Part shown: in pieces, positions 1 to 64,000 of the stretch
Numbering within the stretch: the first letter of the stretch is position 1
Layout: the number at the start of each line of letters is the position of its first letter
Origin: Treponema vincentii
Lineage (GTDB): Bacteria; Spirochaetota; Spirochaetia; Treponematales; Treponemataceae
Direction: 5' to 3'
Length of the DNA: 64,000 nucleotides
Assembly: GCF_018336815.1 (NCBI RefSeq)
Contig: NZ_CP050497.1
Coordinates: 1,922,001-1,986,000 of the forward strand
Position numbers and translations under genes: made by a program
Notes under the pieces: generated by a model
The model's input: the letters and a program-made list of their open reading frames with translations, nothing else
Databases searched by the model: none
What the model was told of the DNA's origin: nothing

Positions 1-1
1 G

Positions 2-1015
2 ATTTTAGACCAGCTATCAACGCTCACCTTTTATGACTACATTCTTCTTTACTGGAATTATAAGGAAAGTCCTTTCATTAAGGGCAAGATACGGACCGGC
101 GCAACTCCGCCAAATCCTGAGCGGTTTTACCATCATACAACCTGCATCAAAAAATATGAGCAGTATTTTCCTTCTTGCTTGCTTACCGAAATAACCGGTA
201 CGAAAATTGATACAATGCTCGGCGCAATCAAAGGAGCAGGTAAGCTGAAAGAAAATACCATGCACAAATACTACTCCATCTGTATTCAAGCCCTTCGTTT
301 TGCGTATCGTAATAACCTCATTGCGCGGGATATTTCACAGCAGATAACGAGAGAATCAAAAGCTACGCGAAAAAAAGCGAAGAAAGAGGCGGAAAAAGCT
401 ACTTTTACAAAAGAGGAAATCCGGCAACTTTTCAATAGCGAGCATAATCCGTTCGGCTCTCAAATAAATTGGCTTATCAATGAAGTACTGTTTAAAACCG
501 GTTGCCGCATTGGAGAAATACAAGCCCTTCAGATGCAAGATTTTATCAAAAATTCAGACGGATATGCGCTCAAGGTTGACAAGAACTATTGCAGAACCGG
601 CAAGCGGCTTAAATGTACGAAAACAGAACGCAGCGACATCGTTCCTCTTTCCGCCGACCTTGCAGAAAAATTGCTCGCACACCTTGAAAGCAACCCATAT
701 CAAGATGATCCGGAGGCGTTCATATTTAGCTCCCCTCGAGATGCGCATAAACCGTTCTGCTATGAAAGTTTTAACGATGATTTTAATAGAACAATGAGAC
801 GATTAGGAATGAAGCGCACGAATTTGACGCTCCACAGCTATAGGCATACGTTTGCTACCTTTTTACGCATGGCCGGCTTTTCAGAAGAAGAGCTTAAGTT
901 TTTAACTCGGCACGACTGCATAGCAGAGGTGCGGCACTATGCCGATCACTATACGCCTGAAATGGAACAACTCAAATACAAGGCAGTCGGCGCACTCGAT
1001 AAAATTATAGAGTAA
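2..1015 (+). CDS. tyrosine recombinase / phage-type integrase, 5'-truncated by window edge
   Basis: The frame is open from base 2, so the true start lies left of the window; a TTG at 179 is only an internal codon. The visible 337 residues hold a SAM-like core-binding region (short helices, KENTMHKYY) and a full catalytic domain. Catalytic residues can be seen in order: Arg in TGCRIGE, Lys in KTERSDIVPL, His and Arg in LHSYRHT, His in LTRHD, and the nucleophilic Tyr in RHYAD. Such enzymes cut and rejoin DNA at attachment sites of prophages, integrative elements or xer/dif sites. The partner element is not visible, since what follows is a repeat-rich leader and a lipoprotein gene, so the element it serves probably lies to the left. 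A XerC/D role is less likely given the lysine-rich linker and divergence. Confidence 0.9.
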   Translation: MLDQLSTLTFYDYILLYWNYKESPFIKGKIRTGATPPNPERFYHHTTCIKKYEQYFPSCLLTEITGTKIDTMLGAIKGAGKLKENTMHKYYSICIQALRFAYRNNLIARDISQQITRESKATRKKAKKEAEKATFTKEEIRQLFNSEHNPFGSQINWLINEVLFKTGCRIGEIQALQMQDFIKNSDGYALKVDKNYCRTGKRLKCTKTERSDIVPLSADLAEKLLAHLESNPYQDDPEAFIFSSPRDAHKPFCYESFNDDFNRTMRRLGMKRTNLTLHSYRHTFATFLRMAGFSEEELKFLTRHDCIAEVRHYADHYTPEMEQLKYKAVGALDKIIE

Positions 1016-1343
1016 AGCTGGTACGAAATAGCTATCTTAAAGACATTTTTTTTCACGCTTTTTGAATGGCACTTTATACGCCTGACAGGAAAGCTGTATA
1101 CAAATAACTTGCAAAAACACGCTAAAAAGTCTGGAAAATCAACAAAAACAAACAAAATAATAAAAATATGCTTGACAAGAATGCGTTCATAGCTTAATAT
1201 AAAAATAGTTAGAGCTACACAGTTTTTTTGACAGATAAAGTGTAAGATAACTAATTAAAAATATGTACTAAAAACGCCTCAAAACGAGCGTTTCACCCTA
1301 TCTTTTAGCGTTTTTTTCCTGATACAGAGTTATTGTTTACCTA

Positions 1344-1514
1344 CACGTTTGCAATGCAAACGTGCTACTGCATAGAACCACCGCCGTCCGTGGCGGTTCT
1401 GATACGTCGAGGACTGTTTGCAGTAGCGGCATGGATGCCGCTTGTATTAACCAGTAGTGAGTTTCGTCTGTATGCGAAACTCACAGTCAAAACTATACAA
1501 GGATGTATAGTTTT
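1344..1514. repeat. two hairpin-trio units back to back (ANGGAY-loop family)
   Basis: An inverted partial unit has a hairpin at 1344-1364 (9-bp stem, loop AAT) and another at 1380-1397 (ACCGCC/GGCGGT, loop GTCCGT). It is followed by a direct full unit: hairpin C at 1425-1442 (AGCGGC/GCCGCT, loop ATGGAT), hairpin B at 1457-1484 (GTGAGTTTCG arms) and hairpin A at 1489-1514 (AAAACTATAC arms, loop AAGGAT). The family is shared with clusters near 25, 26-27, 32.8 and 51 kb. No gene is seen in 1016-1558 apart from these hairpins. Confidence 0.8.
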
Positions 1515-1558
1515 GGCGATGCGACAACGCAGATATGCTGCATATTTGCAAAAGGGGC

Positions 1559-1586
1559 TTGACACGCGCATAACCAGCGGCATAAT
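1559..1586 (+). promoter_or_regulatory. predicted sigma-70 promoter of lipoprotein leader 1
   Basis: A perfect TTGACA box at 1559-1564 is followed 16 bp later by CATAAT at 1581-1586. Transcription would start at about 1593, inside the tandem array beginning at 1589. The same box-to-array geometry occurs upstream of two other lipoprotein genes (14050-14077 and 29577-29605, minus strand). Confidence 0.65.
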
Positions 1587-1588
1587 TT

Positions 1589-1678
1589 CACAGCTCACAG
1601 CTCACAGCTCACAGCTCACAGCTCACAGCTCACAGCTCACAGCTCACAGCTCACAGCTCACAGCTCACAGCTCACAGC
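1589..1678 (+). repeat. heptamer tandem array, CACAGCT x 12.9
   Basis: Ninety bases of perfect 7-bp repeats sit directly downstream of the predicted promoter and 454 bases before the start codon at 2133. A 7-bp unit reads through all three frames, so any ORF across it encodes a heptapeptide repeat. The array is an obvious slipped-strand hot spot. The same unit occurs 7.1 times at 13999-14048 on the opposite strand, with similar flanks. Confidence 0.97.
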
Positions 1679-1769
1679 GTGAATTCTATTTAGATAATCT
1701 TTTATCTTTTCCCTATAAACATCATCATTTTTTCTCAGTTTACACACAAAAACAAAACGTAGATATAAA

Positions 1770-2030
1770 ACCCTCTGCGTTCTCTGCGTGCTTCGCGGTT
1801 GCATTAAAAAATAAACCGCAGAGGCCTCAAAGGACGCAAAGAAAGGTAAGGGAGCTATCTGATAAGTTCTTTCTGTTCAGAACCTTTGCGCTCTTTGTGA
1901 GATTCGCGGTTGCATTAAAAAATAAACCGCAGAGGCCGCTAAGGACGCAGAGGAGTGGAGCAGGAGTATCTGATAAGTTCTTTCTGTTCAGAACCTTTGC
2001 GTTCTTTGCGTGCTTGGCGGTTATATTTTT
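1770..2030. repeat. ACCGCAGAGG-type dispersed repeats in the leader of the LRR lipoprotein
   Basis: Motifs of the type CTTTGCG...GCGGTT and AACCGCAGAGG occur as about two and a half units with a period near 113 bp. The block TGATAAGTTCTTTCTGTTCA appears twice. Opposed motifs could pair into long hairpins. Related motifs occur at 29190-29370 in the leader of the SUMF1 lipoprotein. An open frame spanning 1333-2136 is an artefact of these repeats. Confidence 0.7.
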
Positions 2031-2132
2031 GCCAATTTCAATATGCGTTTTCTATTGCCAAGCTTTCACAATACATCTCGTACGTAGCCATTATCAATTA
2101 CCAATTCCACATTATTATAAAGGAGTTTTATT

Positions 2133-4526
2133 ATGAAACGAAGAGTCGCTTCACTACTGGGTGCGCTTGTATTATTGACAAGTGCAGTAATGATGGCAGG
2201 TTGTCCGCAGAGCGCCAAACCTGATATACGAAAGTACAAGATAACGCTTAATCAAGGTGAACACGGTACGGTGACCGTTGATCCTGTGCTGCCGAAAGAC
2301 GGTATGGTTGCGCAATACGCAAAACTTACGTTTACTGCAACACCGGATGAAGGATATGAACTGGCCGGCTGGACTGGGGCAACACCTGACAACGCTGATA
2401 TACATAAGGCAACGCTGACCGTAGCGGCAGATGCAACCATAACCGCTACGTTTAAAAAGAAACCGGAGATAAAAAAGTATAAGATAACGCTTAATCAAGG
2501 TGAACACGGTACGGTGACCGTTGATCCTGTGCTGCCCAAAGACGGTATGGTTGCGCAATACGCAAAACTTACTTTCACTGCAACACCGGATAAAGGATAT
2601 GAACTGGCCGGCTGGACTGGGGCAACACCTGACAACGCTGATATACATAAGGCAACGCTGACCGTAGCGGCAGATGCAACCATAACCGCTACGTTTAAAA
2701 AGAAACCGGAGATAAAAAAGTATAAGATAACGCTTAATCAAGGTGAACACGGTACGGTGACCGTTGATCCTGTGCTGCCCAAAGACGGTATGGTTGCGCA
2801 ATACGCAAAACTTACTTTCACTGCAACACCGGATAAAGGATATGAACTGGCCGGCTGGACTGGGGCAACACCTGACAACGCTGATATACATAAGGCAACG
2901 CTGACCGTAGCGGCAGATGCAACCATAACCGCTACGTTTAAAAAGAAACCGGAGATAAAAAAGTATAAGATAACGCTTAATCAAGGTGAACACGGTACGG
3001 TAAACGTTGATCCTCCGCTGCCTGCCGACGGCATCATTGCAAAGGACACCGTACTTACCTTTACCGCAATACCGGATACCGGATACGAAGTAGCTGCATG
3101 GACGGGTGCGACACAAGACAGCGCTGATAAAAATAAGGCAAGATTGACGGTAACTGCACATACCACCGTCAGCGTTACGTTTAAAGAAAAGACCGCAGAT
3201 GTTTCGCTACTGCAAATCGATTCAACCGGTAGGCTCACTGGTGTAACGGATAGAAATGCACTGGTCGGAAGCCTTGCAATACCGAATACTGTTACTAAAA
3301 TCGGAGTCGCGGCATTCGCTCATTGCACAAACCTTACCGGTATTACCATACCCGATAGCGTTACTGAAATCGGTAACAATGCCTTCTCGAACTGCTCTGC
3401 GCTAAGTGCTGTTACTATCGGTAATAACGTTACTAAAATCGGACACGCGGCATTCGAGCATTGCACAAACCTTACCGGTATTACCATACCCGATAGCGTT
3501 ACTGAAATCGGTAACAGTGCCTTCTCGGACTGCTCTGCGCTGAGTGCTGTTACCATCGGTACAGGCGTTACTAAAATCGGACGATGGGCATTCAAGTATT
3601 GCACAAACCTTACCGGTATCGCCATACCGGATAGCGTTACTGAAATCGGTGACAGTGCCTTCTCGGACTGCTCTGCGCTGAGTGCTGTTACCATCGGTAC
3701 TGGTGTTACTAAAATCGGACAATTGGTATTCATTCATTGCACAAACCTTACCGGTATTACCATACCGAATAGCGTTACTGAAATCGGTAACCTTGCCTTC
3801 TCGAACTGCTCTGCGCTAAGTGCTGTTACTATCGGTACAGGCGTTACTAAAATCGGACAATTGGCATTCGCTCATTGCACAAACCTTACCGGTATTACCA
3901 TACCCGATAGCGTTACTGAAATCGGTAACAGTGCCTTCTCGGACTGCTCTGCGCTGAGTACTGTTACTATCGGTAATAACGTTACTAAAATCGGACACGC
4001 GGCATTCGATCATTGCACAAACCTTACCGGTATTACCATACCGAATAGCGTTACTGAAATCGGTAACATTGCTTTCTTGGACTGCTCTGCGCTGAGTGCT
4101 GTTACTATTGGTAATAACGTTACTAAAATCGGAGACGGGGCATTCGCTCATTGCACAAACCTTACCGGTATTACCATACCCGATAGCGTTACTGAAATCG
4201 GTGACGGTGCCTTCTCGAACTGCTCTGCGCTGAGTGCTGTTACTATCGGTGCTGGTGTTACTAAAATCGGAGGCGAGGCATTCGCTCGTTGCACAAACCT
4301 TACCGGTATTACCATACCCGATAGCGTTACTGAAATCGAACTCGCGGCATTCATAGGTTGCGAAACACTTACCAGAGCGGTTTTTAAGGCTCCATCAGGA
4401 TGGAAAGTTCTGAGTAAAGATGGCAACACTACCGAGAACATCAACCAAGCTGACTTGGAAGATACTTCAAAAGCTGCAACGTATTTGAGAGATACTTACT
4501 GGGAATACACTTGGCAGAAACAATAA
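2133..4526 (+). CDS. BspA/TpLRR leucine-rich-repeat surface lipoprotein with four InlB-type repeats
   Basis: A 797-residue exported lipoprotein. The signal peptide ends in a lipobox with Cys24 (MMAGC). Residues about 35-358 are four 81-residue divergent InlB B-repeats (Flg_new type, YKITLNQGEHGTVTVDP). Residues about 380-765 are TpLRR/BspA repeats: seven 46-residue double units plus a part unit, about 16 LRRs, with alternating NLTGITIPDSVTEIG and ALSAVTIG motifs and a Cys per repeat. AAGGAG precedes the ATG by 7 bases. Related BspA/TpLRR proteins bind host matrix proteins or other bacteria; this role is inferred. Its leader carries a promoter and heptamer array (1559-1678). DNA-level repeats are near identical, so copy number should vary by recombination. 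Confidence 0.93.
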   Translation: MKRRVASLLGALVLLTSAVMMAGCPQSAKPDIRKYKITLNQGEHGTVTVDPVLPKDGMVAQYAKLTFTATPDEGYELAGWTGATPDNADIHKATLTVAADATITATFKKKPEIKKYKITLNQGEHGTVTVDPVLPKDGMVAQYAKLTFTATPDKGYELAGWTGATPDNADIHKATLTVAADATITATFKKKPEIKKYKITLNQGEHGTVTVDPVLPKDGMVAQYAKLTFTATPDKGYELAGWTGATPDNADIHKATLTVAADATITATFKKKPEIKKYKITLNQGEHGTVNVDPPLPADGIIAKDTVLTFTAIPDTGYEVAAWTGATQDSADKNKARLTVTAHTTVSVTFKEKTADVSLLQIDSTGRLTGVTDRNALVGSLAIPNTVTKIGVAAFAHCTNLTGITIPDSVTEIGNNAFSNCSALSAVTIGNNVTKIGHAAFEHCTNLTGITIPDSVTEIGNSAFSDCSALSAVTIGTGVTKIGRWAFKYCTNLTGIAIPDSVTEIGDSAFSDCSALSAVTIGTGVTKIGQLVFIHCTNLTGITIPNSVTEIGNLAFSNCSALSAVTIGTGVTKIGQLAFAHCTNLTGITIPDSVTEIGNSAFSDCSALSTVTIGNNVTKIGHAAFDHCTNLTGITIPNSVTEIGNIAFLDCSALSAVTIGNNVTKIGDGAFAHCTNLTGITIPDSVTEIGDGAFSNCSALSAVTIGAGVTKIGGEAFARCTNLTGITIPDSVTEIELAAFIGCETLTRAVFKAPSGWKVLSKDGNTTENINQADLEDTSKAATYLRDTYWEYTWQKQ
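2235..3206 (+). repeat. 243-bp in-gene tandem repeat, 4 copies
   Basis: Four 81-codon units start near 2235, 2478, 2721 and 2964. Units two and three look identical over their whole length by eye, unit one differs at a few bases, and unit four is clearly diverged. This pattern fits recent duplication or gene conversion. Confidence 0.9.
3330..4365 (+). repeat. 138-bp LRR tandem repeat, 7 copies plus a part
   Basis: Units of 46 codons (two 23-residue LRRs) start at 3330 and continue to 4295, followed by a degenerate unit. Differences are concentrated at the codons after TEIG and TKIG, which would be surface-variable positions, while the rest is almost invariant. Confidence 0.88.
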
Positions 4527-4581
4527 TACATAAGGGGCAGCTATTGTAGATAGCTTACGGTAATTGCCTGTTAGACAAGAG

Positions 4582-4628
4582 TTTTCCCGCCGCACCTTTT
4601 ACGAGCGTATTGTTGAAAGGTGCGGCAT
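4582..4628 (+). repeat. 47-bp hairpin direct repeat, copy 1 (possible terminator)
   Basis: Perfect 11-bp arms GCCGCACCTTT (4589-4599) and AAAGGTGCGGC (4616-4626) flank a 16-nt loop. It lies 3' of the LRR lipoprotein and matches the copy at 5192-5238 at 45 of 47 bases. There is no strong T tract, so a terminator role is uncertain. Confidence 0.75.
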
Positions 4629-4683
4629 TTCAAAAGGAATACAACAATGAGAATTGAACCACAACTAAAACAGGAGACAAAAA

Positions 4684-5166
4684 ATGAATGATTCCATAAA
4701 AATTTTTTTAAAGAGTGAAGCCTATCCTATCGGCGATGTATTAGGGATTATTGCAATATGGAAAGATGATACAGCCATACATGGAGAAGTATTTTTTTGC
4801 AAAGAAGATTCGCAAAAAGATATTTTTATATGCAAAGAATACATCAAAGATCCTACCGGTCAAAATATTTTGGAAGCGGACTTAATTCAGAAAATGCGAC
4901 AGCATCATGACCGGTATAATCTACGCCCGCTACGTTCTGTCACACAGGGATACCCAAATAATCCTTATGCTAGCAACAGATTTCTATGGGAAGATCAATC
5001 CGCTCAAGGTATAGCTTCTTTTTATAGTGCATATAAGGTATTTTTTGACGAGATTATGAATAGGACTAAGAATCAAACATTAAAAGATGCTATAAAGTCT
5101 ATCAAAGAAGTGAACGCTCATATTTCTATTGACTACGACGTGATTATACATTCTTCCACACCTTGA
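4684..5166 (+). CDS. hypothetical protein, 160 aa
   Basis: I do not recognise a family. The protein is soluble with no signal peptide or membrane segment. It has mixed charge, a cysteine pair in FFCKED and IFICKEY, and an aromatic-rich centre (RFLWEDQSAQGIASFYSAYK). An AGGAGA box eight bases before the ATG supports the start. The gene stands alone between two copies of a 47-bp hairpin (4582-4628 and 5192-5238), an arrangement reminiscent of a small mobile cassette or of two duplicated terminators. Base composition is more AT-rich than the housekeeping genes to the right. It could be an immunity-like or phage-derived orphan, but nothing in the sequence shows this. Confidence 0.75.
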   Translation: MNDSIKIFLKSEAYPIGDVLGIIAIWKDDTAIHGEVFFCKEDSQKDIFICKEYIKDPTGQNILEADLIQKMRQHHDRYNLRPLRSVTQGYPNNPYASNRFLWEDQSAQGIASFYSAYKVFFDEIMNRTKNQTLKDAIKSIKEVNAHISIDYDVIIHSSTP

Positions 5167-5191
5167 TAGAAGCTGTTTTTGCGATGCATAA

Positions 5192-5238
5192 TTTTCCCGC
5201 CACATCTTTTACGAGCGTATTGTTGAAAGGTGCGGCAT
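5192..5238 (+). repeat. 47-bp hairpin direct repeat, copy 2
   Basis: Second copy of the 4582-4628 sequence. Its two mismatches lie in the left arm, so this stem is imperfect. It follows the 160-aa gene by 26 bases. Confidence 0.75.
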
Positions 5239-5253
5239 GTTTTTCTGATCAAC

Positions 5254-5280
5254 ATCCCCCGAGGCAGAACATCAGGGGAT
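5254..5280. terminator. CCCC/GGGG hairpin, copy 1
   Basis: ATCCCC and GGGGAT arms flank GAGGCAGAACATCA. Similar hairpins with an internal CAGC/CATC core occur at 11701-11727 and 54264-54291, all close to gene ends. No U tract follows. Confidence 0.45.
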
Positions 5281-5294
5281 ACGGTTTTTATATA

Positions 5295-5345
5295 ACGGGC
5301 GCCTAAAAATTTCTTATCTTTAGGCGTCCGTATCCGTTTTTTAAA
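5295..5345. terminator. bidirectional intrinsic terminator
   Basis: Arms at 5295-5307 and 5319-5331 (CGCCTAAA/TTTAGGCG core) form a 12-13 bp stem. A T tract follows on the plus strand and an A/T-rich tail on the other side. It lies between the convergent 160-aa gene and the alanine symporter gene and could serve both. Confidence 0.7.
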
Positions 5346-5354
5346 TTAAAAACG

Positions 5355-6767
5355 TTAATTCCAGAAATCCAGTTTTTCCTGCATACCGATGTCGGCTGCA
5401 TGGAATACAGGGTCTTTTCCTTCCTTCCGTTGCTTTTCGTAATCTTTCAAAGCCTTCATTGCGGTCTTACCTAAAAGGAAGATTGCCGGTAAGTTAATCA
5501 AGGCCATAATACCCATCAACAAATCGCCGATATCCCATGCCAAGGCTTGTTTATGAGCTGCACCGAAAAGCACGACAAGGGACGCAAAAATTCTATACAC
5601 CAGCATAAAGGTTTTGCTGGGAACCTTGCCGTAAATATAGGAAAGGTTATCATCAACATAGTATAAGTTTCCGAGCAGGGTTGTAAAAGCAAACAATATC
5701 AAAGAGAACGTGATAAAGTGGTTTCCGAAATTCCCCATCAGCGAGGACAGGGCGGCCTGCACATACGGCGCACCGCTTAAGGACTCCGACGGCTCGATAC
5801 CGGCGCTAAAACACATAAAGGCGGTTGCGCTACAGATAATAAGTGTGTCGAGGAATACCGAAAGCATCTGTACCAGTCCCTGTTTAACAGGATGGCTGAC
5901 AAGCGCCGTCGCTGCAGCATTCGGCGCCGAACCGATACCGGCTTCGTTGGAATAAAGTCCACGCTTAATACCGTACATCATACAAGAACCGGCAACACCG
6001 CCGAAGATCGCTTTAAAATCAAATGCATCGGCAAAGATTCGCGAGAAAATCGCGGGCATTGCTGAAATATGCATAATAACCATCACGAGAGAAACAACAA
6101 CGTAAATTGCACCCATAATCGGTACTAAGACAGAAGTTACTTTCAAGATACGCTTTCCGCCGCCAAGTAAGCAATAGCCGGTCATAACTGCCAATACGGC
6201 GCCGATAATCCACGGCGTTACTTTCGGGTCATAAAAACTATAGACGGTAAAGCTGGTTTGTAAATTGAACGCCGCAAGCATATTAAAGCCGATTGCATAC
6301 GTAAGAATAAGACTGACGGCAAAAATGATACCGAGCGCTCTGCTCTTTAAGGCCGTTTCGATATAATACGCAGGGCCTCCGTAGCAGCCGCCGTTTTCAT
6401 CACGGCGCTTGTAAATTTGTGCTAGTGTCGATTCGATAAAGGCAGAAGAACCGCCGATAATCGCAACAATCCACATCCAAAAAACCGCGCCGTAACCGCC
6501 TAAGCAAATAGCGCTTGCAACACCGACGATATTGCCGGTACCGACTCTTGATGCGGTTGTTACCATCAATGTCTGGAACGACGATACATCACCTTCCCTC
6601 ATCGGTTTTTCGGCGGTAACCCTAAACGCCTCACCGAGTAACCGCACCTGCAAGAATCCCGAACGGACGGTAAAATAAATCCCTACCCCCAGCAGCAAAA
6701 TGATCAAGATGGGGTAATAGAGTAAACTGTTAATTGGCGCAATAATGGCGCCTAACATTTCCAACAT
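5355..6767 (-). CDS. alanine/glycine:cation symporter (AGCS family)
   Basis: A 470-residue polytopic membrane protein of the AlsT/AgcS family, which imports alanine or glycine with Na+ or H+. Family features are seen: VTTASRVGTGNIVGVASAI near residue 70, GGPAYYIE, and the signature GLYSNEAGIGSAPNAAATA near residue 270. About ten hydrophobic segments span the chain, with a charged C-terminal tail. Length is normal. AGGAGG lies eight bases before the ATG. It is followed by a terminator (5295-5345) and preceded by the glutaminase gene 50 bases upstream in the same direction, so an amino-acid uptake and catabolism operon is likely. Confidence 0.93.
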   Translation of the reverse strand: MLEMLGAIIAPINSLLYYPILIILLLGVGIYFTVRSGFLQVRLLGEAFRVTAEKPMREGDVSSFQTLMVTTASRVGTGNIVGVASAICLGGYGAVFWMWIVAIIGGSSAFIESTLAQIYKRRDENGGCYGGPAYYIETALKSRALGIIFAVSLILTYAIGFNMLAAFNLQTSFTVYSFYDPKVTPWIIGAVLAVMTGYCLLGGGKRILKVTSVLVPIMGAIYVVVSLVMVIMHISAMPAIFSRIFADAFDFKAIFGGVAGSCMMYGIKRGLYSNEAGIGSAPNAAATALVSHPVKQGLVQMLSVFLDTLIICSATAFMCFSAGIEPSESLSGAPYVQAALSSLMGNFGNHFITFSLILFAFTTLLGNLYYVDDNLSYIYGKVPSKTFMLVYRIFASLVVLFGAAHKQALAWDIGDLLMGIMALINLPAIFLLGKTAMKALKDYEKQRKEGKDPVFHAADIGMQEKLDFWN

Positions 6768-6816
6768 ACTTTTTTCCTCCTAATAACGATTTATCGTATG
6801 TTTTATCGGTATGCCT

Positions 6817-7747
6817 TTAATAAATATTTAAGTTTAATTCCCGCGCAATAAATTCAAGAATCCGCGTCCCTACATAAGAATTCCCGTGTGAATCCAACCC
6901 GGGACAATAGACACCAATGCCATAGCCCGCCCGTGATGCGGTAACAATACCCCCGCCTACCCCGCTTTTTTGCCGGTAAACCTATTCTGATTGCAAATTC
7001 TCCGGAATAATCGTAGGTGCCGCAGGTCGCCATAATCGTTCGTAATATCCGCGCATGAGCCTCGCTCAAATGCTGCTTATTTTCTCCGTCTTTACCATCC
7101 CTCGACAGCACAAATCCCAATTGCGCCAAATCCCGCACATCGACTAAAATCGAACAGCTTTTAAAATACACGTTTAACAAGTCTTCTACATTAACGTCTG
7201 CAGGGATGATTTTGCCATTCAACAGCATGTAGGTCAGCGCCCTATTTGCAAAAGCGGAAGAGCTTTCCGAATTGAAAATGCTCCTGCTATAATCGATTTT
7301 ATCATTTCCGACAATTTCGCGTGTCCGGTTAAGAATCATCTCGAATGTATTATTGCCGTATTTTTCATATAACAGCGACGTTGCGACAATAGCGCCGGCA
7401 TTGATAAACGGATTAACCGGAATATTCTTATTACTCAGCTCCAGCGCAATGATACTGTTAAACGGTTTGGCGGAGGGTTTTACGCCGATAAACTTTTGAA
7501 TATAATCAAAGTCATAGTGTTCAAGCACGCAGAGATAAATGATAATTTTAACAATACTTTGAATACTGAACTTGTGTCGCGAAGAACCCGTCTCATATAA
7601 GGAGCCATCCGTGTCAATGAGCGCAGCGCCGACCTTAGTTTTATCTTCTTTCGCGAGTTCGGGGATATAGTCCGCAACCACCCCATTATCAACATACTGC
7701 ACCCCATATTCATACGCGCGTTGTAAAATATCTCGTATCTCCACCAT
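6817..7747 (-). CDS. glsA: glutaminase GlsA, with +1 frameshift in an A6 run
   Basis: Hydrolyses glutamine to glutamate and ammonia (serine-dependent beta-lactamase-like glutaminase). The Ser-x-x-Lys catalytic motif is in FSIQSIVK near residue 83. The family motifs NPFINAGAI and the Asn-rich region follow. The frame breaks after GLPAK. The run at 6966-6971 (six A in the gene sense) has one base too many; removing it restores SGVGGGIVTAS and the rest of the domain to a stop at 6817-6819, giving 309 residues, the usual family length. As written, the frame instead runs out of register to a stop at 6854. AAGGAG precedes the ATG. It probably works with the downstream symporter gene. The shift may be a sequencing error. 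Confidence 0.88.
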
Positions 7748-7832
7748 AACACTCCTTACATCGTTATACGCAGTCTATCTTTTGCCCCATAGTTATCCTA
7801 AAATCGCTGCGGGGGTATTCGTTATGATGATT

Positions 7833-7861
7833 ATTGTACAATGGAATAATCTATAATGCAA
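7833..7861 (-). promoter_or_regulatory. possible glsA promoter
   Basis: On the minus strand, TTGCAT (7861-7856) and TACAAT (7838-7833) are separated by 17 bases, about 85 bases before the glsA ATG. The 307-base divergent gap to the SPFH gene shows nothing else that I can name. Confidence 0.4.
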
Positions 7862-8054
7862 CAATAAATTTTTATTTATTCGTGTAAAAGATTTAATGCA
7901 TGATGTTTTGCCTCTATGCTCCGCATCGGGAGTATTAGTTTAATTCGATATATTTTTTAGAAGATGCCCAGCCCCCCCTTTACCGATTATTCATTTCTAT
8001 ACTAATATAGAGCTTATAAAATAGAGATCATACAAACAAAAGAGGAGAAATACG

Positions 8055-9278
8055 ATGGGATTGATAACAGCGGCAGTCAGCGCAGTAGGCGGCGGTTTAG
8101 CGGATCAGTGGCTTGAAGTTGTCGAAGCGGATGATATGGGTGAGGGCATTGTACTCGCAAAGGGTGTACCGGTACGCACGGATAAGCGCAACAGGAATAC
8201 CAAAGGCTCAAGCGATGTCATTTCCAACGGGTCGATTATTCACGTTAATCAAAATCAGTTTATGATGCTGGTAGACGGCGGAAAAATTATCGACTACACG
8301 GCGGAGCCGGGATATTTTAAGGTTGATAACAGTTCCGCGCCCTCCCTTTTCAGCGGTAGTTTTGGCGATGCCTTAAAAGAAACATTCGGCCGCTTTAAAT
8401 TCGGCGGAACAACACCGATGAAGCAGGAAGTATTCTATATCAATTTACAGGAAATCAAAGGCATTAAGTTTGGTACGCCTAATCCGCTCCAGTATTTTGA
8501 TAATTTTTATAATGCGGAGCTTTTTTTGCGGGCATTCGGAAACTACTCTATCAAAATAACCGATCCTATCAAATTCTTTAAAGAAGCCTGCCCCCGAAAT
8601 GCAACGCACGTACATATCGATGAAATCAACGAGCAGTATTTAACCGAATTTTTAGAGGCATTGCAGGCAGCAATCAGCCAGATGTCGATGGAAGGTGAGC
8701 GGATTTCGTTTATTCCGTCAAAGGGAACGATCCTCAGTAAGCACATGTCGCAAATTCTCGATGATTCGTGGAAAGACCTGCGCGGTATGGAGGTACTGGC
8801 GGTCGGTATCGCAAGCATCACGTATGACGACAGCTCCAAAGAACTCATCAATATGAGAAACAAAGGCGCAATGCTCGGCGATCCTTCTATCCGTGAAGGG
8901 TATGTGCAGGGGGCTATTGCGCGGGGTATGGAAGCAGCAGGTTCCAATCAGGCAGGCGCCGGTATGGCATTCATGGGCATGGGAATGGGCATGAACGCAG
9001 GCGGAAACTTTATGGGACAGGCAAGCCAAACCAATATGCAGCAGATGCAAATGCAGCAAGCAACTCAACATACTGCACAGCAAACCGCCGCGGCGGGACA
9101 AGCCGCTCAAGGAAAAGCGGCAGGCGAATGGTTCTGCACCGAATGCGGACATAAGAATACCGGTAAGTTCTGCGCGGAATGCGGCACGCCGAAACCGGCA
9201 GGAAATAATTGCCCCTCATGCGGCGCAGAAGTCAAACCGGGCACAAAATTCTGCTCCGAGTGCGGCGCTAAACTGTAG
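8055..9278 (+). CDS. SPFH/virion-core-like protein with C-terminal double zinc ribbon (YdjI-like)
   Basis: 407 residues. Residues about 1-280 match the YdjI-type SPFH domain (GLADQWLEVVEADDMGEG, then NQFMMLVDGGKIIDYTAEPG). A Met/Gln-rich linker (about 300-355) leads to two four-cysteine ribbons, CTECGHKNTGKFCAECG and CPSCGAEVKPGTKFCSECG. In Bacillus, YdjI sits with YdjG and YdjH, which recruit the envelope-stress protein PspA to the membrane. Here the next two genes are homologues of those two partners, but no PspA homologue is in the window. AGAGGAG precedes the ATG. A nested repeat element (9358-9600) separates this gene from the zinc-ribbon gene. Confidence 0.88.
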   Translation: MGLITAAVSAVGGGLADQWLEVVEADDMGEGIVLAKGVPVRTDKRNRNTKGSSDVISNGSIIHVNQNQFMMLVDGGKIIDYTAEPGYFKVDNSSAPSLFSGSFGDALKETFGRFKFGGTTPMKQEVFYINLQEIKGIKFGTPNPLQYFDNFYNAELFLRAFGNYSIKITDPIKFFKEACPRNATHVHIDEINEQYLTEFLEALQAAISQMSMEGERISFIPSKGTILSKHMSQILDDSWKDLRGMEVLAVGIASITYDDSSKELINMRNKGAMLGDPSIREGYVQGAIARGMEAAGSNQAGAGMAFMGMGMGMNAGGNFMGQASQTNMQQMQMQQATQHTAQQTAAAGQAAQGKAAGEWFCTECGHKNTGKFCAECGTPKPAGNNCPSCGAEVKPGTKFCSECGAKL

Positions 9279-9357
9279 CACGACCGCAAATCTTAGAATT
9301 AAGCGGATTTAAGGCAACTGCAGTGAAAATATTCCAAGCAGTTGGCTTCTTTGTTCC

Positions 9358-9600
9358 GCGAAATTTTGAAAAAATTTCGCTTTATGTTTCAGAAGAAGGG
9401 TAAACACATTAGATGGATAAATCAAATTCCGCAGAATAAGAGACGACTGTGTATAACCAATACTTTTGAAAATAGTGGCACCGGATACAAGGCACGAGCA
9501 AAAATAAAGCGGAGGCGTACTTGTTGTACGTCGAGCAGTTATTTTTGTGCAGTAACGCTGTAGACGGTGTGCATATTTTCAAAAGTCTGATGTGGTTACC
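9358..9600 (+). repeat. composite GCATCAGA-arm palindromic element, copy 1 (with nested 123-bp element)
   Basis: A 9-10 bp AAATTTT hairpin at 9358-9380 adjoins the element. The left arm GGTAAACACATTAGA (9399-9413) and right arm TCTGATGTGGTTACC (9586-9600) are inverted repeats with two mismatches. A CTTTTGAAAATA element fills 9463-9585, ending exactly at the right arm. The Shine-Dalgarno of the next gene starts six bases later. Confidence 0.75.
9463..9585 (-). repeat. 123-bp CTTTTGAAAATA element, copy a
   Basis: Perfect 12-bp terminal inverted repeats (CTTTTGAAAATA at 9463-9474, TATTTTCAAAAG at 9574-9585). Read on the minus strand it aligns with copies at 24966, 29718, 31689 and 50719. Central arms and a GTAC-AACAA-GTAC hairpin are conserved in structure. 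Confidence 0.8.
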
Positions 9601-9616
9601 TTGTAAGAGGAATGAG

Positions 9617-10732
9617 ATGAGTATAATAAACTACAAATGCCCTGCGTGCGGGGCGCCGATTGAGTTTAACCCGCGATTGGGCAAATTTAAATGCGGATAC
9701 TGTTTTACCGAGCATACGGAAGAAGAACTGACTGCCTATCTCGAAAAACTGCAAGCTAAAACCGCCGGAGCGGACAGCAATGCAGCAGAATCCGGCACGA
9801 TAAACAGCGGAAATGCTGATAGGGTTGCAGCTTTCGGAACCGGCATCACTGAAAAAGGCGGACAGACCGTTAAGGCATACCAATGCGCCAACTGCGGCGC
9901 AGAAGTTGTTGCGGGAGATACCTCGACGGCCGTGTTTTGCTACTACTGCCACAGCCCGGTGGTTATAACCGACCGGCTCAAGGGCGATTTTAAACCCGAC
10001 CGCATTATCCCGTTTAAGGTCGATAAAAAGATCGCCATACAGAAATTCTTGCAATGGGCGGGCAAAAAGAAATTTACCCCGAAAGGCTTTACGAGTGAAA
10101 TGCAGCAGGAAAAAATTACCGGCGTCTACCTCCCCTACTGGCAGGCGGATATCGATGCAAAGGTGGACTACCATGCGGTCGGTGTGAACGTTACCCGCTG
10201 GTCAAGCGGAGACCGTGACTATGTAAAAACCGATAAATACAAAATCGACCGCACCGGTGATATCGCCGTAAACAACCTGCAAAAGCTTGCGTTTTCAAAA
10301 ATCGACGAATCGTTACTCAATACCATTACTCCCTATGATGAAGCGGAGATGAAGCCTTTTTCCGCAGGGTATTTAGCGGGCTTTTTTGCCGAACAATACA
10401 CCGAAGATAAAGAAGCAATAAAACCTGCATTAATGACACAAGCAAAACAAACCGCAGCGGCACTTATCAAAGAGTCAACGACTTGTACTCATTTTGAATC
10501 GGAAAAAGATTCAACCGCGTATTCCGTCCGCGATCAACGGTATGTGTTACTCCCCTCGTGGATTCTTACCTACATCTATCACGGTAAGCCGTATGTATTT
10601 GCCGTAAACGGTCAAACCGGTAAAACCTGCGGGGAGCTGCCGCTGGATAAGGCAAAGGTAGCGCTGACATCGGGGCTTCTCGGCGTCGTATTCGGCGTGC
10701 TCATGTTCTTGGGAGGGATGTTTATATGGTAA
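9617..10732 (+). CDS. TFIIB-type zinc-ribbon membrane protein (YdjG-like)
   Basis: 371 residues from the ATG at 9617, chosen because AGAGG lies just upstream; a longer open frame back to 9521 runs through the repeat element. The N-terminus has a ribbon CPACGAPIEF...CGYC, then a second, CANCGAEVV...CYYCHSPVV near residue 100. The middle part is an uncharacterised soluble domain, and residues about 345-368 form one transmembrane helix. It corresponds to YdjG, which with YdjH anchors PspA in B. subtilis. The stop overlaps the start of the TPM gene by 7 bases, showing translational coupling. Confidence 0.85.
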   Translation: MSIINYKCPACGAPIEFNPRLGKFKCGYCFTEHTEEELTAYLEKLQAKTAGADSNAAESGTINSGNADRVAAFGTGITEKGGQTVKAYQCANCGAEVVAGDTSTAVFCYYCHSPVVITDRLKGDFKPDRIIPFKVDKKIAIQKFLQWAGKKKFTPKGFTSEMQQEKITGVYLPYWQADIDAKVDYHAVGVNVTRWSSGDRDYVKTDKYKIDRTGDIAVNNLQKLAFSKIDESLLNTITPYDEAEMKPFSAGYLAGFFAEQYTEDKEAIKPALMTQAKQTAAALIKESTTCTHFESEKDSTAYSVRDQRYVLLPSWILTYIYHGKPYVFAVNGQTGKTCGELPLDKAKVALTSGLLGVVFGVLMFLGGMFIW

Positions 10733-11625
10733 CGATGATGACACCGGTATGTTCAAAAAAACATACCTATAAAAAACGGTTTATGACGATTTTGTTCTGC
10801 TGCTTGCTCCCCTTTATGCTCTGTGCAGACCCGAGTGATGCAGACGAATGGGATGAGAAAGCAACTGACTGGAATGCAGACGAACTTTTCGCCGCGATTC
10901 AACAATATAGCGGAAAAGCAGTCGTCGATATGGCAGGCATCCTGACGCTCAGCGAACAACAGGAAATAGCGGCACGCTTTACGGAATTTTCCGAAAACGA
11001 AAAAACGGATGCGTCAGTGGTACTGGTTCCCGACACCGGTGATTTGACGGCGGAAGCTTATGCAGATGATTTCTTTGATTACGGCGGCTACGGCTACGGA
11101 GAAGACCGCGATGGAATCTTGCTTTTAATCGTAACAGGATACGGCGACGGCAGCGGAAGAAAAGCGCATATTTCAACCTCAGGTAAGCGTACTATCAATA
11201 CCGTTACCGATTCCCGTATTGATGATCTGCTCGATGCGCTCATCGACGGAGGAGCGGCGGATGGAAATTATGCCGCCGGTATCAATGCATATATCGATAA
11301 GCTGAACACCATAATCCAATCACCGGAACAAGCAGCTGCTGCAAAACTGAAAAGCAGTCTCTTATTTGCCCTCGGAACCGGTGTTTTCGTGTTTTTAATC
11401 AGTTTCTTGGTTTTATTAAAACGCTATAAAATCGCCGGCGCAAAACCGTACTACAATCGGACGGAGCAAACAAAAGTACATTTTGATTCCGTAAACGATC
11501 CGCTCATCAGTACCAATACGATAAGCACGGTACGGCCTAAAAACAATTCAAGCGGCAGCTCCGGAAGCTCCACACATACGTCGTCAAGCGGACGCTCTCA
11601 CGGCGGCGGCGGAAGATCGTTTTAA
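10726..11625 (+). CDS. TPM-domain membrane protein (YdjH/YgcG-like)
   Basis: 299 residues. A signal-anchor (about 18-35) is followed by a TPM phosphatase-like domain (VVDMAGILTLSEQQEIAARF, then VLVPDTGD, GYGEDRDGILLLIV). A transmembrane helix lies at about 208-228, and a Ser/Gly/His-rich low-complexity tail ends in SHGGGGRSF, typical of YgcG proteins. Translation is probably coupled to the previous gene (overlap ATGGTAA). Together the three genes form a ydjI-ydjG-ydjH-like envelope-stress unit. The ATG at 10726 may be followed by better starts at 10735 or 10738. Confidence 0.85.
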   Translation: MVTMMTPVCSKKHTYKKRFMTILFCCLLPFMLCADPSDADEWDEKATDWNADELFAAIQQYSGKAVVDMAGILTLSEQQEIAARFTEFSENEKTDASVVLVPDTGDLTAEAYADDFFDYGGYGYGEDRDGILLLIVTGYGDGSGRKAHISTSGKRTINTVTDSRIDDLLDALIDGGAADGNYAAGINAYIDKLNTIIQSPEQAAAAKLKSSLLFALGTGVFVFLISFLVLLKRYKIAGAKPYYNRTEQTKVHFDSVNDPLISTNTISTVRPKNNSSGSSGSSTHTSSSGRSHGGGGRSF

Positions 11626-11700
11626 GTTTTAAGCGGGTGCCTTTCGGGCATCTTAAAAAACTCAAGGTTTTTTGAGGTTCATGAATATCATTCAATTAAC

Positions 11701-11727
11701 ATCCCCCGACACAGCGCATCGGGGGAT
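11701..11727. terminator. CCCC/GGGG hairpin, copy 2, between convergent genes
   Basis: Perfect 9-bp arms ATCCCCCGA and TCGGGGGAT flank CACAGCGCA. It lies between the TPM gene and the convergent lipoprotein gene. No clear T tract follows, so it may be a REP-like hairpin rather than a true terminator. Confidence 0.5.
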
Positions 11728-11749
11728 TAGATCGTCTGTTCAAACAGTG

Positions 11750-13696
11750 CTATTCCAAAACAAGATTGACTTTAACGACTTTTTTACCGCCTTCTTCCAC
11801 AGCAAAATCGGGGTTTGCCTGCCCTTCAAGTATTGTCTGTCCTTCTGAGCCGGGAATTTTTGTACCGTTGACTTCCCAATGCTTTACCTGTTGCCCGGGT
11901 AATAATTTTGCCTTCAGTATTGCATACAGATAGGCAGGGCCTTCATAGCCCGAAGTGATTGGTGCACCGGTAACGGTTCTACACTCGATTGATGCAGCAG
12001 GGGTAAATTGCGCAGTCAGTACTTGCGGATGTTTAACGGTAAAACCGATGCGGACAACCTTGTTGCCGCCCTCTTGGACTGCATCGTTTATATCAAGCGA
12101 ATAGCTGTTATCGGGTTTATACGTATACTCTTTTGTGTTAAAAAATATCTTATCTATGTCTATGCCGCCCGGTACCTGCGGATAAACACGCAATTGGGTA
12201 CCTGCATCGATCGTTTGTCCGGTCGTTATGCCATGCATACCGGAAAGAGGAGCCACTACCTTCACAAGCGTAGGATCGAATTTAATAACAACAGAACCGG
12301 CTGACAGTTTGGTTGTATAGGTTACCGTAATAACCTTATCCAAACCGTCGGGAACCGCATCGGCGATGTTTACCGTATAGAGATAATGTTCTTTGACCTC
12401 TTTAGTACCGTTGATAAGCCACTTGTCGAAAACCTGACCGGTAGGAAGACTTTTAACCCCGAACCAAAGTGAGACGCCCTCGTAAACAGTAGCCCCGTTA
12501 TTGAGTGTACCGCTGCCGTTTTTATACACTTCGACCTTGCTCTCGTCAAACTTTACAACAACCGCGGCAGCGGGCTTAGTGGTATACGTTACCGTAATAA
12601 CTTTATTCGAACCGTCGCTAACTGCATCGGCAACGTTAACCGTGTAGTCATCGTAGTCGAGTTCTTTTGTGTTTACCTTCCACTTATCAACTTGCTGTCC
12701 CGCAGGGATATTCTTATCTCGAAAGCGTAACAACGTACCTTCAGAGACTTCGGAATTCGGTGGCAATAATTCATACCGATCGTTTTTTTCGTATCTGACA
12801 GTGAGGTTCTCAACATTATACTTGATGAAGATTTTTCCACCTCCGCCTGACGTAATCTGCCATTGTGCCGTATATGTCGTATCGGCCGCAGAAAATGTTG
12901 TAGGTGAAGGCAACGCGGGATTCCATCCTTTAAGCTCGGCATCCGCCTTGACGGGTTCCGGAGCAGTAAATGCTGTTCCGAATTTACCTGTTAGGGGTAT
13001 ATCGGCTGTATTACCGCTTACGTTTCCGCCGTTAAGCTTAAAGGTTACGTTTACCGTTTTGCGCTCGTAATAGAGTTTTACAACAGTACTGCCATCAGCG
13101 TTTATTGTCCCGCTTGTCTGTACGGAATCGTTTATTTTCGTAAGCGACGAATTGTAGTTAAAACCTTCGAAAGTTTTAGGAGTGTATACAGCAGTTGCTC
13201 CTGCAGTGTCGTGTAAACTTTCAGTATCCGATGGCACTACAGAATAGCCTCCTTCCGATTTTTCTTTATAGTGTTGTACTATATAAGAAGCTTGACCTAC
13301 CGGAAGCGATTCAAAAGAGACTTTGACCTCTACAGCCTTTGTGACGGTGTGCGTATAAGAACTTGACGTATTACCTGTAACAGCAGAGCCACCTACCCTC
13401 CATTCCTTTACTTTATAGTTTTTATCAGGCGTTGCCGTAAAGCTTACTTTTTTATCTTTCTCCACCTTCGTACCGGTTCCGATCGCTACATCGTTTACCT
13501 TTGCAGTAAGCGTACCGTGTTCGCCGTCTACACTAAAATTTACCGTAAATTTATCCACGGTCGGCACTTCATTGGGCACCACACTGTCTGTCGAACGCGG
13601 GCATGCCGTAAACATGAACAACGAGGCAATAGCCAGTACTGTCATTGTTGCCCATCCTCTAAGTATATTCGTTTTATTTAGATTCATTTTCATCAT
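11750..13696 (-). CDS. large repeat lipoprotein with InlB/Listeria-Bacteroides-type domains
   Basis: 648 residues from the ATG at 13696, which has GGGAG five bases upstream; an upstream in-frame ATG at 13744 lacks this. The signal peptide ends in a lipobox with Cys32 (MFTAC). The first domain (about 45-130, FSVDGEHGTLTAKVNDV) is an InlB-type repeat, and the second (about 130-275) is MucBP/Flg_new-like (IVQHYKEKSEGGYSVV, then TFKLNGGNVSGN). Four units of about 85-90 residues follow, each with VDKWKVN- or FDKWLING-like cores and DAV-DG-NKVITVTYTTK ends. This is a cell-surface protein of unknown ligand. Its leader carries the second heptamer array and promoter. Confidence 0.88.
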   Translation of the reverse strand: MMKMNLNKTNILRGWATMTVLAIASLFMFTACPRSTDSVVPNEVPTVDKFTVNFSVDGEHGTLTAKVNDVAIGTGTKVEKDKKVSFTATPDKNYKVKEWRVGGSAVTGNTSSSYTHTVTKAVEVKVSFESLPVGQASYIVQHYKEKSEGGYSVVPSDTESLHDTAGATAVYTPKTFEGFNYNSSLTKINDSVQTSGTINADGSTVVKLYYERKTVNVTFKLNGGNVSGNTADIPLTGKFGTAFTAPEPVKADAELKGWNPALPSPTTFSAADTTYTAQWQITSGGGGKIFIKYNVENLTVRYEKNDRYELLPPNSEVSEGTLLRFRDKNIPAGQQVDKWKVNTKELDYDDYTVNVADAVSDGSNKVITVTYTTKPAAAVVVKFDESKVEVYKNGSGTLNNGATVYEGVSLWFGVKSLPTGQVFDKWLINGTKEVKEHYLYTVNIADAVPDGLDKVITVTYTTKLSAGSVVIKFDPTLVKVVAPLSGMHGITTGQTIDAGTQLRVYPQVPGGIDIDKIFFNTKEYTYKPDNSYSLDINDAVQEGGNKVVRIGFTVKHPQVLTAQFTPAASIECRTVTGAPITSGYEGPAYLYAILKAKLLPGQQVKHWEVNGTKIPGSEGQTILEGQANPDFAVEEGGKKVVKVNLVLE

Positions 13697-13998
13697 AAAA
13701 TCTCCCTTAATTAGTATGCTGCAACCGCAAAAAACGGTTTTCATAATTCTCTTACCCTGATATGACCGACTGCCGACCCCAGCGATATAAAGCGGTATTG
13801 CACAAGTGTTTGTAATATCCTACTCTACAGCCTTTCGCAGCAACGCATGGCATTTTCCGGGACGCAAAAAAGCTGTTTATGTACACCATGAGAAAAAGGA
13901 ATATGCGTATCTTGATTCGTATCCGATAGACTTAAAACTGCGGAAAGGTGATGATGCTGTTTGTAAGGAGAAGATAAAAAACTATCTAAATAAGATTC

Positions 13999-14048
13999 GC
14001 TGTGAGCTGTGAGCTGTGAGCTGTGAGCTGTGAGCTGTGAGCTGTGAG
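13999..14048 (-). repeat. heptamer tandem array, CACAGCT x 7.1 (minus strand)
   Basis: Fifty bases of perfect GCTGTGA repeats on the plus strand, the complement of the array at 1589-1678. Both flanks resemble those of that array: GGGCTTGACACGC before it, and TATTTAGATA plus TTTTATCTT after it. It lies about 300 bases upstream of the lipoprotein start at 13696. Confidence 0.97.
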
Positions 14049-14049
14049 A

Positions 14050-14077
14050 ATTGTATTACCGACTATGAGCGTGTCAA
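14050..14077 (-). promoter_or_regulatory. predicted sigma-70 promoter of lipoprotein leader 2
   Basis: On the minus strand, TTGACA (14077-14072) and TACAAT (14055-14050) are 16 bases apart, immediately upstream of the heptamer array. The same geometry occurs at 1559-1586. Confidence 0.65.
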
Positions 14078-14266
14078 GCCCTGTATACCGATTTTGCTCC
14101 GATATGGTGTCCGCTTTGGAAATAAGATTTTTATACTGTGATAATCCAATTCTGCGACTCAACATATGTATTATTATAGAGTCCAAAATCCGAAAACGCA
14201 AGAGAAAAGTTAAGTGGCTATTAGGGAAATGCTGATTATTTTGCATTCGAATTAATCAGCGTTTCC

Positions 14267-15637
14267 TTAGACAAGAGACAAAAGCCAATCTTTTAAATTT
14301 TTTGCGGATGAACATTCAAGTACCGGCACATCTGTTATTTGCGGATTATATTCCAAGCGAGTGGGTACCGATGGGTATATTCCCGTTGCCGTTCTCACCG
14401 CTTCAGAATGAAATGCAGGATGCGTTATTTCCGGGATAATCGTGATGCATGAATGCGCAGTGTGTTCATCGGATACCCAACGGGGCAGCGAACCGGTATT
14501 CATACAAAAGTTTTCGACAGGATTATGCCCATCCGCTATCGCTTGACCGTTTTTTATCGAACCCCACGCCTGCCATACTTCTGCGACGTCGGAACTGATA
14601 ATATACCCTGTCCGATCTTTACAGTCGCGCATTGCCTCTAACACAGAATCCTGATCAAATCGAAATAAGGCGACTTCCGGGGTACGTCTTTCAGGAGAAC
14701 TCTGCGTATAAAGCATCCTAAAGCGTCGACATTCTCCTTCATAGTCTCTTTCAGGAATACGGCAAGAAGCATTGACTGTTGTAATAAAACCGTTTATAGG
14801 CGCTCCCATTTTTTTTGCAAGTACGGCAGCATTGAGGGTGTTCGGCTGGTTTAACGAAGTACCGATAATCAGCTGAGGTTGCTCAATACTGTTATCATAA
14901 CCGGTTCGTGAAAGTACCGCCAATGCAGCATACATACAGCAACACACCTGCGATAATAGATAGCCGATATGTGCTGCATGAGGAATAAACAACTCCATCG
15001 AACCGATAATATCAGCATCTACTGCCGTTTCTTGAACCATCGTTTTACAGTCTGCCAGAGAGCCGTTGACGCAAAAGGTGTGAATATTTTTGGGAAGCAA
15101 CAGAATTTGCTGTTTTGTCATAGTCTGAAAAGTATCTTTCGAATCTTGAGGATATAAAAAAGTTGCATGAATATCTTCAAACTCGGAAAATGCTTTTGCA
15201 AGCGAAAGCGTTTCAAGCTCTGTTCCCGCAAAAAGAATATGCACCGGCTGCCCGCTGCACTGATAGAAATAATCAACCAGCTGCGCAGTAAACCGAGCGC
15301 CGAAATCGGTATAAGACCCGCCATCTCCATGGGTAAGTTCAATGATATAAGTACGGGGATCGATCGGAAACACCGGAACCCTGAAAGGAAACGCGCGTGC
15401 AATAAGGGTGTATAAATCGGATTCGGGAATAACATCCCGAAAAAATGCTCGAAACACTTCAAATGCAACATCACGAAAAGACGGCGGAGGATTTTTATAT
15501 ATCAGCGAATCGGGTAAAATCGGTATCTGACGAGGAATATAATTTCCCCCTTCCGCACTGTTTATCTTAAGTACCGTTTCTAAAGGAAGATATATGGAAG
15601 GCTCTCTCACATTATAAAAAGATATGGACGGTTGCAT
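14267..15637 (-). CDS. threonine synthase-like protein lacking the PLP lysine
   Basis: 456 residues that align by eye along the whole of ThrC: N-terminal FYNVREPS, then HGDGGSYTDFGARF where ThrC has HGPTLAFKDFGARF, LFAGTELET where ThrC has the phosphate loop TATSGDTG, and IIGTSLNQPNTLNAAVLAKKMG where ThrC has VSVPSGNFGDLTAGLLAKSLG. The PLP-binding Lys is replaced by Thr, and the phosphate-binding Ser/Gly/Asn residues are lost, so it should not work as a threonine synthase. This points to a pseudoenzyme or a new role. No other thr genes are nearby. The start is supported by only a weak AAAGAAAT. Confidence 0.8.
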   Translation of the reverse strand: MQPSISFYNVREPSIYLPLETVLKINSAEGGNYIPRQIPILPDSLIYKNPPPSFRDVAFEVFRAFFRDVIPESDLYTLIARAFPFRVPVFPIDPRTYIIELTHGDGGSYTDFGARFTAQLVDYFYQCSGQPVHILFAGTELETLSLAKAFSEFEDIHATFLYPQDSKDTFQTMTKQQILLLPKNIHTFCVNGSLADCKTMVQETAVDADIIGSMELFIPHAAHIGYLLSQVCCCMYAALAVLSRTGYDNSIEQPQLIIGTSLNQPNTLNAAVLAKKMGAPINGFITTVNASCRIPERDYEGECRRFRMLYTQSSPERRTPEVALFRFDQDSVLEAMRDCKDRTGYIISSDVAEVWQAWGSIKNGQAIADGHNPVENFCMNTGSLPRWVSDEHTAHSCITIIPEITHPAFHSEAVRTATGIYPSVPTRLEYNPQITDVPVLECSSAKNLKDWLLSLV

Positions 15638-15734
15638 ATTTCTTTATAGCATAGATATACCGTGATTTCAATCATATACCGTATGTTTTAAAAGCAATCG
15701 CACTGGAAATATTTAAAGCGATTGCTTTTCTTCC

Positions 15735-15918
15735 GCGCAAAATTTTGTCAAAAATTTTGTGCAGTTTTTTTCAGGTGATAGATAAATGCATCCGACAGGT
15801 AAACATATATTGCAGAATAAACAGGCTGTGAGACCATTTGAACCGCGAAGAGGTTCAACTCTGGTTGAACAGCCTATTTATTCTGCGGGACATGCACCAA
15901 ATGTCTGATGCGTTTACC
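15735..15918 (+). repeat. composite GCATCAGA-arm palindromic element, copy 2
   Basis: An AAAATTTT hairpin (15735-15762) is followed by outer arms at 15781-15797 and 15902-15918 (ATGCATCCGACA/TGTCTGATGCGTTTACC). Inside are inner arms of 18 bases, GCAGAATAAACAGGCTGT and ACAGCCTATTTATTCTGC, with one mismatch. The element fills most of the 332-base divergent gap before the TPR gene. Confidence 0.75.
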
Positions 15919-15969
15919 CCGTTCCTCCGCTCGATAGACTTTTTTTCTCTTTTTCGCTATTTTTAATGT

Positions 15970-18738
15970 ATGGGGATGTTCAAACTTTACATCGATTATT
16001 TTAAAAGTAAACTCAAAAATCTGCGGAAGCCTAAAGAAGAAATTCCGATTGATTATGAAGAGATTGTCGAAGAACAATGGCAGGCCGATTTTTCCAAGCC
16101 TGAAAACTGCCGGTTTGCTGCGGAAACGGGTGACGGATATACGGCTACCTTTACGCCACCTGAGCCTGACGGAAACAATACGGGAGGACTGAGGCTTGAA
16201 GCGCAGCGAAAGCATCTCTATGCGTGGACGGTGAATCCGGTCTTCCGCTATAAGGATGTGATTATCGAAGCGGATATCCGTTTGCCGGAACCTGCAAAAA
16301 AGCCGGACGGACAGGACACACCAACCGATAAGGCGGGAGGATTCGCTGCCGGAATCCTGTTCCGTTATATCAGCCAAAGTACCTTTTACGCACTGATGAT
16401 CTCCGATGCGGGATGGGTACGGCTCGATGCGGTCGTCAACAGCACCCCGATGCCCCTCCTAGGCTGGGTAAAAATCCCCGGTTCCGCTCATTCCGATATC
16501 GATCATCATGATTCAGATCATCATAGTTCAGATCACCCTGATTCAGACTATTCAAATCATAAAGGAGAAGCGGATACAAAACGTGCGTACTCAATCAAAC
16601 TGATCGCGAATAATACGACCATCACCATTTTGATAAACGGCCATTGGGTTGCCTGCTGTGAGGATGATACCATTCAGGCAGCGGGAAAAATTGCCTTTGC
16701 AATTCAAAACTGGGAAACTTACCCGCAGGTTACCGCGCAGCTTTCCCGCTTTTCATTAAACTCCATCCCGATGACGGTAGAAACGGCATACACGGACGCA
16801 AACGAATTTTCTGCTGTGCCGCCGGATGCCCGCATCAGCCTTGCAAAAACGCTCTATGCGATGGGGCGGTATGTCCCTGCCCTGCTCCAGCTCCGGGCTG
16901 CAGCGCGGTTAAAGGAGCCGGAAGAAGCGGATCGGATACTGGCAGGCCGCATTTATTTTGCGCAGCGGATGCTTGACGAAGCCGAGCGGGAATTTCAATC
17001 GGTCTTGGAAGCGAATCCCTCCAACGAGGAAGCTTTTGCGGAGCTCGGCGGCATTTACTATCGGGCTGAACGGTATGAAGATTTACAGCGTTTACTGCAA
17101 AAAGTTCCAAAGCCGATGATGGCGCAATCCTCATTCCTCTCAAACCTTGAAGGACATTTATACCATGCGCTGGGAAAGCACCAAGAAGCGGCCGAAGCAT
17201 ACCGGCGAGCTTTCACAATCAGTCCCGATCAGGGGCTTTTTGCCTTCCATCAGGCGAATGAACTCTACGATTGCGGGAAAAAGCCGGAAGCGGTAGATGC
17301 ATATATGCAGGCTGCGCGCGCGTTTTTACAGCAGGAGGCCTACGATGACCTTGCGGAAGTTATTACGATATTGGAACGTATAGCGCCGAATGATCCCCGA
17401 ACGCTTTCGATTGCCGGAAAATATGCTTACGCAGTGGGCAGATACGATGATGCCTTGCTCAAATTCAAAACGGCGTGCAAAAAAGGTTCAAAAGATTCTG
17501 CCGACTGGTACCTGTACGGACTGCTGCTCAAAACAGATGAACCGAAAGAGGCGGTCAAAGCATTTAAAAAAGCGTGTGACCTTGAACCCGAATACGGATT
17601 ATATCAGTTCCGGTTAGCGGAAGCGCTTTTTTTAAGTAACGGAAAATATCAACCGGTATTGGAACAAGCGCTTGCCGCCGATCCGCAAAACGGTTGGGTG
17701 CATAATTTACGCGCATTAGCAGCATTGAGCGAAAACGATATTGAACAAGCGGAAGCGGCAGTCGCGGAAGCGCGCAGGCTGCTGCCCGATGAAGTATCCC
17801 TATTGGTAAATTACCTCGAAGTACAACGCAGGAAGGGGCAGCTTGCAAAGTGCCTCCCCCTCTTCGATATTGAAAACGGAACCGCCGACCTCGCGGTAGA
17901 ACGGAATCGGGCAGCTGCGTTCCACGCCTTAGCGAATGCATTTGCCGACGACGATGCTCGCGAAGAAGCGCAGCAGTGGTATTATAAGGCATTAAAACTC
18001 GATCCGAAAAATCCTGAGCTTCTCACCGATAAGGCCGAAAACGACTATGCGCTCTTCCTCCTCAACGAGGCCGATGACGGTTTGGTTAAGGCGCTCGATA
18101 TCCAGCCGTCCGTCCGGATATATCAACTGATTGCATCCATATCCGTTCAAAAAGGCGACTATGCCCGTGCGGAGGTAACGTTACGGGCAGGGCTTGAATC
18201 CTTTGCTGAAAGTCCCGACCTACACTATGATCTTGCCTGTGTGTACCGCAACACAAAACGGTTCGAGCAGGCGCAAGCGCAGATTGTACAGCTTAAACGG
18301 TACGAAACGTCGGAACGTGTCGATGCGCTTGAACAAGCCCTCTTGCAGGATACCGGTACAACCGCTCAGCCTACCGCAGAGCCAAAAGCCGAACAAAAGC
18401 CCAAGAAGACAGCTTTGGCAAAAAAAACAAGCAGAGCTTCCAAATCTGCGGCGGATGTAGAGGAACCCGTTATCAGCGCCAAGACAAAAAAAGGGGCAAG
18501 CGCCAAGTCTGCTGCAGGCAAAGAAGGAGCGGACGCAACAGAACCCGCTACCGGTACCAAGGCAAAAAAAGCTGCATCTGCTAAGTCTGCTGCGGACACA
18601 AAGGCTCCTGCAAGAACCAAGTCCGCTGTAAGCAAAAAAAGAACGGCAGCGACTGAGTCTACCGCAGAAGAAAAGGCCGATACAAAAACCGAAAAAGCGG
18701 CGATAAAAAAGCCTCGAACAAAAAAAACAACTGGATAA
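15970..18738 (+). CDS. TPR-repeat protein with LamG-like N-terminal domain and lysine/alanine-rich tail
   Basis: 922 residues. Residues about 30-270 resemble a concanavalin/LamG-like (DUF1080-type) beta domain (VIIEADIRLPEP, AAGILFRYISQSTFYALMI, INGHWVACCEDD). A His/Asp/Ser-rich insertion at about 173-198 has imperfect 15-base DNA repeats. From about 290 to 800 there are a dozen or more TPR motifs (for example AEREFQSVLEANPSNEEAFAEL). The last 110 residues are low-complexity Lys/Ala/Ser/Thr, like histone-H1-type tails. No signal peptide is seen. The start is uncertain: ATGs at 15970 and 15976 have no good Shine-Dalgarno. The tail ends 19 bases before aroA. TPR proteins are scaffolds; the partner is unknown. 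Confidence 0.85.
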   Translation: MGMFKLYIDYFKSKLKNLRKPKEEIPIDYEEIVEEQWQADFSKPENCRFAAETGDGYTATFTPPEPDGNNTGGLRLEAQRKHLYAWTVNPVFRYKDVIIEADIRLPEPAKKPDGQDTPTDKAGGFAAGILFRYISQSTFYALMISDAGWVRLDAVVNSTPMPLLGWVKIPGSAHSDIDHHDSDHHSSDHPDSDYSNHKGEADTKRAYSIKLIANNTTITILINGHWVACCEDDTIQAAGKIAFAIQNWETYPQVTAQLSRFSLNSIPMTVETAYTDANEFSAVPPDARISLAKTLYAMGRYVPALLQLRAAARLKEPEEADRILAGRIYFAQRMLDEAEREFQSVLEANPSNEEAFAELGGIYYRAERYEDLQRLLQKVPKPMMAQSSFLSNLEGHLYHALGKHQEAAEAYRRAFTISPDQGLFAFHQANELYDCGKKPEAVDAYMQAARAFLQQEAYDDLAEVITILERIAPNDPRTLSIAGKYAYAVGRYDDALLKFKTACKKGSKDSADWYLYGLLLKTDEPKEAVKAFKKACDLEPEYGLYQFRLAEALFLSNGKYQPVLEQALAADPQNGWVHNLRALAALSENDIEQAEAAVAEARRLLPDEVSLLVNYLEVQRRKGQLAKCLPLFDIENGTADLAVERNRAAAFHALANAFADDDAREEAQQWYYKALKLDPKNPELLTDKAENDYALFLLNEADDGLVKALDIQPSVRIYQLIASISVQKGDYARAEVTLRAGLESFAESPDLHYDLACVYRNTKRFEQAQAQIVQLKRYETSERVDALEQALLQDTGTTAQPTAEPKAEQKPKKTALAKKTSRASKSAADVEEPVISAKTKKGASAKSAAGKEGADATEPATGTKAKKAASAKSAADTKAPARTKSAVSKKRTAATESTAEEKADTKTEKAAIKKPRTKKTTG

Positions 18739-18757
18739 CGGAACGAACTGTATCATA

Positions 18758-20185
18758 ATGAATCTCAAAGTAAGTACGCCGTCTTTTTGCGGAACGATGA
18801 CGGCGCCTTCTTCCAAAAGCCATACGCTCCGCGCCCTCATCTGCGCTTCTTTAGCGAACGGTACTTCGTTTATTACCGCGCCCCTTATCAGCGGAGACAT
18901 GGAAAGCGCCGTACAGGTACTGCGGCAGCTCGGCGTTACCATTACGGAAGTATCGAATAATCCGCTCGTGCTCAAAGTTACGCCGCCAGTCGGCGGTCTC
19001 CTCGCCTCCGCAGAGCGCGGTGCCGCGGAACGCATTCTCGACCTCGGCAACTCGGGTTCTCTCCTCTACTTTTTAGGTATGATCCTTGCCGCAGCCGATG
19101 CACCGGTGTGTCTCACCGGAGATGAATCCCTTAGGAGCCGCCCCGTGGAACCGCTCCTTTCAGTATACCGGCAAGCAGGCATCCCGTACTCGACGGCAAG
19201 TATTAAGAACGGTACAGGCAGCATGGAAGTCCCGCCGCTCCGTTTTTGCGGCCCGCTGCCAGCCGGATCATATCAACTCGACGGTCCCTTTTCCCAGCCC
19301 GTAACGGGACTCCTCCTTGCAGCGCCGCTTTTAAACGGGATGAGCCGCATTACCTTTAACAATGCCGGGGAACGTCCGTATCTAAGGATGACCTGCGCTT
19401 GGCTCCGCATTGCCGGTATCGAGGTAGTGAACTGTGACGACTACCATTTTGAAATCAAAGGCGGACAGCGCTATCGTGCCTTTACGCAAACGATACCGGG
19501 CGATTGGTCGTCCGCCCTCTTTCCCCTGACCGCAGCCGTCATCTGCAATGCGGCGCTTACGCTGACTAACCTCGACCCCGCAGACACGCAGGGAGATTCG
19601 CAGGCGCTTTCGATCCTTAAAGCGATGGGAGCGGACATCCGCTGCGACACGGAGCGCCGCACAGTTTCGGTATTTCCCATATCCGGCGAATTAAAAGGCG
19701 GACGCTTCGACTGTGCGGATATCCCCGATGCGGTTCCCATCCTCGCCTGTGCCGCCGTGTTTTGTACGGGAGAAACACTACTGCTCAACGCCGGTGTGTG
19801 CCGTTTTAAAGAATGCGACCGGCTTGCTGCCTCGGCGGAAGAACTCGCAAAATTCGGAGCGGATATCACCCAAGGCAACGATTTTCTCCGCATCGGTGGC
19901 AGCGGCGGGAACAGCAGCGCTGCAAACGGCAGCGGCGGACAGAAACTCCATCCCGCACGGGTACGAAGCCGCGACGACCACCGCATCGCGATGATGCTCG
20001 CCGTCGCAGCATGCGGAATTGCCGCACGTTATCATACTGGGCAACAATCGGATACAACGAGGGAAAATACCGAAAAATTTTCCGAAATCTCTTGTATAGA
20101 AGATTTTGATTGTGTAAAAATATCCTACCCTCGGTTTATCGAGGATATGAATGCAGCAGGCGCCGCTTTTAAAGAGGTAAGGTAA
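18758..20185 (+). CDS. aroA: 3-phosphoshikimate 1-carboxyvinyltransferase (EPSP synthase)
   Basis: 475 residues. Transfers the enolpyruvyl group of PEP to shikimate 3-phosphate in the chorismate pathway. Motifs: APSSKSHTLRALICASLA at the N-terminus (substrate-binding Lys/Ser/Arg), DLGNSGSLLYFLG in place of the usual LGNAGT, DESLRSRPVEPLL, FSQPVTGLLLA, and the C-terminal VRSRDDHRIAMMLA. It is slightly longer than usual because of an insertion near residue 385 (GGSGGNSSAANGSGG) and a C-terminal extension. The LGNSGS variant puts it with the divergent, possibly glyphosate-tolerant, class; that is an inference. It follows the TPR gene closely and precedes the NSS symporter gene by 27 bases. Confidence 0.93.
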   Translation: MNLKVSTPSFCGTMTAPSSKSHTLRALICASLANGTSFITAPLISGDMESAVQVLRQLGVTITEVSNNPLVLKVTPPVGGLLASAERGAAERILDLGNSGSLLYFLGMILAAADAPVCLTGDESLRSRPVEPLLSVYRQAGIPYSTASIKNGTGSMEVPPLRFCGPLPAGSYQLDGPFSQPVTGLLLAAPLLNGMSRITFNNAGERPYLRMTCAWLRIAGIEVVNCDDYHFEIKGGQRYRAFTQTIPGDWSSALFPLTAAVICNAALTLTNLDPADTQGDSQALSILKAMGADIRCDTERRTVSVFPISGELKGGRFDCADIPDAVPILACAAVFCTGETLLLNAGVCRFKECDRLAASAEELAKFGADITQGNDFLRIGGSGGNSSAANGSGGQKLHPARVRSRDDHRIAMMLAVAACGIAARYHTGQQSDTTRENTEKFSEISCIEDFDCVKISYPRFIEDMNAAGAAFKEVR

Positions 20186-20212
20186 ACAGCCGCAAAATTA
20201 TTGAGGTAAAAA

Positions 20213-21526
20213 ATGAAACAAAAACGAGAACTTTTTAAAACAAACATCGGTATGCTCCTTGCCTGCGTAGGCTCGGCAATGGGATTGGCGAATATTTGGA
20301 TGTTTCCCGCCCGCTTAGCGGAGTTCGGCGGCATCACGTTTCTTATTCCGTACCTCATTTTTTTATTCGGCTTTTCCGCATTCGGATTGATGGGAGAATA
20401 TGCATTCGGACGAAAGATGCGCAAAGGACCGGTACTTGCCTTTGAATCGATTCTCGCGCAAAAAACAACGAATCCCCTACTCCGTGCCGTCGGTTGGTTT
20501 CCGGTCATAGCCCTTATCGGAATTTTATCATTTTACACCGTTATCATCGGATGGATACTGCGCTACCTTGTACTGGCGATTACCAATACATTTCCAGCGA
20601 TGCCTCCCGCTTTTTTCGAATCCTTTGCAGGTACTCCCGCCAATATTCCGTGGACACTCGCCGCCCTTGTTGCAACGGCACTGATCGTCAGTCTTGGCAT
20701 CCAAAAAGGCATTGAACGCTTTACCACCGTGATGATGGCAACTTTTTACATCGTCGTTACCGTGATGGTTATTCGTGCACTCACCCTGCCGGGCGCGTTA
20801 CGCGGAGTTGCCATAATGCTGAGGCCTAAATGGGAAGTATTCGGTCATTTCAGAATCTGGATATATGCGCTGGGTATGGCATTCTTTACCCTCAGTCTCG
20901 GCGGAGCTGCAATGCTTGTATACGGAAGCTATATGCCGGAGGGATCCGATGTTCCCCGTACCGCCCGCCAAACGGCAGGTTTGGACTTTCTTGCTTCGAT
21001 CATGTGTGCTCTGTTCACTGTTCCGGTCGCATATTCGCTCGGAATCAATCCGCAAGCGGGCGCGGCGCTCCTCTTTATTGCCGTGCCTAAAATTATCGCA
21101 CACATGCCGGCGGGCTATATCTTCGGCATCCTCTTTTTTCTCTGCGCAATGTTCGCGGCCCTCACCTCTTCAATTGTTATGTTGGAAGTACCGGTTGAGT
21201 CGCTGATGTCCAAATTCAGAATCGGCAGAAAAAAAGCGGCGATTATTATCACCGTGTTAGCAGCATGTATCGCCGTACCGCTCAACTTTGACATGAGGGT
21301 ATTCGGCACCTTCACCGACACTGTCGCCATCATCATTTTTCCGCTCGCAGCAGTTACAGCGGCCTTTGTCATCTTTTGGGTATATGGAGCACAGCGGACA
21401 CTTGAGGATATCAACCTTCATGCCAAGCATAAGGTCGGTAATTGGTACGCCCCCTATATGCAGTATGTCTTTGTACCCGTATGCCTGATTTTAGTGATTG
21501 CCGGTATCTTCCTCGGGGGGCTATAG
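20213..21526 (+). CDS. sodium-dependent neurotransmitter:sodium symporter (NSS/SNF family)
   Basis: 437 residues with about eleven hydrophobic segments. The family signature is at the N-terminus: NIGMLLACVGSAMGLANIWMFP (Na+/substrate site, cf. GNVWRFP). PYLIFLFGFSAFGLMGEYAFG follows. The bacterial members import amino acids with Na+ (LeuT type). GAGGT lies five bases before the ATG. It is probably cotranscribed with aroA. A CTCTAAA-type palindrome lies just downstream (21540-21590). Confidence 0.92.
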   Translation: MKQKRELFKTNIGMLLACVGSAMGLANIWMFPARLAEFGGITFLIPYLIFLFGFSAFGLMGEYAFGRKMRKGPVLAFESILAQKTTNPLLRAVGWFPVIALIGILSFYTVIIGWILRYLVLAITNTFPAMPPAFFESFAGTPANIPWTLAALVATALIVSLGIQKGIERFTTVMMATFYIVVTVMVIRALTLPGALRGVAIMLRPKWEVFGHFRIWIYALGMAFFTLSLGGAAMLVYGSYMPEGSDVPRTARQTAGLDFLASIMCALFTVPVAYSLGINPQAGAALLFIAVPKIIAHMPAGYIFGILFFLCAMFAALTSSIVMLEVPVESLMSKFRIGRKKAAIIITVLAACIAVPLNFDMRVFGTFTDTVAIIIFPLAAVTAAFVIFWVYGAQRTLEDINLHAKHKVGNWYAPYMQYVFVPVCLILVIAGIFLGGL

Positions 21527-21694
21527 CGTATTATAGTTTCTATAGAACATCTCTAAAGAATTGGTTAGTTTTTTAGAGGTTCCTTAAAAGCCATTAAAGC
21601 CAATATAAGCTTGGAAAAGATTCTCAAGAAACACTTGAATTGTATATATACTCTCCGCTATGACTGCGGGACGTTTTATGATACACTCATTCCC

Positions 21695-24566
21695 ATGACA
21701 CAGCACACACACGACACGCTCTACCTGCTTGATTCCTACGGCTTAATTTACCGCTCTTACTTCGCTTTTGTCAGCCATCCGTTGACCAATAAGGCGGGTG
21801 AAAATGTTTCCGCGCTTTACGGCTTTTTTAGAAGTCTTGCGATGATTTTAAAAACATATCGGCCGCAGTATTTTCTTGCAGCCTTCGATTCCCGCACGCC
21901 GACCTTTCGGCACGAATGGTACCCCGAATACAAAGCAACCCGCGACAAGACGCCGGAAGATTTGCACGCGCAGATTCCGCATATCGAAAAAATACTGACA
22001 ACACTCGGTATCACCTGCCTCCGCAAAGACGGTTTTGAGGCTGATGATATTATCGCAACCCTTGCGTGCCGCGCTGCACAAGAAGGCCGCCGCTGTGTCA
22101 TTATCTCCGGAGATAAAGACTTGGCGCAGCTGGTAGGAGATTTTGTTTCGGTGCTTAAACCCGATAAGAGTGAAGCCTTGGCACAATGGGGTATCGAAGA
22201 AGTTAAGGAGCATTGGGGGGTTGCGCCTGCACAGATGCTCGACTATCTTTCGCTCATCGGCGATACTTCGGATAATATCCCCGGCGTAAAGGGCATCGGC
22301 CCCAAAACGGCTGTAAAGCTTTTGCAGGATTACGGTACGCTCGACGCTGTGTATGAACATATCGATTCCATTGCGGGAGCCGTACAAAAGAAATTGGCTG
22401 CCGGAAAGGAGAGCGCCTATTTTTCAAAAAAAACTGATAACGCTTGCCGCCGATATTCCCATCGAAGGCTCGATTGAGGATTACCGCTGCGATGCGCTGC
22501 ACTATCCGGAGGCGGCCGCGCTGCTGAAAGAATATGAGCTGCCGCGCCTCGGGGAACTGTACACAAAGGCCGCCGAAGAAGCAGGCACAGCCGATGCAGC
22601 TGCCGCGCCGAATATCGCAGCAACCGGCAGTTCAGCGGATAACGGTTCGGCAAAGAACGGTTCCGGTACAGGCAATGCGGGTGCAAAACCGATAGGCGGC
22701 GCTGACGGCATACCGGAAGCCGGTACCGGTGCAGCACCGGCGGAACTCCGTAAAAATACCGGCGAGTACCGCACTGTGACGGACGCGGAAGAACTCGAAG
22801 CCGTTATCGCAGCAGCCGAAGCGCAGGGCTTTGCCGCCTTTGACTGCGAAACCACCGGTCTCAACCCGCTATACGACGCCCTTGTCGGATTTTCGCTCAG
22901 CTTAAAAGCCGGAACCGGTATCTACGTACCGCTCAAAGCGCCGGCGCCCGAACTGGGTGAACAGCCCTTCACCGTGATGCCCCTTGCCGCCGCACAGAAA
23001 CTGCTCGCGCGGCTCTGGAGCAATGAAGCGCTCACCCTTGTGTTGCACAACGGCAAATTCGACTATCAGGTGCTGCGGACGGCAAAGATATTTACCCGCG
23101 CCGGCTGCCGTCTCTTCGATACGATGATAGCGGCATGGCTGCTCGAACCGGATACCCTCAGCTTCGGCCTGGAGAACCTTGCCGAAGCGCAGCTCGGCTT
23201 GCAGGGCATTAACTATAAAGACGTCGTCCCCAAGGGCTGTACCTTTGCGGCGGTGCCCCTTCCGCAAGCGACCGAATATGCAGCGGAGGATGCCGACTTC
23301 ACCCTGCAATTATATCACATATATAAGCCCGCCTTGGAGCAGGCAAACTTGACCACACTTTTTGAAACGCTTGAAATGCCGCTGATGCCGCTCCTTGCGG
23401 ATATGGAAGCACAGGGGATTTTCCTTAAAAAAGAAGAGCTAGCTGCGTTTTCGGAAGAATTGGCGGATACGCTTGCACGGGACGAAGCGGAAATTTACAA
23501 GCTGGTCGGCCATCCCTTTAATATCGCCTCCCCTAAGCAGCTGCAGGAAGTGTTGTTCACCGAACGGAAGCTGCCGACCGGTAAAAAAACAAAGACCGGC
23601 TACTCTACGGATATTTCCGTGCTTGAGGAGCTTGCCGCCATCGATGAACTTCCGGCAAAAATTCTCGATTACCGCGCCTCCGCAAAACTGAAATCAGGTT
23701 ATGCCGATGCGCTACCCCTGCTTGCCGATACACACGGGCGGATACACACCAGTTTTATTCAGACGGGGACTGCGACGGGGAGACTTTCGAGCCGCGATCC
23801 GAACTTGCAGAATATTCCGATCAGAGGAGAAGAAGGTCGCAAAATCCGCAAGGCGTTCTACGCAGCGGACGGCTGTAAACTGATTTCCGCCGACTATGCA
23901 CAGATCGAGCTGGTTATCCTCGCTCATTTTTCGCAGGATGAAAATTTAGTAAAGGCATTCCGGCACGGAACCGATGTCCACGCGGCAACGGCGGCGCTCA
24001 TCTTTAATGTACCGGTTGAAAACGTTGTCCCCGATATGCGCCGCATTGCAAAGGTGATTAACTTCGGGGTGATGTACGGTATGAGCGCATTTAGGCTCGC
24101 CAATCAACTGCGCATCTCCCGCACCGAGGCGGCGGAGTTTATTACCCGCTATTTTACCACCTATTCGGGAGTATCCGCCTTTATGGAAACGCTCAAAGAG
24201 TCGGCCGCAGAAAAGGGCTTTGTGGAAACGCTGATGGGCAGACGGCGGTACATCCGCGCTATCAACAGCCGAAACCAAACGCAGCGCGCCGCAGCGGAAC
24301 GGATCGCCATCAACACGCCCATTCAAGGCTCCGCCGCCGATATCGTCAAAACGGCAATGCTGCGTGTAGATCGCGCATTGAAGCAGCAGCAGTTAAAGGC
24401 GCGCCTCCTGTTACAGGTACACGATGAGCTAATCCTCGAATCCCCCGATGCGGAAGTCGATTCCGTTAAAGCGCTGTTAAAACAAGAGATGGAACACGTC
24501 GTCGAACTCGCCGTCCCGCTCCGTGTCAGCATCGAAGCAGGCAGCTGCTGGGGAGATTTCCATTAA
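21695..24566 (+). CDS. polA: DNA polymerase I, with +1 frameshift in an A8 run
   Basis: Replication/repair polymerase of 956 residues once the shift is corrected. Residues 1-270 are the 5' nuclease (LLDSYGLIYRSYFAF, EADDIIATLA, ISGDKDLAQL, IGDTSDNIPGVKGIGPKTA). The break is at 22426-22433 (eight A); removing one base joins ESAYFSKK to LITLAADIPIEG. An Ala/Gly-rich linker follows, then a 3'-5' exonuclease with FDCETTGLNPL (DxE intact, so proofreading is likely), then the polymerase motifs DPNLQNIPIR, SADYAQIEL, KVINFGVMYGMS and VHDELILE. As the gene is normally essential or near-essential, the shift is more likely a sequence error or slippage than true loss. The ATG at 21695 starts the domain cleanly. 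Confidence 0.93.
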
Positions 24567-24570
24567 GGTT

Positions 24571-24618
24571 TCAGGGTTCTGCCCTAAGAATCCGCCTTGG
24601 TTCCAGAGCTTGATTCTT
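24571..24618 (+). repeat. 48-bp dispersed repeat, copy 1 (second at 25749-25796)
   Basis: The block containing TCTGCCCTAAGAA and CCGCCTTGGTT recurs at 25749-25796 in the same orientation with few changes. The two copies bracket the disrupted PD-(D/E)XK gene and its inserted elements. Confidence 0.6.
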
Positions 24619-24965
24619 ATAGAGCTTCTACTTCTGCTTGAGAGAGACCCGAAATTTTACAAATATCATTGAGTGGATACCCCATAGTTAGCATTGTCTT
24701 TGCGGTTTCAAGCGCTTTTTGACGGGAACCTTTGGCAAGACCTCGTGCCTCGCCTTCATCCATCGCATCCATGAGAGCTGCCGGTAATATGTGGTATTCT
24801 CTCCGCGCTAATTCGTTCTGTTTTACCGTCTGTATCATCTGCTCTATCCTCCCTGTGTATGCCGTAGTTGCCTTGCCTGTTATTACATACTGCAAAAAGC
24901 CTCGTAACTCTTGATTGTCTGTCTCTTTAAACGCCTTGGCGTTCTCAATATAATCTTTTTTGTAT

Positions 24966-25087
24966 CTTTTGAAAATATACGGGTATCTGCGTTGTCGCTT
25001 AACAAAAAACAGTCCTCGACGTACAGCAAGTACGCCTGCGGGTGTTTTTTGTACGCTCCTAGCATCTACTCCGCCTATTTACAAAAG
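24966..25087 (+). repeat. 122-bp CTTTTGAAAATA element, copy b
   Basis: Ends CTTTTGAAAATA (24966-24977) and TATTTACAAAAG (25076-25087), one mismatch. Inner arms ACAAAAAACA/TGTTTTTTGT flank a GTAC-AGCAA-GTAC hairpin. It interrupts the Rpn-family gene. Confidence 0.8.
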
Positions 25088-25124
25088 GCTAACGGAAGGC
25101 TTTTTTAGAAAAGTCTGTTTCAGC

Positions 25125-25221
25125 AGCGGCAGGGATGCCGCTGGTTTCAAGCAGCAGCGATGTTTTGCCGAATGGCAAAACTCGTGTTTTCCGATAGACA
25201 CGGACGTCTATCGGAAAACAC
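25125..25221 (+). repeat. hairpin-trio unit inside the Rpn-family remnant
   Basis: Hairpin C 25125-25142 (AGCGGC/GCCGCT, loop AGGGAT); hairpin B 25162-25181 (GTTTTGCC/GGCAAAAC, loop GAAT); hairpin A 25184-25221 with a perfect 16-bp stem (GTGTTTTCCGATAGAC arm) and loop ACGGAC. Confidence 0.8.
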
Positions 25222-25596
25222 ATTTCAACATCGTAGGATGTACCGACACCGTCTTTTACCAGTACATCCAGCCGGACGGTTTTTGCACTCGATTTAGTGG
25301 TAACGCTATCTTGGGTTGACAGGTAGGTAATTTTATCGATCTTAGTAGCAAAGAGCATTTCGAGAAATTCTTTACAGATCGGTTCGGACTCCATCACTTT
25401 ACAGAACATAAAATCATCGGAGATAGTTAGGTCTTCAAAAGGTTTTCTCGTCATTCGCATCTCCTACAGTCCTTATGCGACTTTCGGAGTAAAATGGCTA
25501 AAGAAATGAAGAAAAAATTACAAGTTTTTATTAAATGCTTATTTTATCAGGGGAAAATAATGTGTAATTAAGATGAACACCTGTTGAATTACACAT

Positions 25597-25652
25597 TACC
25601 CATCAGCTAACCACTTCCCCCCCGCGACTGTTCAAGCTGTTTCAGAACCGCC
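25597..25652. other. copy of the 3' end of the rqcH gene fused to a hairpin
   Basis: About 55 bases match 30058-30112, the stop-codon region of the rqcH-like gene 4.4 kb away, with three or four differences. The match ends exactly at ACCGCC, which is the left arm of a C hairpin (25647-25664). The rest of 25461-25646 shows no gene. Confidence 0.6.
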
Positions 25653-25741
25653 ACGGATGGCGGTGATTTTATGCAGAAACGAGATTTGCGTTTGACGCAA
25701 ATCTCGTACTAAGGGGAGTACATGGAAGTACTCCCCTTAGT
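25647..25741 (+). repeat. hairpin-trio unit
   Basis: Hairpin C 25647-25664 (ACCGCC/GGCGGT, loop ACGGAT); hairpin B 25679-25707 (ACGAGATTTGCG arms); hairpin A 25708-25741 with a perfect 14-bp stem (ACTAAGGGGAGTAC arm) and loop ATGGAA. The 25742-26080 stretch holds the second 48-bp repeat (25749-25796) and further imperfect palindromes, but no gene that I recognise. Confidence 0.8.
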
Positions 25742-26080
25742 GAGCGACTTAGGGCTCTGCCCTAAGAACCCGCCTTGGTTACAAAGCATAGTTCTGAATA
25801 AAAACTATTTTCTCCCGTTGCGACAAATTCTTTGGTAACGGCGATAATTTTATGCCCGCGTAAAAACGCATTCTTATAAATTCGGCAACGTAGAAATTTT
25901 CAAATTTCGAGGCTGCCGAATTGTTACGCTTTCGTAAAGCATTGCTTAACGAAAGCGTTTTTAAACAGGCGATGTTTGCCGCACGGCAAACTCGGCATTT
26001 AACCGGAGCTGCGCTATATTAGCAGCTTCGGTTAAATCAACATTTCCGCGACCGCTTGTTCGCAATTGGATATCGGTATC

Positions 26081-26326
26081 GTTAACAAATGTACCTCCGT
26101 GTACATTTGTTAACTGCGAGTTTGTTTTCACAAACTCGTTTCTGCTTAAAACTACGCCCATCCATGGGCGTTCTGAATAAGTAATATTGACCTGTTTGAT
26201 TTTGTGCACGGCAAAATTGGTTTTTCAGTAGCGGCACGGATGCCGCTGGTTCCATGCAGTAGCGATGTTTGAGGCGAAGCCTCAAACTCGTCGATGAAAA
26301 ATGTACACGGATGTACATTTTTCATC
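26081..26326. repeat. two opposed hairpin-trio units next to the orphan variable-repeat fragment
   Basis: Inverted unit: A 26081-26114 (14-bp stem GTTAACAAATGTAC, loop CTCCGT), B 26117-26138, C 26154-26171 (ACGCCC/GGGCGT). Direct unit: C 26230-26247 (loop ACGGAT), B 26267-26287 (GTTTGAGGC/GCCTCAAAC, loop GAA), A 26293-26326 (14-bp stem GATGAAAAATGTAC, loop ACGGAT). The direct unit lies about 30 bp from the variable-repeat fragment at 26356. Confidence 0.8.
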
Positions 26327-26355
26327 AGGGACGGTTCACACTATTTGTGTGAGCT

Positions 26356-26517
26356 CTAGGGGCGACAAGCCACACGAAAGCCAAGATTGTCGTTGCTGTT
26401 GTCCGGGTTGTTGTTGTCCCGATAGGCACGAGCGGCGTTATTCGCATCATTCTTCCAGCTGCCACCGCGTTTGACGCGGTTAGAACCGGAATCAGCACCT
26501 TTTTTTGTCCCTACCGT
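26356..26517 (-). pseudogene. orphan variable-repeat / template-like fragment of a SUMF1-type DGR protein
   Basis: An open segment of 53 codons ending in TAG encodes GADSGSNRVKRGGSWKND, then ANNAARAYRDNNNPDNSND and LGFRVACRP. This is the C-terminal variable-region motif of Treponema DGR target proteins, but the rest of the gene is absent (in-frame stop at 26518-26520). Many codons are AAC, AAT or GAC, the adenine-rich state expected of a template repeat or a little-mutated variable repeat. It is homologous to the end of the lipoprotein gene at 27028-27171 but one codon shorter. No start codon or Shine-Dalgarno is evident. It may be a gene remnant or a stand-alone donor sequence. The 26518-26809 gap shows no gene. 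Confidence 0.75.
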
Positions 26518-26809
26518 TTAATACATTACACTATCAATGACCTAATTATACATTTCGCCATTTGTTTACCTGTTGTTTTTCTTTTTTGTTTCCTTTTGTA
26601 CGGCAGGGTACCACTACAGCAATCAAAATCCATGCAAAGATTGCACCGCTTAAACAAATACAATGTACAATGGAGCGCTTCCTAAAACATAGAAAATTCC
26701 CATAAAAATTTTTCGAGCCGCTAAAGCGGCTAATCGGTGCAGTTTCATCTTTTTTTCAAAACTATACTGCACCACCTCTACACATTTTGCCGGTTCGGTT
26801 TCGCCGCAT

Positions 26810-27029
26810 ACCGCCACGGACGGTGGTGGTTCCAAACAGTAGTAAGTTTTTCGATAGAAAAACTTATCGTTGAGCAGTGTACACGGACGTACACTGCTCA
26901 ACAGCCCGTTGCCGCTCAACCTCACAGGCAAAAGCGGCATGGATGCCGCTGGTTCCACGCAACAGCGACGTTTGAGGCTTCGCCTCAAACTCGTCGATGA
27001 AAAATGTACAAGGATGTACATTTTTCATC
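26810..27029 (+). repeat. two hairpin-trio units abutting the DGR variable repeat
   Basis: Unit 1: C 26810-26827 (loop ACGGAC), B 26843-26866 (TAAGTTTTTC arms), A 26869-26902 (14-bp stem GTTGAGCAGTGTAC, loop ACGGAC). Unit 2: C 26933-26950 (AGCGGC/GCCGCT, loop ATGGAT), B 26970-26990 (loop TTC), A 26996-27029 (GATGAAAAATGTAC stem, loop AAGGAT). The last arm overlaps the stop codon of the SUMF1 lipoprotein by two bases. Confidence 0.82.
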
Positions 27030-27171
27030 AGGGACGCGAGACCACACGCAAACCCAGATCGTAGTAGCGGTTGACGGGATAGAAGTTGCTGCCCCGAAAC
27101 GCACGAGCGGCGCCGCCTGCATAGCTGCTCCAGCAGCCGCCGCGTCTGACGCGGCGAGAACCGGAATCAGC
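27028..27171 (-). other. predicted DGR variable repeat (VR) at the 3' end of the lipoprotein gene
   Basis: 144 bases up to the stop codon align with the 141-base fragment at 26356-26496. Of about 28 substitutions in the core (codons 6-37), I count 19 at positions where the fragment has adenine. That bias is the hallmark of adenine-specific mutagenic homing. Direct proof needs the genomic template repeat and reverse transcriptase. Confidence 0.7.
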
Positions 27172-29124
27172 TGGGCCTGCATAATCCGGTGGCATCGGAT
27201 TGGGTAAGACGCTATACCGATCCCAGCACCACTCCCATACGTTACCGCTCATGTCGTATAGCCCGTACCCATTCGCCTGCTTCTTTTTCACTTCATGCGT
27301 CTTATTATTTGCATTTCCCCCATCACTATCGCTATACCACGCATAGTTTATCAGTTGCCCTTTCACATTCGTTCCTGCCCATTTATGCTCAGTTCCGCCC
27401 ATAGCTGCCCATTCCCATTCTGCCTCCGTCGGTAACCGGAACCCGTTTTTACTCCAGTCGCATACGGCATTATTCCAATCATTGTTATTAGATGTTGGTA
27501 TGGCACTAAAGGTCAGTGCATCGAAGTCTACGCCTTGAACTGTATAACAGGGCTCAAGCCCGCACGCCTTACTCAGCTTATTGCAAAATGCGATTGCATG
27601 ATACCAGTTCACGCTCTCCACCGGCCGTTTTTCCTGCACTTCACTGCCGTCAGGCGGATTTCCTGTTCCTTTAAACCTACTCGGATTCTCCCCCATCACC
27701 GCAGTCCACAACTCCTGCGTTACTTCCGTCTCCCCTATCCGGTAGGCAGTAAGGCTTACCGTGTGCACGTTGTTATCGCTTTGAGAGTTATCTCCTACGC
27801 TTCCGTTTGTTACCGCAGCAATATCGATCATTTTCATTTCGATAAACTTTGCATACAGCTCTTTGTTTCCGCTGCTTCCCTTTCTAATCTCCGTTACTTT
27901 TTCACCGCTGAAGTCTGCACTGGCATACCAGCCGAAAAAGATATGATCTGCTTTCTCCGCAGGTTTTAACGTGATTGTTTCTGTTTCTATCGTATACTTT
28001 GCAGGGTTGTCGGCATGGTTACTTCCCCCGTTGAGGTTGTAGGTGATGGCGTAGTTTTCAAGAAACTTGGCCCAAAGCGTTTTATTGCCCGTGCTTCCCT
28101 TTGTAATCTCCGTTACTTTTTCACCGCTGAAGTCTGCACTGGCATACCAGCCGAAAAAGATATGATCTGCTTTCTCCGCAGGTTTTAACGTGATTGTTTC
28201 TGTTTCTATCGTATACTTTGCAGGGTTGTCGGCATGGTTACTTCCCCCGTTGAGGTTGTAGGTGATGGCGTAGTTTTCAAGAAACTTGGCCCAAAGCGTT
28301 TTATTGCCCGTGCTTCCCTTTGTAATCTCCGTTACTATTCCACCGCTGAAGTCCGCTTTCTCATACCAACCCATAAAGGTATAGCCTGTTCTTTCTGCAT
28401 CCTTTAAGTCAATCGTTTCCGTTTCTACCGTGTAGTTTGCAGGATTACCGCTATCATTCGTTCCATCGTTTAGGTGATACGTAATGGTATATCGGGTGAG
28501 CACCTTTACCGTACAGCTCGCTGTTTTACCGCCGTCTGTAGTTGTTACGGTAATCGTTGCCTCTCCGGTTTTTTTCGCTGTTACTTTGCCGTCTTTGTCT
28601 ACCGCTGCAACATCAGGATTGTTAGAACTCCACGTTACTGTTTTGTTCGTAGCATTTGTAGGAGCAACCGTTGCGGTCAGTGTTGTACTAGTTCCTGCTA
28701 CAAGACTTACCGTAGGCTTATCCAACGTTACACCCGTTACAGCGACGGCAGAAGGCGGCAAAGCCTTAAAGCTTACCTTTACCGTTACGGCAGCCGTTAC
28801 TTTATGGCTATACGTTGTACTTACATTATTTGCCACAGCAGTACCGTTGACCGTCCACTTTTCTACTTCATAACCCTTTTCAGGCACCGCAGTAAACACA
28901 ACTGTTTTGTCTTTTTCGACGCTTATCGGGCTTTTATTCGTTTCCGTTACGCCGTCCGCCTTTGCTTTAAGCGTACCGTGTTCCCCGGCACTAAACGTTA
29001 CTGCAAATGTTTCCGGTTTAACCGTTATCTTATTCGGACAACCGGTAAACAAGGCCATTGCAGCAAGCATCAATCCTACTGCTAACCGGCTCAACAGCCG
29101 ATTTATTCTTCTATTTTTATTCAT
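27028..29124 (-). CDS. DGR-type variable surface lipoprotein (InlB, Big_2, Listeria-Bacteroides repeats, SUMF1/CLec domain)
   Basis: 698 residues from the ATG at 29124, chosen because AGGAGG lies seven bases upstream. Lipobox Cys29 (LFTGC). In order: InlB-type repeat (about 35-115); Big_2 Ig-like domain (VTGVTLDKPTVSLVAGTSTT); three Listeria-Bacteroides repeats of about 73 residues (ITYNLNGGSNHADNPAKYT), two identical in DNA; then a formylglycine-generating-enzyme-like C-type-lectin fold (IGETEVTQELWTAVMGENPS, FRLPTEAEWEWAAMGG, LYDMSGNVWEWCWDR). The final 47 residues have the layout of DGR variable regions (RVRRGGCW...RAFRG...LGLRVVSRP). It resembles T. denticola TvpA-family targets, displayed on the outer surface. 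No reverse transcriptase is in the window, so it would be diversified in trans. Confidence 0.9.
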   Translation of the reverse strand: MNKNRRINRLLSRLAVGLMLAAMALFTGCPNKITVKPETFAVTFSAGEHGTLKAKADGVTETNKSPISVEKDKTVVFTAVPEKGYEVEKWTVNGTAVANNVSTTYSHKVTAAVTVKVSFKALPPSAVAVTGVTLDKPTVSLVAGTSTTLTATVAPTNATNKTVTWSSNNPDVAAVDKDGKVTAKKTGEATITVTTTDGGKTASCTVKVLTRYTITYHLNDGTNDSGNPANYTVETETIDLKDAERTGYTFMGWYEKADFSGGIVTEITKGSTGNKTLWAKFLENYAITYNLNGGSNHADNPAKYTIETETITLKPAEKADHIFFGWYASADFSGEKVTEITKGSTGNKTLWAKFLENYAITYNLNGGSNHADNPAKYTIETETITLKPAEKADHIFFGWYASADFSGEKVTEIRKGSSGNKELYAKFIEMKMIDIAAVTNGSVGDNSQSDNNVHTVSLTAYRIGETEVTQELWTAVMGENPSRFKGTGNPPDGSEVQEKRPVESVNWYHAIAFCNKLSKACGLEPCYTVQGVDFDALTFSAIPTSNNNDWNNAVCDWSKNGFRLPTEAEWEWAAMGGTEHKWAGTNVKGQLINYAWYSDSDGGNANNKTHEVKKKQANGYGLYDMSGNVWEWCWDRYSVLPNPMPPDYAGPADSGSRRVRRGGCWSSYAGGAARAFRGSNFYPVNRYYDLGLRVVSRP

Positions 29125-29189
29125 ACTTGTTCCTCCTAGCACTTATATATTTTCAACCGCTAAACGGTTTATTCCTTAAATTTTTTAAC

Positions 29190-29370
29190 CGCAAAGTACG
29201 CAGAAGACGCTAAGGGGTTGGAATATGGTTTGGTATTTACCGGTGATTCTTTTGTGATTTTTGTATGCTGAGTGGTTTTATTTTAATTAACCGCAGAGAC
29301 GCAGAGTACGCTAAAGTTTTGAAAGGAATGTTCTCCTCTATCTGACTCCGCATACGTGGTACTCTTTGCG
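29190..29370. repeat. ACCGCAGAG-type repeats in the leader of the SUMF1 lipoprotein
   Basis: Motifs TTAACCGCAAAGTACGCAGA (29187 onward), TTAACCGCAGAGACGCAGAG (29288 onward) and the opposed CTCTTTGCGGTTTA (29361 onward) are the same dispersed family as 1770-2030. They lie between the promoter/array and the start codon at 29124. Confidence 0.65.
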
Positions 29371-29490
29371 GTTTAATAGGGAAAAGATTAACAGTACGTT
29401 TGCCGTCTGCAAAAATTGATGAGAAATAATGATGTTGTTGTCTGAATGTAAAAGCTGCCCGTTTTTCAGAGCGCAGACAGACTCTACGCC

Positions 29491-29575
29491 TGAGTTGCTG
29501 AGTTGCTGAGTTGCTGAGTTGCTGAGTTGCTGAGTTGCTGAGTTGCTGAGTTGCTGAGTTGCTGAGTTGCTGAGT
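29491..29575 (-). repeat. octamer tandem array, TGAGTTGC x 10.6
   Basis: Eighty-five bases of perfect 8-bp repeats, about 370 bases upstream of the lipoprotein start (29124). The position relative to an upstream TTGACA box is the same as for the two heptamer arrays, but the unit differs in length and sequence. Confidence 0.97.
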
Positions 29576-29576
29576 A

Positions 29577-29605
29577 AGTGTTCCAGACGGCTACAGGTAT
29601 GTCAA
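29577..29605 (-). promoter_or_regulatory. predicted promoter of lipoprotein leader 3
   Basis: On the minus strand a perfect TTGACA (29605-29600) is followed 17 bases later by a weak AACACT (29582-29577), next to the octamer array. It is weaker than the two related promoters, but spacing to the array is the same (30 nt from the first T). Confidence 0.45.
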
Positions 29606-29717
29606 GTACATTGCACAGGGTTTGCGCTTTTGGGGGAGATAATCGATACTGCGGTAATAGTATACACTTATTCAGCATAATCATAAGTATAGGGGCAAAT
29701 ATTGAGAAATGCAAGGT

Positions 29718-29840
29718 CTTTTGAAAATATGCATACCGTCTACGGCGTTGCTTAGTAAAAAACAATCCTCAACGTGCAAAAAGCACGTCTCCGGTTGTTT
29801 TTTACACGCGCCTTGTATCCGGTATCACTATTTTCAAAAG
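29718..29840 (+). repeat. 123-bp CTTTTGAAAATA element, copy c
   Basis: Perfect 12-bp terminal inverted repeats (29718-29729 and 29829-29840). Inner arms GTAAAAAACAA/TTGTTTTTTAC and centre CGTGC-AAAAA-GCACG differ from the other copies but stay paired. The remaining 29841-30057 shows no gene; a GCTTTGC/GGTCGGTC-rich palindromic stretch lies near 29990. Confidence 0.8.
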
Positions 29841-30063
29841 TGCTGGAATTACGGGATACATACGGCATTGCTGCAAACAACTTAATTGGTAAGAGGCATA
29901 GATAATAAGCGTTAGGGATTGGAGGGGCAGCGCAGCTGTTCCGCAGGAATGAAGCGCTAGCGGAACCCCGCAAAGCCCGACGGTCGGTCAAACATCTATG
30001 TCGATGTTTGACCGGCCGAAACGCCCAAAATATAGTTACCCATTAAATATTACAACGTACCCA

Positions 30064-31653
30064 TCAGCTAAGCACTTCCTCCCGCGACTGTTCAAGCTGT
30101 TTCAGAACCGCCGGATCAAGTTTAATGGAAAGATTTTTTTCGTTTGACGGGAGTACGGTTCCTTTCGGCGCGTTCTTCGCCCTCCGCAAATCCTTCACGG
30201 CGGTGTAGTAGAGATCGGCTTGTCCGTTCCGGCGCGCCTTTGAATAAAACACGGCGAGGTTCCCCGCTGCAATCAGCACCGGCAGTGGAACGGTCTTTCC
30301 GTTTTTGTTTTTGATAAAGACATAGCCGCCGGAATAGTCCCGCACATGAAGCCACATATCCTTGCCCCGCACGTGGTGCCGTAGCAGCTCATCGTTTTCG
30401 GCGGCTGTCCTACCGACATACAGAATCCATCCGTCATGGTAGAACGTAAGTCCCGGCCGCTCTTTTTCTTGAGCCGCCTGTTTCCGCTGCACGGGTATCT
30501 TTCTTTTATGCAGCACCTTTTCGATAAGGTAAGGATTTTCTTCAACCCGCAGCTTTGCAAGCTCTTCGTTAAGCGCGGCGAGCGTCCGCTTAGAGGCTTC
30601 GATGTCATCGGTGAGCGCCTCAAGCCCCGAAACAGCTTTTTTATACCGCTCATAGTATCCGGCGGCATTTTCCTGCGCGGTTTTTCTCGGGTCGAGGGCA
30701 ATGCGGATAATCCGGTTGTCCGCCGCATAATCTTCCAGTTTTACGGAAGAGGTACCCTGTGGAATCCGGTAGAGATTTGCCAAGAGTAAATCACCTTGAT
30801 GTTTCAGCGTATCCGCCTGCAAAAACGAATGCTTTTTTGCTTCGAGCTTTTCCAGCGCACGGGAAATCTTCTCTATTTTAAGACCGTAAAAACGCTCCGC
30901 TTCCGCACGCAGCGCTTCGAGCGAAAGCACAGGCGCCTGCCGCACATACCATTCATCAATCGCTTCGTTAAAGGTCTTGGACGCATCATAGCTGCGGATG
31001 GTGTAGGTTTTTACCGGTTTGTCAGCGGCAGGAGAAGATACGACAGCAGACGTGTTTTTTGCATTCGATGCGGAAGATACAGCAGCGGATGCGCTTTCTG
31101 TGGTCTTTGCTTCAACGTCCGTCGCAACACTTGGCTTGTTTCCAAAAGTCTGCATCGCAGCCGCTTCGATTTCTAACCTACCGGCAGTCTGATGTTCCCG
31201 CGGCAGGGGCTGCCATGGCTCTCCGCTCACTTCATGGCGGGAAGGTCGGCGGTAAAAGGCATCGACGATAATGCCGTTATCGACAAGCAGCATATTCGCC
31301 GCCCCGCTCCACAGCCGGATATAGAGGTAGAGCATACCTGAAGCGGTCTCCAACGAAAGCCTGACAATGCGGTCGTTGTTCAGCTGAACGGCCTCGGTAA
31401 TCTTGGCGCCGCGGAGACGGGAACGGAGCAGCTCCATAAAACGGAGCGGCTTGTCGAACTTAGGAATCTTCCGCGTAGTTTCATGCAGGCGGCACGCCCC
31501 CGGTTCAAGACAGATGACCAAACTCATCGGGCGGGTCTTATAGAGGTGCAGCACCATCACGGAATAGGATGACTGTACCACCTTTTGTATGTATGAGCCT
31601 TCCAAATCGAGCTCTTCCAGAATTTTATCAATTTCAGCGCAATTAAGCGACAT
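30064..31653 (-). CDS. rqcH: Rqc2/NFACT-family ribosome quality-control protein (RqcH-like)
   Basis: 529 residues. Family members bind stalled 50S-peptidyl-tRNA and add alanine tails to the nascent chain. NFACT-N (about 1-200, LEGSYIQKVVQSSYSVMVLHL), a coiled-coil middle (about 240-400, with KISRALEKLEAKKHSFLQ) and the NFACT-R RNA-binding domain at the end (GWILYVGRTAAENDELLRHH, MWLHVRDYSGGYVFIK) are all visible. The usual N-terminal DxR motif is not obvious, and an Ala/Ser-rich insertion lies near residue 190. The protein was earlier named FbpA for fibronectin binding. GGAGG is five bases before the ATG. A repeat element (31669-31881) sits immediately upstream of the ribosome-binding site. 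Confidence 0.88.
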   Translation of the reverse strand: MSLNCAEIDKILEELDLEGSYIQKVVQSSYSVMVLHLYKTRPMSLVICLEPGACRLHETTRKIPKFDKPLRFMELLRSRLRGAKITEAVQLNNDRIVRLSLETASGMLYLYIRLWSGAANMLLVDNGIIVDAFYRRPSRHEVSGEPWQPLPREHQTAGRLEIEAAAMQTFGNKPSVATDVEAKTTESASAAVSSASNAKNTSAVVSSPAADKPVKTYTIRSYDASKTFNEAIDEWYVRQAPVLSLEALRAEAERFYGLKIEKISRALEKLEAKKHSFLQADTLKHQGDLLLANLYRIPQGTSSVKLEDYAADNRIIRIALDPRKTAQENAAGYYERYKKAVSGLEALTDDIEASKRTLAALNEELAKLRVEENPYLIEKVLHKRKIPVQRKQAAQEKERPGLTFYHDGWILYVGRTAAENDELLRHHVRGKDMWLHVRDYSGGYVFIKNKNGKTVPLPVLIAAGNLAVFYSKARRNGQADLYYTAVKDLRRAKNAPKGTVLPSNEKNLSIKLDPAVLKQLEQSREEVLS

Positions 31654-31668
31654 CCATACCTCCAGTCA

Positions 31669-31881
31669 CAGGGCAAACGCATCAGATACTTTTGAAAATA
31701 TACGGCGCATCTACTGCGTCGCACGCTGAAAATAAATGCTCAACGTATCATAGATACGCCTGCGCTTTATTTTCAGCTAACTCCTTGTAGCTACACCATC
31801 TATTTTCAAAAGCACTGGTTCTAGGCAGTAGTATCCGTTATCTTGTGAAATGGCATCTATCGGTCTGATGCGTTTGCCCTG
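31669..31881. repeat. composite GCATCAGA-arm palindromic element, copy 3 (perfect 18-bp arms)
   Basis: CAGGGCAAACGCATCAGA (31669-31686) and TCTGATGCGTTTGCCCTG (31864-31881) are perfect inverted repeats. A 124-bp CTTTTGAAAATA element is nested at 31689-31812. The element exactly fills the gap between the thiQ stop and the rqcH ribosome-binding site. Confidence 0.8.
31689..31812 (+). repeat. 124-bp CTTTTGAAAATA element, copy d
   Basis: Perfect terminal repeats at 31689-31700 and 31801-31812. Inner arms CTGAAAATAAA/TTTATTTTCAG and a GTAT-CATAG-ATAC centre differ in sequence from copies a, b, c and e but keep pairing. Confidence 0.8.
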
Positions 31882-31911
31882 AGCTTAAAGAAATGATACC
31901 TAAAATTTCGA

Positions 31912-32575
31912 TCAGGAGGAAGGCATCTCGATGATGTTGTCGGCGAGGTACTCGGCTTCGTCGCGGTCATGGGTAACGTATATTGCCGTGTACCGCATTT
32001 CAGCTTGATGTTTTTTGAGCTCTTCGCGGAGTTTAAGCCGTAACGGAGCATCGAGAGCGGAAAGCGGTTCGTCGAACAAGACCACGAGCGGGTTTACCGC
32101 AAGCGCCCGCGCAAGGGCGACACGCTGCCGCTCCCCGCCGGAGAGTCCTTCAATCCGTCTTTTTTCCATACCGGTCAAACCGAAACGTTCGAGCCATTCC
32201 GCAGCAGCCCGCCTGCTTTCCCTTTTTGATATCCCTTGCGAAACGAGGCCGTACCCGATATTGTCTTCGACACTTAAATGAGGGAATAGCGCATAGTCCT
32301 GAAAGACCATACCGACGCTGCGGTTTTTGACAGGCTCATCGGTAATATCACGTCCGTTCAAAAAAGACGTTTCCCGAATCGGCGGGCAATAAACCTGCGA
32401 TCATTTTAAGCACGGTTGACTTACCGCAGCCCGACGAACCGAGCAGCGCAAGCGTCCCAGCCTTTTCCACCGAACAGGAAAGACTGATAGTCTTTGACGG
32501 CAACCGCTTCGTCAAACAAACAAGCCGGAGAAATGCCTCACTTCCTCCATTCTCTCTATTTATCGGAAAAACCAT
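31912..32575 (-). CDS. thiQ: thiamine ABC transporter ATPase, with +1 frameshift in a T6 run
   Basis: About 220 residues after correction. Walker A is LLGSSGCGKST, then the Q-loop VFQDYALFPHLS, signature LSGGERQRVALARAL, Walker B LVVLFDEPLSALD and H-loop YVTHDRDEA. The break is at 32360-32365; one base fewer joins SGNVF to LNGRDITDEP. The start at 32575 is preferred because AAGGTG precedes it; an in-frame ATG at 32590 is possible. It lies downstream of thiB and thiP, with a 400-base repeat element between, and ends normally close to another element. It powers thiamine or TPP uptake, as the upstream TPP riboswitch supports. Confidence 0.87.
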
Positions 32576-32666
32576 CGAATCACCTTTCATATACGTTCCC
32601 TACCATACGCACTTTTGATACACAGGGCAACCGCACTTTAATCTTTCCAAGCGGTTGTCTTCCTTA

Positions 32667-33029
32667 CGTTCAAAATTTTAAATAAAATTTTGAACGCTTT
32701 TTTCCACAGAAGGACAAACGCATCAGACAGGTTGATATAAATCGCAAAATAAAGAGGCCGTGAGACCATTTGAACCATCTTCAACTGCTGTACATCCGTG
32801 TACAGCAGTTGAAGGCGAGTTTTGTGTGCACACAAAACATCGCTACTGTATGGAACTACTGCCATCCATGGCAGTTCTGGTTGAACGGCCTCTTTATTTT
32901 GCGGGACAATATGAACACTGTACTTCCTTGTACAGTGTTCATAACAAGTTTTTCTAACGAAAAACTTGCTGCTGATTAGTATCACCGCCATCCGTGGCGG
33001 ACATGACAAAACGTCTAATGCGTTTGTCC
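32667..33029. repeat. composite GCATCAGA-arm palindromic element, copy 4, carrying two hairpin trios
   Basis: An AAAATTTT hairpin (32667-32696) adjoins outer arms GGACAAACGCATCAGACA (32712-32729) and CGTCTAATGCGTTTGTCC (33012-33029). Inner arms CGCAAAATAAAGAGGCCGT and ACGGCCTCTTTATTTTGCG frame a hairpin trio, and a second trio lies to the right. The outer arm overlaps the last codons and stop of thiP. Confidence 0.78.
32780..33000 (-). repeat. two hairpin-trio units nested in the element
   Basis: Unit 1: A 32780-32813 (14-bp stem TTCAACTGCTGTAC, loop ATCCGT), B 32819-32838 (GTTTTGTG/CACAAAAC), C 32858-32875 (ACTGCC/GGCAGT). Unit 2: A 32910-32943 (14-bp stem TATGAACACTGTAC, loop TTCCTT), B 32945-32968 (CAAGTTTTTC arms), C 32984-33000. 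On the minus strand the loops read ACGGAT, AAGGAA and ATGGAT. Confidence 0.8.
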
Positions 33030-34641
33030 GCGCTCCCTCGCCGTGTCTTGAATATAAAAGAGCGAGCCAGTCAGCACAGCAAGAATCACCGCGATACCGG
33101 CGCTTTCGGTGAACCGATACGAACCGGCAAAGCGGAACAGCATCAGCGCGAGATTTTCAAAGTTCGGAATGTGGAGCAGAAGCGGCAGCGATGCGTCCCC
33201 CGCGCTGATTGCAAACACGCAGCACAGCGCAGATATAATACCGGTTTTGCATAACGGTAGAAATACCCGAAAAAATGCATCCGTGCGGGTAGAGGACAAA
33301 AGATGGGCGGCGTCGAGTACCGAACGGGGAATTTTTGCGAGGCAGGTCTCTATTTGCATCCACGCAAAGGGCCACGCAAGCGAACTTTGCACAATAACCA
33401 GCAACAGCAGCGACGGCACAGTATCAAGCTTCAACCACCCCGATCCCAGTACAATAGAAGAAACTGCAAAAGGAATGAGCGGCAGGCTTTTATACCACTT
33501 CCGATTTGATTGAAACGCTGCATACGCAAAAAAAAGCGCAGCCGTTACGGAAAGCACAGCGGTGCCGATCCCTGTCTGTATGGTCTGCCGCACCGCGCCC
33601 CAAAAGTGAGGCCGCTGTAAAAGCTGTCGCCACGCATCAGCGGTTATCGTGAGCGGCGCCTTAGGACTCGACAGAGAGTACCACACCAGAGAAGCGAGCG
33701 GAAACAGCAAACAAAAACAGATAACACAGATAAGCGCGGCAAAAAAGACATATTCTGCTGCGCCGCCGATGTTCAACCGAATGCGGGCGTATTGGGTGTT
33801 TTCAGCATGATCGGGTGTTCTATTCCTTAAATAAGCGTACAGCCCTACCGCAGCCGCTGCGATACCGGTTTCCACCAGCGCAATATACGCCGCGGTACTC
33901 GCGTGTATATCTCTGCGGATGGTTTGATACAACTCAACCTCCAGCGTTGTTACGCCGAGACCGCCCAGCAACAGAATAATCACAAAGCTGAAAAAACAAT
34001 ATAAAAAGATAATGACGAACGAAGCACACAGCGGCGCCTTCAATGCCGGAAAGATCACCGTACTAAAAATGCGCAGCGGTGAGGCTCCGAGCAAAAGAGC
34101 GGCTTGTTCGGTTTCCTCAGGGAGTTGTTCCCATGCGGCGGATACGGTACGCATCGTGATGGGAAAATTATAAAAGGTGTGTACAAGCACAATGCCGCCC
34201 GTCGAATAAAGGAAGGTGCCGATTGAAAGCTGCCCTGCCGAAAGCGCCGCAAGCAGTTTATTCAGTAAACCGTTTTTTCCGAAAAAAGAGGATAAACGCA
34301 AGCGCGATAACCACCGGCGGCACGCTCAAGGGTATCGCCGAAAGAGAGAGCAACAACTTTCGTCCGAAGAACCTCCGGCGGGCGCAAAAAAACGCCGCAC
34401 AGAGGCCGATACCGCTTGCCCCTGCCGCAGAGAGAAATGCTTGCATCACGGTAAAACGGGCAGCTTTCCATAAAGGCCGGAACGACACTGCAGAAGCGCC
34501 TCCGCCAAAGGCCGGAAAAACGGCAGCTCCGAGCGGTACGAAAAAAGCAATCAGCACCGCACAGAATAACAACCCGCCGCCTACTACAAAAGCGTTTTGC
34601 AGTAGTGTCCGCTTCGCAGCGTTCCAATTCACTGAATCCAT
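33015..34641 (-). CDS. thiP: thiamine ABC transporter permease, with +1 frameshift in a T6 run
   Basis: A 541-residue fused double permease once the shift at 34282-34287 is corrected (ALAFILFF joins GKNGLLNKLL). About twelve hydrophobic segments. Each half has the permease EAA-like loop: EETEQAALLLGASPLRIFSTVIFPALKAP in the first, and PRSVLDAAHLLSSTRTDAFFRVFLPLCKTG in the second. This two-in-one layout and length match ThiP of the thiamine/TPP importer. The last residues (GQTH) and stop lie within the arm of a repeat element (33012-33029), so the original C-terminus may have been replaced. The start has no clear Shine-Dalgarno; it follows thiB by 31 bases. Confidence 0.88.
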
Positions 34642-34672
34642 ACAATTCTGCGATAAAAATGCAAAAATACGG

Positions 34673-35692
34673 TTATTTTTCCAATACTGAAATAATAGCG
34701 TCTACCGCCGTTTCCGCCTCGGTACCGGAAATCGTCAGCGATTTTTTCGGCATCGGGATTGTTTTAAATGATTCGGGAAGCTGCACCGCGGTATTTGCCG
34801 GATACATCCACTGCGTTTCGGGCAACACTTCCTGTGCTTTTTCGGTCAGCATAAAATCGATAAAAGCGTGAGCCGCTGCTCTATGCGGGGCATTTTTAAC
34901 GACGCCCATTCCCTCAAGTGCGATCATATTCCCCTCGGCAAACGTCAATGCCTGATACCGATCGGTTTTATCATACCGGATGTGATAGGCCATACTGGTG
35001 GTATAGCTGACCGCAAGCGGAGCCTCCCCTGCCGTAAACAGCCCGTATCCCGCGCTCCACGAATGGCTCATCGTCAGGATAGAAGGCATCAGTCTTTTCC
35101 AGTACGAAAGATAATCGTTCCCGTAAACAGCCTTTGTCCATGCGGCAAAACCTAAGCCGGGAGCGCTCGTGCGGGGATCCATGATAACCAAGGATTTTGC
35201 ATATTCTGGTTTTGTTAAATCTTCCAGCGACTGAGGAGCAGGCACCTTTGACTGAGTGTCATACATAATCGCAAAATAGCCCCAATCATACGGGGTGAGT
35301 AGTTGATCATCAGTCATTATAACATCTTGCGGAACAACTTTATCCAAATTCGGAGAGGTATACGGTTCCAGAACGCCTGCACTGCGCGTCTTATCGACAA
35401 GAAACGCATTGATACCGAGCAGCACATCGGCACGCGGATTCTTTTTTTCGGCCATCGCTTTCGATAGGACGGAACCTGAATCCTCGCAGATCACATAATT
35501 GACGGTGTAGCCCGTTTGCTCTTTGAAGCGTTTGGCTATTTCGGCGCCCGGCCCCCATTCAGAAGCAAAAGAGTCATAGGTATAGACAACAACGATTTTT
35601 TCCGCAGTATCTTGTTTTCCGCCTGCAAAAGCGGTTGAAGGCAGTATGATTGAACATACGATAAACAAAAAAAAATAAAGACGTAACTTCAT
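34673..35692 (-). CDS. thiB: thiamine/TPP-binding periplasmic protein
   Basis: 339 residues from the ATG at 35692, with GGAGGG just upstream. A signal peptide with AFAGG near residue 25 is followed by a ThiB-type solute-binding protein (VVYTYDSFASEWGPGAEIAKRFKEQTG, VLLGINAFLVDK, TPYDWGYFAIMYD, WSAGYGLFTAGEAPLAVSYTTS). The Tyr and Trp residues that stack on thiamine in this family are present in YDSF, W-GPG and the SWSAGYG segment. First gene of thiB-thiP-thiQ, and directly controlled by the TPP riboswitch at 35696-35775, whose 3' strand overlaps the ribosome-binding site. Confidence 0.92.
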   Translation of the reverse strand: MKLRLYFFLFIVCSIILPSTAFAGGKQDTAEKIVVVYTYDSFASEWGPGAEIAKRFKEQTGYTVNYVICEDSGSVLSKAMAEKKNPRADVLLGINAFLVDKTRSAGVLEPYTSPNLDKVVPQDVIMTDDQLLTPYDWGYFAIMYDTQSKVPAPQSLEDLTKPEYAKSLVIMDPRTSAPGLGFAAWTKAVYGNDYLSYWKRLMPSILTMSHSWSAGYGLFTAGEAPLAVSYTTSMAYHIRYDKTDRYQALTFAEGNMIALEGMGVVKNAPHRAAAHAFIDFMLTEKAQEVLPETQWMYPANTAVQLPESFKTIPMPKKSLTISGTEAETAVDAIISVLEK

Positions 35693-35695
35693 TAT

Positions 35696-35775
35696 TCCCT
35701 CCGCCGGCATTATCCGGATCAGGTGTAAGGCATCCGTACAGACGCCTTTTCGGGTATGCTCTCAGCACGGAACGA
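35696..35775 (-). promoter_or_regulatory. TPP riboswitch (THI-box)
   Basis: Read on the minus strand it shows the two conserved THI-box blocks: CTGAGAG near 35761 and ACCTGATCCGGATAATGCC ending near 35705, with the pyrophosphate-sensor and pyrimidine-sensor helices between. The final GGAGGGA serves as both the closing P1 strand and the Shine-Dalgarno of thiB, only a few bases before the ATG. TPP binding would therefore block translation initiation directly. No separate terminator stem fits in the space, so a translational rather than transcriptional mechanism is inferred. Confidence 0.92.
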
Positions 35776-35961
35776 ATAGATTTAGTTGTCTCTAAAAAGC
35801 CGATGAGGTTCTTAAAGGCTCCAATCCACTGTTCCGGCACCCCAAGTATGCGTATCCTAGTATATTCGCAAAAAAAGTGCAAGCAGTATCTTAATGTCAT
35901 TAGAGCATGACATAAATCACTAACTACTTGACAAAAAATAAATTAAAGACCATTTTTAGGC

Positions 35962-36546
35962 ATGCTCCAATCTATTTTTAACGATGTCGATATACAACTA
36001 CCGGAACAAATACATAAGGCCGCAGTTGAATATCTTCCGGCGTTTCTCTCTGCGGAGGATGCTGAAGTATTTGCCGTACAGGCTCTACTTATTGCAAGAG
36101 CTTTTCATACGGGGGGGACATTTGAACAGGTATTTACCGGTACCGAGCCGATTACGCAGCACTATCAAATCAACCTCATCCGCAGCTTTGAAAAAAACGT
36201 ACGCCTGCTTGTCGATAAGATGTGGGTTGAAAAAGCAGATGAAGATGTAAAAGAGGATGTCCTCTATCGGCTCCGCAGTTTTTGTGAATCTATGCAGCAG
36301 GCAGAAAAGCCGGTCGATTATGAGGAATTATTACCCGAATGTCTCGGCGTCTTGCATGATGTAGTATTATTGCTTTTCGGTCGACAAATCGACGGCGAAG
36401 GTTTTTTAGAATACGCCATCCGTATCGATCCCGATTTCGGACTTTTTTGGTATTATCTTGAATGCCTCACGGCACAGCCTAAGCTTTCGGCAGAGAAAGC
36501 TCGGCTGGCTATCTTTCTCGGCATTTATTTTCTCGCTAATTTTTAA
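35962..36546 (+). CDS. conserved hypothetical protein, 194 aa
   Basis: I do not recognise a named family. The protein is soluble, acidic and largely helical by appearance, with no signal peptide or membrane segment. Recognisable stretches include EDAEVFAVQALLIARAFHTG and EYAIRIDPDFGLFWYYLECL, the latter TPR-like, and it ends in ARLAIFLGIYFLANF. A TTGACA at 35936 lies just upstream, but no convincing -10 follows. It is transcribed divergently from thiB and convergently to the KamA-type gene. A short palindrome TTAATTCA/TGAATTAA (36631-36652) lies in the 174-base gap after it. Probably a lineage-specific cytoplasmic protein. Confidence 0.75.
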   Translation: MLQSIFNDVDIQLPEQIHKAAVEYLPAFLSAEDAEVFAVQALLIARAFHTGGTFEQVFTGTEPITQHYQINLIRSFEKNVRLLVDKMWVEKADEDVKEDVLYRLRSFCESMQQAEKPVDYEELLPECLGVLHDVVLLLFGRQIDGEGFLEYAIRIDPDFGLFWYYLECLTAQPKLSAEKARLAIFLGIYFLANF

Positions 36547-36720
36547 AAGGTTGTCATATTGTCGCTGTTCTTTGCTTTTCAGCTATAGCAGTTCATACAA
36601 TTAGAACGATAAAGAAAGAGGTCGCTTCATTAATTCATAATTGTGAATTAATTGAAAGTGCAGCGGCTACGGGGATGATAAAAGGCAATGACGCTTCTCC
36701 CTCGTCATTAGGCAATACAT

Positions 36721-37788
36721 CTACCTCGGATAGGTATAGGTCTTTCCGTCTATACCGCGCGCCGAAAAGCGGCCGTCTTTTAACGAGGAGACAATATCCT
36801 CATAGAGCAGCAGGGCGGAAAGCGGGAATTTTCCTCCGCCGTTCGGTAAATCGACTGCAAATTGCGGTAATGATAAGCCGGAAAGGCGTTTACGTAATGT
36901 TTTCCATATAAGCGCGGCTTTTTCGAGCGGTACGCGAAAATGCGCCGTCCCCCGCGCCAAATCCGTTTGAAACAGATACCCGGGTTTTATCCCCATACAT
37001 ACCAGCGCGTGGAAAAGCTCCGCAAGAACGGCGGGCTCATCATTAACGCCGCGCAGCAATACGGTCTGGGTTTGCACCGGAATCCCCGAATCGATACAGC
37101 GGGTTAAAGCTTGCCGCTGCGCCGTACCGAGTTCCGCCGGATGGTTTATATGTGCAATCACCCAAAGCGGACGGACGGAACGGAGAAGTGTCATAAAATC
37201 TTCGGTAAAAAGCTCCGGTGCAAAAACCGGCGCACGGGTGCAAAGGCGGATCAGCAAATCGGGACGGACGGAACGGAGACTTTCCAACAGATGTTTTATC
37301 TGCTCAAAACTGCCGCTCATCGGGTCACCGCCCGAAACCAGAATTTCTTGTACTTCGAGATGTGTTTTAAGGTATGATGTTACCGCTCCGATTTGCTCAT
37401 CGGAAATAAAACCGCTTGAGCGGGCGGTAAATTCCCGCCGGAAACAGTACCGGCAATACGAGATGCAGCGGCCGGTACTCAATAGCAGCACGCGGTTCGG
37501 ATATTGGTGTACCAGATACGGGGTAACGCAATAGCGCGCCTCGCCGAGCGGGTCGCCCCGCTCTTCCTCCGACACGACCTGTTCGTCGTCGGAGAAAAGA
37601 ACCTGCCGGCGCAGCGCAGCAGCGGCGGCAGGTTCTGCGGAGGTAATCAAGGCTTTAAACGCCGGCGAAACATGTTCCGGCAAGCGGATAACCTTATCCC
37701 AAGCACGCTCATTTCGCCAATCATCATTCCAACGATTATCACCCCGGCTATCATCATCCGGTGCGGCGTTCATACCTCCGTCACACAT
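36721..37788 (-). CDS. KamA-family radical SAM aminomutase (lysine 2,3-aminomutase or EpmB-like)
   Basis: 355 residues. The radical SAM cluster motif CxxxCxxC is in GRCISYCRYCFRR near residue 107; the SAM-binding GGDPMS follows. The PLP lysine is in LPNGGGKFPLS near residue 316. The family isomerises lysine to beta-lysine, either free (KamA) or for modification of elongation factor P (EpmB). Length (KamA about 416, EpmB about 340) favours EpmB-like, but no efp or epmA is visible. The start codon directly abuts the stop of the M20 peptidase gene (37789), so the two are cotranscribed. A second ATG at 37773 follows GGAGG too closely to be certain. Confidence 0.85.
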   Translation of the reverse strand: MCDGGMNAAPDDDSRGDNRWNDDWRNERAWDKVIRLPEHVSPAFKALITSAEPAAAAALRRQVLFSDDEQVVSEEERGDPLGEARYCVTPYLVHQYPNRVLLLSTGRCISYCRYCFRREFTARSSGFISDEQIGAVTSYLKTHLEVQEILVSGGDPMSGSFEQIKHLLESLRSVRPDLLIRLCTRAPVFAPELFTEDFMTLLRSVRPLWVIAHINHPAELGTAQRQALTRCIDSGIPVQTQTVLLRGVNDEPAVLAELFHALVCMGIKPGYLFQTDLARGTAHFRVPLEKAALIWKTLRKRLSGLSLPQFAVDLPNGGGKFPLSALLLYEDIVSSLKDGRFSARGIDGKTYTYPR

Positions 37789-39024
37789 TTACAGCGCATC
37801 AACTCCGTACATCAATGCTGCCAGTACCTGTGCATCGTCGATTAAGTTCTTCATAATACAGTATTCATTCGGCTGATGCGCCATATCGTCGAGCGTACTC
37901 CATACGACAGCGTTAAAGCCTGCCTGACGGAGCGGAGCGGCAACGGTTCCGCCGCCGATACCGATGGTTTGCGTTTTTTTGCCGTGTACTTTTTCGATAG
38001 CCTTTGACAGCATCGTAACGACCTCGGCATCGACAGGCGTTGCAGGCGATTCCGCCGAATCATCAATAATAAGCTCAACCTGTACGCCGTATTTTGCTTC
38101 TATCGCACTCGCCTCGACTTTTATCTTCTCCATCACTTCCGCAACAGTGTAACAGGGAAGTACACGGCAATCCATATAAAACACATCATCGCCCGGAATG
38201 GTGTTGATGTTCGGAATATTCGCTTCTTTTTTTGTCGGCTGCAAGGTCGAATACGGCGGCTCGAACAAATTGTCTTGCTTTGAAAATACCTTTTCCAAAG
38301 CATTCAACCGGAGCGCTAAATCCGCCGCTGCAATGTGCGCATTCTTTCCTAAATCAGGACGTGAGGCGTGCGTTTGCACTCCATGCACCACAACCTTTAA
38401 CCACAACAGGTTCTTTTCCGCAACCTCAATCGTCTCGCCCGAAGGATCTCCCCCGTCAGGGACAACGATAATATCCTGCGGCTTAAACAGCTGATGATTA
38501 TTTAAAAGATAAATAACGCCGTATCTCGAACCCACTTCTTCATCGGCAACAAACAACAATTTTACGGTGTGAGCAGGCTGAATCTTTAATGCAAGAAATG
38601 CGTAAGCGGCGAATACCGCTCCGGTCAGTCCTTGCTGGTTATCCTCTACACCGCGCCCGATAATTTTATCACCGTCCTGCTTCAATACCCACGGATCGCT
38701 TTCCCATTTTGCGAGTTCTCCGGGCGGCACCACATCGGTATGCGCCATAATCCAAACCCGTTTTGAATCGTCTTTACCCGGAATAGTAACGACAAGGTTC
38801 GGTCTGATACCGGAGGATACCCGCGTATCGGGTGCATCGAACCGTTCAAATTGAGTAAAGCCGAGCTTTTTTAAATACGCTTCCAGCGCTTCGCATTTTT
38901 TCAACTCCCCGTCGCCATCCGACTCCGGAGCCATAGCAGGAATGGAGCACAAAAGCCGTTCAAGCTCAATCATCTTATCTTTTTGTTGAGCAATAAAATC
39001 TTTTACGGTTAAAAAATTTGACAT
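37789..39024 (-). CDS. M20-family metallopeptidase / dipeptidase
   Basis: 411 residues. Zinc ligands of the M20 family are visible: AHTDVVPPG (His and Asp), GRGVEDNQQG, ADEEVGSRYG (Glu-Glu) and the Asp of VVPDGGDPSG; the last His is in DDMAHQPNEY. A dimerisation domain occupies about residues 185-300. Such enzymes cleave dipeptides or N-acyl amino acids in the cytoplasm. GGAGG lies seven bases before the ATG. It is the upstream partner of the KamA-type gene. Exact substrate is not evident. Confidence 0.88.
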   Translation of the reverse strand: MSNFLTVKDFIAQQKDKMIELERLLCSIPAMAPESDGDGELKKCEALEAYLKKLGFTQFERFDAPDTRVSSGIRPNLVVTIPGKDDSKRVWIMAHTDVVPPGELAKWESDPWVLKQDGDKIIGRGVEDNQQGLTGAVFAAYAFLALKIQPAHTVKLLFVADEEVGSRYGVIYLLNNHQLFKPQDIIVVPDGGDPSGETIEVAEKNLLWLKVVVHGVQTHASRPDLGKNAHIAAADLALRLNALEKVFSKQDNLFEPPYSTLQPTKKEANIPNINTIPGDDVFYMDCRVLPCYTVAEVMEKIKVEASAIEAKYGVQVELIIDDSAESPATPVDAEVVTMLSKAIEKVHGKKTQTIGIGGGTVAAPLRQAGFNAVVWSTLDDMAHQPNEYCIMKNLIDDAQVLAALMYGVDAL

Positions 39025-39140
39025 ACAACCTCCACATACGTAATGAAATTAAACTCTTTTCAAAAGAGCAAAGCACTCTCAAAAGAGACTTCTACTATAC
39101 CATATTGGCGGCGATTCTGCAAATAAAAGGAACGATCGTT

Positions 39141-40955
39141 CTACGCGTCGACTTCCGCAAGAAGATTTTTCATAATAAAGGCTTTGCGTTCGGGGGTGTT
39201 TTTTCCCATATAAAACTCAAGAACGCCCGGGATCTTTTTCACGGTCTGAATGCTGACCGGCAACAGGCGGATATCCTTTCCGATAAATTGACCGAATTCG
39301 CTCGGGCTTATTTCTCCCAATCCCTTAAAACGGGTAACCTCCGCCGCTGCACCGAGCCGCTTCATTTCGACATCCCGCTCTTTTTCCGAATAACAATAGC
39401 AGGTCTCTTTTTTGGTGCGCACCCGGAAAAGCGGCGTTTCCAAAATAAAAATCCGCCCGCTCAGCACCAGCTCTTCAAAGTAGGTGAGAAAAAAGGTGAG
39501 CAAAAGATTTCTGATATGAAAGCCGTCGTTATCGGCATCGGTTGCGATGATGATCTTATTATAGCGGAGACTTTCAAGACTGTTTTCGATACCGAGTGCC
39601 ATCATCATGTTATAAAGCTCCGCATTTTTGTAGATGGCCGCGCGTTTTTTACCGTGCATATTTTCGGGCTTACCGCGCAGCGAAAAAAGCGCTTGCGTAA
39701 GAACGTCGCGGCTCGAAACCATTGAACCCGAAGCCGAGTCTCCCTCAGTGATAAAAATCATCGACTCATTGCCGTACTGCTTATCCCCAAGGTGAAACTT
39801 GCAGTCTTTCAGTTTCGGGATTTTCATTGTAATTTTTTTTGCGGCAGCTTTCGCTTCTTTTTTAACACTGTTCAGCTCTGTCCGCAGCCGCTCGTTTGCG
39901 AGGATTTTTTCTTCCAGCTTCCGCGCGGCTTCGGCATTTTTTTGCAGCCATTCCACCACGGCGGCCTTGGTACCGTTGACAATCCACGGCCGCACCTCGG
40001 TATTGCCGAGCTTATTTTTCGTTTGACTTTCGAACACGGGCGCTTGCACCTTGACCGCCACCGCCGCGCAGGTGCCTTCGCGGACATCCTCGCTCTTGTA
40101 GTTTTTTCGGTAGTATTCGTTAATGCCTTTCAGCAAGCCTTCTTTAAAAGCGGAAAGATGCGTACCCCCGTCCGAGGTATACTGTCCGTTGACAAACGAA
40201 AAATAGGTCTCGCCGTAGTTGTTGGTGTGGGTAAAGGCAAATTCGAGCTTTGCTTCCTTAAAATGAGCAATCGTGTAGAGCGTTTCTTCGCCGATTTCCG
40301 CATTGAGCAGATCGAGTAAGCCGTTTTCCGATACGTATGAAGCGCCGTTAAAGGTGAGCGTAAGACCGGCGTTCAGATAGGCGTAGTTCCACATCCGCTT
40401 TTCGATAAAGTCGAGGTTGAATGTATAGTCGCCGAATATTTCCCTGTCGGGAATAAACTCCACGAGCGTACCGTTTTTAATGCCTTTTTTGGCATCTCCT
40501 TGTTTTTCGTGCTTTAACACCCCCCGCTCAAACACCGCTTCGGCGTATTTCCCGTCGCGGACGGAAACCACTCGGAAATATTCGGAGAGTGCGTTCACCG
40601 CCTTGGTACCGACACCGTTCAAGCCCACCGAAAACTGAAAAACTTCATCATTGTACTTTGCACCGGTGTTGATGACCGACACGCATTCCACGACCTTCCC
40701 AAGCGGAATGCCGCGCCCGTAATCCCTCACGGTAACTTTGTTGTCCTTTAAAAGTGCGTCGATGCGGTCGCCGTTTCCCATGATGAACTCATCGATGGAG
40801 TTATCGAGCACTTCTTTTAACAGGATGTAAATACCGTCATCGGGGTTCGAGCCGTTTCCGAGCCGGCCGATATACATACCGGTGCGGAGCCTGATATGCT
40901 CCAATGAGCTCAGCGTCTTTATTTTCGATTCATCATACGTATTCTTTGCAGCCAT
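39141..40955 (-). CDS. parE: DNA topoisomerase IV subunit B (ParE)
   Basis: 604 residues. The GHKL ATPase has LKEVLDNSIDEF (catalytic Glu, Mg-binding Asn), VRDYGRGIP and VGLNGVGTKAVNALS (ATP lid). The transducer domain has a QTKNKLG lysine loop. The TOPRIM part has FITEGDSASGS and IATDADNDGFHIRNLL. The short C-terminus without the GyrB insert fits ParE rather than GyrB. It decatenates chromosomes with ParC, whose gene is not in the window. GGGAGG lies upstream but about 15 bases from the ATG, so the true start could differ by a few codons. Confidence 0.9.
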   Translation of the reverse strand: MAAKNTYDESKIKTLSSLEHIRLRTGMYIGRLGNGSNPDDGIYILLKEVLDNSIDEFIMGNGDRIDALLKDNKVTVRDYGRGIPLGKVVECVSVINTGAKYNDEVFQFSVGLNGVGTKAVNALSEYFRVVSVRDGKYAEAVFERGVLKHEKQGDAKKGIKNGTLVEFIPDREIFGDYTFNLDFIEKRMWNYAYLNAGLTLTFNGASYVSENGLLDLLNAEIGEETLYTIAHFKEAKLEFAFTHTNNYGETYFSFVNGQYTSDGGTHLSAFKEGLLKGINEYYRKNYKSEDVREGTCAAVAVKVQAPVFESQTKNKLGNTEVRPWIVNGTKAAVVEWLQKNAEAARKLEEKILANERLRTELNSVKKEAKAAAKKITMKIPKLKDCKFHLGDKQYGNESMIFITEGDSASGSMVSSRDVLTQALFSLRGKPENMHGKKRAAIYKNAELYNMMMALGIENSLESLRYNKIIIATDADNDGFHIRNLLLTFFLTYFEELVLSGRIFILETPLFRVRTKKETCYCYSEKERDVEMKRLGAAAEVTRFKGLGEISPSEFGQFIGKDIRLLPVSIQTVKKIPGVLEFYMGKNTPERKAFIMKNLLAEVDA

Positions 40956-41058
40956 GTTGTTTTAAATTTTCCTCCCATAAAATTTTTGTAGGATAAGATG
41001 GTGAAAATCCGAAAAAGTTTTTAGCCGTGCGCATGCTGCGCACATATACATTTTATCC

Positions 41059-44000
41059 TTAAATTGAGGGCATAATGCTGAGCGGCGGAAGCCCTGCGCT
41101 GTCTGCCGTTTGCCGGAGCGCAGCGTCGGAGCAGATTACCGCAGCGGTACCGCCGGATATAGCTCCCGCCGTCGTTGCCGGAAATGTGATGTTTCCTGAT
41201 ATGCCGTCTGCTGTATTTGCCGAAAGCACGGCATTATTGCCCGATACGCCTGCGGCGAGCTGCTCGGCAAGCCGGTTCATGCGTTCCCGTGTACAAGAGA
41301 TAATACCTTCGATTGTTTGCATCCGCGCCTGATGGGTTATCCCGTTTAAGAGGCGCGAGAACGCCGCTGCGCTTCTCTGCGCCGGAGTTCTCGGCTGGAG
41401 CGCTGTGCTGTACGTGCCGGTAATCAAGGCCTCCAGTTCGGAGTCGGTAAGCGGAGCCGCGATGCTCTTTTCGATACAATCCCGTATACTGCGCAAGGAT
41501 TTGAGCGGCGTAGGATCGCGGTAGGTCGTCATCGTAAACAACGCCGTTGCGGAATCGGGATATGCCGAAACGCCGTACGCGCCACCTTTCACGCGGATTG
41601 CCTCCCACAATGCCCCCGTCTCAAGCCACTGGGCATAGACGATAGCAGCGCCGTATTCCGTTTCATCGAACGTAACCGGCAGAAGCTGCGCCGCAAAGCC
41701 TACCTGCACGGCGCTGGGAAAGGCCGAAAGCGCCGCCGGTTTTTCAAATGCTTCGGTTCTAAAGCCGCCGGTACTGCGGTGCGGAAAATCAAACTGCGGT
41801 AAATGGGAAGTGAGCGCTTTTTTGATAGCGCCCACATCGGCGCTCGTTCCGCACACCTTCACGATAAGGCCGGAGCGCATCAGCTTCCGGTGTATTTCTT
41901 CAAGTTTACGGGCAAGTTCACCGATTGCTGCCGGTTTTTGCTCCAGCGCTGCATACTGCCCGCGCAGAAAACGCAACTGAGGAATCCCCATCCAGAGATT
42001 TTCCGCCCGTTTTGAACCGGAATATGCGGATGCCGCGTACAGCGCGGTCAACGTATGCCCCGAATACGACGGCAGCGGATCAAGATCGTTTTTCAGCTGA
42101 ATAAAAACATCCTTCAACCGCTTTTCGTCGGCAAAAGAAATATCGCTAAGATACGAAAAAATTCGATTTACCGCGGGTTCGATATATTCGGGCAGCATTT
42201 TGGAGCGGATAAAAATCCAGTCCCGATCCGCCACATCTTCCGTGCGGAGCGCATTATCGAAAAATACCGCGGCTTCGGACGTCCGGTGCCTGCCTGCGGA
42301 AAAGGTAACCGCAGAAAAGCCTCCCGTCAGGTAAGCGAATTCCGCCGCAACGGCATCCCAGCTCTGCGTTTTTGTTCCCATCGAGGAAAGCGCGGACGTA
42401 TAAAGCGTCAGGTATGTATAGTCCTCCGCCGAAAGCGAATCGACGGGAACGGCGATGTCCATATAGGTGATACCGTTTGTCGGCTGTTCATGGATGATAA
42501 CGGGAACCTTGCCGAAATATTCGAGGCATTCGGGTATCGGCGGTTCAACCGGTGGCAGCTCCTCTTTTGAAATATGCGGAATAAGATTTTGCGCTTGAGC
42601 ATCCGCCTCAGGATTAATGCCTGCAGCCGTTTCCTGTCCGCTAAGGGGTACGGCCGTCTGTTCGGCGGAACCCGAATGGTGTTCTACGCTGCCGAGGCTT
42701 TGCGCCGCTTGGTGCGCTTCTTGAGCAAGTCTCGCATCGATGTTCTCGCAAAAGTGAATGTCCGGCCGTACGGAAACGGTTGTCCGATGGGGATTATCAA
42801 GCAGCAGCGTACGGATGAGGTCTTGAGCGTAATGCGGGTTTTGGGAAAGCCGTTGTTTCAGCCGCTGAAAAGCAGGTATGGAACGGAGCGAAGCCTCCGG
42901 CGCAAAGCCGTGTATCCAGCCGCGGAGCGCCCGCCGCATCAAAACCAGCGAAAAAGGGCCGCCGGAACGGGTAATTTCTCTGTTATAAAAATCGAGGGAA
43001 TTGAGCGCGGTTTCAATCAGCTGAGGTTCAAAACCGTTCCGAACAATGTCTTCAAGGCCGGAAAGGATAAAGGCTTCAAACCGTCCCTCCGCGCTTTTAT
43101 CGATGTCTGCAAGGCCGAGCGTAAAGCAGATGTTTTTCAGATCTGCCTGTCCGCCGTTGTACGGATACACATCCTCGGCAAAGGGGCAGTCGAGCAGTTT
43201 TTTTTGTAAGGGCGCTCCGTCGTGTCCCAGCAACAACTCCTCCAAAAACATACAGTCCATCAACCGGTCGATGTCGGCGCTTTCGGGCAGCAGCCAATTC
43301 ATCGTTACCGTGAGCTTGTCGGGATTTTTTCCTTCTCCTGCGGGCGCCGTTGCCGAAAACACGCGGGGCGTTGGATAGGGCGTAATAGCCGGAATAAGCG
43401 GCGGCTTTTCCGCCGGTTCAAAAAACCGTAAGAAGCGTTCCTGTAAAAAGGCAAGCTGTTTTTCGGTTTCGATGTTACCGTATAAAAAGACCTTGCAGTT
43501 TACCGGATGATAGTATTTTTTATGGAAGGCGCAAAAGTCCTCATAGCTGAGCTTGACGATATCGGGCGGAAAGCCGCCTGAATCGTGCGCATACACCGTC
43601 CCCTGCAAGAGAGAATGCCGCAATTCACGGTCTACACCGGAATCGAAATCCGCATATGCGCCGCGCATCTCATTTAACACCACGCCGGAAAAATACGGGT
43701 TTCCTTTTTCATCTCGTTCGAGCCGATGACCTTCTTGTTCAAAGGTTTCCCGTTTGAGCAGCGGAAAAAACACCGCATCGCCGTACACCGACATCAAATT
43801 AAAATAATCTTTTTCGAGGATGCTCGACGCAGGGTACACAGTCTTATCGGGGAATGTCATCGCATTCAAAAACGTTTTAACACTCTGCTTTGAAAGGATT
43901 AAAAAAGGATCTTTCAGCGGATAATTTTTAGAACCGCAGAGTACCGAATGTTCCAGAATATGCGCAACGCCCGAACTGTTTTCAGGCGGGGTCATAAACG

Positions 44001-44148
44001 CAAACGCAAATAAATTTTCGCTGTCATCGTTATGAATGTGATACACTTCAAGTCCGGTTTCGCAATGCTGCGCAAGAATACCCTCCGCCTGCATTTCGTC
44101 AAGCGCTGTTTTTGAAATAATGTTAAACCCGTGGATTAGGTTATCCAT
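41059..44148 (-). CDS. M16C presequence-protease-like metallopeptidase (PreP/Cym1 type)
   Basis: 1029 residues, four M16 domains in one chain. The inverted zinc motif HxxEH is in SGVAHILEHSVLCGS near residue 63, with the third ligand Glu in LNEMRGAY near 160. The RxxxY-type C-terminal substrate-binding segment occurs in RVKGGAYGVSAY near 860. Two low-complexity Ala/Ser/Gly stretches, near 495-545 and at the C-terminus (VSGNNAVLSANTADGISGN), are not typical. Family members degrade 10-65 residue peptides. The ATG lies inside the end of fliG (13-base overlap) with GGAGATG upstream, so it is translated in the same operon. Confidence 0.9.
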   Translation of the reverse strand: MDNLIHGFNIISKTALDEMQAEGILAQHCETGLEVYHIHNDDSENLFAFAFMTPPENSSGVAHILEHSVLCGSKNYPLKDPFLILSKQSVKTFLNAMTFPDKTVYPASSILEKDYFNLMSVYGDAVFFPLLKRETFEQEGHRLERDEKGNPYFSGVVLNEMRGAYADFDSGVDRELRHSLLQGTVYAHDSGGFPPDIVKLSYEDFCAFHKKYYHPVNCKVFLYGNIETEKQLAFLQERFLRFFEPAEKPPLIPAITPYPTPRVFSATAPAGEGKNPDKLTVTMNWLLPESADIDRLMDCMFLEELLLGHDGAPLQKKLLDCPFAEDVYPYNGGQADLKNICFTLGLADIDKSAEGRFEAFILSGLEDIVRNGFEPQLIETALNSLDFYNREITRSGGPFSLVLMRRALRGWIHGFAPEASLRSIPAFQRLKQRLSQNPHYAQDLIRTLLLDNPHRTTVSVRPDIHFCENIDARLAQEAHQAAQSLGSVEHHSGSAEQTAVPLSGQETAAGINPEADAQAQNLIPHISKEELPPVEPPIPECLEYFGKVPVIIHEQPTNGITYMDIAVPVDSLSAEDYTYLTLYTSALSSMGTKTQSWDAVAAEFAYLTGGFSAVTFSAGRHRTSEAAVFFDNALRTEDVADRDWIFIRSKMLPEYIEPAVNRIFSYLSDISFADEKRLKDVFIQLKNDLDPLPSYSGHTLTALYAASAYSGSKRAENLWMGIPQLRFLRGQYAALEQKPAAIGELARKLEEIHRKLMRSGLIVKVCGTSADVGAIKKALTSHLPQFDFPHRSTGGFRTEAFEKPAALSAFPSAVQVGFAAQLLPVTFDETEYGAAIVYAQWLETGALWEAIRVKGGAYGVSAYPDSATALFTMTTYRDPTPLKSLRSIRDCIEKSIAAPLTDSELEALITGTYSTALQPRTPAQRSAAAFSRLLNGITHQARMQTIEGIISCTRERMNRLAEQLAAGVSGNNAVLSANTADGISGNITFPATTAGAISGGTAAVICSDAALRQTADSAGLPPLSIMPSI

Positions 44149-45198
44149 ACGTCATCTCCGTCCTTTCCGAATAAGAGTAGCTCGCCGTCTTCCCAGCTTT
44201 TCCGCAATTCCTGTAAAAAACGATTAGTAACTTCGCGGCATTCCCGCACGGAAACGGGGTTCGACGCCTGATCGTCAAGGATGAACTGCTGTCTGTTTTT
44301 AGAAATGTTATCGAGGATTTTTTTGACAAAGACTTCCGGTTTATAAGAAATCAATGCGGCAATTACTGAGCTTTCCATACCGGATAATTTTTTCTGTAAA
44401 AAGCGGTCGTCCGCAATGAGCACATCTTCAAAAGTAAAAAGCCGTTCGCGGATATTTTGTTCAAGTTCGGGATTGGCTTCTGCGATGTTCTGTAAAATAA
44501 ACTGTTCCGTTTCGGAATCGCTGCGCCGTAAAATCGCGGCAAGTACCGCGCGTCCGTCGATTGCTTCGGTAGCCGAGCCTGCCCGTATGCGGGTAAACTT
44601 TTCGCGCATCGAAGTGCTTACCGTCTGCAAAATTTCAGGACTGATGGTTTTAAGCCGCGCGAGACGGAGCACGATGTCTTTCTTTTCCGCATCGTTTAAG
44701 CCGGTAATATAGGCGGCCGCTATTTTCGGTTCCAGCTGAGAAAGCACGAGCGCCTGTGTTGCAGGCATTTCGTCTGCTAAGAGCCGCTTGAGCTTTTCTC
44801 CGTCGATACCATCCAAAAAATCGAACGGCCGTTCGGCAGCAGGCGGTATTGCCCGCTCGATAATCTCCCGCGCTTTTTTCCCCGCCGAAAGCCGCCGTCA
44901 GAATCCCTTGAGCGGTTTCCACGCCGCCGACGGAATTCTTCGCTTCGTTATAAAGCGCCGTAAATTCGCTTAAAATATAGGCGGCTTCGTCCTTATCGAC
45001 ATAGCGGATGGTCAACATTTCCGCTACTACTTTTTCGATTTGCTCGCGGGTGAGCTTTTGCAGTACCTTTGCCGCCTGCGCCTCTCCGATTAAATATAAA
45101 AACTTTGCAACGCGGCGGTATGGACTCTCTTTTTGATCACCCTCACGCGATACCTTTATTAATCCGCGCCGCTGTATCTCACTTTCCAGATCACTCAT
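44136..45198 (-). CDS. fliG: flagellar motor switch protein FliG (stand-alone paralogue), with +1 frameshift
   Basis: 353 residues from the ATG at 45198 (GGGAGA upstream), once one base is removed from the T6/C4 run at 44874-44883; LTAAFGG then joins AREIIERAIPPAAERPFDFLD. The N- and middle domains (VAKFLYLIGEAQAAKVLQKL, ERPFDFLDGIDG, LLADEMPATQALVLSQLEP) and the C-terminal torque domain (FEDVLIADDRFLQKKLSG) are present. Spirochaetes usually have two FliGs; one is in the fliF-fliH operon, the other stands alone. This one has no flagellar neighbours and overlaps the M16 protease gene, fitting the FliG1 type. The shift may be a sequence error. Confidence 0.87.
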
Positions 45199-45408
45199 AC
45201 TGTCTCCCAATATAATGGAAAAACAGCCGAGTATCAACACACTGCATTTTGCTGACGTTATACTTGACCTCATATTACGAACTTATTATCCTAAATACCT
45301 CGAAAAATATGGCAACCGTAAGACAGTGATTCTATAAGATGCCGCACATAAAAAAACGGAATACACCATATTTTTCGTAACGGTATTCAACCTTCTTATG
45401 TTTACTGG

Positions 45409-45607
45409 GCATCTCTAAAAACTCGGTTAGCTTTTTAGAGATGCCCGACGAGTTTCAGTTTAAGTCTTTATATTGTAATGATTTAAACTGAAACATCGCA
45501 AATTAAGTCTAAGGAAAACCTCTAAAAACTGATTCGCAGTCCGCAAGGCGGACAAGTTAATGAATTTCCTTACAGAACAAGCCGATAGGCTTGCAGTTTT
45601 TAGAGGT
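45409..45607. repeat. CTCTAAAAA-type palindromes upstream of the secreted-protein gene
   Basis: A hairpin with 15-base arms (GGGCATCTCTAAAAA and TTTTTAGAGATGCCC, about 45409-45450) and a wider inverted repeat (ACCTCTAAAAACTG at 45519 onward, CAGTTTTTAGAGGT near 45592) fill the gap. Between them are TTTCAGTTTAA/TTAAACTGAAA arms. Related palindromes occur at 21540-21590 and 58962-59035, with arm sequence changed in register. The 45199-45408 part shows no gene. Confidence 0.65.
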
Positions 45608-45639
45608 TCCCTACAATAGTTAACCACGGAGGAGATAAT

Positions 45640-46134
45640 ATGACAAAAAACAGTATCGCAGCAGGACTACTGCTCGTTATTTTCACGATGACCGGATTGT
45701 ACGCACAGGCGCAAACGCCTCAGGTAAAACCGATTTTAACTGAAAAAGCTGTGAAAGGATTTATCAAAAATCATAATAAGCTGCTTGAAGAGCTCAATAC
45801 CTTTCAATATGATGAGAATTCTACGGAGGCTCAATGGTTCGAAGCCTTCAGGGATGCGCTTGAAGAAGATACTCATCAAGCGGCAGCTTTTCTTAAAAAG
45901 AATCCGGCACCGAAAAAATTGCAAGCGCTTTTTCGGAAGTACGGCCTTGATGGAAAAACAGGACTATTGCAAATTATGGTAATTGTATATACCGCATTAA
46001 GCATCGAATACGGAGATTCTGATATTCCTTTTAACATACATCCGGACGACTTGAAACTCGTGCAAAAATACCGGGCAGAAGTATCTGAATTACTCAAACC
46101 GATACCTATTGAAACGGAAAACAATAGTAAATAG
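45640..46134 (+). CDS. small secreted protein of a lipoprotein-transport operon
   Basis: 164 residues with an N-terminal signal peptide (GLLLVIFTMTGLYAQAQT, cleavage near residue 24), then a helical, charged domain rich in Lys and Glu (AVKGFIKNHNKLLEELNTF, LQALFRKYGLDGKTG). I do not recognise a family. GGAGGAG precedes the ATG. The gene is the first of five same-strand genes with short gaps: this protein, an ATPase, two FtsX-type permeases and a LolA-like protein. It is likely periplasmic and part of the same envelope-transport system. Confidence 0.8.
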   Translation: MTKNSIAAGLLLVIFTMTGLYAQAQTPQVKPILTEKAVKGFIKNHNKLLEELNTFQYDENSTEAQWFEAFRDALEEDTHQAAAFLKKNPAPKKLQALFRKYGLDGKTGLLQIMVIVYTALSIEYGDSDIPFNIHPDDLKLVQKYRAEVSELLKPIPIETENNSK

Positions 46135-46184
46135 CTCATCATAATATCACTCACAACATTGTCTATTTATTTAGGAGATTATAT

Positions 46185-46937
46185 ATGACCATTGTACAAG
46201 TTAAGAATTTGCGCAAAACCTATCCCTTAGGGAAGGTTTTGGTAGAAGCGGTAAAAGGAATTAACTTTTCTATCGACAGCGGAGAGTTTGTTTCCATTTC
46301 GGGACCATCAGGCTCGGGGAAATCCACTACGCTAAATATGATTGGACTGATCGACACCCCGACCTCCGGTGAGCTTATTATAAACGGAGAAACAATTTAT
46401 GAAGAAAAAGACTTTGCATCTCTTTCCAAACGGAAAAACAAGGGATTAAAAATTCCACCGAAGCTCGATAAGCGGATCACTCAGCTGCGCCATGAATATC
46501 TGGGATTTATCTTTCAGTCCTTTAACTTGATTCCTGTTTTGGACGTATACGAAAACATCGAGTTTCCGCTCTTGTTCGGTAAGGCCAAGGAAAGCAAAGA
46601 AAAGAGCAAGGAATGGATTGAACACCTCATCGAAAAAGTCGGATTAAGCGAATGGACGCACCATAAATCGAACGAACTTTCAGGTGGTCAGCGGCAGCGT
46701 GTTGCTATTGCCCGTGCCTTGGTTACAAAACCTGCATTGGTGCTTGCGGACGAACCCACTGCAAACCTCGATTCAAAAACCGGCGATCAAATCCTCAGTC
46801 TGATGAAAGACATGAGCCGTGAATTTAACACGACCTTTATCTTCTCCACCCATGATGCAAAAATCGTCAATATGACCGACCACCGTATCAAAATCTTAGA
46901 CGGAAACGTTGTCGAGGACACGAAGGTTAATGCATAA
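46185..46937 (+). CDS. ABC transporter ATPase (LolD/MacB type)
   Basis: 250 residues. Walker A GPSGSGKST, Q-loop FIFQSFNLIPVLDVYENIEFPLL, signature LSGGQRQRVAIARAL, Walker B ALVLADEPTANLD and H-loop FSTHDA are all intact. Compared with LolD it has an insertion near residues 75-105 (FASLSKRKNKGLKIPPKLDK). It energises the two following permeases, probably to move lipoproteins or another envelope substrate from the inner membrane. AGGAGA precedes the ATG. Confidence 0.92.
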   Translation: MTIVQVKNLRKTYPLGKVLVEAVKGINFSIDSGEFVSISGPSGSGKSTTLNMIGLIDTPTSGELIINGETIYEEKDFASLSKRKNKGLKIPPKLDKRITQLRHEYLGFIFQSFNLIPVLDVYENIEFPLLFGKAKESKEKSKEWIEHLIEKVGLSEWTHHKSNELSGGQRQRVAIARALVTKPALVLADEPTANLDSKTGDQILSLMKDMSREFNTTFIFSTHDAKIVNMTDHRIKILDGNVVEDTKVNA

Positions 46938-46977
46938 TTACGAATTTTTAATTATGAATTAAATTGAAGAGGATGCA

Positions 46978-48511
46978 ATGAATAAAACGATTTTTAAGTT
47001 GGCGTTAAAAAATCTTTTTTCGCATAAGACAAAGACGCTGATTATTATGATTTTGATCGGACTCGGCAGCTTTTTGGTGGTGCTGGGACTCGGTGTACTG
47101 AACTTCGCGGAGCAGCAGACAAAGAACGTATGCGAAAGCGATTTCTGCGGAGATATTTTTATCACCGGTAAGCCGACGGATAAAGACGTGTACGTTACAC
47201 TTGCCGGAGCCTTTAAGAAGGTGAATACGGGAAAGCTGCCGACGATGCCGTATTTATCGAAGCTCGAAAAAATAGAGGCAAAATTACATGATATGCCGGA
47301 AACAGCTGTGTATACGCGGGGGATTGTTACCGGTTACGGTATGCTTAAACCTGCCGATCTTTCCGACACGTGGGAACCTAAGGGTGAGAACTTTTCGTAT
47401 ATGCCGTATGCGGTTACGCTCGGTATCGAACCTTCTTCGTATAAAAAAACATTTGAGACGATTAAGGTGTATGAAGGCGCATTTCCCGATTCGGACAGCG
47501 CGGAGTTTATTATGCTGCCTGAGAAAATAAAAGAAAAGTACGAAAAATACTATGAACGGGAACTACATGTCGGCGACGAAGTGGTGGTGATGAGCTTCGG
47601 TGAAAAAGCAAAGCTGCGAAAAGTACGGGTAAGTGGCTTTTTTACGTTCGCGCATCCTGACACTGCGGTACAGTCCATCCTCTATGCGGACATCAACAGT
47701 GCACGTATGCTTGCCGGCGTAACGATGGGTGCGCGTACCGTTACGGAAATTCCGAAAAATATCGATTTAAGTTTGTCGGAAAAATCGGAAGACGAACTGT
47801 TTTCGGAGGATACCGTTGGAATCACCGAACAGGCGGAACGGGTTACCGAAAAAAGACAAACCGCTGCCGACGTGGAAGGTATTTTAGGCAGTACCGAGCT
47901 GCGCAATCAGCTCAATATGGCGGATACCGATGCGTGGCACTTTACGGCGGTAAAGCTGAAGGATTCCCGCAAAACAGCGCAGACGATTGCGGATTTGAAT
48001 AAATGGTTTGAAGAAGAGGGACTTTTAGCGCAGGCACTCCCGTGGGATAAAGCGATGTCGCAATTTGCGGCCGCGATTAAGATAACCCAAGTATTAATGA
48101 TAGTGGTGTTGGTATTATTGGCGGTTGTCGTACTTGTCGTCATTATGAATACACTCGTTGTTTCCATTATGGAGCGAACAGCAGAAATCGGTATGATGCG
48201 GGCAATCGGTGCAAAGAAGTCATTTGTCAGGCGACTTTTTTTATACGGAATCGTTTTTGCTGTCGTTTATCGGGGCAGCCTGCGGTATTGTCTTGGCGGT
48301 TATCGCCGGTCTTATCTTTAACGCCTTAGGAATCCGTTTTTCAAATGATACCGTTGCAACGCTGTTCGGCGGCTATAAGCTGCAAACAGCCGTATCCTTT
48401 ACTGCAATAGTGAGCACGCTCAACGCAATGCTTGCAGCCGGTCTTATCGCAAACTGGTATCCGGTGCGTATGGCACTCAAGATCAGCCCGTTGGAAGCTC
48501 TCAACAAGTAA
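46978..48511 (+). CDS. FtsX/LolCE-type ABC permease 1, with +1 frameshift in a T7 run
   Basis: 510 residues once one T is removed from 48236-48242 (SFVRRLF then joins YTESFLLSFIGAACGIVLAV). Architecture: transmembrane helix 1 (about 18-40), a large periplasmic MacB-like domain, then three helices at the end (VLMIVVLVLLAVVVLVVIMNT, LLSFIGAACGIVLAVIAGL and a final one before NWYPVRMALKISPLEALNK). The EIGMMRAIGAKK motif and the closing P-EALNK are typical of the FtsX family. Its partner is the next gene. Confidence 0.87.
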
Positions 48512-48531
48512 AGCATTGTTAAGGAAAGATT

Positions 48532-49866
48532 ATGAATATATTAAAGATTGCATTTCGGAATTTAAATAGACAAAAACGGCGCAGTGCGCTGCTAGTAATC
48601 GCAATTGTATTTGCGTTTTTGATTGTAACACTGATCGACGGACTGTCGGCAGGCGCCCGTAAAAGCTTGGAATATCAGATTGCAAAGATCATCGGCGGGC
48701 ATGTCTATGTAACCGGGGCAGAGAAGGCAGCGGATAAGACAGAAGATGATAAGGCGAATGAATACCTTCCTCCCGAAAGCGTTGAGCTTGTGCATAGAAT
48801 CATCAAAGAAGAAAAAATTGATGCATTGTATACAACCGTGCGTGCACAGCGTTACGGCACGCTGATTTTTGCCGGAAATCAGTTGACGGCTAAAATTGCA
48901 GGCTGCAAATTCGATGAGGAAGAAGCCTTACGCAACAGTTTTGCGTTTAAAGAAGGTGGATGGGAGAATGTAACCATAGAAAACGCTCTTTTTATCCCTC
49001 AAAAAACCGCCGAAGCGCTGAATGTCGCTTTGAATGATGTGATCCTCTACGAAACGACAACATTGAGCGGGCAGGCAACGGTTGCGGAATTTCAAATAGC
49101 GGGCATTTATCAAGATCAAAGTCAGTTTGATCAAATACAGTTTTATGCGAACTTCGATTATCTCAATAAAATTGCCGAAATTCCCGAAGGGTGTGTTGCT
49201 CTGTTCGGTATTTTCTTGAAAGATGAAAACCAGCAAGATGCTGTTGCGTCCATTTTTGAAAAGCGCCTTGCCGAATACGGTCCCATTACCAGCCGTGAAC
49301 TGGCGGCGCAGTTTAACCCAACCTCTCCCGGGCAGGAACTGCTGCGGCAGTTGAATGAAGGAAAGTGGGACGGAACAAAATACGCCGTTATGACCTTCTA
49401 CGATTTTGCGCCGCAGATGGTAACGCTTTCACAGACGATACAGTGGGTCAGTCTCGGTGTGCTGTTGGTATTGCTGCTCGTTACGATGATCGGTATTTCC
49501 AATACGTTCAGGATGGTGGTACATGAGCGGAAGGGGGAAATCGGCACCATGCGTTCTTGCGGTGTCAGCAGAGGGAAGGTGAGCCTTTTATTTCTTGCGG
49601 AGGCAGGCTTTCTTTCGGTTATCGGCGCCGCAGCGGGCTTTGTGCTTGCACTGCTCGTTATGCAGATTATCAGCTTTATCCCCATATCGATTGACTCAGT
49701 ATTCAGTATGCTCACCACAAACGGGCATTTCTTGTGGATATTGTCGCCGACTGTTATCTGTCTGAAATTCTTACTGACCGCGTGTCTGGCAATTCTTGCA
49801 GCACTTGGCCCTGCAATCCGTGCAGCCAACATGATCCCTGCGGAAGCGCTGCGGTCGAGCAAGTAA
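48532..49866 (+). CDS. FtsX/LolCE-type ABC permease 2
   Basis: 444 residues, intact. One helix near the start (SALLVIAIVFAFLIVTLIDG), a periplasmic domain (about 45-285), then three helices (VSLGVLLVLLLVTMIGISN, GFLSVIGAAAGFVLALLVMQ, and a last one before MIPAEALRSSK). The motif KGEIGTMRSCGVSRGKV matches the family coupling region. It forms a heterodimer with the preceding permease and the ATPase two genes upstream. It starts 20 bases after the previous stop. Confidence 0.9.
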   Translation: MNILKIAFRNLNRQKRRSALLVIAIVFAFLIVTLIDGLSAGARKSLEYQIAKIIGGHVYVTGAEKAADKTEDDKANEYLPPESVELVHRIIKEEKIDALYTTVRAQRYGTLIFAGNQLTAKIAGCKFDEEEALRNSFAFKEGGWENVTIENALFIPQKTAEALNVALNDVILYETTTLSGQATVAEFQIAGIYQDQSQFDQIQFYANFDYLNKIAEIPEGCVALFGIFLKDENQQDAVASIFEKRLAEYGPITSRELAAQFNPTSPGQELLRQLNEGKWDGTKYAVMTFYDFAPQMVTLSQTIQWVSLGVLLVLLLVTMIGISNTFRMVVHERKGEIGTMRSCGVSRGKVSLLFLAEAGFLSVIGAAAGFVLALLVMQIISFIPISIDSVFSMLTTNGHFLWILSPTVICLKFLLTACLAILAALGPAIRAANMIPAEALRSSK

Positions 49867-49935
49867 TCAGGATATAATGAAGGTTCCCTATGATTTAAAC
49901 AGAAAAACGCATCTCGAATTTATTAAGAGGAGAAT

Positions 49936-50718
49936 ATGATGAACTACAAAATGATGATAAAAAAACATGCCGCAGTGTTTTTTGCTGCGGTCTTATGTGT
50001 ACTGCCGCTCTCGCTTTCAGCGCAAATACCAAGCACGGAAGAGATGTACGGTATTTTGGAAAAGCAGTACTCAGCGGGTAACTTTGATAAAGACATAACC
50101 TGTACGCTTTCGCTCATTATCGAAAAACCGAATGAGCCAAAATCCGCTCATCAGTTTAAACTGTTCCGGCGCGATACAAAAGATCAAACGACGCTTGTAC
50201 AGCTTGCGCCTGAAGCGGATAAGGGAACAGGCTACATGCAGGAAAAGAATAATCTCTGGGTGTATGATCCTACCTCACATCAATTTACACACTCGTCGCT
50301 TAAGCGTGCAATTGGAGATTCCGACGCAAGCGTTTCTGATGTAAAGAAGCGGTCGGAGTTTAGACGGACGTATGAAATTATGGATATAGGAGAAGCGAAG
50401 CTCGGTAAATTTGAGGTCTATACAGTAATGCTGAAAGCGTTGCTCTCCGATGCGCGGTATGCACAAGAAAAATACTACGTGCGCAAAACCGATCCTCTTA
50501 TCTTAAAAATCGAAAGCTACGGCTCAAGCGGACGCCTCATGCGCACGACGCTGATCCCGAAATATGTCAAAATCGGTAATTATAACTGGGCTGCTCAATC
50601 CATCTATATTAACGAAATCAACAAGGGCGAAAAAACCACGCAGATACTCTCCGATTTTGACACCTCTGCAATTCCGGATGTGGTGTTTACGAAGGCCTAT
50701 CTTGAAAAGATCAATTAA
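49936..50718 (+). CDS. outer-membrane lipoprotein-sorting (LolA-like) protein
   Basis: 260 residues. A signal peptide (AAVLCVLPLSLSAQ, cleavage near residue 32) precedes a LolA-like half-barrel domain (DFDTSAIPDVVFTKAYLEKIN at the end; TLVQLAPEADKGTGYMQEKNNLWVYDPTSHQFTHSS, typical of the LolA_like/DUF4292-related group). Such periplasmic carriers shuttle lipoproteins or other hydrophobic cargo. The operon context with a LolD-type ATPase and two permeases supports this. AGGAG precedes the ATG. A 123-bp repeat element begins at the base after the stop codon. Confidence 0.87.
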   Translation: MMNYKMMIKKHAAVFFAAVLCVLPLSLSAQIPSTEEMYGILEKQYSAGNFDKDITCTLSLIIEKPNEPKSAHQFKLFRRDTKDQTTLVQLAPEADKGTGYMQEKNNLWVYDPTSHQFTHSSLKRAIGDSDASVSDVKKRSEFRRTYEIMDIGEAKLGKFEVYTVMLKALLSDARYAQEKYYVRKTDPLILKIESYGSSGRLMRTTLIPKYVKIGNYNWAAQSIYINEINKGEKTTQILSDFDTSAIPDVVFTKAYLEKIN

Positions 50719-50841
50719 CTTTTGCAAATATACGACGCATCTACTGCGTTGCTGCGCAAAAATAAATGCTCAACGTACAGCAAGTACGTCTCCGCTTTAT
50801 TTTTGCTCGCGCCTTGTATCCGGTACCACTATTTCCAAACG
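50719..50841 (+). repeat. 123-bp CTTTTGCAAATA element, copy e
   Basis: Ends CTTTTGCAAATA (50719-50730) and TATTTCCAAACG (50830-50841), diverged. Inner arms GCAAAAATAAA/TTTATTTTTGC and GTAC-AGCAA-GTAC centre. It starts directly after the LolA-like gene. Pieces of a further copy lie at 50951-50985 and 51090-51140. Confidence 0.75.
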
Positions 50842-50856
50842 CGCTGGAGGGGCAGA

Positions 50857-51349
50857 ACCGCCACGGATGGCGGGGGAGTAAATCAGTAACGAGTTTAGAC
50901 GTAAGGCTAAACTCGTAGCCACAGAATGTACAGGACGTACATTCTGTGGCGTGCCTCCGCTTTATTTCGGCTAGGCTCCTAGCAATTTCAGAACGGACAA
51001 GGATGTCCGTGGTTATAAACAGTAGCGAGATTTGTGTTATGCACAAATCTCGTCGTTGAGAAGCGTACAAGGATGTACGATTCTCAACAGGCTATTTGCA
51101 AAAGCGCTGGAGAGGTACATCTACTTCGTTACTGCGCACAAATTAATCCTCAACGTATCAAAACTGCCAAGGAGGGCAGTGGTTCTACTCAGTAGTAAGT
51201 TTTTCGTTAGAAAAACTTATCGTTGACCAGTGTACACGGACGTACACTGGTCAACAGCGCCACGGACGGCGGTGGTTCCCAGCAATAGCGATATTTTGGC
51301 TTTGCCAAAATTCGCGTTCAAAAATTGACAAGGAGGTCAATTTTTGAAC
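50857..51349 (+). repeat. cluster of four hairpin-trio units
   Basis: Unit 1: C 50857-50873, B 50891-50914, A 50918-50950 (GCCACAGAATGTAC stem, loop AGGAC). Unit 2: C 50993-51010 (ACGGAC/GTCCGT), B about 51025-51050, A 51055-51088 (one mismatch). Unit 3: C 51163-51180 (ACTGCC, loop AAGGAG), B 51195-51219, A 51222-51255 (GTTGACCAGTGTAC stem). Unit 4: C 51257-51272, B 51293-51311 (ATTTTGGC), A 51316-51349 (GTTCAAAAATTGAC stem, loop AAGGAG). A degenerate C and B follow to about 51392. No gene is seen. Confidence 0.82.
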
Positions 51350-51392
51350 TTGCCAAGTACAGCGGTGGTATTAAACAGTCGCAAGTTTTTCG

Positions 51393-51983
51393 CTAGATAC
51401 CACTTGTTCTCAGAAAACTCAAATACTGTTGATCTTTCTCATAAACAAAACATTTCACTCTATCCAAATTTTTTATATGCATCGGTTTTTGAACGGGATA
51501 GCGTCGTGCAAGTATGCTCAACATTGTCCGCATCTGAAATCCGTGTCCTACAATCACCATATTTTTATTTTCTATAAATATAGACATCAATGCTTCGATT
51601 TCATGCTCGACTTTCTGCTTTGTTCTTTCCTGCCGCGGATTGTTACAAAACCACTGCACTCGTCCCCAGAATAGCCATCGCCATAGAGAAAGCGGCTTAT
51701 CAGAATCTCGATACGAATAAATCGGTATTTCCGAAAGCTCCGGCAATTGTATCGGTGTTTTATCAGGAAAGAGCTGTGCCGCCGTGTCAATGCTTCTTTT
51801 TAACGTACTCGTATAAAGTTCAAAATGCTCCGGTAATCCATCTCTGATAGACCGAAGCTGAGAATCTCGTATCTGTTCTATTGGTGCTTTATCATACTCA
51901 GCCTGCGCCTTAGCAAAGCCCTCAGCCGTATATTTCTTTTCCCAATTAAAAAGCACGTGTGCATGTCGTATCAAAATAAGCAT
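51393..51983 (-). CDS. histidine-phosphatase (phosphoglycerate-mutase-like) protein
   Basis: 196 residues from the ATG at 51983, an alternative being 52001. The catalytic motif is LIRHAHV (RHG type with Ala), followed by TSTLKRSIDTA, and the second catalytic His is in MVIVGHGFQMRTML. The family dephosphorylates sugar phosphates, nucleotides or proteins through a phospho-His intermediate. The substrate is unknown. The 3' end lies next to the hairpin cluster, and the last codons may derive from it. No operon partner. Confidence 0.83.
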   Translation of the reverse strand: MLILIRHAHVLFNWEKKYTAEGFAKAQAEYDKAPIEQIRDSQLRSIRDGLPEHFELYTSTLKRSIDTAAQLFPDKTPIQLPELSEIPIYSYRDSDKPLSLWRWLFWGRVQWFCNNPRQERTKQKVEHEIEALMSIFIENKNMVIVGHGFQMRTMLSILARRYPVQKPMHIKNLDRVKCFVYEKDQQYLSFLRTSGI

Positions 51984-52001
51984 TATGGCGCATAACCTCA
52001 T

Positions 52002-52365
52002 ATGTTCCCGCTACAGTGTGCTTTGTGTGTGTTGAGGATTAATCTTTGTGCAGCACTACCGGAGATAGTCAGTGTAACAGAATAAGCTCTGTTAGAATCT
52101 ATTAGAACGAGATAATAATGGTATGAAAAAGAGTGTAAAAAGTCAATGATAGATAACAGGACATATCTAAAAAATGATTTGCAGTATTTTATATGAGGAA
52201 AAGGAACAGGTCGTCCAACTGATACGGCATGTTGTTTAATCAATATGCTGAAAAATCAAACATTTGAAACACTGCCTTTTGTAAAAAATAGCAACTGCTT
52301 AATCAACAGAATCGCTACTGTACCGCCAATGTTGTACAATGAATGATGGGATACACAGTTCTTAA
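52002..52365. other. intergenic region, nothing recognised
   Basis: AT-rich sequence between the phosphatase start and the CPBP protease 3' end. No credible ORF, tRNA, repeat-family member or strong terminator was found by eye. Confidence 0.5.
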
Positions 52366-53193
52366 CTACAATCTTTTTTTATGCAGATAGACAAATAGAA
52401 CAATTATAAATGACACGGATTGGGCAATTGCAATTCTTAAAAACATCAATTCATCACATCCTGTAGAAGAAACAATATGAAAAATATTGATGATTGTATT
52501 ATTTACAAAGTGATCACCCATTGCCATATAAATAGAGCCGGTCAATTTTGTTAATAAAGCAAATTTAAATCCGATAAATCCGGAAGCAGTAACCAACAGA
52601 ATAATATTTACATACATACCTTCAATACTGCTGCTGCCGTCAAAATAGTTTCTTACAGGTCCGATAAAATGCCATAACCCAAACAAAACAGAAGTAATAA
52701 GCACAGATACAAAAAATGTATGATTTTTCTCAAGCATTTTTGTAAACAGGCCTCTGAATATCCCTTCTTCCATAATCACATTAATGATATTCCCGATAAT
52801 ACAAATTACAAAAAAGAGTAGTGAAGTTTGATTTCCTATATTTTTATCTACAGAATAAGAACTGACATATAATTGTAATGACTGAAAATTTTTATTTGAA
52901 ACAGCTATAACAATCTCTATACTATAAGCTAATACATATATACAAATTCCAAACAGCAATCCCATCAATGTATATTTTACAGCTCTATTTTTATTAAATC
53001 CGATATCTTGCGCTTTAAAGTTATATAATTTAGCTGCTATGAATAAAACAACTATCCCTAAAAGTTTGTGTAAAAATGCCTCTCCCCAAAATGTTTGATC
53101 CGTACGAATAATAAAATACTCTATAAATCGGAATATAAAGCACAATATATAAATCACGAGTACGGCAAACAAGGATTTATTGATTTTCGTCAT
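52366..53193 (-). CDS. CPBP-family intramembrane metalloprotease (CAAX/Abi type)
   Basis: 275 residues with seven or eight membrane helices. The family motifs are EEGIFRGLF (catalytic Glu-Glu and Arg) near residue 145, FGLWH near 171, and GDHFVNN near 230 (His). Members process prenylated proteins, bacteriocin precursors or serve in self-immunity. The DNA is much more AT-rich than the housekeeping genes, and the two next genes downstream in sequence are also unusual, so the block 52.3-54.2 kb may have been acquired. The ATG lacks an obvious strong Shine-Dalgarno but AGAAAATAAGAGATG precedes it. Confidence 0.85.
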   Translation of the reverse strand: MTKINKSLFAVLVIYILCFIFRFIEYFIIRTDQTFWGEAFLHKLLGIVVLFIAAKLYNFKAQDIGFNKNRAVKYTLMGLLFGICIYVLAYSIEIVIAVSNKNFQSLQLYVSSYSVDKNIGNQTSLLFFVICIIGNIINVIMEEGIFRGLFTKMLEKNHTFFVSVLITSVLFGLWHFIGPVRNYFDGSSSIEGMYVNIILLVTASGFIGFKFALLTKLTGSIYMAMGDHFVNNTIINIFHIVSSTGCDELMFLRIAIAQSVSFIIVLFVYLHKKRL

Positions 53194-53212
53194 CTCTTAT
53201 TTTCTCCACATT

Positions 53213-53680
53213 TTATGCTTCTACATTCCAATTTTCTGAGTGTTCACGCTCACTCATGTATTGCCGTACTTCTGCAGCAGTTAACTTGCGTACCTGTGTA
53301 TGCGGATACTCTTTATATTCTCCGATGGTAAAAAGAGGTACAGTGTGCTTGCATTGCTTGTCTTTGTGTTTCTTTAAAAATAACAACACATCATTATATG
53401 AAGGAAAAATTTTATAGGATTTTTTCCCATTACTGTTTTCTATTTCGTAAATACCGCAGGATTGTTTTTTCGTATAATCCGCTGTCCGTAAATAGAGCTT
53501 TGCAATTTCCAATGACTTGAACGGGAAATTCCATCTTTGTAATCCACGTTTTGGATCACGATCAATACAAATACACCGTCCGCATGTCCCGCAAATATAT
53601 TGTGTATGATGTTCCAAACAGTCTACAGGATTAAGCAATGGGGTAATTCTATTTTCGTTTACATAACACTCTTCACACAT
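53213..53680 (-). CDS. cysteine-rich zinc-binding hypothetical protein, 155 aa
   Basis: The N-terminus holds eight Cys in the first 40 residues (MCEECYVNE, PVDCLEHHTQYICGTCGRCICID), a layout that suits one or two zinc sites. The rest is basic and helical (YKIFPSYNDVLLFLKKHKDK, VRKLTAAEVRQYMSER). I do not recognise a named family. It lies 20 bases upstream of the CPBP protease gene and 13 bases after the PNPOx-like gene, all on the minus strand, so the three may be one transcript. Start supported by AAGGAGA. Confidence 0.75.
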   Translation of the reverse strand: MCEECYVNENRITPLLNPVDCLEHHTQYICGTCGRCICIDRDPKRGLQRWNFPFKSLEIAKLYLRTADYTKKQSCGIYEIENSNGKKSYKIFPSYNDVLLFLKKHKDKQCKHTVPLFTIGEYKEYPHTQVRKLTAAEVRQYMSEREHSENWNVEA

Positions 53681-53693
53681 AGAGATTCTCCTT

Positions 53694-54171
53694 TTAAGCT
53701 TTAGCCCTGCTCTTTGCCGTCACACACGGAACATCGATACGCAGCACCGTAACCGATGCTGCCATCTGTTCGGTTATTTCAAAGTCTCTGCCGCTTTGAG
53801 TTTTCATCATAAGCTGCAATCCCACAATCTTTTCCGCAACATCTTCAACAATGACCGCTGTTCCGTCTCCCATAACGCTTGCATACTCAGAACCGTATTT
53901 ACACGGAATACCGCCGCCTGAAACAATTGCAACATTCGTTTCAAGTTCAATAAAAACACACGGATTCTTTTTTGAGAATATCGAGTTTCCGACCTTCTTT
54001 TGCGCAGTGCACATAGAGAGTCAACGTACCGTCGGCAAATACAAAACCATACTGCATCGGTACTACATACGGACGGTCATTATCGATCATTCCGATATGC
54101 ACCACCTTTGCCTGTTCAATAATCGACTTTATTTGTTGATAATCTGTTACTTCTCTGTCAGCTCTTCTCAT
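53694..54171 (-). CDS. pyridoxamine 5'-phosphate oxidase-like flavoprotein (NimA type), with +1 frameshift
   Basis: 158 residues after removing one T from 53968-53973, which joins GRKLDILKK to NPCVFIELETNVAIV. The fold signature MRRADREVTDYQQI, VVHIGMIDNDRPYVVPMQYGF and LYVHCAKEGRKLDIL is typical of the split-barrel flavin/haem-binding family that includes nitroimidazole-resistance proteins. The second half has SVMGDGTAVIVEDVAEKIVGLQ. The ATG at 54171 follows GAGAGG. It is the first gene of a possible three-gene unit with the Cys-rich protein and CPBP protease. Confidence 0.83.
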
Positions 54172-54263
54172 AAACAAACCTCTCTGTTACATATTATAAC
54201 CGTAAACACACATATCCGCTACCTATCTACCAACTCATTACGATCCGTTATATATAGAAATCA

Positions 54264-54291
54264 ATACCCCAGCGCAGCACATCAGGGCATT
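54264..54291. terminator. CCCC/GGG hairpin, copy 3
   Basis: ATACCCC and AGGGCAT arms flank an AGCGCAGCACATC core shared with 5254-5280 and 11701-11727. It is the weakest of the three and has no T tract. Confidence 0.35.
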
Positions 54292-54351
54292 AAACTCTCT
54301 GCACAAGTATCAATATCTTAAGTTATCCGTACTTTTGCCGATGCCTTTAAT

Positions 54352-54573
54352 ATGAGCTTCTCACAACTTTTTACCTTGATAAAGAATGTGGTTATTTCTC
54401 CCGAAGTGATTATCATTACTGTACTACTTATATTATACTTAAATCTTGTATTCTATATTGTGCAGTATCAAAAACCGAGACTTCCCTCACTACAAAGCAG
54501 ACTCCAGAAAAATTTACAGAAGTCGCCGACAGAAGCTAAAAAGGATACGACAACAACCGAGAAAACAAAATAA
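54352..54573 (+). CDS. small single-span membrane protein, 73 aa
   Basis: One hydrophobic helix (VVISPEVIIITVLLILYLNLVFYIV, residues about 13-37) and a basic, Thr/Lys-rich cytoplasmic tail. No family recognised. The Shine-Dalgarno is weak, so the gene is supported mainly by its coding character and position between two unrelated minus-strand genes. Confidence 0.55.
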   Translation: MSFSQLFTLIKNVVISPEVIIITVLLILYLNLVFYIVQYQKPRLPSLQSRLQKNLQKSPTEAKKDTTTTEKTK

Positions 54574-54636
54574 GAATCGGAAAGTTTAGAAATACCTTAA
54601 CATACGAGGTTTTTTTTAAAATGCAAAGCTATCACC

Positions 54637-55266
54637 TTATATATGATCAGCTGTAAGATTAGACGGAACATTTTTGAACTTAAAACTCTGCCGCTGGATA
54701 GGTGAAGCGCCGTATAACCCGATAAGAGATCGGTGCAGTTTTGTCCCATAGCCTTTATGCAGATCGTAGCGATAGAGCGGATATTGTTTATGATATTCCA
54801 TCATACGATGATCCCGCTCGGTTTTAGCCAGAATAGAAGCAGCCATCACACACGGATACCGCCCGTCAGCCTTAGGCTCCGCAATAAGTTTGAAATTACC
54901 GCCAATATCAGGCAGTTGATTACCGTCAACAATAACCGTTAAATCCTTTTCGTTATCGGCAAGCGCATTTGAAGTCTTTCGCCCATACTGTGCAAATAGA
55001 GCCTCAAACGCTTCCTTCATTGCAGCAAGCGTTGCTTGTAAAATATTGATTTTATCTATTTGTTCTGAAGGAACCGATGCAATCTGCCAATACAATGCAC
55101 CATCAAGAATAGCTGTCCGCGCGATTTCCCGTCGCTTCGGGGATAGCTTTTTTGAATCATCCAATATAGAAACATCAAAGGAAGCGGGCAAAATAACAGC
55201 GGCAGCGTATACAGGACCTGCCAACGCTCCCCTCCCCGCTTCATCAATACCGCAAAACAACATCAC
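54637..55266 (-). CDS. rnhB: ribonuclease HII
   Basis: 209 residues. Removes ribonucleotides misincorporated in DNA. The catalytic acidic residues are in CGIDEAGRGALAGPVYAAAV (Asp and Glu), DDSKKLSPKRRE, VIVDGNQLP and AEPKADGRYPCVMAASILAKTERD. Length is normal. A second Met codon lies directly after the first. It follows no clear operon. The right end (KFKNVPSNLTADHI) is ordinary. Confidence 0.93.
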   Translation of the reverse strand: MMLFCGIDEAGRGALAGPVYAAAVILPASFDVSILDDSKKLSPKRREIARTAILDGALYWQIASVPSEQIDKINILQATLAAMKEAFEALFAQYGRKTSNALADNEKDLTVIVDGNQLPDIGGNFKLIAEPKADGRYPCVMAASILAKTERDHRMMEYHKQYPLYRYDLHKGYGTKLHRSLIGLYGASPIQRQSFKFKNVPSNLTADHI

Positions 55267-55331
55267 GTATTTTTCCTGTTCTGTTTATTTTAACCGTCCC
55301 CGCCACGATGCGCATTTATCTCTATGATGCG

Positions 55332-56222
55332 TTATCTACGAACAAGTGCTTCCTCAAATCCGGTTAATTCAACAGATTCCGGCAATTCGACTTTAGAAGC
55401 ATTATCGGCAATGACGGCCGCATCCATCATTTCAAATAAAGGCGAGGTATACGAGCATTGCAATTTTCGCACTTTTACGGTTGAACCGGTAAGCTCAGCC
55501 AGTCTTCCGGTATAATGCGCAGCAAGACTACAAACTGTATCAGTCAGCGTACACTGTGTTTTTACAAAATCAAAACATAACACCATTAATCCCGATGCCG
55601 AAAAAGTACTACGCAGCGCGGACACGGTACTTTTTTTAGCACGCACCAATACAGCCTGCGCACTTTGTTCGGAAGTAAAAGACGTGTCGGTACAGGACAT
55701 ACGACTATCCCGCAGAATCACTGCATCGCCACCCTCTCGTACATCAATTGCAACCTTATTCAGCGTAACGGAAGCGTTTGAACCGTATAAAACAGGAACA
55801 GTACGAGGTTCGGTAAACCGTTCCGACCGCTTTATCGAACACCCTTGTATCTCCAACGAAGTATGTTCAACAACAAAACCGGCATTTTCTCCAAACGTAA
55901 TTACAGGAGCATTCTCGCTGATTATCTTAATCGGAACGGTAAGAAATAGAGCTTCTTCAACATACACATTGGAACGAAGAAAAACAGAAACCGGTGCAGG
56001 TTTACCGTTTTTTACAGGAGCTTCTTGCCGATTTATCCGGTCATAGGCTGCTGCAACTGCTTGTTCAAGAGAGCCGAACGGACTATCAGACGTACCTCTT
56101 TCAGCAGTTGTTTTGGCGGTAGCATCTACATAAATGGCTAAACCATTTTTCGCAGCAAAAAGGGAAAGAGAACAGAGAAAATAAATAAAAAAGCAAAATA
56201 GCGGCTTACTATTCCTATGCAT
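55332..56222 (-). CDS. secreted parallel beta-helix protein
   Basis: About 296 residues from the ATG at 56222, chosen because earlier in-frame ATGs overlap the phosphoribosyltransferase gene. Signal peptide KPLFCFFIYFLCSLSLFAAK, then GLAIYVDATAKTT...GTSDSPFGSLEQAV, the start of a right-handed beta-helix (PbH1/pectate-lyase fold, DUF1565-like) with repeated short strands (VEHTSLEIQGCSIKRS, SRMSCTDTSFTSEQSA). It is probably exported to the periplasm or surface. Catalytic residues are not evident. It is cotranscribed with the upstream phosphoribosyltransferase gene. Confidence 0.8.
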   Translation of the reverse strand: MHRNSKPLFCFFIYFLCSLSLFAAKNGLAIYVDATAKTTAERGTSDSPFGSLEQAVAAAYDRINRQEAPVKNGKPAPVSVFLRSNVYVEEALFLTVPIKIISENAPVITFGENAGFVVEHTSLEIQGCSIKRSERFTEPRTVPVLYGSNASVTLNKVAIDVREGGDAVILRDSRMSCTDTSFTSEQSAQAVLVRAKKSTVSALRSTFSASGLMVLCFDFVKTQCTLTDTVCSLAAHYTGRLAELTGSTVKVRKLQCSYTSPLFEMMDAAVIADNASKVELPESVELTGFEEALVRR

Positions 56223-56229
56223 TGTTTTT

Positions 56230-56832
56230 TTATAAAACACCCTTAAAAATTTCACGCAATTCGGGATATTGCGCATAGTAGTGCTTTTCAAGTTCCTCTG
56301 GAGTTAAACCGGTCAGTTCATGGCTCATATAGTGAATCCACCGGCTGTCTTTATCGGAATGGATATCATGTTTTCTGCACCAATAATCCGGCTGAATAGG
56401 TTCGCTGCTCTTCCTATTATGGAAAACCTTATAATCATGTACGGCTATCTTTATATCACGCCGTGGAATACCTTTTTCCAAAAAAGCCGACACAAGATAA
56501 TTGATTGTAGCACCGCTATCAAAAATATCATCGACCAACAATATCTTATCACCGCTCCGCAAATGTTCCGGTGAATATGTCCATCCGTCAATCATCATCT
56601 TTGACTGTTGATTGGCATCGGAATAAGAATGAGCAACGACAGCGGCATACAAAATAGGCTTCACATCTTTATTCACTAACTTAAACCATTCATGAATGGC
56701 ATTCCCCAAAGATGAACCGCCTCGTAGTGAAACATATATCACATCAGGAATAAAACCATCCTCCCAAATTTGGCGTGCCAAACGGAACCCGTTATTACGA
56801 ACCGTATCATAGGGTAAAAATTCTTTGCTCAT
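56230..56832 (-). CDS. purine phosphoribosyltransferase (XGPRT/HGPRT-like)
   Basis: 200 residues. The PRPP-binding loop ILLVDDIFDSGATINYL near residue 97, and the N-terminal VIYVSLRGGSSLG, are intact. It salvages hypoxanthine, xanthine or guanine to nucleotides, important for spirochaetes with little purine synthesis. The C-terminal half (YWCRKHDIHSDKDSRWIHYMSHELTGLTPEELEKHY) is an extended tail characteristic of the Gpt-like group. AAGGAAGAG precedes the ATG. Exact base specificity cannot be read from the sequence. Confidence 0.87.
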   Translation of the reverse strand: MSKEFLPYDTVRNNGFRLARQIWEDGFIPDVIYVSLRGGSSLGNAIHEWFKLVNKDVKPILYAAVVAHSYSDANQQSKMMIDGWTYSPEHLRSGDKILLVDDIFDSGATINYLVSAFLEKGIPRRDIKIAVHDYKVFHNRKSSEPIQPDYWCRKHDIHSDKDSRWIHYMSHELTGLTPEELEKHYYAQYPELREIFKGVL

Positions 56833-57061
56833 AATCTCTTCCTTGCTTTACAATGTAGACTTTATTCCAAATCCGAATACATCAATCGCAGCCATGTCAA
56901 CATGGTTGTTCAATTTTGAGGAAAATTAATAGTGATAGGAAATAAAGCTCTCATTTTCTTAGTATAACGATTTCAAACTGCTTATTCAAGAGACGTTTCA
57001 ACTATCAGATTTAAATACGTATGATAAATCATCCACCGAATTATTGCATGGTAAAGCACAT

Positions 57062-57098
57062 AAAAAAAGCTGCCTCCGTTATATTCGGTAGCAGCTTT
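57062..57098 (-). terminator. intrinsic terminator of the 56-aa zinc-ribbon gene
   Basis: On the minus strand AAAGCTGC and GCAGCTTT arms are followed by TTTTTA, 25 bases after the stop at 57123. Confidence 0.65.
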
Positions 57099-57122
57099 CT
57101 AAATCTCAGTGTATTTGCAAGA

Positions 57123-57293
57123 CTATTTAAAATCTTTAGGTCGACGTTCAATACGATGACATTTTGCACATTCAGCGATATTTTTTATTTTTCCGTTTTC
57201 AACCATTGTTTTTAACACAACTTCACCGCCGCACGGACAGCTAAACTTCTGCGTAGCGACAGCAGTACGGGAGTTTTTACTTGCACCAGCCAT
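57123..57293 (-). CDS. small zinc-ribbon-like protein, 56 aa
   Basis: A short gene encoding MAGASKNSRTAVATQKFSCP, CGGEVVLKTMVENGKIKNIA and ECAKCHRIERRPKDFK. Two pairs of Cys (CPCGG and CAKCH) suggest a zinc ribbon of the kind found in small ribosome- or RNA-associated proteins. GGAGG lies eight bases before the ATG, and an intrinsic terminator follows (57062-57098). It stands alone between a purine-salvage gene and a divergent lipoprotein gene. Function unknown. Confidence 0.75.
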   Translation of the reverse strand: MAGASKNSRTAVATQKFSCPCGGEVVLKTMVENGKIKNIAECAKCHRIERRPKDFK

Positions 57294-57424
57294 ACCTCAA
57301 GCCTCCTCATGAAAAATTTCGTCCCCTAATATAGAAAATTTATGACGGGCTGTCAAGTCCCTGAAAAACAGTCCCTGAAAACTCAGGTTTTGTAATCTAT
57401 TCTCTTTTATGATATACTCGCTTT

Positions 57425-58363
57425 ATGTTACAAAACTATCCGGCGTTTCTCCAATCTGTACAGGCACGAGTGCACTATAAGCAAAAACTTTCCGAAGGCA
57501 CACTTCCGGTATTCCCGCTGCTGATATTGGCGTGCTGTCTTTGGTGTTTTTCAGGATGCACAACTGTTCCTACCACCTACACGGATACGCCGTATCAGCC
57601 TATCACTCGGGAAGAAATACGCTGGCATCCTCTATCACCGGGTATTGAAGCAGCCGATATACATGATTCTCAGCTCCCGCTCATAGTCCATATTGTAAAA
57701 ATAGATTTACTCAATCCGTCCATCTCCGTTATAACTTCGGAACCGGCTCTCTTTACAAACAACCGAGGGCGTATCCGCGGAGAAACGACCCGGGATTTTG
57801 CATCAAGGCACAATACAATCGTTGCTTTTAATGCCGCTCCATTCAAAACGCGATCGCTGCTTTTCAGCCTATACCGCACTATCGTCGGCATTCATGTTAC
57901 GGATTTCCGGCGGATGAGTATGCCAAACGAACGCTACGGCGCACTGCTTTTTTATGCGGATAAAACTGCCCGTATTATCGATTCTCAAACGGAAGATGTC
58001 CTATCGGCAAGTGTCCGCCATGCAGTGGGGGGATTTTGGACAATCCTTCGGAACGGCAGCGTATTACCTCAAAAACTTCACCGCCGCGATTCACGAACTG
58101 CCGTCGGCCTTGCCGATAACGGGAAAACACTCTTCGTCGTAGCGGTAGAAGGGGAAAACAAACGGAAAAGCAAGGGGCTTTCTTTTGAAGAAACTGCAAA
58201 CCTGATGCGGGAATTAGGATCCGACGATGCGCTTCAACTTGACGGCGGCAGTTCAAGTTCGTTGATTCTACAGGAAAACGGAGAACAGCGCATTGTATCT
58301 CCCACTCGTAACTTGAATATCCATATCCGTACTGCAAGTAACATCGGTATTGTTATTGAATAA
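57425..58363 (+). CDS. phosphodiester-glycosidase-family (NAGPA-like) lipoprotein
   Basis: 312 residues. The hydrophobic segment FPLLILACCLWCFSGCTT with lipobox Cys44 lies some 30 residues from the start, so a start downstream, such as a GTG or TTG after base 57480, may be right. The rest is a NAGPA domain: RRDSRTAVGLADNGKTLFVV near residue 225 and GLSFEETANLMRELGSDDALQLDGGSSSSL near 260, with the conserved DGG. The family uncovers GlcNAc phosphodiesters in animals; bacterial members act on cell-surface polymers or teichoic-acid-like substrates. Probably outer-surface or periplasmic here. Confidence 0.85.
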   Translation: MLQNYPAFLQSVQARVHYKQKLSEGTLPVFPLLILACCLWCFSGCTTVPTTYTDTPYQPITREEIRWHPLSPGIEAADIHDSQLPLIVHIVKIDLLNPSISVITSEPALFTNNRGRIRGETTRDFASRHNTIVAFNAAPFKTRSLLFSLYRTIVGIHVTDFRRMSMPNERYGALLFYADKTARIIDSQTEDVLSASVRHAVGGFWTILRNGSVLPQKLHRRDSRTAVGLADNGKTLFVVAVEGENKRKSKGLSFEETANLMRELGSDDALQLDGGSSSSLILQENGEQRIVSPTRNLNIHIRTASNIGIVIE

Positions 58364-58439
58364 TGAGGTCGGTTCAATTTTAAGGTTTGCCATTATCTTA
58401 TAAACGGTGTAAAATAGAGAGAATACGGAGGTAGCTCGT

Positions 58440-58955
58440 ATGAATGAAGTGATCAATGCAATTTTAACGCGAGTAAGCATACGCACATTTACCGATCAAA
58501 GAATTGAAGATGAAAAACTAAAACTTATTGCCGACTGTGCAAAAGCGGCTCCAACGGGAAAAAACAGACAAGCGCGAAAATTTACGGTTGTACATAATCG
58601 GGAAAAAATTCAACAACTTGCACAGGCGATCGCAAAAGTGCATAACCGCAGCGATTACCATATATACGACTGCGATGCCATTCTCTTGATCAGCTTTACT
58701 GAGGATGATATATACGGCCAATGCGATTCGTCTTGCGCAATCGAAAATACGTATTTAGCAGCGGAATCTCTTGGATTAGGTGCGGTCTGGATAAATCAAT
58801 TACGCGATAAATGCAATGAACCGGGAATCAGAAAGATACTCGATTCCTTCCATATCCCGCGAAATCATGTAATATGCGGCTTTGTTGCGTTGGGATATCC
58901 TGCAGAAAAACCGGCGCCGAAAGAACGAACGGAACCGGTAGAGTTTATACAATAG
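58440..58955 (+). CDS. nitroreductase-family FMN oxidoreductase
   Basis: 171 residues. Family start VINAILTRVSIRTFTDQRI (Arg-Ser/Ile-Arg FMN phosphate site), AAPTGKNRQARKF, and GLGAVWINQLRD near residue 115. C-terminal GFVALGYPAEKPAPKERTEP matches the usual ending. It reduces nitro groups or quinones with NAD(P)H; the physiological substrate is unknown. ACGGAGG lies eight bases before the ATG. It stands alone, followed by a CTCTAAAAA palindrome. Confidence 0.9.
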   Translation: MNEVINAILTRVSIRTFTDQRIEDEKLKLIADCAKAAPTGKNRQARKFTVVHNREKIQQLAQAIAKVHNRSDYHIYDCDAILLISFTEDDIYGQCDSSCAIENTYLAAESLGLGAVWINQLRDKCNEPGIRKILDSFHIPRNHVICGFVALGYPAEKPAPKERTEPVEFIQ

Positions 58956-58961
58956 ATCAAC

Positions 58962-59035
58962 TCTAAAAACTGAGGTTTTAGGAGTTCCCACAACGAGCTG
59001 CTAAAACCTTGTCCAATTTTTTAGAGTTCTCGACA
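58962..59035. repeat. CTCTAAAAA-type palindrome
   Basis: AACTCTAAAAA and TTTTTAGAGTT arms flank a shorter GGTTTTAG/CTAAAACC pair. Same family as 45409-45607, but the arm has AACTC where that one has ACCTC, keeping pairing. Confidence 0.6.
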
Positions 59036-59047
59036 GGAAAATGTATT

Positions 59048-60121
59048 ATGAATGAAAAAATCGCTATTCTCGGTGCGGGGTCATGGGGAACGGCAATAGC
59101 CTGCGCACTCGGTCGAAACGGACATCGCGTTATGCTCTGGAATCGGAGTGAGGATGTATGCTCAAGCATCAATACCGAGCATATTAATAAAAAGCATTTA
59201 CCGAATTACGTCTTACCGCCAACAATCTCTGCCGATACCGATATGCAGGAAGTATGCAAAGATGCAGCGGTACTTTTTTTAGCAAGTCCTTCCCTCTATT
59301 TAATGGATGCCGTAAATCAGCTCTTAACGATTTCTCCTTTCAATATCGATACCGGTACACAGTCATATCCGCTCATCGCAGTGCTTACCAAAGGATTTAT
59401 TCCTGATGAACACGGAGAGCCACACTTAATCATCGAATCCCTTGAAAACAAACTGCCCGATTTTTATCGGGATCACCTCGTCTATGTCGCGGGTCCGAGC
59501 CACGGAGAAGAGGTCGCTGCAGGAAAACTCACCGGCCTCATTGCCGCTTCAAAGAATCCCTTAAGCTCCATCCGGTGCCGCGAAATCCTTAAATCGCGCA
59601 GCCTTCTGGTATATTCCAGTCTTGATATCGTAGGCGTACAGGTATGCGCAGCGACAAAGAATGTAATTGCCATTGCATTCGGTATGCTTGATGCACTAAC
59701 CGAACACTCCGACTTTTTCGGGGACAATACAGAATCTCTTTTATTGGCAGCCGGCTTAAATGAAATTCAGATTATCGGGAGAGCAATGGGCGCAACACAT
59801 CCGGAAACATTCACATCGATTTCGGGGATCGGGGACCTTGATGTTACCTGCCGAAGTAAATACGGCAGAAACCGCAAATTCGGTCGAGGAATCATCAACG
59901 CAGCTGCCTTAGACACGTTTAATGGCATCGATGACCTTATTGCACGAATCGGAACTATCGGCTATTTACCGGAAGGCATCGTCGCATGCGCATACCTTAG
60001 TCAGATCGCCGTAAGATACGATTTAAAGCTGCCGCTCTGCACCGGACTCTACAAAATTTTGAACAAAGAATTATGCCCGACGGAGTTTATCGAAAATCTT
60101 TTAAATGGAACAAAGAATTAA
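59048..60121 (+). CDS. gpsA: glycerol-3-phosphate dehydrogenase [NAD(P)+]
   Basis: 357 residues from the ATG at 59048 (AGGA upstream); an upstream in-frame ATG at 59009 lies in the palindrome. Makes sn-glycerol 3-phosphate for lipids. Rossmann motif AILGAGSWGTAIACALGRNGH, TKGF, VYVAGPSHGEEVA (GPS(F/H) motif), catalytic Lys in VQVCAATKNVIAIAFGMLDAL, and GDLDVTCRSKYGRNRKFG. Length slightly longer than E. coli GpsA (339). A palindromic element begins nine bases after the stop. Confidence 0.94.
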   Translation: MNEKIAILGAGSWGTAIACALGRNGHRVMLWNRSEDVCSSINTEHINKKHLPNYVLPPTISADTDMQEVCKDAAVLFLASPSLYLMDAVNQLLTISPFNIDTGTQSYPLIAVLTKGFIPDEHGEPHLIIESLENKLPDFYRDHLVYVAGPSHGEEVAAGKLTGLIAASKNPLSSIRCREILKSRSLLVYSSLDIVGVQVCAATKNVIAIAFGMLDALTEHSDFFGDNTESLLLAAGLNEIQIIGRAMGATHPETFTSISGIGDLDVTCRSKYGRNRKFGRGIINAAALDTFNGIDDLIARIGTIGYLPEGIVACAYLSQIAVRYDLKLPLCTGLYKILNKELCPTEFIENLLNGTKN

Positions 60122-60129
60122 ACGCATAC

Positions 60130-60317
60130 AAGGCAATTGCATCAGACACTATCTTGAATATTCCACGGAATAAATAGGCTGTTCAACCAGAGTTTCGCTG
60201 CTATGCAGCTCAAATGGTTGCCTAACCTATTTATTCCGCGATTTTATCTATTTGTCTGATGCAATTGCCTTTCTTCTAAAAATAAACTGCGCAAAATTTT
60301 ATCCAAAATTTTGCGCA
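60130..60317. repeat. composite GCATCAGA-arm palindromic element, copy 5 (perfect 19-bp arms)
   Basis: AAGGCAATTGCATCAGACA (60130-60148) and TGTCTGATGCAATTGCCTT (60253-60271) are perfect inverted repeats. Inner arms GGAATAAATAGG/CCTATTTATTCC enclose a CTGTTCAACC core. An AAAATTTT hairpin with perfect 13-bp arms (60288-60317, TGCGCAAAATTTT) adjoins. Orientation is inverted compared with copies 1, 2 and 4. Confidence 0.8.
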
Positions 60318-60374
60318 AAAGGAAAGCAGCCGCTTGAAATATCTGGTGCGGTTACTCTTGCACCACACCAGACA

Positions 60375-61028
60375 CTATATGCTGTAATAAATAGAAAAAA
60401 AGTGCATGATGCTTCCGGCGAGTACAAAGAGATGCCACACACCATGCATCCATTTTATTTTTTTCATTGCATAAAAAATGCAGCCGACGGTATAGAGTAC
60501 ACCGCCTAAAATCAAAAAACGGAAGCTTAATAGAGGGAGCTGTTCTTTAAGCGGCTTTGCAGCAAATATAATAAGCCACCCCATCGGAATATAGGTAACA
60601 ACCGATAACACGCGCACTCTGCTCCCGAATATCGCATAGAGCACAATACCGACTACGGCTAATCCCCAAATAACGCCAAAGATAGACCATCCGACCGCTC
60701 CCCGCAGCGCAGTAAGACAGTAAGCTGTGTAAGTACCGGCGATAAGGATATAAATTGAACAGTGATCGAATATGCCGAATATCTTTTTTGTACCGAGCGG
60801 TAAAGCATGATAGAGTGTAGAAAACAAATAGAGAATAATTAACGAAGATCCGAATATTGTAAACCCGACAATGCACCGCGCTCTATATTCCTCAGGCGCA
60901 TAATGAACGGCACGGATAATAAGGAGCACCAAACCGGCAATCGAAAGCAAGGTTCCAATGCCATGTGTTATTGCATTGACAATTTCTTCACCGGTTGTAT
61001 ATCGTTTTGTAATCATATACGCCATCAT
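60375..61028 (-). CDS. hemolysin-III-family (YqfA/TrhA) membrane protein
   Basis: 217 residues from the ATG at 61028 (AGGGG upstream); an open frame further up would overlap rpmE. Seven membrane helices with family residues in [15 protein letters not shown] (His), STLYHALP (catalytic-like Ser and His), [15 protein letters not shown], and the C-terminal [17 protein letters not shown] (two metal-binding His). The family is PAQR-related and affects membrane lipids and energy state. It lies downstream of the rpmE terminator. Confidence 0.87.
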
Positions 61029-61037
61029 CGCCCCTAT

Positions 61038-61072
61038 AAAAAACAAAACACTAAAACCTATCCGTTTTAGTG
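61038..61072 (-). terminator. intrinsic terminator after rpmE
   Basis: On the minus strand CACTAAAAC and GTTTTAGTG arms are followed by TTTTGTTTTTT. It closes the rho-rpmE transcript just before the hemolysin-III gene. Confidence 0.8.
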
Positions 61073-61098
61073 TTTTAATTCTATGGAATAACGGATTT

Positions 61099-61302
61099 TT
61101 AGTCTTTAATATTGTAGCGTTTCTTAAAGCGATCAATACGTCCGGCGGTATCTACCAACTTCTGTTTACCCGTAAAGAAAGGATGACAAGCAGAACAAAT
61201 TTCAACTTTAATATCTTTCTCTGTAGAACGGGTCTGAATAACATTTCCACATGCACACGTAATCGTTGTTTCTACATAATTGGGATGAATATCTTTTTTC
61301 AT
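61099..61302 (-). CDS. rpmE: 50S ribosomal protein L31
   Basis: 67 residues from the ATG at 61302 (AGAGGTG upstream). Zinc-binding form with CACGN and [12 protein letters not shown] (C+ type). [16 protein letters not shown] start and [11 protein letters not shown] end are typical. It is cotranscribed with rho, whose stop lies 72 bases upstream, and followed by an intrinsic terminator. Confidence 0.96.
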
Positions 61303-61374
61303 TATAACACCTCTTACACACTCCTCCAAAAGGAGCACTACTTACCATTTCAGCATCAATCAGCCAGAGCCGTA

Positions 61375-63006
61375 TTATTGCATGGTTCCGGAATTCATCA
61401 ATTTCAAGAACACCTCATTATTCTTACTTTTCTTCATTTTGTCAAGAAGTAAGTCCATAATTTCGATATCATCCATCGGGTTAATGACCTTTCGTAACAA
61501 CCAAATTCGCTGCAAATCAGCCTCGTTAATCAAAAGCTCTTCTTTACGGGTGCCTGACTTCTTAATATTGATTGCTGGGAATATACGGCGATCGGATAAC
61601 CGGCGATCCAAGTTGATTTCCATATTACCCGTTCCTTTGAATTCCTCAAAGATAACCTCATCCATACGGCTGCCGGTTTCTATCAGAGCGGTAGCAATAA
61701 TAGTCAAACTGCCGCCTTCTTCGATATTACGGGCAGCCCCGAAAAAGCGCTTGGGTTTATGCAGTGCATTTGAATCGACACCGCCGGACAGCACCTTACC
61801 GGAAGTCGGCACCGTTTGGTTATACGCACGGGCAAGGCGTGTGATGGAATCGAGCAAAATAACCACATCCTTTTTATGCTCAACCAGCCGCTTCGCCTTT
61901 TCCAGTACCATTTCTGCAACCTGAACGTGCCTTGTCGCCTGCTCATCAAAGGTTGACGAGATAACTTCACCGTGGACTGTCCGCTCCATATCGGTAACTT
62001 CTTCCGGACGCTCATCAATCAGCAAAACGATGAGATATACTTCAGGATGATTTTGCGTTATGGCATTCGCGATTTGCTGCATTAGAATTGTCTTACCGGT
62101 GCGAGGAGGAGCGACAATCAAAGAACGCTGCCCTTTTCCGATCGGACAAAACAAATCCATAATGCGGGTTGAGTAAAGTTCACTTGTTGTTTCCAGATTG
62201 AGTTTTTGGCGGGGATACAGCGGGGTAAGGTTATCGAAAGGAATGCGGCTTTGAGCAATGGATACATCTTCAAAGTTTACCGACTCAACCCGTAGCAGGG
62301 CAAAAAAGCGTTCTCCTTCTTTAGGTGAGCGGATTTGCCCGTATACGGTATCGCCCGTTTTAAGGTTGAACAAGCGAATCTGGCTCGGCGAAATATAAAT
62401 ATCGTCGGAACCTGATAAATAGCTATTCTGCGGCGAACGCAAAAAGCCGTAACCATCGGGTAGAATTTCCAAAGCGCCTGAGGCAAAAATAATGCCGCCG
62501 TTTTCGGTATGATGTTTCAGGATAAAAAAGATAATTTCCTGCTTCTTCATCGCAACCATATCTTCATGCGGTATACCGTACTGTGCCGCCAAATCACGCA
62601 AGGCATGCATACCCATACGTGTTAAGTCATTGATAACCAGTTTCAGTTTGTTTTCATTGTCTTCGGAACCGTTATTTCCATCTATAGCGGCGGAATCCGG
62701 CGTTCGGTTGTAGGTTCTCCGCATAGAAGATTGGCGGCGCGGTCTTTTCTCTCCCTCAGGAACACTTCCCTCACCGGTTGATTTTCTACGCATACGAGAT
62801 CGTACTACTAATTTTTTTTCAGACGATTCATCGGGTGCAGCAGGATGTTCTACACCATTGTCTGTTTCATGTATAAACCTTTCGGTTTCAGAGGACACGG
62901 TACCCGCGGCCTCTTGTTGCTCAAGATTCAACTCAGGCTGTTCTGAAAAATCCGGAGCGGCTCCGTCAGCAGTAAAAGGCGAACGGCGTACTTTTAAGAT
63001 TGTCAT
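61375..63006 (-). CDS. rho: transcription termination factor Rho
   Basis: 543 residues. An N-terminal extension of about 125 residues, rich in Glu, Ser, Arg and Lys, is followed by the RNA-binding cold-shock fold ([20 protein letters not shown]) and the RecA-type motor: Walker [14 protein letters not shown], Walker [18 protein letters not shown]-loop [15 protein letters not shown] and R-loop [11 protein letters not shown]. The hexamer terminates transcription. GGAGA precedes the ATG. A leader of some 240 bases from a promoter at 63255-63284 may mediate autoregulation, as known for rho elsewhere. Confidence 0.95.
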
Positions 63007-63254
63007 AAAATTTCTCCATAGTAAATTTTAATTAAAAAATATCAAGAAGATACGGAGTATTCTTTAAGAAAGATTAGCTTTGATAAGTTGGTTTAGAAAA
63101 CACTGTTTCAAGTAAAAAAGCCTTTATTAGAAAGCATGAGTGTTTCCGTCTATTCCGCAATAAACTTTTTTAAATACTATCAGCTATTACGAAATAAGAA
63201 ATGCCAAAGTTACCGCCGATTATCCTCATATCAGAGTTAGTCGGCAACTCCTTT

Positions 63255-63284
63255 ATTTTATCTTGTTATTTTTTCTCTTGTCAA
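63255..63284 (-). promoter_or_regulatory. predicted rho promoter
   Basis: On the minus strand TTGACA (63284-63279) and TAAAAT (63260-63255) are 18 bases apart. The transcript would have a 240-nt leader before rho. A 19-codon open frame starting near 63215 in the leader has only a distant GGAG, so a leader peptide is doubtful. Confidence 0.55.
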
Positions 63285-63299
63285 GGGGATGCTATAACC

Positions 63300-63812
63300 T
63301 TATCGGTTTTGGCAACCTCTTTTTAATTGCTGCAATAGCATTTGCATTGCAGCAGTATAGGTCTGTTCACGAATCGCATCGCGCACACCGCTAAACAGAT
63401 ACTTTTCAGAATATACAAAAGCAGCATTTTCATTACTCGCACAGGCAATACACACCGTCCCCACCGGCAGTTTTGGAGTTCCCCCGTCAGGTCCCGCAAG
63501 TCCGGTTACTGCAAGAGCATAACCCTTCTTGCCCGAAGAATCCGAAGCAATGGCTAAGGCTCCTTTTGCCATTGCAACTGCGGTTTCAATACTTACCACG
63601 CCAAAGTCTTCCAAAATTTTGGCAGGAACATTTAACAGATGATGCTTTGCCTGCTCCGAATAGGTTACCCATCCGCCCCAAAAAACTTCGGAAGCGCCGG
63701 GCACATCCGTAATGTATTTTGCAATTAAGCCGCCTGTTAACGATTCAGCCGTTACAAGAAAAAGATTCTTACGTTTTAGCTCGTCAAATATATAATGAAT
63801 TTGTGGAAACAT
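63300..63812 (-). CDS. CinA-type nicotinamide-nucleotide amidohydrolase (PncC domain)
   Basis: 170 residues, only the C-terminal CinA domain. Motifs: VTAESLTGGLIAKYITDVPGASEVFWGG and LAVTGLAGPDGGTPKLPVGTVCIA. It deamidates nicotinamide mononucleotide in NAD recycling. Start overlaps the stop of the bactofilin gene (TAATG), so the two are translationally coupled. Length is normal for stand-alone PncC (160-165). Confidence 0.93.
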   Translation of the reverse strand: MFPQIHYIFDELKRKNLFLVTAESLTGGLIAKYITDVPGASEVFWGGWVTYSEQAKHHLLNVPAKILEDFGVVSIETAVAMAKGALAIASDSSGKKGYALAVTGLAGPDGGTPKLPVGTVCIACASNENAAFVYSEKYLFSGVRDAIREQTYTAAMQMLLQQLKRGCQNR

Positions 63813-64000
63813 TAGCTACGCAGCTTTTGCTTGAGTTGTTCGGGAGACATGGAAAAGAGATTCGCATCAATTCCGGCATTGTCTCGTATCATCTGTACGG
63901 CACCTTCAAATGATACATTGTCTGCAATCTTAATACGGGCTGCATGGACATCCCCATGCACAATGCTGCCGGCTTTCATCTCTATCTTATCGGCAGCAGT
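63812..64000 (-). CDS. bactofilin (polymer-forming cytoskeletal protein), 5' end beyond window
   Basis: The last 62 codons only. ADKIEMKAGSIVHGDVHAAR, IKIADNVSFEGAVQMI and the polar tail FSMSPEQLKQKLRS match the right-handed beta-helix repeats of bactofilins, which polymerise and help shape or anchor the cell envelope. The gene runs off the right edge. Its stop TAA overlaps the ATG of the CinA gene by one base. Confidence 0.8.
   Translation of the reverse strand, partial: TAADKIEMKAGSIVHGDVHAARIKIADNVSFEGAVQMIRDNAGIDANLFSMSPEQLKQKLRS

What the first reader, a model, noticed from the sequence alone, without database searches (positions are those of the whole stretch)
50857..51349. Family of hairpin trios with a conserved ANGGAY loop and locus-specific, fully paired stems
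At least twelve units (1.4, 25.1, 25.7, 26.1, 26.3, 26.9, 27.0, 32.8, 32.9 and four at 50.9-51.3 kb) share one layout. Hairpin C (5-6 bp stem) is followed by a conserved linker (TGGTT...CAGTAGCGA), then hairpin B, then TCG and hairpin A (13-16 bp stem). Loops of A and C read AAGGAT, ACGGAC, ATGGAT, AAGGAG and so on, whereas the stems differ almost completely between units yet stay perfectly complementary, for example GATGAAAAATGTAC, GTTGACCAGTGTAC, TTCAACTGCTGTAC, ACTAAGGGGAGTAC. Such loop conservation with stem covariation implies that structure, not stem sequence, is maintained, either as RNA, as a cruciform or through templated repair of one arm by the other. I know no described family with this signature.
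Basis: seen in the sequence. Interest (0 to 1): 0.9.

Follow-up and report, generated by a model that had tools for sequence, protein, structure and literature searches.

The report
Scattered CsrA-type RNA hairpin repeats
The hairpin trios are a catalogued but unexplained spirochaete repeat (Rfam TD-2), and their invariant loops match the recognition signal of the RNA-binding regulator CsrA, so the genome appears to carry well over a hundred scattered, mobile pairs of CsrA docking sites.

Summary
All 13 units are matches to Rfam RF03162 (TD-2 RNA), with one TD-1 relative among them. The genome has 147 matches among 150 scored candidates, 136 over the cut-off. Stem A pairs are 96.8% Watson-Crick in parsed copies, against at most 60.8% in shuffles.

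"No described family" is wrong: TD-2 is catalogued, though the library gave no paper on its function. The loops suggest one. The fixed letters are ACANGGANGU (hairpin A) and CANGGANG (hairpin C), with a shorter CAGGANG form. These are the published CsrA/RsmE signals, CsrB repeat included. The genome has one csrA beside fliW. Several other genera keep the loop on different stems.

The elements lie mostly between genes in random orientation, share no upstream sequence, and few sit at matching places in a close relative. So this is a mobile repeat carrying paired CsrA-type sites rather than a classical CsrB gene. RAYT and reverse transcriptase do not explain the spread. CsrA binding and transcription are inferred, not shown.

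The parts
50857..50954 (+). TD-2 element 1 of the cited array; loops CACGGATG (C, at 50862) and CAGGACG (A, 5-nt loop, at 50931)
   Evidence: Rfam RF03162 68.2 bits; loop positions; fold z -8.35
50993..51092 (+). TD-2 element 2; loops CAAGGATG at 50998 and 51068; one mismatch inside stem A
   Evidence: RF03162 74.6 bits
51163..51255 (+). TD-2 element 3; loops CAAGGAGG at 51168 and CACGGACG at 51235
   Evidence: RF03162 65.9 bits
51256..51353 (+). TD-2 element 4; loops CACGGACG at 51261 and CAAGGAGG at 51329; its C site starts 26 nt after the A site of element 3
   Evidence: RF03162 67.7 bits
1425..1521 (+). TD-2 element
   Evidence: RF03162 61.0 bits
25125..25223 (+). TD-2 element, overlapping the ORF 25089-25460(-) that matches PDDEXK_2 weakly, below its cut-off
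   Evidence: RF03162 67.5 bits
25647..25745 (+). TD-2 element
   Evidence: RF03162 66.8 bits
25874..26003 (-). TD-1 element (sister family in the same Rfam clan); no GGA loop seen by eye
   Evidence: RF03155 72.4 bits; sequence
26077..26171 (-). TD-2 element
   Evidence: RF03162 80.5 bits
26230..26330 (+). TD-2 element
   Evidence: RF03162 83.3 bits; fold z -7.21
26810..26906 (+). TD-2 element
   Evidence: RF03162 81.0 bits
26933..27033 (+). TD-2 element; stem A reaches the 3' end of the ORF 27028-29142(-), which ends in an FGE-sulfatase domain
   Evidence: RF03162 80.9 bits
32776..32875 (-). TD-2 element; the matching place in relative G006 has a short hairpin instead
   Evidence: RF03162 71.5 bits
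32906..33001 (-). TD-2 element
   Evidence: RF03162 69.5 bits

Best explanation
Each trio is a copy of the TD-2 element: a ~98-nt interspersed, movable or recombining repeat whose sense strand, when transcribed by read-through from neighbouring genes, presents two hairpin-loop binding sites for the RNA-binding regulator CsrA. Hairpins A and C hold the CsrA signal (A)CANGGANG(U), or the CsrB-type CAGGANG, in a loop closed by a C-G pair. The stems only have to pair, so they drift by paired changes. Hairpin B and the linker join the two sites. The net effect would be dispersed CsrA docking sites: decoys, and local control sites on the transcripts that contain them. SHOWN: family membership, loop and closing-pair invariance, covariation, csrA and fliW present, mostly intergenic location, random orientation, no shared upstream sequence, few copies at matching places in one close relative. 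INFERRED: transcription, CsrA binding, the decoy or regulatory effect, and the way of spreading.
For: Fixed letters in 107 parsed G000 elements: hairpin A, A-2 107/107, C-1 106/107, A0 107/107, G6 106/107, T7 105/107; hairpin C, C-1 106/107, A0 107/107, G6 106/107; loop positions 1 and 5 are free; GGA was a parsing condition in this count. Without that condition 131 of 146 A loops and 120 of 146 C loops are CANGGANG or CAGGANG, and 141 of 146 elements have at least one. Published: SELEX consensus RUACARGGAUGU with ACA and GGA in all ligands, 51 of 55 with GGA in a hairpin loop, 44 with 6-nt loops closed by AC/GU pairing; RsmE reads an ANGGAN hexaloop; CsrB repeats are CAGGA(U/A/C)G (PMC7652899, passages). 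GTACANGGANGTAC occurs 118 times in G000 against 0 for the reversed pattern (in 3 of the other 39 genomes the reversed pattern has 1-2 hits). Among 28 loci from the relatives search, L046, L047, L048, L051, L055 and L057, from other genera and one other family, keep CANGGANG in both hairpins on unrelated stems. One csrA in G000; its protein matches solved CsrA-family chains, 2jpp (RsmE, name recalled) at E 2.2e-13. A T. denticola paper reports csrA beside fliW and CsrA sites near the flaB1/flaB2 ribosome sites (PMC9481697, passages). G-U exceeds A-C 52 to 24, one-sided p 0.0009 pooled, 0.033 in G000 alone.
Against: Orientation to neighbouring genes is random (upstream gene on the same strand in 66 of 133 in G000 and 74 of 138 in G006) and no upstream sequence is shared, so transcription is not assured. 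Stem A is usually 14 bp, whereas most SELEX ligands had 4 or fewer contiguous pairs and very stable structure was thought unfavourable. The C-to-A loop distance, start to start, is 63-72 nt, at or beyond the 10-63 nt reported for bridging by one CsrA dimer. Elements of the same scaffold can lack the motif: 5 of 146 G000 and 8 of 142 G006 elements have it in neither loop, some looking decayed, and 5 of 28 loci from the relatives search have no GGA loop (L049, L050, L054, L058, L059), L049 being over the Rfam cut-off (its place G009:C11:68194 is listed so). G-U is only 52 of 6003 pairs, low for a structured RNA (recalled); the G-U excess could be helped by the Rfam model that chose the elements, and single-stranded DNA would also tolerate G-T better. 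G014 has 6 TD-2 matches, 1 over the cut-off, but no csrA or fliW match; the weaker flagellin-domain hit that lies near csrA in G000, G009, G015 and G021 is missing there too, so a gap in the assembly is possible.
Confidence: 0.6

Rival explanations
1. TD-2 is purely a DNA element: its hairpins form in single-stranded DNA and are read by an unidentified nuclease or recombinase that moves it; the loop is that enzyme's signal and the resemblance to CsrA sites is accidental.
For: Random orientation and mostly intergenic placement; of 146 elements only 6 lie inside one collinear match with the G006 element stretches, 16 between two collinear flanks, 62 have one matching flank and 62 none; presence/absence differences at 641090 and 1954776; very pure Watson-Crick pairing; elements of the same scaffold without GGA.
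Against: No mobilising enzyme found: Y1/RAYT in 0 of 7 genomes of the genus; no RT match in TD-2-rich G001-G003. The fixed letters match CsrA specificity position by position, in both loop sizes.
Confidence: 0.2
2. Stem complementarity is kept mainly by templated copying of one arm onto the other (palindrome correction), not by selection on structure.
For: 71 double Watson-Crick changes in 87 independent closest pairs, with no excess of transitions (33 ts, 38 tv; unpaired core sites 214 ts, 189 tv), unlike a G-U-mediated path; adjacent paired changes without intermediates, e.g. G006 866434/866129.
Against: 84 one-sided changes in the same set; G-U exceeds A-C 52 to 24, which a strand-blind process would not give; loops and C-G closing pairs are fixed while stems vary, which needs selection on the loop.
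Confidence: 0.1
3. TD-2 is an RNA element for transcript ends or stability (terminator, 3' protection) unrelated to CsrA.
For: Strong hairpins, mostly between genes.
Against: Orientation is random to the upstream gene (66 of 133); no T-run is conserved after stem A; it would not explain loop letters kept across genera.
Confidence: 0.05

Closest known systems
TD-2 RNA, Rfam RF03162 (source publication recalled as Weinberg et al. 2017; not held in the library)
   Same: All 13 window units and 136 of 147 G000 matches exceed its cut-off; same three-hairpin layout.
   Different: Rfam types it as an sRNA gene; here it behaves as a high-copy interspersed repeat without a shared upstream sequence, and a CsrA reading is proposed.
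CsrB/CsrC, RsmX/Y/Z sRNAs
   Same: Several GGA hairpin loops with the CsrA consensus in one RNA.
   Different: CsrB is described as one RNA with about 18 sites; TD-2 has two per element, in more than 100 scattered copies, in a genome with fliW, without a shared upstream sequence.
TwoAYGGAY (RF01731) and Bacillaceae-1 (RF01690)
   Same: RNAs of unknown function predicted from the loop motif to bind CsrA outside Gammaproteobacteria, the second on its reverse complement (PMC4333381, passages).
   Different: Different families; none of the 14 over-cut-off Rfam hits in the window is to them.
REP/BIME elements with RAYT transposases (description recalled)
   Same: Intergenic palindromic repeats in many copies, also as head-to-head pairs (13 -+ against 3 +- neighbours within 300 nt, beside 33 in the same direction).
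   Different: No Y1 transposase match in 7 genomes of the genus.

Membership tests
TD-2 RNA (RF03162) | Covariance-model score at or above the gathering cut-off of 48.7 bits | tested here: met
   13 of 13 units in the window; 136 of 147 matches in G000
CsrA/RsmA-binding RNA | ANGGA (or AGGA) in hairpin loops closed by C-G, as CANGGANG or CAGGANG | tested here: met
   A loop 131 of 146, C loop 120 of 146, at least one in 141 of 146
CsrA/RsmA-binding RNA | A CsrA protein in the same organism | tested here: met
   One csrA in G000; PDB relatives
CsrA/RsmA-binding RNA | Physical binding by CsrA | not testable with these tools
   Needs EMSA or CLIP-seq
Csr/Rsm antagonist sRNA (CsrB type) | Stand-alone transcript from its own regulated promoter | tested here: inconclusive
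   No conserved sequence upstream of about -13 from loop C in 107 elements, so no shared promoter; copy-specific promoters and transcription were not tested
REP element with RAYT | Y1 (PF01797) transposase in the genome | tested here: not met
   0 of 7 genomes of the genus, 9 of 26 genomes overall
DGR target hairpin or other RT-driven element | Reverse transcriptase (PF00078) in genomes with many copies | tested here: not met
   No match in G001, G002, G003, which have 73, 75 and 64 TD-2 matches of 76 scored each; G000, G004 and G006 do have RT matches
Integron attC site | Integron integrase and attC core sites | not tested
   No integrase search was made; the GTT...AAC order in stem A looks reversed to attC (recalled)

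The most novel reading that the evidence does not exclude
A selfish or domesticated repeat has turned the genome of these treponemes into a distributed CsrA sponge: well over 100 mobile cassettes with about 250 CsrA-type hairpin sites (131 A and 120 C loops in 146 elements), working in a bacterium that also has the protein antagonist FliW, and placing any transcript they land in under CsrA.
Probability: 0.35. Interest if true: 0.8.

Novelty: new variant of a known kind. Interest (0 to 1): 0.6.

Why it matters
A 2014 paper says CsrA-sequestering sRNAs had been identified only in Gammaproteobacteria and predicts two more elsewhere (PMC4333381, passages). A 2020 review says it remains to be determined whether FliW and sRNAs act together on CsrA in any species (PMC7652899, passages). 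TD-2-rich treponemes have csrA, fliW and what look like hundreds of CsrA sites, so the question becomes directly testable. It would also be a case of a mobile repeat spreading binding sites for a global post-transcriptional regulator, and would suggest a function for an Rfam family of unknown role.

Tried and rejected
RAYT/REP mobilisation: rejected for this genus, no Y1 transposase match in 7 genomes (G021, also TD-2-rich, was not in that set). RT-driven spread, suggested by an FGE-sulfatase-domain gene beside TD-2 in the window: rejected as general driver, no RT match in three TD-2-rich genomes. sRNA gene with a shared promoter: not supported, flanks unconserved. Co-transcribed 3'UTR or leader element: not supported, orientation random. 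Templated arm repair: examined with similar and closest pairs, inconclusive. G014 as a natural csrA knock-out: inconclusive, an assembly gap is possible. Literature: nothing for 'TD-2 RNA' or for three of four terms; no paper with five of six CsrA/repeat/sponge terms; none with CsrA, hairpin and the literal string ACANGGANGU; four papers with T. denticola plus repeat terms, none on this by title and start of abstract. The hexaloop census left out loops whose end bases can pair (so all ANGGAT) and is not used for the claim. The 147th match (1530924) was missed when I copied the list, so 146 were analysed; 8 of 150 G006 matches lay in five stretches not fetched, so 142 were used; 39 of 146 and 41 of 142 elements did not parse with GGA in both loops and are left out and of the pair counts; 8 double changes involving a non-Watson-Crick pair are left out of the 71.

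Full report
What is there. Four stand in a row at 50857-51353, between a LolA-like gene and a histidine-phosphatase-like gene that converge on them. G000 has 147 matches among 150 scored of 699 candidates, 136 over the cut-off; relative G006 has 150 of 150 scored, 148 over it. Both lists are capped. Of 40 genomes in the relatives set, 22 match and 16 are over the cut-off. Of 247 genomes drawn from the phylum, 21 match, 15 over the cut-off, all within the same order (stricter filters).

Is the structure more than chance? Yes. In 94 unique G000 hairpin A sequences, 96.8% of 14 pairs are Watson-Crick; 1000 shuffles of the 3' partners reach at most 60.8%, and sliding the partner by 1-3 columns gives about 25%. 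Mean mutual information is 0.962 bits, against a shuffle maximum of 0.070 and 0.10-0.15 when slid. The 94 come from elements that had to reach a minimum pairing score, and the controls ignore relatedness, but the gap is very wide. Five window elements folded as RNA have z -5.2 to -8.4, with no shuffle folding as well.

What is fixed and what is free. In 107 G000 elements parsed with GGA in both loops (39 of 146 left out), hairpin A reads A-C-A-N-G-G-A-N-G-T: A-2 107/107, C-1 106/107, A0 107/107, G6 106/107, T7 105/107. Hairpin C has C-1 106/107, A0 107/107 and G6 106/107. The GGA itself was a parsing condition here. Loop positions 1 and 5 are free. Without requiring GGA, 128 of 146 A loops are CANGGANG and 3 CAGGANG; 109 of 146 C loops are CANGGANG and 11 CAGGANG; 141 of 146 elements have at least one such loop. 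In G006 134 of 142 do. GTACANGGANGTAC occurs 118 times in G000 and the reversed pattern never.

What it matches. A review (PMC7652899, passages read) gives the SELEX consensus of CsrA as RUACARGGAUGU, ACA and GGA present in all ligands, 51 of 55 with GGA in a hairpin loop, 44 with hexaloops in which the upstream AC pairs with the downstream GU. RsmE contacts an ANGGAN hexaloop through A and GGA. CsrB repeats are CAGGA(U/A/C)G. TD-2 therefore fixes the positions CsrA reads, frees those it does not, and uses both loop sizes known for CsrA. In 28 loci from the relatives search (top matches per genome, G000 not among them), L046 (G031), L047 (G012), L048 (G037), L051 (G019), L055 (G013) and L057 (G018) keep CANGGANG in both hairpins on unrelated stems; several others have the 5-nt form in one or both; five (L049, L050, L054, L058, L059) have no GGA loop.

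The partner exists. G000 has one csrA (G000:C1:937773-937928) and one fliW just upstream of it. The 73-aa protein matches solved CsrA-family chains, including 2jpp (RsmE by recall). csrA is found in 35 of 40 relatives, fliW in 24 of 26. A T. denticola paper reports the order fliW-csrA and CsrA sites near the flagellin ribosome sites (PMC9481697, passages).

RNA or DNA? Over hairpins A, B and C of 208 parsed elements in two genomes, 6003 pairs hold 52 G-U, 24 A-C and 46 other mismatches. G-U excess: p 0.0009 pooled, 0.033 in G000 alone. This favours selection on the sense strand as a single strand, with the caveats that a covariance model chose the elements and that DNA also tolerates G-T better. 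The low level of G-U and the lack of a transition excess among double changes (33 ts, 38 tv in 87 independent closest pairs, beside 84 one-sided changes) leave room for templated correction. A telling case: two paralogous genes carry a TD-2 in sense inside the reading frame (G000 2284108 and 139876). The copies differ by three paired changes (A7, A9, C5) and no one-sided change in the stems, although amino acids change.

A mobile repeat. By a simple ORF caller of mine, elements lie outside ORFs in 133 of 146 (G000) and 138 of 142 (G006) cases, and orientation is random: upstream gene on the same strand in 66 of 133 and 74 of 138, downstream in 58 of 133 and 67 of 138. Conservation starts about 13 nt before loop C and ends with stem A. 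Of 146 elements 6 lie within one collinear match with the G006 element stretches, 16 between two collinear flanks, 62 have one matching flank and 62 none (only G006 stretches with elements were compared, so absence elsewhere was not seen directly). Presence/absence differences are visible at 641090 and at 1954776, the latter being 32776-32875 of the window; in both the G006 site keeps a short hairpin. Neighbours within 300 nt are 13 -+, 3 +-, 23 ++ and 10 --; eight of the -+ pairs are 19-27 nt apart. No Y1 transposase matched in the 7 genomes of the genus, and no RT in three TD-2-rich genomes, so the mover is unknown.

How it likely works. When read-through transcription reaches an element in sense, the RNA offers two CsrA loops, 63-72 nt apart, or more in arrays: in the cited region eight loops, one neighbouring pair only 26 nt apart. 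CsrA dimers could be titrated or could act locally. Binding, transcription and effect are not shown. Against it stand the long stem A, the random orientation, and GGA-less relatives of the same scaffold.

Novelty. The sequence family is catalogued. The CsrA reading of TD-2 and its description as a mobile, multi-copy carrier of paired CsrA sites did not turn up in my searches, which cover only the open-licence library; one search lists 20 of 155 papers and one search lists 25 of 32, seen as listings. Similar motif-based predictions exist for TwoAYGGAY and Bacillaceae-1 (PMC4333381, passages). I rate it a new variant of a known kind.

Noticed in passing
window 25874-26003 (-): A TD-1 element (RF03155) sits among the TD-2 copies; by eye its loops lack GGA, so the sister family may share the scaffold but not the CsrA-type signal.
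   Followed up: partly
window 27028-29142 (-): Gene with Listeria-Bacteroides repeats, a Big_2 domain and a C-terminal FGE-sulfatase domain; a similar-looking sequence lies near 26.4 kb (by eye). It resembles diversity-generating retroelement targets (recalled); RT matches lie elsewhere in G000, the strongest at C1:312267.
   Followed up: no
G000:C1:2284108 (L139) and G000:C1:139876 (L078): TD-2 lies in sense inside the open reading frame of two paralogous proteins; stem pairs changed together between the paralogues.
   Followed up: partly
window 24990-25060, 50745-50820, 51110-51160 and many flanks: TD-2 often sits in slots of other repeats, e.g. CRACGTATCA before it in 22 of 146 and GCCTSCGS after it in 16 of 146; by eye, empty slots hold a short hairpin such as CGTAC-N5-GTACG.
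   Followed up: partly
window 51354-51410: A degenerate partial TD-2-like stretch seems to follow the fourth element (by eye); Rfam does not call it.
   Followed up: no
window 25089-25460 (-): ORF with a weak match to PDDEXK_2 (nuclease family transposase; 21.7 bits, cut-off 27.4) overlaps a TD-2 element; a possible lead for the unknown mover.
   Followed up: no
window ~1590-1680: Tandem repeat of CACAGCT units beside the first TD-2 copy (by eye).
   Followed up: no
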